A stretch of 20,254 bases of DNA from a bacterium (GTDB lineage: Bacteria; UBP6; JAFGXH01), in NCBI GenBank assembly GCA_027064085.1, contig JAMOQH010000024.1, positions 1-20,254 on the forward strand, in the 5' to 3' direction. The position numbers and the translations under genes were made by a program. Positions 1 through 20,254 of this stretch are shown here, piece after piece; the stretch's first letter is position 1; each line of letters opens with the position of its first letter. Under the pieces are notes generated by a model, which saw only the letters and a program-made list of their open reading frames with translations, searched no databases and was not told the origin of the DNA.

Positions 1-5
1 AGTTT

Positions 6-50
6 AACTCCTAAAAATACAACTCTTTAATATCATATTTGGAGTTTTTA
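6..50. terminator. Possible terminator at the left edge
   Basis: AACTCC at 6-11 can pair with GGAGTT at 41-46, with some further A/T pairing inside, and a T-rich run follows at 45-50. The loop is long and the stem short. It could end a gene lying to the left of the window; the assignment is weak. Confidence 0.28.
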
Positions 51-81
51 TTCAATTTAAATTATCTGATAAAAAAATCAC

Positions 82-110
82 TTGATAAAAATTTAATAAT
101 GAGTTATACA
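82..110 (+). promoter_or_regulatory. Probable sigma70-type promoter of the first lipoprotein
   Basis: TTGATA (82-87) is followed after 17 bases by TATACA (105-110), matching the -35 and -10 consensus at 5/6 and 4/6 positions. It lies about 40 bases upstream of the start at 152. In DNA this AT-rich a -10-like match is easily found by chance, so the spacing and the -35 box carry the call. Confidence 0.42.
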
Positions 111-151
111 AAGTTTTTAGTTATTTTATTATTTTATTTATGGAGAAATCT

Positions 152-2041
152 ATGAAGTACTCTTTATTATTTCTAATATTTTTTACCCTTTACTTTGTTT
201 CTTGTGCTGATACTTCACAAAAGACAGGACCATCTAATGGTACTTTAAACGGTAACTGTTTTACTAATGGAACTTGTAACGATGGACTTAGCTGTCAAAA
301 CAACAAATGCATAGAAAATAAATGCATTAACAAAAACTGTGATGAATGGTTAGAGTGTAATCCTAGTTCAGGTAAATGTGATAACTTAAAAGAAGGATTT
401 TGTTCTCAAAACAGTGATTGCAATACTGAAGCAAACGAAACTTGTAATAAAGAACACAAATGCAAAGTACCTGAAGTTGAAAATTGCACTATTAATGGAA
501 ATGAATGTTCAAACAATGAAATAAACACTGCTTGTAACGAAGAAACACTAAAATGTGAACCAATAGCAAGTGATTGTGATCCTGCTTGTGAAACATGGCA
601 AGAATGCTCAAGTGGTATGTGCTTAACTAAATCGGATAAATGCAAAGATGATTCTGATTGTAACAACCAAACTTGTAATGAAAATCATGAATGCACAGAT
701 GAAGATTTATGTGCAAATAGTGATTGTTCTGCTGACATAAACTCAGAATGTAATTCAGCTACAGGAAATTGCGATTGCAAAACAGATTTTCATTTAGAAA
801 ATAATAATAATGAATGTTTACCCAACGAAAAAGATGTTAATTGTAAAAAACCAGATATTGAAAACTCAGATTATAAAAATGAAATCATAAAAATTAAATG
901 GATGAAAGATAAAAATAAATGGTCAGATATTCCAGAGTGTAAATGGACTTGCAAAGAAGGCTTTTATAAAAAACCTAAAGATTCTGTATCTGTTGAATCA
1001 AATGACTTTACCTGTGAAGCATGCTCATGTGAAGCTTGGGAAACTTGTGAAGAAACAGGAAACTGCAGTTTAACACCAGGAAGATGCCAAGATGATTCTT
1101 CTTGCAGAGAAGGAAATATTTGTGACGAAAATCATAATTGTGTTAATGATCAAGACCCATGTGACGGAATAACTTGTGGAGGACATGGTGATTGTAGAAA
1201 CCTGAATGGTACTGCAATTTGTATATGCAATGAAGATGGTTATTTTGACGATGGAAGCTTAAACTGTGTAAACCCATGTGATAATAAAACTTGTAGTGGA
1301 CATGGAGATTGCGAAGCAACAACTATCTTAAATGCTCATTGTAAATGTGATGAAAACTACTTTGCAGATGGTTTTAATTGCATTTCTCCTTGTACTGGGC
1401 ATTGGGGTTGTAATAATAGTAGTATTGTTATTGATGATAACCCTAATGATGATGTTACAAAAGCAAATACTAATCCTGTAGATACACCAAGAGGAACTTG
1501 TTCTGCAACAGATATAAATACAGCAACTTGTACTTGCATAACAGGTTATGAAGACACTGATAACGACTTAATATGTACTTCTGTTTGCACTGGAGTTAGT
1601 TGTAATGGTCATGGTGACTGTACTATTATACATGGAGAAGCAAGCTGTAATTGTAATCCAGGGTATGCAAAACCAAGTAATGACTCACTAGAATGTTATG
1701 ATATTGATGAATGTACTGAAGGTTTAGATAATTGCGACCCACACGCAACTTGTAATAACAATTCAGGTAGCTTTACTTGTACTTGTAATGAAGGATACGA
1801 AGGTAATGGAGAACATTGTATCCCTATTGATAACTGTAATGGTTCATGTGATTATTGGGAACATTGTGATAATGGGCAATGTAAAGCGAATGCAGGTAGG
1901 TGTAATACTCCTACAGATTGTAGTGGACAATGTAATGGCCAAATTGACCCTATCATGACTAACTCTACAATAATAGACCCAAATATAAAAGATTGTACTT
2001 GTAATATTGATACACATCGCTGTGAATTAGTAAATCCTTAA
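152..2041 (+). CDS. Cysteine-rich lipoprotein with EGF-like domains
   Basis: Predicted exported lipoprotein of 629 residues. The signal peptide ends in a lipobox (FVSC, lipidated Cys18). I chose ATG 152 over the in-frame ATG at 140 because GGAG (142-145) sits six bases before 152 and nothing like it precedes 140. The mature protein is almost entirely disulfide-type repeats. Four copies of a roughly 40-60 residue module carry a C-[DE]-x-W-x-x-C core (CDEWLEC, CETWQEC, CEAWETC, CDYWEHC; coding DNA near 323-470, 577-695, 1012-1142 and 1835-2026). Between copies 3 and 4 lie EGF-like repeats (GHGDC types), including a calcium-binding type beginning DIDEC near residue 517. No catalytic domain is visible. 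Such proteins usually serve in cell-surface binding or adhesion; the ligand is unknown. A second cysteine-rich lipoprotein follows on the same strand. Confidence 0.85.
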   Translation: MKYSLLFLIFFTLYFVSCADTSQKTGPSNGTLNGNCFTNGTCNDGLSCQNNKCIENKCINKNCDEWLECNPSSGKCDNLKEGFCSQNSDCNTEANETCNKEHKCKVPEVENCTINGNECSNNEINTACNEETLKCEPIASDCDPACETWQECSSGMCLTKSDKCKDDSDCNNQTCNENHECTDEDLCANSDCSADINSECNSATGNCDCKTDFHLENNNNECLPNEKDVNCKKPDIENSDYKNEIIKIKWMKDKNKWSDIPECKWTCKEGFYKKPKDSVSVESNDFTCEACSCEAWETCEETGNCSLTPGRCQDDSSCREGNICDENHNCVNDQDPCDGITCGGHGDCRNLNGTAICICNEDGYFDDGSLNCVNPCDNKTCSGHGDCEATTILNAHCKCDENYFADGFNCISPCTGHWGCNNSSIVIDDNPNDDVTKANTNPVDTPRGTCSATDINTATCTCITGYEDTDNDLICTSVCTGVSCNGHGDCTIIHGEASCNCNPGYAKPSNDSLECYDIDECTEGLDNCDPHATCNNNSGSFTCTCNEGYEGNGEHCIPIDNCNGSCDYWEHCDNGQCKANAGRCNTPTDCSGQCNGQIDPIMTNSTIIDPNIKDCTCNIDTHRCELVNP

Positions 2042-2099
2042 ATCATAAAATTACTGTAAATATTAAATTAACAAATATTAATCTTATTTAAAATTTTTA

Positions 2100-2184
2100 T
2101 TCTATCCAATTATCATTAATTGAAAATAATAAAAGATTATGATATAAAGCATAATAATTTTATCTTTTCTATAATTGGATAGAA
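2100..2184. repeat. 14-bp inverted repeat pair enclosing a promoter
   Basis: TTCTATCCAATTAT at 2100-2113 is the exact reverse complement of 2171-2184, with 57 bases between. Inside are weaker nested pairings: AAAAG (2131-2135) with CTTTT (2164-2168), and ATTATG (2136-2141) with CATAAT (2150-2155). The element could fold as one long hairpin. It might act as a terminator for the gene on the left, be a small palindromic or MITE-like repeat, or be the arms of an invertible promoter segment. No clear target-site duplication flanks it. Confidence 0.7.
2120..2148 (+). promoter_or_regulatory. Probable promoter of the redoxin lipoprotein
   Basis: TTGAAA (2120-2125), 17-base spacer, TATAAA (2143-2148): each box matches the sigma70 consensus at 5/6. 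Transcription would start near 2155, inside the inverted repeat, so the left arm would be outside the message and the right arm in its leader. Confidence 0.55.
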
Positions 2185-2198
2185 AACATGGAGGCTTA

Positions 2199-3455
2199 AT
2201 GAAAAAAATATTAGTAATGATTTTATCTTTAACTGCATTATTGTATTCTTGTGCAGGAGAAGAAAAAACTTGTACAGAAACAGGTTGTGATACAGGAAAA
2301 CATTGTGTTGTTGAAAAAAATCTATGTGTAAAAGATTGCACTCCTGAATACTGTGCACCTATTGGTGAAGTTTGTAATCCTACAACAAAAGAATGTGAAA
2401 CATCATGTAAAGAAACAGGATGTGAAACAGGTTTTATTTGTGATGAAACAGAAAATAAATGTGTTGCATCTTGTTTAGAAGTACAGTGTAACGATGGTTT
2501 ACATTGTAATACTACAACTAAATTATGTGATATTAATTGTACTGATTCTGATTGTAGTGCTAACAATAATCAAGTTTGTGACCCTGAAAGTCATATTTGT
2601 GTAACGAAGGCAGATACATTCTGTACAGAAGACTCTTGTATTGAGGGCTCTCACTGTAACACAACAACTGGTCATTGTGTTGGTGGTTGTGCAGATATAG
2701 AATGCCCTAATGGTGATGTTTGTAATCCTAATTTATTAAGATGTGTTCATGCATGTACTCCGGGAGTATGTAGAGGAGATAGTTTTTGTAATGTTGAAAA
2801 TAAATTATGTGAATCATTCGTTGATTATCCTACTGAACCTTATGGAACAGAAGAAGGAAATACAATAAAAGATTTATCATGGACCGATACAGATGCAAAA
2901 ATAATTTCACTAAAAAAATTACATAGTATGTCTATAAAAACTGGATATCCAAGAGTAATTATTCTTGTGGAATCCGCAGGTTGGTGTGATCCATGTAGAC
3001 AAGAAGCACCTGCACTTAGCCAATTTTTTAAAGATACTAGATTGCCAAATGGACAAGAACGAATTGCTGTAATTCAAACAGTTGTAGATGATAATACTGC
3101 AGATGGAGTTATGTCTAATCCTGATGAATTTGCTAAAAGTTGGAAAACTCAATATGCAATAGAATTCCCTGTGGTAGGAGATAATGGAAAATTTGCCTCC
3201 GAAAATGGATTTGATAATGGTCTCCCATTACTTGAAAATTATAATGCATCTGGAAGTATTCCTTTTAATTTAATAATCAATGCCCAAACAATGAAAATTG
3301 TAGGATTAGAAAACGGTACAGATGAAAACCTTACAGGATTAAGAGTAAATGTTAGAGAAATAGAAAAAGAAATATTATGTGCTCCTCTAAATTGTGATGC
3401 TCAAGGCTCTTACTGTATCTATAAAGGCGATGAAGGTACTGCTAAGTGCAACTAA
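2199..3455 (+). CDS. Cysteine-repeat lipoprotein with thioredoxin-like domain
   Basis: Predicted lipoprotein of 418 residues, start ATG 2199 with GGAGG at 2190-2194; a TTG eight codons upstream (2175) lacks a ribosome site. The signal peptide ends LLYSC (Cys18). Residues ~25-205 hold eight tandem four-cysteine repeats of the form C-x4-C-x5/7-C-x5/6-C-x3 (for example CTETGCDTGKHC). Residues ~225-390 form a TlpA/thioredoxin-like fold: a hydrophobic strand VIILVE, active site WCDPC (Cys263, Cys266) and a candidate cis-proline in GSIPFN (Pro355). A last cysteine motif (CAPLNC...) ends the protein. Thioredoxin-like proteins with CxxC sites exchange thiols and disulfides; with disulfide-rich repeats attached, a role in folding or redox care of surface proteins is an inference. 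Its stop codon overlaps the end of the convergent permease gene by four bases. Confidence 0.85.
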   Translation: MKKILVMILSLTALLYSCAGEEKTCTETGCDTGKHCVVEKNLCVKDCTPEYCAPIGEVCNPTTKECETSCKETGCETGFICDETENKCVASCLEVQCNDGLHCNTTTKLCDINCTDSDCSANNNQVCDPESHICVTKADTFCTEDSCIEGSHCNTTTGHCVGGCADIECPNGDVCNPNLLRCVHACTPGVCRGDSFCNVENKLCESFVDYPTEPYGTEEGNTIKDLSWTDTDAKIISLKKLHSMSIKTGYPRVIILVESAGWCDPCRQEAPALSQFFKDTRLPNGQERIAVIQTVVDDNTADGVMSNPDEFAKSWKTQYAIEFPVVGDNGKFASENGFDNGLPLLENYNASGSIPFNLIINAQTMKIVGLENGTDENLTGLRVNVREIEKEILCAPLNCDAQGSYCIYKGDEGTAKCN

Positions 3456-4228
3456 ACTCTTTTATTTCCAAGCTCATCAAAAATAAATCTATTTGTAAAA
3501 TTTAAAGTAAGAACTATAACTAAAGCTTTTGCAAAAAATATAGATATCATTGTTATAATTTGATATTTTATTGCGACTATTGGTGAACTACCACCTAATA
3601 TTTGCCCTGTCATCATTCCTGGTATTGAAATTAAACCAACAACTGCAGTCATTGCAATCATAGGGTTAAGAGCTTGCCTTAAAGCATGTTGTATAAAAGG
3701 TAACAATGCATCATATTTACTTGCACCATTAGCAATTGCAAATTGATATAGGTTATATTCACTTTTTAATTTAGAATTAAAGCTATTTAGAGCAATTATG
3801 TTACTTTGTATAGAATTGCCTAGTAATATTCCAACTATAGGTATTAAATATCTTGTATTAAAAAAATATTTTACTCCTATCATAAAACCAATAAAATACA
3901 AAAGAGTTAAAATAACAACAAAACTTAATGAAGATAATAAAGGTATAAAATAAAATTTAAAATGAACTTTTGATTTTTTAATCGTAGTGTAAACGGAGAT
4001 AAAAATCATGACAATTATCCATGTAATATTAACCAAAATACTATTAAGTTTAAAAATATACTCTAAATAGAAACCTAATAGATATAACTGTAAAGTCATT
4101 CTTATTATGGCGATAACAGAATCTTTTATTAAGTTAAGTTTATAATACCAAAACAGGAGAAAAGGAATAATTAAAATTAAATATCCAAAAGCTATATTAA
4201 TCCAAGAAATATCAACAGAGCCTTTCAT
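3452..4228 (-). CDS. fetB: FetB-like (UPF0014) ABC transporter permease
   Basis: Integral membrane protein of 258 residues, nearly the length of E. coli FetB, with about seven hydrophobic segments. The UPF0014/FetB signature GLISIPGMMTGQILGGSSP lies at residues 198-216, followed by KYQI. The basic loop ANGASKYDALLPF (166-178) is a plausible ATPase-coupling region. In E. coli FetAB is described as an iron exporter linked to peroxide resistance; the substrate here is not shown by sequence. It is the last gene of the minus-strand operon: its ATG overlaps the stop of the ATPase gene by four bases (ATGA), indicating coupled translation. Its own stop overlaps the convergent lipoprotein stop, leaving no room for a terminator between them. 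Confidence 0.88.
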   Translation of the reverse strand: MKGSVDISWINIAFGYLILIIPFLLFWYYKLNLIKDSVIAIIRMTLQLYLLGFYLEYIFKLNSILVNITWIIVMIFISVYTTIKKSKVHFKFYFIPLLSSLSFVVILTLLYFIGFMIGVKYFFNTRYLIPIVGILLGNSIQSNIIALNSFNSKLKSEYNLYQFAIANGASKYDALLPFIQHALRQALNPMIAMTAVVGLISIPGMMTGQILGGSSPIVAIKYQIITMISIFFAKALVIVLTLNFTNRFIFDELGNKRV

Positions 4229-4842
4229 AGTTTTACTACCCTAGTAGCATTATTTATCCAAAAATCATCATGAGAAATAGATAAAATAGTAATATTCTCC
4301 ATATTTTTTACATATTTCAATAAAATCTCCTTATTTTTTAAGTCTAAAGCAGAAGTTGGTTCATCCCAAAGTAATAATTTTTTATTTGTAAGTATTGAGG
4401 AAATTAAAAGTATTCGTTGTTTCTCCCCTCCAGACAAAGAAGATACTTGATGTTCTAAAATAGTATGCTTCAAATTAAAATCCTTAAAAATTTCTTTAAT
4501 CTTTTCTATATTGGGTAAATTTATTTTTGAATACAAAAACTGTGCATTAAATAAATCTTTTGCTTTATTAAAAGGAATATTAACATTTTGTGGTATATAA
4601 GATATTTGTTTTCTTATTTTATCTATATTTTGGGAATTAACACTTAAATTATTAATATAAATATCTCCTATATCAGCCTTAATAAAACCTAAAAACAGGT
4701 TAAAAAGTGTTGATTTTCCTACTCCACTATTTCCAGTTATAACTATCTTTTCAGCTTTAGCTATATCTAAGTTAAAATCATTAAAAACAATTTTTTCTTT
4801 AAATTTAACATTTATATTTTCTAGTTTTATCATTTTATCCAT
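4225..4842 (-). CDS. fetA: FetA-like ABC transporter ATP-binding subunit
   Basis: Cytoplasmic ATPase of 205 residues with a complete set of ABC motifs: Walker A GNSGVGKST (37-45), Q-loop Gln85 (YIPQN), signature LSGGE (136-140), Walker B KLLLWDEP (155-162) with catalytic Glu161, D-loop SALD and switch His191. It would energise the FetB-like permease encoded directly downstream with a four-base overlap. The start is uncertain: ATG 4842 gives MDKMIKLEN, the second Met (4833) would give MIKLEN, and neither has a clear Shine-Dalgarno site. The preceding redoxin gene ends 18 bases upstream. The FetA name rests mainly on its partner, since ABC ATPases are hard to separate by motif alone. Confidence 0.85.
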   Translation of the reverse strand: MDKMIKLENINVKFKEKIVFNDFNLDIAKAEKIVITGNSGVGKSTLFNLFLGFIKADIGDIYINNLSVNSQNIDKIRKQISYIPQNVNIPFNKAKDLFNAQFLYSKINLPNIEKIKEIFKDFNLKHTILEHQVSSLSGGEKQRILLISSILTNKKLLLWDEPTSALDLKNKEILLKYVKNMENITILSISHDDFWINNATRVVKL

Positions 4843-4860
4843 TATTTTATTAGAATATTC

Positions 4861-5424
4861 TTAATTAGAAAGTAATAGATTAATATAATTAGATAGGCTT
4901 GTTGATAAATAATTTCTATCTCCAATAAATTTATAATTTATAGTTCCATTTTTATTTACTAAATAAGTTGCAGGTATAGAACGAATCTTAAAATATTGAG
5001 TTAATTTGTTTGATTTATCTATATAAAATTTTATATTTTTATATCTCCATTTATTATGCCATTCATTTAACATTTCCATATCATCACCAGAAGAAATAGA
5101 AATAATTTCAACTCTATTCTTATATTTTTCAGCAAATGCATCAAGTGTAAAAAATTCCTTATTACATGCAGGACACCAAGGCTCAAAAAAGTTTAAAAAT
5201 AAGATTTTACCTTTATAAATTGACAAATTTACTCTTTTATTTGTTGGGTAATCTATCAATTCATAAATATTATAATCCAAATTATCGTCTATAATATCTG
5301 GAGTTAAATTATCAATAAATTCAGTTTTAATTAATTCACTTTCATTAGTATTTGTAAAACTAATAAGTAAGACAGTAAGTAATGAGGCAATAAGAATAGC
5401 AATACCCCAAGTTTTATAATTCAA
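4861..5424 (-). CDS. Membrane-anchored TlpA/ResA-like thiol-disulfide oxidoreductase
   Basis: Protein of 187 residues with one N-terminal membrane segment (about residues 6-24), which should place the rest in the periplasm. The thioredoxin-fold domain runs from ~50 to the end: FLNFFEPWCPAC with active-site Cys84 and Cys87, and a cis-proline in RSIPATYLV (Pro151) followed by NKNG. This pattern is typical of TlpA/ResA-type reductants that keep periplasmic or cytochrome thiols reduced. The start is TTG 5424, chosen because AGGAG sits about six bases before it and no ATG is nearby. The ribosome site directly follows the stop of the upstream lipoprotein gene, so the genes are co-transcribed. Its target is unknown; one candidate is a component of the neighbouring receptor and ABC system. 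Confidence 0.85.
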   Translation of the reverse strand: MNYKTWGIAILIASLLTVLLISFTNTNESELIKTEFIDNLTPDIIDDNLDYNIYELIDYPTNKRVNLSIYKGKILFLNFFEPWCPACNKEFFTLDAFAEKYKNRVEIISISSGDDMEMLNEWHNKWRYKNIKFYIDKSNKLTQYFKIRSIPATYLVNKNGTINYKFIGDRNYLSTSLSNYINLLLSN

Positions 5425-5433
5425 GAGTTCTCC

Positions 5434-6324
5434 TTATTTTTCATTTGTAATATTTAGAACTTTCCAATCCACACCACCACGATTATCAATTGCAATTATA
5501 TAAATATGGTAAGTATCTACTTCACTTTTTAATGCAGTATTAAAAGGATTTTCATCTAAATCGCTAAGTTTTTCATCATGTTTTTGGTCAGTATAATAAT
5601 ATTTTATATCACCAAGAGTTGATTTCCATACCAATACTATACTTTCAAAATCTTTTTCTCCTTTTGGAGTTTTAATTTCATCAAATGAATCACTAGTAAC
5701 TTCTGCCTTAAAAATATTATCATTTTTATTATTCTCTTTATCATTTTCTCTTGCTTTTAAAGATATATCGCTTGATGTTAATTCTTCTCCATTTAAATAT
5801 ATGGATTTTATTTTAGGATTATGATTCATAATAGGCATAGAATCTTGGACTATTTCAACTGTTTTATATGAAAACCTAAAAAGGTCGCTTTCCAATCCAT
5901 TTCCCGCTTCATTCATCATTGTATCTTGACATTTTTGCATATCAGCTTCACAAATAGTAAACAAAATATAAAGCTTTTTATTTTTTGCTCCTTGAGAAAG
6001 CACATCAGCAGGAACAGTAAAATGAAACTCATTGTTATCAATTGTAGGAAGTCCAATAATACCATCTTCCGACATACACGATTTAAAACCTGAATTATCA
6101 CTAGGATTACATAAAAACCAAATAGTATGAAATTCATTACTATAATCTTCAGGATGTCCAACTAATGAATTTGCAATAATTACATCACCTGGATGAGCTT
6201 GAGGTTTGTCGACTTTTATTGCCAAAACTTCTAATTTATTAACTTTATTTGCCTTTGATTTAGTATCTTCACCACAAGAAGGTAATAGTATAAATAATAT
6301 TGTTAAAATAATAAAATATTTCAT
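5434..6324 (-). CDS. Putative lipoprotein of the receptor operon
   Basis: Protein of 296 residues with a lipoprotein signal peptide ending FILLPSC (Cys17). After a short polar linker comes LEVLAIKVDKPQAHPGD and a beta-rich region. I recall this style of opening (LxVLAIxxxPPExxPG) from uncharacterised lipoproteins of Myxococcota and relatives; no function can be assigned. The remaining cysteines (in WFLCNPS, KSCMSE, TICEAD and KCQD) could form disulfides. Its ATG shares one base with the receptor stop codon (TAATG), and its ribosome site GGAGAG is made by the last receptor codons, so translation is probably coupled. The tight link suggests a periplasmic or outer-membrane partner of the receptor. 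Confidence 0.75.
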   Translation of the reverse strand: MKYFIILTILFILLPSCGEDTKSKANKVNKLEVLAIKVDKPQAHPGDVIIANSLVGHPEDYSNEFHTIWFLCNPSDNSGFKSCMSEDGIIGLPTIDNNEFHFTVPADVLSQGAKNKKLYILFTICEADMQKCQDTMMNEAGNGLESDLFRFSYKTVEIVQDSMPIMNHNPKIKSIYLNGEELTSSDISLKARENDKENNKNDNIFKAEVTSDSFDEIKTPKGEKDFESIVLVWKSTLGDIKYYYTDQKHDEKLSDLDENPFNTALKSEVDTYHIYIIAIDNRGGVDWKVLNITNEK

Positions 6325-9300
6325 TAGAACTCTCCTTTTATTCCTATTGATGGGAAAAATGGTATCCCTTCCACTTTACTTGATTCAGAATAATCATAAT
6401 TATATGAAACACCTTCTTGATTTGCATAATTTGTAACATTTTGAATATCTAAATAAAAAGAAAGCATCCATGTTTCAAATTGCCATATTTTATCTACTCT
6501 TAAATCTAATTGGAAAAATGCATCATTTCTTACTGAATTTGGCTCTCCATATATAGGAGAATATGTTGTTGAATCAGCATTATATATTGAATTAACAATA
6601 GGAGTTTTAGGGCTACCTGTCACATATCTTAATCTTGTACCAATTTGCCAACCATTACTTATCTTATAAGATGCTATCATTGTTAAAATATGTGTTTGAT
6701 CATATCTAAATAAAGTCCAATCATCCCAATCGTGGTCTTTTCTTTCTGCTTTCATAATGGTATATGATATCCAACCAAAAAATTTACTACTCATATTATG
6801 TCTTAAAAAAATCTCTGCACCATAAGCTCGACCTCTACCATCATTATTAAAATTCTCATTAACTATTTCACCATCAATAATAACTTTTTTAGTACTTGTT
6901 ACAGCTAAATCTCTTTGATCATTATAAAATAATTCAAATGACATATTAATAAAATCAGTAAATCTATATTCTGTACCAAGAGTATATTGAATAGAATATT
7001 GATTTTTTAAATCTAAGTTTCCAAATTTCCTATCAGTTTGATAATCTTGCGGAGGTTGATGAAATTGACCTATGCCACCTTTAAATAACAGTTTATTATT
7101 AAGCGTATAAATTGCACTAATTCTAGGATCAAGAGTTAATCTATTATTTTCTGAAGAATAATCAGATCTTAATCCAGTAATCAATCTAAGTTGCCCAAAT
7201 TCAGAAATCAATTCAGTATAAACGGCAGGAAGAAAATAAAACATTGAATTCTTATCATAAATTCTTCCATAATCACTAAGAGAACCCGTTTCTCCCGTAT
7301 TATGATTAGGCATTGAATCAGGAACAGTAAATTCATAAGTTGCCCAAGCAAGCCAATTATCCATACCTAAATTTAAAGTAAAATCTTTATTAATTTTATA
7401 GATAAAGTCTTCCCTCATTGTTGTAATATAAGAAAGTCCATTAATATCAATAAAATCAGAAATTTTAAATTTTTGACTTAAATATTGCAACCCCATAGAA
7501 AATTTAGATTTCATCTTTTTATTTATTTTATAGTCCCAAGCAATTATATTATCAATAAAAAATGTTGACATAGAAAATTCACCTGATAAACCAGGGTCAC
7601 CAACAGGTTTATCAAAAAACAACTCAAAATTATCACTGGAACCAAAGTGAGTAAAACTTAATTGACTCTTTTTAGAAAAATTATAATCATATTTTAGTTG
7701 CCAGTCATAATAAACCGGTAATGCTCTTGCCACATCATTCATACTATCCGGTAAAATAAGAGGCAATATAGTATCAATATAAGACCTTCTAAAAGCAACC
7801 GCAACTGCTGATTTATCATCAATTGGGATATCAATCATTGCAGAAGTATCAATCAAATCAACATCAAGATATCCATGTATATTTTTTCTATCCTTTTTCG
7901 TTTTTAACTTTTTAGTAGTAACATCAACTATTCCACCTAAAGCTCTACCATACTTTGCTGAATAATTGCCTGGATAATATGAAACATCTTGTATTAATTC
8001 TGAATTAAAAACAGAAGTTAAACCGCCAAAGTGATACAACATTGGAACAAAATGACCATCTATAAAAACCCTACTATCAAGACCATTATTACCCCTGATA
8101 ATTAAGGCTCCACTAAGGCCCCCGGCTCTTGAAACTCCAGGTAAATTTTGAACAACTTTTAAAGCATCTCCATTCGTACCAGGTATTTTCATTATTTCTT
8201 CCACAGAAATAGTTTCTTTGGTTACTTCTTTTTTAGCCTTCTTTTTTATAACAGTTAATTCATAAGGATTTAATAAATCTTGTGGAAGTGATATTTTAAT
8301 ATTAACCAACTTACCTTTTTTTATATTTTCTTTAGTTTCATAGCCTAAATATTTATCTTTAGGATCTATGATTATTTTATAGTCCCCATTTTCTAGATTT
8401 TTAAATAGAAATTTACCATTTTCGTCTGTAACTGTTTCAAATTCATCATCAGTTTCACTTATTAACCTAACCGTAACATAAGACAAGGGTTCTCTGTTTC
8501 CATAACCTAAAATAACACCTCTTATTGATTCATAATCTGCTTTTTCAATAATTGCCGTTTTTTCTTCTTTTGCTTTTTTTATTTCTTCTTTTGTGGCCTC
8601 TTTTTTATCTTTTATGACAAAATTATACTGATAGGTAATTCTTACAGGAACTTTTTTATCTTTATATTCGGCTGGAGTAAATTCAAATTTCTTAACTGCT
8701 TCAACAGCAGCTTTATTAAAATTTTCATTATCAGATTTTATAACTCCAACATTTTTTACATTACCATTTTCATCAACATCAATGAATAAAGTTACAATGC
8801 CTTCAACTTCTTGTTTTCTTAATTCTTCAGGATATTTTGCCTCTACAAATCTCTTTAAAATAGGATTTTTTGTTAATACTAGTGCTTCTTTCTTAACTAT
8901 TTCCTTCTTAACTATTTCCTTCTTAGCTATTTCCTTCTTAGTAGGAGACACAGCGGTGCTGATGTCCTTACTACGCTTATCTTCGTCTTTTGGACGAGTC
9001 AACGCCTCGTCCTTACTACGCTTATCTTCGTCTTTTGGACGAGTCAACGCCTCGTCCTTACTACGCTTATCTTGGTCTTTTGGACGAGTCAACGCCTCGT
9101 CCTTACTGCGCTTATCTATGGCTTTTTTTTCTTTTTTATACCATTTATTAGATTTCACTTTATCAATTTTTGTATTATCTGCTGAATTATCTAATTTAAA
9201 ATTATATGTATATATTAATTTTACTGAAATGGGAATATCTTTATATTCTGCAGAAGAAAATTTAAATTTATAAATTCCCTTTTTTATAGAGGATTCAAAA

Positions 9301-9515
9301 GATTTATCCGTAGATTTATAAAAACCATAAGATTTTATCTTACCTTTTGATGTTAAATTAATAAATAATTTTACTTTTCCTTCTTTTTTAGAAGACTTCA
9401 TTGTTTTAGGATACAAAACCTTACCAACTTTTGTAATCTCAGGTTGTTTAGATAATTCTAAGCCAAATAAGCTTAATGATGACAATAAAATCAAAAATTT
9501 AATTATTCTACTCAA
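6324..9515 (-). CDS. TonB-dependent outer-membrane receptor with two N-terminal TonB C-terminal domains
   Basis: Protein of 1063 residues. The start is TTG 9515: AGGAG lies six bases upstream and a signal peptide (MSRIIKFLILLSSLSLFG) follows at once; the longer TTG at 9536 has no ribosome site. Order: TonB-C-like domain 1 (~24-107, degenerate); a charged linker (~108-210) with the KDEALTRPKDE array and KKEIV repeats; TonB-C-like domain 2 (~212-300, with AKYPEELRKQEVEGIVTLF and KKFEFTPAEYKDKKVPVRI); a carboxypeptidase-regulatory-like beta domain (~331-415); the plug (~420-545, ALKVVQNLPGVSRAGG, LIIRGNNG, GRALGGIVDVTT); and a beta barrel ending in Phe (GIKGEF), typical for outer-membrane insertion. 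Such receptors import bound substrates using TonB; the substrate is not evident. It heads the operon with a lipoprotein, a redoxin and FetAB-like genes. Confidence 0.9.
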   Translation of the reverse strand: MSRIIKFLILLSSLSLFGLELSKQPEITKVGKVLYPKTMKSSKKEGKVKLFINLTSKGKIKSYGFYKSTDKSFESSIKKGIYKFKFSSAEYKDIPISVKLIYTYNFKLDNSADNTKIDKVKSNKWYKKEKKAIDKRSKDEALTRPKDQDKRSKDEALTRPKDEDKRSKDEALTRPKDEDKRSKDISTAVSPTKKEIAKKEIVKKEIVKKEALVLTKNPILKRFVEAKYPEELRKQEVEGIVTLFIDVDENGNVKNVGVIKSDNENFNKAAVEAVKKFEFTPAEYKDKKVPVRITYQYNFVIKDKKEATKEEIKKAKEEKTAIIEKADYESIRGVILGYGNREPLSYVTVRLISETDDEFETVTDENGKFLFKNLENGDYKIIIDPKDKYLGYETKENIKKGKLVNIKISLPQDLLNPYELTVIKKKAKKEVTKETISVEEIMKIPGTNGDALKVVQNLPGVSRAGGLSGALIIRGNNGLDSRVFIDGHFVPMLYHFGGLTSVFNSELIQDVSYYPGNYSAKYGRALGGIVDVTTKKLKTKKDRKNIHGYLDVDLIDTSAMIDIPIDDKSAVAVAFRRSYIDTILPLILPDSMNDVARALPVYYDWQLKYDYNFSKKSQLSFTHFGSSDNFELFFDKPVGDPGLSGEFSMSTFFIDNIIAWDYKINKKMKSKFSMGLQYLSQKFKISDFIDINGLSYITTMREDFIYKINKDFTLNLGMDNWLAWATYEFTVPDSMPNHNTGETGSLSDYGRIYDKNSMFYFLPAVYTELISEFGQLRLITGLRSDYSSENNRLTLDPRISAIYTLNNKLLFKGGIGQFHQPPQDYQTDRKFGNLDLKNQYSIQYTLGTEYRFTDFINMSFELFYNDQRDLAVTSTKKVIIDGEIVNENFNNDGRGRAYGAEIFLRHNMSSKFFGWISYTIMKAERKDHDWDDWTLFRYDQTHILTMIASYKISNGWQIGTRLRYVTGSPKTPIVNSIYNADSTTYSPIYGEPNSVRNDAFFQLDLRVDKIWQFETWMLSFYLDIQNVTNYANQEGVSYNYDYSESSKVEGIPFFPSIGIKGEF
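8891..8935 (-). repeat. 15-base tandem repeat in receptor linker (KKEIV units)
   Basis: Three 15-base copies (8891-8905, 8906-8920, 8921-8935; one base differs in the third) encode repeated KKEI(V/A) residues, with partial copies on both sides. It lengthens the charged linker between the palindromic array and the second TonB-C domain. Copy number could vary by slippage in steps of five residues without breaking the frame. Confidence 0.85.
8947..8966 (-). repeat. Hairpin next to the palindromic array
   Basis: GACACAGC (8947-8954) pairs with GCTGaTGTC (8958-8966), with one bulged base and a three-base loop. It abuts the array at 8961 and encodes ISTAV on the minus strand. Like the array it is richer in G and C than its surroundings but unrelated in sequence. 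It may belong to the same inserted segment. Confidence 0.5.
8961..9125 (-). repeat. In-frame palindromic tandem repeat, 45-base units, copy A
   Basis: Three 45-base units (8991-9035, 9036-9080, 9081-9125) plus a partial unit (8961-8990) encode D-K-R-S-K-D-E-A-L-T-R-P-K-D-E on the minus strand. Each unit has arms GGACGAG and CTCGTCC around a seven-base loop (8992-9012, 9037-9057, 9082-9102). The codons (GCG, CGT, GAG, GAC, AAG, TTG) are G/C-richer than the host gene. Two 38-base stretches (8977-9014 and 9022-9059) are exact reverse complements of 20090-20127 in the last gene of the window. Confidence 0.92.
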
Positions 9516-9542
9516 AGTATACTCCTTAAATAACAATATTTT

Positions 9543-9572
9543 AATATATTATATATACATAGATTTTGTCAA
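9543..9572 (-). promoter_or_regulatory. Promoter of the receptor operon
   Basis: On the minus strand a perfect TTGACA (9572-9567) is followed after 18 bases by TATATT (9548-9543), a 5/6 match to the -10 box. Transcription would begin near 9536, giving a short leader before the AGGAG site and TTG 9515. No repressor binding site is obvious in the surrounding A/T-rich DNA. Confidence 0.6.
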
Positions 9573-9608
9573 TATATATAAAATTTTCACAAAAATAATG
9601 CTAAAAAA

Positions 9609-9630
9609 AGAAAGCAAAGCTTTACTTTTT
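9609..9630. repeat. Imperfect palindrome between divergent operons
   Basis: AAAGCAAAG (9611-9619) is followed directly by CTTTACTTT (9620-9628), a palindrome with one mismatched position and no loop, and a T run follows. It lies between two outward-facing promoters, so a terminator role for either operon makes little sense; an operator is possible. It is adjacent to the AT-rich hairpin at 9632-9658. Confidence 0.4.
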
Positions 9631-9631
9631 C

Positions 9632-9658
9632 AAAATTTAGATTTAAAAGCTAAATTTT
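9632..9658. repeat. AT-rich intergenic hairpin 1
   Basis: AAAATTTAG (9632-9640) and CTAAATTTT (9650-9658) form a nine-bp stem with a nine-base loop. In reverse orientation its stem and loop match the hairpin at 15549-15574 almost base for base, apart from one extra loop base. This suggests a dispersed intergenic element. Confidence 0.55.
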
Positions 9659-9704
9659 AAGTGTAACAGATATTTTATAGCTGTGAAACTAATATAAAAA
9701 AAGA

Positions 9705-9734
9705 TTGACAGAGTAAAGCAATATCAAGTAAAAT
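9705..9734 (+). promoter_or_regulatory. Promoter of the hisS operon
   Basis: A perfect TTGACA (9705-9710), an 18-base spacer and TAAAAT (9729-9734, 5/6). Transcription should start near 9741, leaving a leader of about 20 bases before the ATG. That is too short for a T-box or other riboswitch in front of hisS. Confidence 0.65.
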
Positions 9735-9759
9735 AGATTTTTATTGAGGAGTAATCTAA

Positions 9760-10983
9760 ATGTATAAAAATATTACAGGAATGAAAGATATTATGCCAAA
9801 CGAAATAAATAAATGGCATTTTGTAGAAAATAATATAAAAAAAGTATTTAAATTATATAATTACAAAGAACTAAGAACCCCTGTTTTAGAGTTTACTGCC
9901 CTATTTAAAAGGGGAGTTGGAGAGGGCACAGATATAGTAGAAAAGGAAATGTATAGCTTTAATGATAGAAATGGAAAATCACTTTCTTTAAGACCAGAAG
10001 GAACAGCATCTACTGTAAGAGCCTATATTAATTCAAAAGATTATGCAAATTCACCACTAACAAAATATTATTATATGGGAGAAATGTATCGTCACGAAAG
10101 ACCTCAAAAAGGTAGATATAGAGCATTTAATCAAATTGGAGCTGAATTTTTTGGTCCATCTACTCCAGCATCTGATTTTGAAGTAATACAAATGGTTGAA
10201 GATATCCTAAAATCAATCAAACTAAAGGATTATAAGTTCTATATTAATAGCATAGGTTGTAAAAATTGTAGACCAAGTCATAAAAAAGCATTAGTTGAAT
10301 ATTTAACTCCACACAAAGAAGAATTATGTAAAGATTGTCAAAGAAGACTAGATACTAACCCAATGAGAATAATTGATTGTAAAATAGATGGTTGTAAAAG
10401 AATAGCAGAAAATGCACCTAAAATATCAAATTTTTACTGTGAGTCATGTTCTACACATAACAATGAGTTGCTCAGCTTGCTAGAAAACTCAAATATTAAT
10501 TATGAAATTGATGAAAAAATAGTAAGAGGATTAGATTATTATGTTAAAACGACATTTGAAGTTAGAGTTTCTGAAAGTATTTTAGGTTCTCAAAATACAA
10601 TAATTGGTGGAGGAAGATATAATAATTTAGTAAAAGAATTAGGTGGGCCAAATGTTGATGCAATAGGCTTTGGAATTGGAACAGAAAGGATAATACTTGC
10701 TCTTTCTGAAGAAATAAAAGAAACTCCACTTAACTATGCCGTTGTTATATTAGGGAAAGAAAGCCTCTCAAAAGCTTTAGAATTAGTTCATAAACTAAGA
10801 AATAAAAATTTTACTGTTGATATAGATTATAGACTAGGCTCATTAAAAAGCCAGATGCGGTGGGCAAACAAAAATAATGCTCAAAAAGTAATAATAATAG
10901 GAGAGGAAGAGCTTAAAAATAATATTTATATAGAAAAAAACATGCAAACATCTGAACAAATAAAAAAAACTTTTGATGATTAA
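9760..10983 (+). CDS. hisS: Histidyl-tRNA synthetase
   Basis: Class II aminoacyl-tRNA synthetase of 407 residues, which charges tRNA-His with histidine in the cytoplasm. Visible motifs: N-terminal GMKDIMP; a substrate-binding stretch LRPEGTAS (78-85); motif 2 region MGEMYRHERPQKGRYRAFNQ (106-125); the histidine-specific RGLDYYVKTTFEV (256-268); motif 3 GFGIGTERI (303-311); and a C-terminal anticodon-binding domain. The insertion between motif 2 and RGLDYY carries paired cysteines (167/170, 190/193, 207/212, 227/230), a layout seen in many bacterial HisRS, possibly binding a metal. The start is ATG 9760 with GAGGAG at 9746-9751. It opens an operon with three more genes; the next starts three bases after its stop. 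Confidence 0.97.
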   Translation: MYKNITGMKDIMPNEINKWHFVENNIKKVFKLYNYKELRTPVLEFTALFKRGVGEGTDIVEKEMYSFNDRNGKSLSLRPEGTASTVRAYINSKDYANSPLTKYYYMGEMYRHERPQKGRYRAFNQIGAEFFGPSTPASDFEVIQMVEDILKSIKLKDYKFYINSIGCKNCRPSHKKALVEYLTPHKEELCKDCQRRLDTNPMRIIDCKIDGCKRIAENAPKISNFYCESCSTHNNELLSLLENSNINYEIDEKIVRGLDYYVKTTFEVRVSESILGSQNTIIGGGRYNNLVKELGGPNVDAIGFGIGTERIILALSEEIKETPLNYAVVILGKESLSKALELVHKLRNKNFTVDIDYRLGSLKSQMRWANKNNAQKVIIIGEEELKNNIYIEKNMQTSEQIKKTFDD

Positions 10984-10986
10984 TAG

Positions 10987-12492
10987 ATGAAAAGTAAAAT
11001 AAGTTTTTTAAAATTTAATAATTATATTAATAGAAATTTATCAGAATACTTATCAAGTAAAACAGATAACAATATGACTGAAGTAATTGAACACATAAAA
11101 AATAATTTTGATAAAGATGAGGTTATTCCAACAATTCTTAATACAATTACTAATGATATAGAATCTAAAGATTTAATTATGTATTTAGACTTAATTAATT
11201 ATTATATATCTATTGTTTCTGAATCAAAATTAAGTTCATTTAAAAATTTAATTTCAGAAAAGTTACAACATTTATTATCAATCATTTCTAAAACAGAAAA
11301 TAGAAGTATCATATATCAATATATGATAGACTACTCTCCATTATACGATATCGAAATTCAAAAATTAAAAAAGAAATTTCCGATTGATAAGGAAATGTTT
11401 TTAAAAAAAGTAGTGGAATTAGCATCATCAAAAACCTATTTAAGATTTTTATTAATGTATGAAGTAAATGTATTTTTTTCTAAAAATGAGATAAATTATA
11501 TGTGGTCTAATATATCTTCATACACATACAAGGAGCAGACATTATTCTTTCAAATTTTTATAAACTCATTTAATGAAAAAAATCAAAAGAAAATATTTAA
11601 ATTCATTGCAAAGTCTTCACAAAGTACTATTTCTGCATTTATACCAACTTTAAATTTTTACTTTAAAGAGAAAGAGTTATACTTTAAAAATATACTATCA
11701 ATAACAACAGAAGAATTTAATAATTTTCCAATATATCAAGTTAAAAATGGCTTATTTTCACAAACTAAAATATTTTTTTCTTCAAAATCTAATGAATTAT
11801 TGTTTATTTCTGATTTTTTTGAATATAAAAAATATACTATTATAATAAAGGCAGATTTTAATTTAAATTATATTAATTCCAAAATAGTAAAACAACCAAT
11901 GATTTTTAACAGAGGATTTTTTTCTAGAAATTATAAAAAAGATTTTCCAAATCAACTTAGAGTAGATCCAATTATAGCTACTGAAATCTATAAGGGCATA
12001 TTATTTAATATAAAAGCTAGTAATTTAGATATTCCTATATCATTATTGAACTACTTTACATTTAGAAACACAATAAAACCAGTACAGTATCAATTTACAA
12101 TTGAAAGAAATTTAAATATAGAAGATTTTTATGTAGGCAAGCATATCTTTAATCAAATTATTGAAAATAATTTACATTCTTTTATAGATTTAAATTATTT
12201 AATTCCTAAAAATATATCCTATAATAAAAAAGAAATAAAAGCTTTTATTTATTCACCTATGTTTAAAATAAAACTAGATAAACATATTAACAAAAACAAA
12301 CTTAATATACTAAATTCTATAAGTCTATTTATAGAATTATCTAAATCATTAAGCAACAAAAAAAATATTATTAACTTTTTTATACTATTATATAAAAATA
12401 TAAAGGATACAAGCAATAATTATATCGAAATCACCCAACTAAGTCATTTAATCTTATTTTATTTAAGCCACGAAAACGAGGTTAACAATTGA
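10987..12492 (+). CDS. Uncharacterised cysteine-free protein in the hisS operon
   Basis: I do not recognise this 501-residue protein. It has no signal peptide, no clear membrane segment and not one cysteine, which fits a cytoplasmic location and contrasts with its cysteine-rich neighbour. Residues ~1-220 read as amphipathic helices, loosely like helical-repeat scaffolds, followed by a mixed region around 230-400 (for example KYTIIIKADFNLNYINSK and VQYQFTIERNLNIEDF) and a helical end. Lys, Asn, Ile, Phe and Tyr dominate, as expected in AT-rich genes. The ATG is three bases after the hisS stop with no good Shine-Dalgarno site, so translation probably depends on coupling. Its end overlaps the next gene by four bases. 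An envelope- or translation-linked role is possible but unsupported by motifs. Confidence 0.8.
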   Translation: MKSKISFLKFNNYINRNLSEYLSSKTDNNMTEVIEHIKNNFDKDEVIPTILNTITNDIESKDLIMYLDLINYYISIVSESKLSSFKNLISEKLQHLLSIISKTENRSIIYQYMIDYSPLYDIEIQKLKKKFPIDKEMFLKKVVELASSKTYLRFLLMYEVNVFFSKNEINYMWSNISSYTYKEQTLFFQIFINSFNEKNQKKIFKFIAKSSQSTISAFIPTLNFYFKEKELYFKNILSITTEEFNNFPIYQVKNGLFSQTKIFFSSKSNELLFISDFFEYKKYTIIIKADFNLNYINSKIVKQPMIFNRGFFSRNYKKDFPNQLRVDPIIATEIYKGILFNIKASNLDIPISLLNYFTFRNTIKPVQYQFTIERNLNIEDFYVGKHIFNQIIENNLHSFIDLNYLIPKNISYNKKEIKAFIYSPMFKIKLDKHINKNKLNILNSISLFIELSKSLSNKKNIINFFILLYKNIKDTSNNYIEITQLSHLILFYLSHENEVNN

Positions 12493-14150
12493 ATAACAAA
12501 ATAAAATTTTATATTTTTATTATAACTATTATTTTAGCTATATTACCTTCTTGTAAAAATCAATGCCAAATATTAGAAGAAAGAATTAAAATTTGTAAAG
12601 AAAATATAGATTGCAATAATAATGACTTAATTTGTACTGAAGTAGATAATGCTCAAAGCCTTATAAAAACTATTAATAGTAAAATTACAGAAGGAACAAC
12701 TGATAAAAACGATATTGAAAATGCTTGCTCTCTTTCATTAAATAAAATTAATTTCAATGATTGTATAGATGCTCAGAATAGACAAAATGGAGATTGGCAA
12801 GATATAAAATACTTAATGGCTTATTTTGGTTTAGAAGGAGCTATAGATAAAGTTAATACAACAATAAAATTTGTCACAAATACAAATACAGATACAGATG
12901 TTAAATGTGGCTCTAAAATACTAAAAGAATACTCAGATATTCAACATTATCAAGAAACAATAAAATTTATAATGCTCAAAACATTTTCTGAAGTAATTTC
13001 CTTAATACAATTAAATCCAAATAGTGATTCTAATATATTTATTGGCAAAGATTATATTAACAATGAGAATTCACAATGTGATTTTAATAGTAATAATAGA
13101 TTTAACATTAATTATAACAATTATGACTATATTTTTTGTTCTGAATCATCAGGATGGTTATCAGAAACCAATGTTACAAAATCAAACTGTGCTTTAACTA
13201 GGCAAGAAATATTTTTAATTAATTGGAAAAATATATATTTTGTAGATTGGTGCTTAAATAACTTTAAAAATAGTTATACTAATTGTAAAGAAGATGGTAA
13301 TACTTATGATTGCATAGAAGCAGCTCATAACGAATGTTACAGTTTAAGAGAAAATTTTTTTTGTAATAGTACATATCAACAATGTAGTTCTGATTGTTTA
13401 GCATCTGGAATAAGAAACTGCAAAGAAACCTGTAAAAACAATTTTTTGGCATGTAAAGAAAATATTACTCAAAATAATAATTGTAAAATTAGATGTCAAA
13501 TAGACAAATGTTCTTCAAAAACAGACTCAAATTATTTTTATGAATGCCTAGAGAGCACTAATGAGGATAACAAAAAAAATACTTATAGTTGCTGTAATTG
13601 TGAAAATCTTTGTACTCAAAAATGCAAAGATAATACTAGTTCAGATACATGTAAATCATGCAGAAGTCAATGTATAACAAATTGTACTCAAAATAATCAA
13701 ATTGATATATCATGTTATAAAGATAATATTACAAAAATTGAAAATTGCTATCATGATAAAATAAATGAAAACCAAGAACAAGAATTTACAACTTGCATTA
13801 ATGATAATGATGAAATATGTAATAATTCTTGTAACTACGACTCCTGTATATATAGTTGTTTAGATGAAAATTGTAAAGATGTTGAATGTTTTGAACGCTC
13901 TAGCCAAGAAAATGATTTTTTTGATAAAAAATCATGTAATCAATACTCTTGTTACTATAGTTGTCAAAAGCAATGCCAAACGATTGAAATAGATAATGAT
14001 ACTAGTAAAATCATGACCGTTTATAGAGAAGTAGATGATAATGAAATTGCAGGATCTAATTGTGATCAAACAGAGGTATTTACAATGGATGAAGCAAATA
14101 ATAAATATTATAATTATTGCGTAATAGAGTATAGTATATCTAATTATTAG
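12489..14150 (+). CDS. Cysteine-rich lipoprotein of unknown function
   Basis: Predicted lipoprotein of 553 residues: hydrophobic segment FYIFIITIILAILPSC with lipidated Cys22. The start is TTG 12489, which overlaps the TGA stop of the preceding gene (TTGA) and has GAGG seven to eight bases upstream; no ATG lies near. The N-terminal ~250 residues have few cysteines and include WQDIKYLMAYFGLEG. From ~260 the protein becomes dense in cysteine with many C-x3-C pairs (CKETC, CKIRC, CTQKC, CRSQC, CITNC, CNNSC) and CCNC. These do not follow the EGF pattern of the other lipoproteins here, and I recognise no family. Disulfide-stabilised surface or periplasmic structure is likely; metal binding is an alternative. 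It sits between a cytoplasmic unknown and a sugar-phosphate mutase in the hisS operon. Confidence 0.82.
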   Translation: MNNKIKFYIFIITIILAILPSCKNQCQILEERIKICKENIDCNNNDLICTEVDNAQSLIKTINSKITEGTTDKNDIENACSLSLNKINFNDCIDAQNRQNGDWQDIKYLMAYFGLEGAIDKVNTTIKFVTNTNTDTDVKCGSKILKEYSDIQHYQETIKFIMLKTFSEVISLIQLNPNSDSNIFIGKDYINNENSQCDFNSNNRFNINYNNYDYIFCSESSGWLSETNVTKSNCALTRQEIFLINWKNIYFVDWCLNNFKNSYTNCKEDGNTYDCIEAAHNECYSLRENFFCNSTYQQCSSDCLASGIRNCKETCKNNFLACKENITQNNNCKIRCQIDKCSSKTDSNYFYECLESTNEDNKKNTYSCCNCENLCTQKCKDNTSSDTCKSCRSQCITNCTQNNQIDISCYKDNITKIENCYHDKINENQEQEFTTCINDNDEICNNSCNYDSCIYSCLDENCKDVECFERSSQENDFFDKKSCNQYSCYYSCQKQCQTIEIDNDTSKIMTVYREVDDNEIAGSNCDQTEVFTMDEANNKYYNYCVIEYSISNY

Positions 14151-14158
14151 GAGGAAAA

Positions 14159-15502
14159 ATGGGTAGTGTTTTTAAAGCTTATGATGTGAGAGGAATATAT
14201 CCTAGTGAAGTTAATGAGGAGCTTGCATATAATATTGGTAGAGCATATGTAAAATTTTTAAATGCAAAAAGATTAATTATTGGAATGGACATGAGAGGTT
14301 CATCTCTTTCATTAACATTTTCTTTAATTGCAGGAATAAGAGATATGGGATGTAATGTTCAGTTTTTAGATTTAGTGACTACCCCCATAACATATTTTGC
14401 AACAAATTATTACAAGGCTGATGGAGCAATTATGGTTACTGCAAGCCATAATCCTAAAGAATATAATGGTTTTAAATTCTCAAGAGAAAACGCCATTCCA
14501 GTAGGAGCAGACAGTGGTTTAAAAGATGTTGAAAATTTAGTACTAGAAAATAATTTTGAAAATGCTAAAAATAAAGGAAAATTAACTAGAGTTGATAATA
14601 TTTTAAGAAATTATGAAAGATTTATTATTTCAAACTTAAACCTAAAAAAACCTTTAAAGATAGTTGTTGATGCCTCAAATGGTATGGCTGGTTATGTTAT
14701 TCCGAGGATATTTTATCAAGTGGAAAACTTAGAAATACTTGAAGTCCATTTTGATCTAGATGGTAATTTCCCTAATCATGAAGCAAATCCTATAAAAGAT
14801 GAAAACTATAGAGACTTAGAGCTAGTAATGAAAGTTACTCAAGCTGATTTGGGAGTTATGTTTGACGGAGATGGTGATAGAATAGGATTTATGGATCATA
14901 CACAAAAAATTATTCCAGCTGATATTATGACAGCATTTTTATCAGACCACTTATTACCCCAAGAAATAAGAAATAAAGAAGTAATATTTGATGTAAGAAG
15001 TAGCCGAGTTGTCGAGGAGGTTATTGCTAAAAATAATGGTATTGCAACCCTAAATAAGGTAGGTCATGCTTATATGAAAAAAACATTAAGAGAGCATGAT
15101 GCAGTATTTGGTGGTGAACTAGCAGGCCACTTCTATTTTAGAGATTTCTTTTATGCTGACAGTGCTATCTTTACTTTTATAAAAGTATTAAATATACTCT
15201 CAAGTAATTTATTAAGTTTTCATGAATTAACACAAAGATACATGAAATATTATGGTTCAGGTGAAATCAACTTTAAAGTTGTAGACGCTACAGAAAAATT
15301 AAATAATATTATTGAATTAACTAAAAAAGATGAAAATGCTAAAATAAATTTAATAGATGGTTTAAGAGCTGATTTCCCAGACTATTGGGTTTCAATTAGA
15401 AAATCAAATACAGAACCTTTATTAAGATTAGTTGTGGAAGCGACTAACGAAACTACTCTAAAAGAAAAAACAGAATACTATACTAATTTAATTAATTCTT
15501 AG
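14159..15502 (+). CDS. Phosphomannomutase/phosphoglucomutase
   Basis: Alpha-D-phosphohexomutase of 447 residues, interconverting hexose 1- and 6-phosphates (mannose and/or glucose) to supply nucleotide sugars for polysaccharide or lipopolysaccharide. All four family sites are present: phosphoserine loop TASHNP (94-99, Ser96), metal loop DGDGDR (236-241), sugar-specificity loop GGELAGH (318-324) and phosphate-binding RKSNTEP (414-420). The GEXSGH-type loop reads GELAGH, with Ala where Ser is common, as in several bacterial enzymes of the ManB/AlgC type; this does not settle the substrate. The start is ATG 14159 with AGGAGG (14149-14154) overlapping the upstream stop codon. It is last in the hisS operon, followed by a hairpin about 45 bases downstream. 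Confidence 0.95.
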   Translation: MGSVFKAYDVRGIYPSEVNEELAYNIGRAYVKFLNAKRLIIGMDMRGSSLSLTFSLIAGIRDMGCNVQFLDLVTTPITYFATNYYKADGAIMVTASHNPKEYNGFKFSRENAIPVGADSGLKDVENLVLENNFENAKNKGKLTRVDNILRNYERFIISNLNLKKPLKIVVDASNGMAGYVIPRIFYQVENLEILEVHFDLDGNFPNHEANPIKDENYRDLELVMKVTQADLGVMFDGDGDRIGFMDHTQKIIPADIMTAFLSDHLLPQEIRNKEVIFDVRSSRVVEEVIAKNNGIATLNKVGHAYMKKTLREHDAVFGGELAGHFYFRDFFYADSAIFTFIKVLNILSSNLLSFHELTQRYMKYYGSGEINFKVVDATEKLNNIIELTKKDENAKINLIDGLRADFPDYWVSIRKSNTEPLLRLVVEATNETTLKEKTEYYTNLINS

Positions 15503-15548
15503 TTTATTTTGGAAGCAACTTCAACTTTGCAAAGCAAATTTTCCGTTG

Positions 15549-15574
15549 TAAATTTAGCTTTAAATCTAAATTTA
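15549..15574 (+). terminator. AT-rich intergenic hairpin 2, possible terminator
   Basis: TAAATTTAG (15549-15557) pairs with CTAAATTTA (15566-15574) around an eight-base loop and is followed by TTATTTAT. It could end the hisS operon, although a stem with only one G-C pair is weak. Its stem and loop match hairpin 9632-9658 in reverse orientation, so a dispersed repeat is the alternative reading. Confidence 0.45.
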
Positions 15575-15804
15575 TTATTTATCTTTCATTAAGGCAATCC
15601 CCATACTTACTTTCAAACTCATATTTATGTATACTCTCTTCTTCTATCATATTTTTCCATAATTATTATTTATAAAACACATAATATAAGAACAGAATTA
15701 AATGAATTATTATAATAAATTTTAAATATTAAATAAATAAACTTCATTATTTCCACTTTGTTTAATTTTGGAGATAAATAAACAAGATTTTAAACACACA
15801 ACTC

Positions 15805-15833
15805 TTGAAATTATAATTTAAATATATTATAAT
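15805..15833 (+). promoter_or_regulatory. Promoter of the response regulator gene
   Basis: TTGAAA (15805-15810), exactly 17 bases, then a perfect TATAAT (15828-15833). This is the best -10 and spacer combination in the window and lies about 24 bases before the ATG. Confidence 0.68.
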
Positions 15834-15856
15834 ACCTTAGTTTTATTGAGGATAAG

Positions 15857-17272
15857 ATGACTAAAACAATTCTAGTGATAGATGATGATGATAGCTTTAG
15901 AGAGCTACTATCAACCTTTTTAGAAGATGAAGGCTTTAATATCATAAAATTATCTAATGGCGAAACTGCAAATAAAGTTTTTATGGAAAATGATATAGAT
16001 TTTTTTATAATTGATGTTTTGCTTCCAAGAAAAAATGGATTTAAAGTTGTTGAAGAGTTAAAAGATGCAATGGACTTTGTTGATATTCCAATTGTTATGA
16101 TAAGTGGTTTTTATAAAGGATATAAACATAAGCAAGATGCTATAGGAAACTTTGGAGCATTAGATTATCTTGAAAAACCATTTGATTTTAATGCCGATTT
16201 AAAACCAATATTAATTAAAGTCTTTCAATCAGAATATCCAACACCAAGCTCTAACCAAGAAGGTGCATTAATAAATGATGATGATCTATTTGACTCACCT
16301 CTTGATATTCCCAATACACCACCTCTTCCCAATACACCACCTCTTCCCAATACACCATCTCTTTCAGATATACCTTCAATGAAAGATGAAGATGACTTTA
16401 TTGATTTGTCAGATTTAAATATAGATCAAGAAATACCAGATTTTACTCCAATGAAAAAAGATTTAAATCAAATAGATTTTGAAGAAAAATCAGAAGTAAC
16501 TACAGCATATATAGAAATGCTTAAAGAAAGTAGTAAAAAAATTGAAGGAGAGTTTAATTTAAGAATTGGTTTAGAGAATTCATTACCTGAACTATTAGCA
16601 AAACTATATAAATTAAATTTAAAAGGTGAACTATACATAAATGATGAAATAAATAATATAAAAAAAATTATCTATATTGAAAACGGAATTCCTGTTTTTA
16701 TTAAATCAACTTTAGTATCTGAATGCTTAGGTAATATACTTGTCAAAGAAAGATTTATTACAACCAAAGACAGAGACTTGTCCCTAAGTCTAATGAAAAA
16801 AACTAGAAAACCACAAGGTAAAATACTTAGAGAAATGAAATGTATTTCATTAGAAAATTTAAAATATGGATTAACAAAACAATTAGAAACAAAACTTTTT
16901 GAAATATTCACTTGGAAAAAATTTAATTATAAATTTAAGAAAATAAATACAAAACTTAATATACCTCCAACAATATATGGAACAGACTACTCAATATCAT
17001 ATTTGATTTATAACGGAATCATGGAAGGATTTAGTATTGATTTTATTAAAAAATTTTATAAAAGAGATGGCAAAAAAAGAATTAAACATATCCCTAATTC
17101 TATTTTTGAATTTAAAGATGGTGAACTATTTGATGATGAACTTGATTTCTATAAAACCTTAGATAGAAATGAGTCCTTTTATCATATAGTAAAAAGAAAT
17201 CCATCAGAAAAAGAAAAAATAGTTAAACAAATAATGGCTTTTTACTATCTTAATATGATTGATTTCACTTGA
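15857..17272 (+). CDS. Response regulator with receiver and probable PATAN (DUF4388) domain
   Basis: Cytoplasmic protein of 471 residues, start ATG 15857 after GAGG (15848-15851). The receiver domain (~1-125) is intact: acidic DDDD at 9-12, phosphoacceptor Asp53 in IIDVLLPRKNG, Ser83 and Lys107 (LEKP). A low-complexity linker (~130-215) contains PNTPPL repeats. Residues ~230-360 (LPELLAKLYKLNLKGELYI, IIYIENGIPVFIKS, ECLGNILVKERFIT) read like the DUF4388/PATAN domain found in deltaproteobacterial and cyanobacterial regulators; the C-terminal ~110 residues are not assigned. There is no DNA-binding helix-turn-helix, so output is probably through protein contacts. No histidine kinase is encoded nearby. 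A lipoprotein gene follows 43 bases downstream. Confidence 0.85.
   Translation: MTKTILVIDDDDSFRELLSTFLEDEGFNIIKLSNGETANKVFMENDIDFFIIDVLLPRKNGFKVVEELKDAMDFVDIPIVMISGFYKGYKHKQDAIGNFGALDYLEKPFDFNADLKPILIKVFQSEYPTPSSNQEGALINDDDLFDSPLDIPNTPPLPNTPPLPNTPSLSDIPSMKDEDDFIDLSDLNIDQEIPDFTPMKKDLNQIDFEEKSEVTTAYIEMLKESSKKIEGEFNLRIGLENSLPELLAKLYKLNLKGELYINDEINNIKKIIYIENGIPVFIKSTLVSECLGNILVKERFITTKDRDLSLSLMKKTRKPQGKILREMKCISLENLKYGLTKQLETKLFEIFTWKKFNYKFKKINTKLNIPPTIYGTDYSISYLIYNGIMEGFSIDFIKKFYKRDGKKRIKHIPNSIFEFKDGELFDDELDFYKTLDRNESFYHIVKRNPSEKEKIVKQIMAFYYLNMIDFT
16310..16363 (+). repeat. 18-base tandem repeat (PNTPPL)
   Basis: Three 18-base copies (16310-16327, 16328-16345, 16346-16363, the last with one or two changes) encode PNTPPL, PNTPPL, PNTPSL. 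They form a proline-rich flexible linker between the receiver and output domains. Near-identity of the copies points to recent slippage. Confidence 0.9.
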
Positions 17273-17296
17273 TTTTTTTATAAATTACGATAAAAT
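17269..17296 (+). promoter_or_regulatory. Possible promoter of the third EGF-like lipoprotein
   Basis: TTGATT (17269-17274), 16 bases, TAAAAT (17291-17296, 5/6), placed between the regulator stop and the lipoprotein ribosome site. The lipoprotein could therefore be transcribed alone or by read-through from the regulator gene. Confidence 0.4.
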
Positions 17297-17315
17297 ACAA
17301 TTTTCAGGAGGTTTA

Positions 17316-19376
17316 ATGAAACTGTTTTTACTTATATTACTTACTTCTTTTTTATTCTTATCATGTGATAATGAGAAGAATAATGATAAAAAAGAAGACA
17401 ATAAATGTTCCAAAACAAATATTACAGGTACATGTGAAAATGGTAAAGTCTGTACCGATGGAGTATGCGTAACACCCGAAACTTGTAAAAATGAAGATTG
17501 CCCTACAAACTCCGAATGCGTAAACAACAAATGTGAATGTAAAACTGGTTATATTAATTTTGAAAATGTTTGTATTGCAGATATGTGTATTTCCCCTTCA
17601 CCATGTACAGAAACTAATAAAACTGTTTGTAAGCCTCAAAAAGATGCTCCTTATTTTACTTGTGAATGTGATGAAAATTTTCACGCAGAAGGAGATAAAT
17701 GTATTACAAATGAAGGAAATCCATGCCACCCTAATCCATGCTTAGATACTTCTCATACTTCTCAACATAAAACAAGATGCCTTTTAGATTCTCAGGATAA
17801 TACAAAATTTACATGTAATTGTGATGTAAGTAATGATTACTATGAAGATAATGGTATTTGCTGTAAACAACTTTCTCATAATGAGGGTGGAACTTGTGTC
17901 TGCAATGAAAGCTATATAAAAAATCCAGCAGGAGAATGTGTTCCTGTTTGTACAGAAGATACAGTTGAAGGCTTTAACGGATATTGCGAAGATACTAATA
18001 AAATATGTGTTCAGGGGGTTTGTGTTGACAATAAATGTATTGGAGTTCAATGCCCTGAAAACAGTACATGCAGTACTCAAAATGGTCAAGCAGAATGTTA
18101 TTGCAACACTGGTTTACACATGGACAACAACTTATGTTGTATGGAACATGCCTCAAATATAAACAATGAATGTAAATGTGATACAGGTTATACCTTTACA
18201 GAAGGCAAATGTCTTCCCGAAGAAGGAAATCCATGTGAGGCAACCCCATTCCCATGCAATGAAGAACTACATAAAAACAAATGTGTTGTTGATGATTCAA
18301 CAACAGGATTTCACTGTGAATGCAACATTGGTTTCACTTTAGATAATCAAACAGGAAAATGTAAATTAACTGTTGTAGATACCTGTCCAGACGACTTAAT
18401 TTGCTTAAATGACTACTGTGTTGAATCCGGAGATAGAGCAAACGAACAATGTTTAACAGATGATGACTGCCATGAGTTTAATGCATCTGCAACAAGCACC
18501 TGCAATCCCGATGTAGTGGGCGGTGTTTGTCTTAATTGTCAAACATCTTCTGATTGCCCTGCAAATACATTTTGCGAAGAAACATATCATACATGTAAAA
18601 ATGAATGTGACTCCGACTCTGACTGCCCAAGTGGAAGATGTTCTATAAGATTAAATATGTGTTTAATTGCAACATGTACCACTGATGATGATTGCCAACA
18701 TGGCTCTGTTTGTATTAAAGATAATGCCTCATCAAGTGGTATGTGTAAAAGAATACCATGTAATGAAACAGCATGTTCTGAATTTAATCAAAACGGAACC
18801 TGTGAAGCTGGTAAAACATGTATTTATGGTAAATGTGTTGATAGCTGTACACCCAATCCATGTACTTCCTTACCATTTAAAACAATTTGCAATAACAACA
18901 ATGGTGTAATCTCATGTTCATGCGAGGATGGATATACAGAAAATACCGAAGGAAGATGCGAGCCTAATACCGTATCAGATTGCCCTGTAGGTTTTACATG
19001 TGAAAATGGATACTGTGCTGATAGAAATGATACAGGTTTTGTATGTGCAAATGATAATGATTGTGGAACTCATACTTCATGTTCAACACCAATGACACTT
19101 CCTGCTGGTAAATGTACTGGTTGCACTGTTAAAGCTGATTGTCCTCATGAAGGAACTGGCGAAGATGTATATAACCCATTTGAATGTATTGCAGGCTACT
19201 GTATAAAAACATGTAATGGTCAAGATGACTGTAATTCAGGTATGGAATGTGCTCCAGTAGGTAATTTGGGAACAGTTTGTAAATCGAAATCCTGTACAGT
19301 TTCAAGTGATTGTCCTTCGGGTTATATTTGTGACGGAAGCTCTCTTAAATGCGAAAGAATTCCATGTTCTCAGTAA
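17316..19376 (+). CDS. Cysteine-rich EGF-like lipoprotein
   Basis: Predicted lipoprotein of 686 residues. ATG 17316 was chosen because AGGAGG (17306-17311) precedes it and a lipoprotein signal peptide ending LFLSC (Cys17) follows; the longer frame from 17259 lacks both. The mature part is a chain of disulfide-type modules: EGF-like units (CECKTGYINFENVC, CECDENFHAEGDKC, CYCNTGLHMDNNLCC, CECNIGFTLDN, CSCEDGYTENTEGRC), two longer units opening EGNPC, and Dickkopf-like four-cysteine units such as CTTDDDCQHGSVC and CTVSSDCPSGYIC towards the end. Two similar blocks, CPDDLICLNDYC and CPVGFTCENGYC, suggest internal duplication. No enzyme domain is seen. It resembles the 152-2041 protein in architecture but lacks its tryptophan module. 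Cell-surface binding is a likely but unproven role. Confidence 0.87.
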   Translation: MKLFLLILLTSFLFLSCDNEKNNDKKEDNKCSKTNITGTCENGKVCTDGVCVTPETCKNEDCPTNSECVNNKCECKTGYINFENVCIADMCISPSPCTETNKTVCKPQKDAPYFTCECDENFHAEGDKCITNEGNPCHPNPCLDTSHTSQHKTRCLLDSQDNTKFTCNCDVSNDYYEDNGICCKQLSHNEGGTCVCNESYIKNPAGECVPVCTEDTVEGFNGYCEDTNKICVQGVCVDNKCIGVQCPENSTCSTQNGQAECYCNTGLHMDNNLCCMEHASNINNECKCDTGYTFTEGKCLPEEGNPCEATPFPCNEELHKNKCVVDDSTTGFHCECNIGFTLDNQTGKCKLTVVDTCPDDLICLNDYCVESGDRANEQCLTDDDCHEFNASATSTCNPDVVGGVCLNCQTSSDCPANTFCEETYHTCKNECDSDSDCPSGRCSIRLNMCLIATCTTDDDCQHGSVCIKDNASSSGMCKRIPCNETACSEFNQNGTCEAGKTCIYGKCVDSCTPNPCTSLPFKTICNNNNGVISCSCEDGYTENTEGRCEPNTVSDCPVGFTCENGYCADRNDTGFVCANDNDCGTHTSCSTPMTLPAGKCTGCTVKADCPHEGTGEDVYNPFECIAGYCIKTCNGQDDCNSGMECAPVGNLGTVCKSKSCTVSSDCPSGYICDGSSLKCERIPCSQ

Positions 19377-19455
19377 TAAATAGTTTAATTATTATTTCAT
19401 AGCTTTTATTTCATATAAATCTATTGAGTAAATCGTTCAAACATTCTGTTTTCAC

Positions 19456-19486
19456 TTGAATTTTAAGCTAAAATCTTAAAATTTAA
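19456..19486 (+). terminator. AT-rich intergenic hairpin 3, possible terminator
   Basis: TTGAATTTTAAG (19456-19467) pairs with CTTAAAATTTAA (19475-19486) through 12 positions with one G-T pair and a seven-base loop. It sits about 80 bases after the lipoprotein stop. It lacks a following T run, so it is a poor classical terminator. It resembles the hairpins at 9632 and 15549 in stem length, loop size and the AGCT/ATCT edges of the loop. Confidence 0.42.
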
Positions 19487-19526
19487 AACAAAACATACAA
19501 AATATCTAGAATATAAAACTCCGATA

Positions 19527-19535
19527 TGTTATAAT
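19527..19535 (+). promoter_or_regulatory. Extended -10 promoter of the last gene
   Basis: TGTTATAAT (19527-19535) contains a perfect TATAAT and the TGN extension that compensates for a weak -35; the region 17 bases upstream (TAGAAT) is a poor -35 match. It is 27 bases before the ATG. Confidence 0.5.
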
Positions 19536-19561
19536 ATGCTGTTTTATTATTATGGAGGAGT

Positions 19562-20254
19562 ATGAAAATTTTAATGTTCTTATTAATTTCAGTTTCAGTT
19601 TTAGGCTATTCAAGCAAAGCTTTTGAAGATATAGTTAATTCAGATAAATCTGATACAGAAAAAGTTAAAGCAGTACTAAAACTAGACAAAGAGCTAAAAC
19701 AAGATGCTCAAAAAATAAATAATTTTAAAAAGAAATATATAAAAAAATATAAAAAAATTGCTATAGAAACCATGAAAAATAAGAATAAAAGTAATTATGA
19801 TAAAATGAAAGCATGGGAAGACTTTACTAATATTTCAGAGGGTACTAAATTTTCTAAATCTGGTGCAAGAATGGTTTATAAATTCTCTAAAAAAGCCCTC
19901 CGAGACTTGGATAAAGAACTAAAAACAGAAGAACTAAAAATTGATAGAAATTACAAAAAAATAATTTATATATTAGATAAAATATTATCTCTTAAATTGA
20001 ATAAAAAGAAAATAACTAAATACCAAAAAAGAAGAAATCTCTATGCAAGTAAGCTCAAATCCACTAAAACAGAAAGTAAAGATAAACGTAAGGACGAGGC
20101 GTTGACTCGTCCAAAAGACGAAGATAAACGTAAGGACGAGGCGTTGACTCATCCAAAAGACAAGCAAAATCAAGACAAAAAAGATAAAATGGCTAAAAAA
20201 GAAGATACTAAAAAAGTAACATCACATTTATCCCATAAGCACCCTCTTGCAGGA
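19562..20254 (+). CDS. Secreted lysine-rich protein, incomplete at the window end
   Basis: Open frame of 231 codons without a stop, cut by the window edge. ATG 19562 follows GGAGGAG (19554-19560). A signal peptide (MKILMFLLISVSVLGYSSKA) is likely cleaved after SKA; there is no lipobox cysteine, and no cysteine at all so far. Residues ~22-170 are helical and very rich in lysine and charge (KINNFKKKYIKKYKKIAIE, KKALRDLDKELKTEELK). From ~174 the protein holds two KRKDEALTRPKDE units, DNA copies of the repeat in the receptor linker, then more charged residues and KVTSHLSHKHPLAG at the edge. I recognise no family. If the receptor is a guide, the part beyond the repeat may be a separate domain joined by this linker. 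Confidence 0.78.
   Translation, partial: MKILMFLLISVSVLGYSSKAFEDIVNSDKSDTEKVKAVLKLDKELKQDAQKINNFKKKYIKKYKKIAIETMKNKNKSNYDKMKAWEDFTNISEGTKFSKSGARMVYKFSKKALRDLDKELKTEELKIDRNYKKIIYILDKILSLKLNKKKITKYQKRRNLYASKLKSTKTESKDKRKDEALTRPKDEDKRKDEALTHPKDKQNQDKKDKMAKKEDTKKVTSHLSHKHPLAG
20081..20164 (+). repeat. In-frame palindromic tandem repeat, 42-base units, copy B
   Basis: Two 42-base units (20081-20122, 20123-20164) encode D-K-R-K-D-E-A-L-T-R-P-K-D-E and a variant with H for R. Each carries the arms GGACGAG and CTCGTCC around a seven-base loop (20092-20112; in 20134-20154 one right-arm G is A). Bases 20090-20127 equal the reverse complement of 8977-9014 and 9022-9059. The units lack one serine codon (AGT) present in the receptor copies, which explains 42 versus 45 bases. 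Confidence 0.92.

Follow-up and report, generated by a model that had tools for sequence, protein, structure and literature searches.

The stretch of DNA analysed here (20,254 nt, hereafter the window) contains two genes that each carry a tandem array of the same short palindrome within their coding sequence. The first encodes a TonB-dependent receptor-like protein in which Pfam recognizes a TonB_C domain (residues 233-307), a carboxypeptidase-regulatory domain (CarbopepD_reg, 338-423) and a Plug domain (439-536); its array corresponds to residues about 143-195, in the linker preceding the TonB_C domain. The second encodes a secreted protein and is open at the contig end. The palindromes are referred to as REPs below, and the features are as follows.

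6324 to 9536, minus strand: TonB-dependent receptor-like ORF of 1,070 amino acids (ORF prediction and Pfam), host of the first REP array
8964 to 9126, minus strand: three units of 45 nt, combining a REP with 24 nt of linker, that encode KDEALTRPKD(E/Q)DKRS (direct repeat family)
8992 to 9012, minus strand: REP hairpin copy 1, sense strand GGACGAG-GCGTTGA-CTCGTCC, with foot GTAAG (pattern search)
9037 to 9057, minus strand: REP hairpin copy 2, the same 21-nt palindrome (pattern search)
9082 to 9102, minus strand: REP hairpin copy 3, the same 21-nt palindrome (pattern search)
19562 to beyond 20254, plus strand: ORF of a secreted protein that runs off the contig end and hosts the second array (ORF prediction)
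20079 to 20161, plus strand: two 42-nt units encoding DKRKDEALTRPKDE (direct repeat family)
20092 to 20112, plus strand: REP hairpin copy 4, with the same sequence as those in the receptor gene (pattern search)
20134 to 20154, plus strand: REP hairpin copy 5, with a single base change, CTCATCC (pattern search)

An earlier note, made from the letters of the window alone, had described a tandem unit of 42-45 nt with a 7-bp stem and a 7-nt loop in both genes, and both arrays (8964-9126, minus strand; 20079-20161, plus strand) conform to this description. The arrays have a 45-nt stretch in common at 98% identity; the sharing reported in the note is real, and the exact run, given there as 38 bases, measures 40 nt on the two sense strands (GTAAGGACGAGGCGTTGACTCGTCCAAAAGACGAAGATAA). 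Both genes read the palindrome in the same sense frame, as DEALTRP, again as the note had it. Its remark that the flanking protein sequences look unrelated holds as well. The window part of the second ORF has no Pfam match; the ends of its contig (C24) and of contig C72 overlap by 126 identical nt, and the ORF continues on C72, where it matches AhpC-TSA, Redoxin and Thioredoxin_8. This redoxin/thioredoxin-domain protein has no domain in common with the receptor. Upstream of the 126-nt identity (window 20120-20254 against C72:13020-13155) the REP arrays of the two contigs differ, possibly because strains vary in the number of repeats or because a contig end is chimeric. Receptor orthologues in two sister-genus genomes are 44-55% identical; in one, the linker has in that place a KQEATEA repeat of unrelated sequence, and this part of the other is masked. 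A separate 15-nt tandem repeat (KKEIV/A, 8886-8940) adjoins the REP array in the receptor linker. The window also encodes three large cysteine-rich EGF-like lipoproteins (140-2041, 2175-3455 and 17259-19376).

The exact palindrome, allowing up to two mismatches, has 34 matches in the 3.65-Mb genome and none for a reversed control, and the degenerate core GAYRAGKC-RNY-GMCTYRTC (GAYRAGKCRNYGMCTYRTC), allowing one mismatch, has 83 matches per strand against 2 for its reversed control. In a genome of 27% GC such differences show that the window palindrome is not a product of chance, and the motif extends well beyond any one protein family. Early matches already fell in the same peptide frame in unrelated ORFs and included stem variants such as GATAAGGC...GCCTTATC. 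A near-identical pattern had no matches in 60 other genomes, two of them from the same family and all from outside this bacterium's genus. Judged by these sequence searches, the REP family appears restricted to this genome, with the window arrays as two of its loci. The census combined pattern searches with an unbiased 224-kb sample of 20 contigs, in which a generic stem-loop search returned three palindromes, two of them members of this REP family, compared with none in Markov sequence.

Most copies outside the window have an uninterrupted stem of 8-9 bp and a 3-nt loop. The hairpin with a 7-bp stem and 7-nt loop, correctly described for the window, is thus an asymmetric form and not the family norm. 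Likewise, the tandem unit does repeat, but the dispersed element is smaller and consists of the hairpin plus a foot. Of 61 elements, 52 have at least one GTA[AGC] foot within 7 nt, and 11 have a foot on each side, against a background of 3.6% per foot; strict GTAG feet are a minority, and GTAA, GTAC and degenerate feet are common. The double-foot form is 29 nt long (GTAGRGAYRAGKCRNYGMCTYRTCYCTAC), and full forms read GTAGAGACAAGGCAATGCCTTGTCTCTAC or GTAGGGATGAGTCGGTGACTCATCCTAC. CGTC occurs in this family only inside the stem, where other copies have CATC, TATC or TGTC. Among 28 distinct cores, from which matches with fewer than 6 of 8 pairs had been filtered beforehand, 95.1% of the cells of the 8-bp stem are paired. 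Double-change stem cells number 32, against 15.0±4.0 after shuffling (0 of 500 shuffles reach this value), and sliding the register abolishes pairing. The search pattern lets the variable stem positions vary independently, so pairing was not imposed by it.

Thirty of the 35 REP loci fall within ORFs of 100 or more amino acids, and 27 of these 30 use the frame GAY RAG KCR NYG MCT YRT; these counts rest on predicted ORFs in one fragmented metagenome-assembled genome, and several loci are not independent. A conservative count, which drops duplicates, paralogues and one chance match and moves one leader to the intergenic class, leaves 24 of 30 loci genic and 23 of 24 in the main frame (P = 2e-10 against one third). 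The chance match, C95:8501, is a GGIHGDEA stretch of a peptidase-like ORF and has no foot. The leader, C144:21593-21835, was reclassified from genic: four REPs in 75-nt tandem lie directly upstream of a sufC-like ABC ATPase gene, apparently in its 5' leader. Coding density in the sampled contigs is 92%, so the REPs do not clearly avoid genes. By contrast, of 40 GTAGGGGC double-foot palindromes in four other genomes, only 14 lie in ORFs, a number inflated by spurious long ORFs in GC-rich DNA; the difference in genic share has P = 8e-6, or 2e-4 with conservative counts.

The earlier note had pointed out that the frame used is the one that avoids stops. Indeed, whichever allowed variant of the 29-nt double-foot consensus is taken, the main frame contains no stop on either strand. 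The second frame is always closed by the foot's TAG, and the third stays open in 67-83% of variants. Stop avoidance alone predicts about 57% of copies in the main frame; the observed share exceeds this (P about 1e-4 for 27/30 and 3e-5 for 23/24), which indicates a further frame bias, plausibly acting against a more hydrophobic reading. Spacings between copies within one ORF are multiples of three in 26 of 26 cases. With the chance match left out, all 11 asymmetric hairpins, about 9 of them independent, have G..A on the sense strand.

The hosts amount to about 24-30 different gene loci, nearly all read in one frame and with the REP in a linker, in line with the note's proposal of a mobile or copied palindrome that inserts in frame. 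Hosts confirmed by Pfam include FtsK, DnaX, CheA, TilS, an ABC-F-like ATPase and FliK, as well as a Ser/Thr kinase, a calcineurin-like phosphoesterase, TPR proteins, an RDD protein, an AraC-type regulator and a GAF protein. The inserts lie between or beside Pfam-matched domains, for example at residue 297 of FtsK (between 4TM and alpha), at residue 292 of CheA (between Hpt and dimerisation) and at residue 551 of the ABC-F protein (preceding the C-terminal domain). The single exception is the calcineurin-like metallophosphoesterase, with its insert in a loop inside the domain. Two paralogous metallophosphoesterase genes (C174:21073 and C141:87049) carry the same REP and a second palindrome, CAGGGCA..TGCCCTG, in one insert inside the domain. 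Homologues free of the insert were also found: TilS in two sister-genus genomes (41-42% identical) lacks it, leaving an alignment gap of about 13 residues, and one paralogue of the transposases described next is empty too. By default, we take the inserts for a selfish element that is tolerated and gives the host protein an extra charged, disordered stretch, and assume no benefit to that protein.

The genome encodes four paralogous REP-associated tyrosine transposases (RAYTs). Three of them, on C192, on C185 and at 61.5 kb of C182, contain in-frame palindromes between the PNHxH motif (PDHxH in one) and the Tyr motif. The C192 protein has seven, namely six RD[KN]ALPYP units and one DEATPRP, and the other two have one palindrome near each end of the insert. 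In the fourth, at 24.6 kb of C182, the HuH-Tyr distance is 55 residues with no insert, making it an empty-site paralogue. The NCBIfam model REP_Tyr_transpos matches this empty paralogue with E = 1e-21 and 77 bits, just short of the cut-off of 80, and a REP-bearing one with E = 2e-15. Pfam PF01797 recognizes the empty paralogue above cut-off; that it misses the RAYTs with REPs is probably due to interruption of the domain by the inserts. The top-ranking structure by fold is 4er8, the complex of a RAYT with a REP hairpin. In the AlphaFold2 model of the C185 protein, most of the core has pLDDT above 90, in two halves, and the insert, in the predicted disordered loop between the HuH and Tyr motifs, is near 50. 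A different palindrome overlaps the 3' end of an IS200-like Y1 transposase gene (C32:4316-4612) that lies among type I restriction-modification-like genes.

A wider set of RAYTs was collected by protein search with this genome's own RAYT; an NCBIfam search of 242 genomes gave mostly other RAYT groups. This type is present in 63 of 290 genomes, and the matches mostly break at the same HuH-Tyr loop. Of 20 RAYT genes taken from other genomes, 19 contain in this loop a palindrome of at least 8 bp, compared with 0.42 expected from shuffled loops; two have one elsewhere in the gene, and 15 of the 20 show the GTAG/CTAC tag by a strict check. The pattern GTAGGGGC-N6-26-GCCCCTAC is found in 31 of the 63 genomes that have this RAYT, compared with 22 of the 227 that lack it (Fisher P = 5e-11), and the palindrome copies listed for four genomes (G168, G230, G242 and G028) lie in or beside RAYT genes. 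The sister genus (G001 and G002) has its own REP family, AGTTGGGATTGAAATWGATTCAATCCCAACT, with one in-frame copy inside a RAYT gene and four other exact copies outside long ORFs, which suggests that the in-gene habit of REPs is not automatic. The association of RAYTs with REPs is a correlation, and mobilisation by the RAYTs is inferred.

The receptor and redoxin genes have about 20 nt in common outside the hairpin, so whatever passed between them involved more than a bare REP. The 42-45 nt similarity in the window is therefore that of a REP plus linker, copied between lysine-rich linkers. Recombination or gene conversion between such linkers, with no direct part for the transposase in the exchange, could by itself have made the arrays alike. 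This would account for the roughly 20 of the 40 exact bases that lie outside the hairpin and for the downstream flank, CCAAAAGAC(A/G)A..., that recurs in the receptor, the redoxin gene and a third gene encoding a TPR protein (C56/C116; 88% of 25 nt against the redoxin gene). It would also suit the redoxin gene as it stands on C72, with receptor-type 45-nt units, a form that is either a variant within the population or the product of a chimeric contig end. However, it leaves unexplained the 20-odd other loci with unrelated flanks, the structure-conserving stem changes and the palindromes in RAYT loops. We hold recombination to be a serious but less than even prospect as the explanation of the arrays, and it can be true of the receptor/redoxin pair and yet be secondary to the spread of the REPs.

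The other explanations that we weighed are far less probable. Were DEALTRP a functional peptide selected in many proteins, with the palindrome as a by-product of its codons, the dominance of one frame and the excess over stop avoidance would follow. Yet the encoded peptides are highly diverse (DKAMPYP, DESVTHP, DEAMPRL) and base pairing is nonetheless conserved, with compensatory changes on both stem arms; copies also occur outside genes, one gene reads another frame (GRGVDSS), and the hosts include cytoplasmic DnaX and TilS as well as outer-membrane receptors, so that this explanation is very improbable. A main role as mRNA hairpins in stability or attenuation, the peptide being incidental, fits the covarying stems and the four tandem REPs just upstream of the sufC-like gene. 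We nevertheless consider it improbable, as most copies lie deep in long ORFs, where a short hairpin of 8-9 bp has no evident regulatory position. Chimeric joins or contamination might be suspected from the many copies at contig ends (C24, C72, C56, C116 and C141) and from the disagreement between C24 and C72 upstream of their overlap. Such an excess is expected, since repeats break assemblies. The majority of copies lie inside contigs, within intact ORFs that have conserved domains on either side of the REP; an assembly artefact is the least credible of these explanations. We consider it highly likely that the sequence shared by the window genes belongs to a species-specific GTAG-type REP family of about 80 copies, probably moved by RAYTs.

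The name REP denotes an extragenic location, and the location of classical REPs of the E. coli type is not what we find, with 30 of 35 loci (24 of 30 conservatively) genic. In its other tested features the element is of the GTAG-tagged REP/RAYT group 4 kind. Among the features listed by Di Nocera et al. (2013, PMC3733652) for the GTAG-tagged superfamily, most REPs are intergenic and some units are intragenic, the most intragenic being those of O. terrae (GTAG) and R. conorii (CGTC). As there, the present REPs are short tagged palindromes in many copies, some inside ORFs. Their stem of 8-9 bp, loop of 3 nt and length of 29 nt with feet fall within the superfamily's 20-40 nt and 5-13 bp stem, the 83 matches per strand against 2 in the control attest dispersal, and the foot is of the same type, with strict GTAG only one variant of the GTA[AGC] seen in 52 of 61 elements. 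Unlike the superfamily as described there, 80-86% of the loci lie in ORFs, with one dominant frame, a comparison of described features rather than of the consensus sequences of its 24 families.

For TnpA-REP subclass 2.4, which is RAYT group 4, Quentin et al. (2018, PMC6006769) describe double-foot REPs and also REPs that interrupt the transposase gene in frame between HuH and Y. Here too, feet occur at both ends and REPs lie in frame between HuH and Y, within a variable peripheral loop, in 3 of 4 own paralogues and 19 of 20 from other genomes. Agreement extends to the HuH and Tyr motifs, the family and the fold (NCBIfam, PF01797, 4er8), a likeness of architecture rather than of tree position. 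In contrast to subclass 2.4, the same hairpins also run in frame through about 25 unrelated genes. The earlier note's comparison with Rickettsia palindromic elements, of different sequence, is fair in principle: as cited in PMC3733652, those are palindromes in frame in many unrelated protein genes. They differ in sequence and in their CGTC tag, of which the present family has no unpaired form, having a GTAR foot instead, and a plausible dedicated transposase is present here. PARCEL, a 25-residue amphipathic domain (Roske et al. 2010, PMC2996958), likewise consists of dyad-symmetric coding repeats that occur in tandem in different genes, whereas the palindrome described here encodes 7 residues of a charged, disordered linker, in a unit of 14-15 residues and of different composition. 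The intragenic, one-frame habit is thus the unusual part, the RAYT-loop architecture having been published already.

The likely movers of the REP family are the RAYTs of the same genome, HuH/Tyr single-strand nucleases. A RAYT would cut the hairpin and copy it as single-stranded DNA into new places, and genic insertions would survive only if they kept the frame, introduced no stop and fell in a linker or loop. The REP-plus-linker unit may then have been amplified in tandem, in frame, as a secondary step, and exchanged between lysine-rich linkers by recombination; alternatively, two REPs may have been mobilised together with their spacer, giving the 42-45 nt unit. Directly shown are a dispersed, structure-conserving family, cognate hairpins in RAYT genes, homologues free of the insert, a strong bias to one stop-free frame and tandem copies always spaced by multiples of three. 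More tentatively, and with a probability well below even, this might be a gene-adapted REP lineage, with a stop-free frame on both strands and one hairpin orientation, that has spread from transposase ORFs into the linkers of essential proteins and is re-linkering the proteome. A REP family that lies mostly in genes and in one frame, beside transposases that themselves carry its hairpins, offers a clean system for studying protein linkers derived from mobile DNA, and one in which it can be asked whether RAYTs still move REPs.
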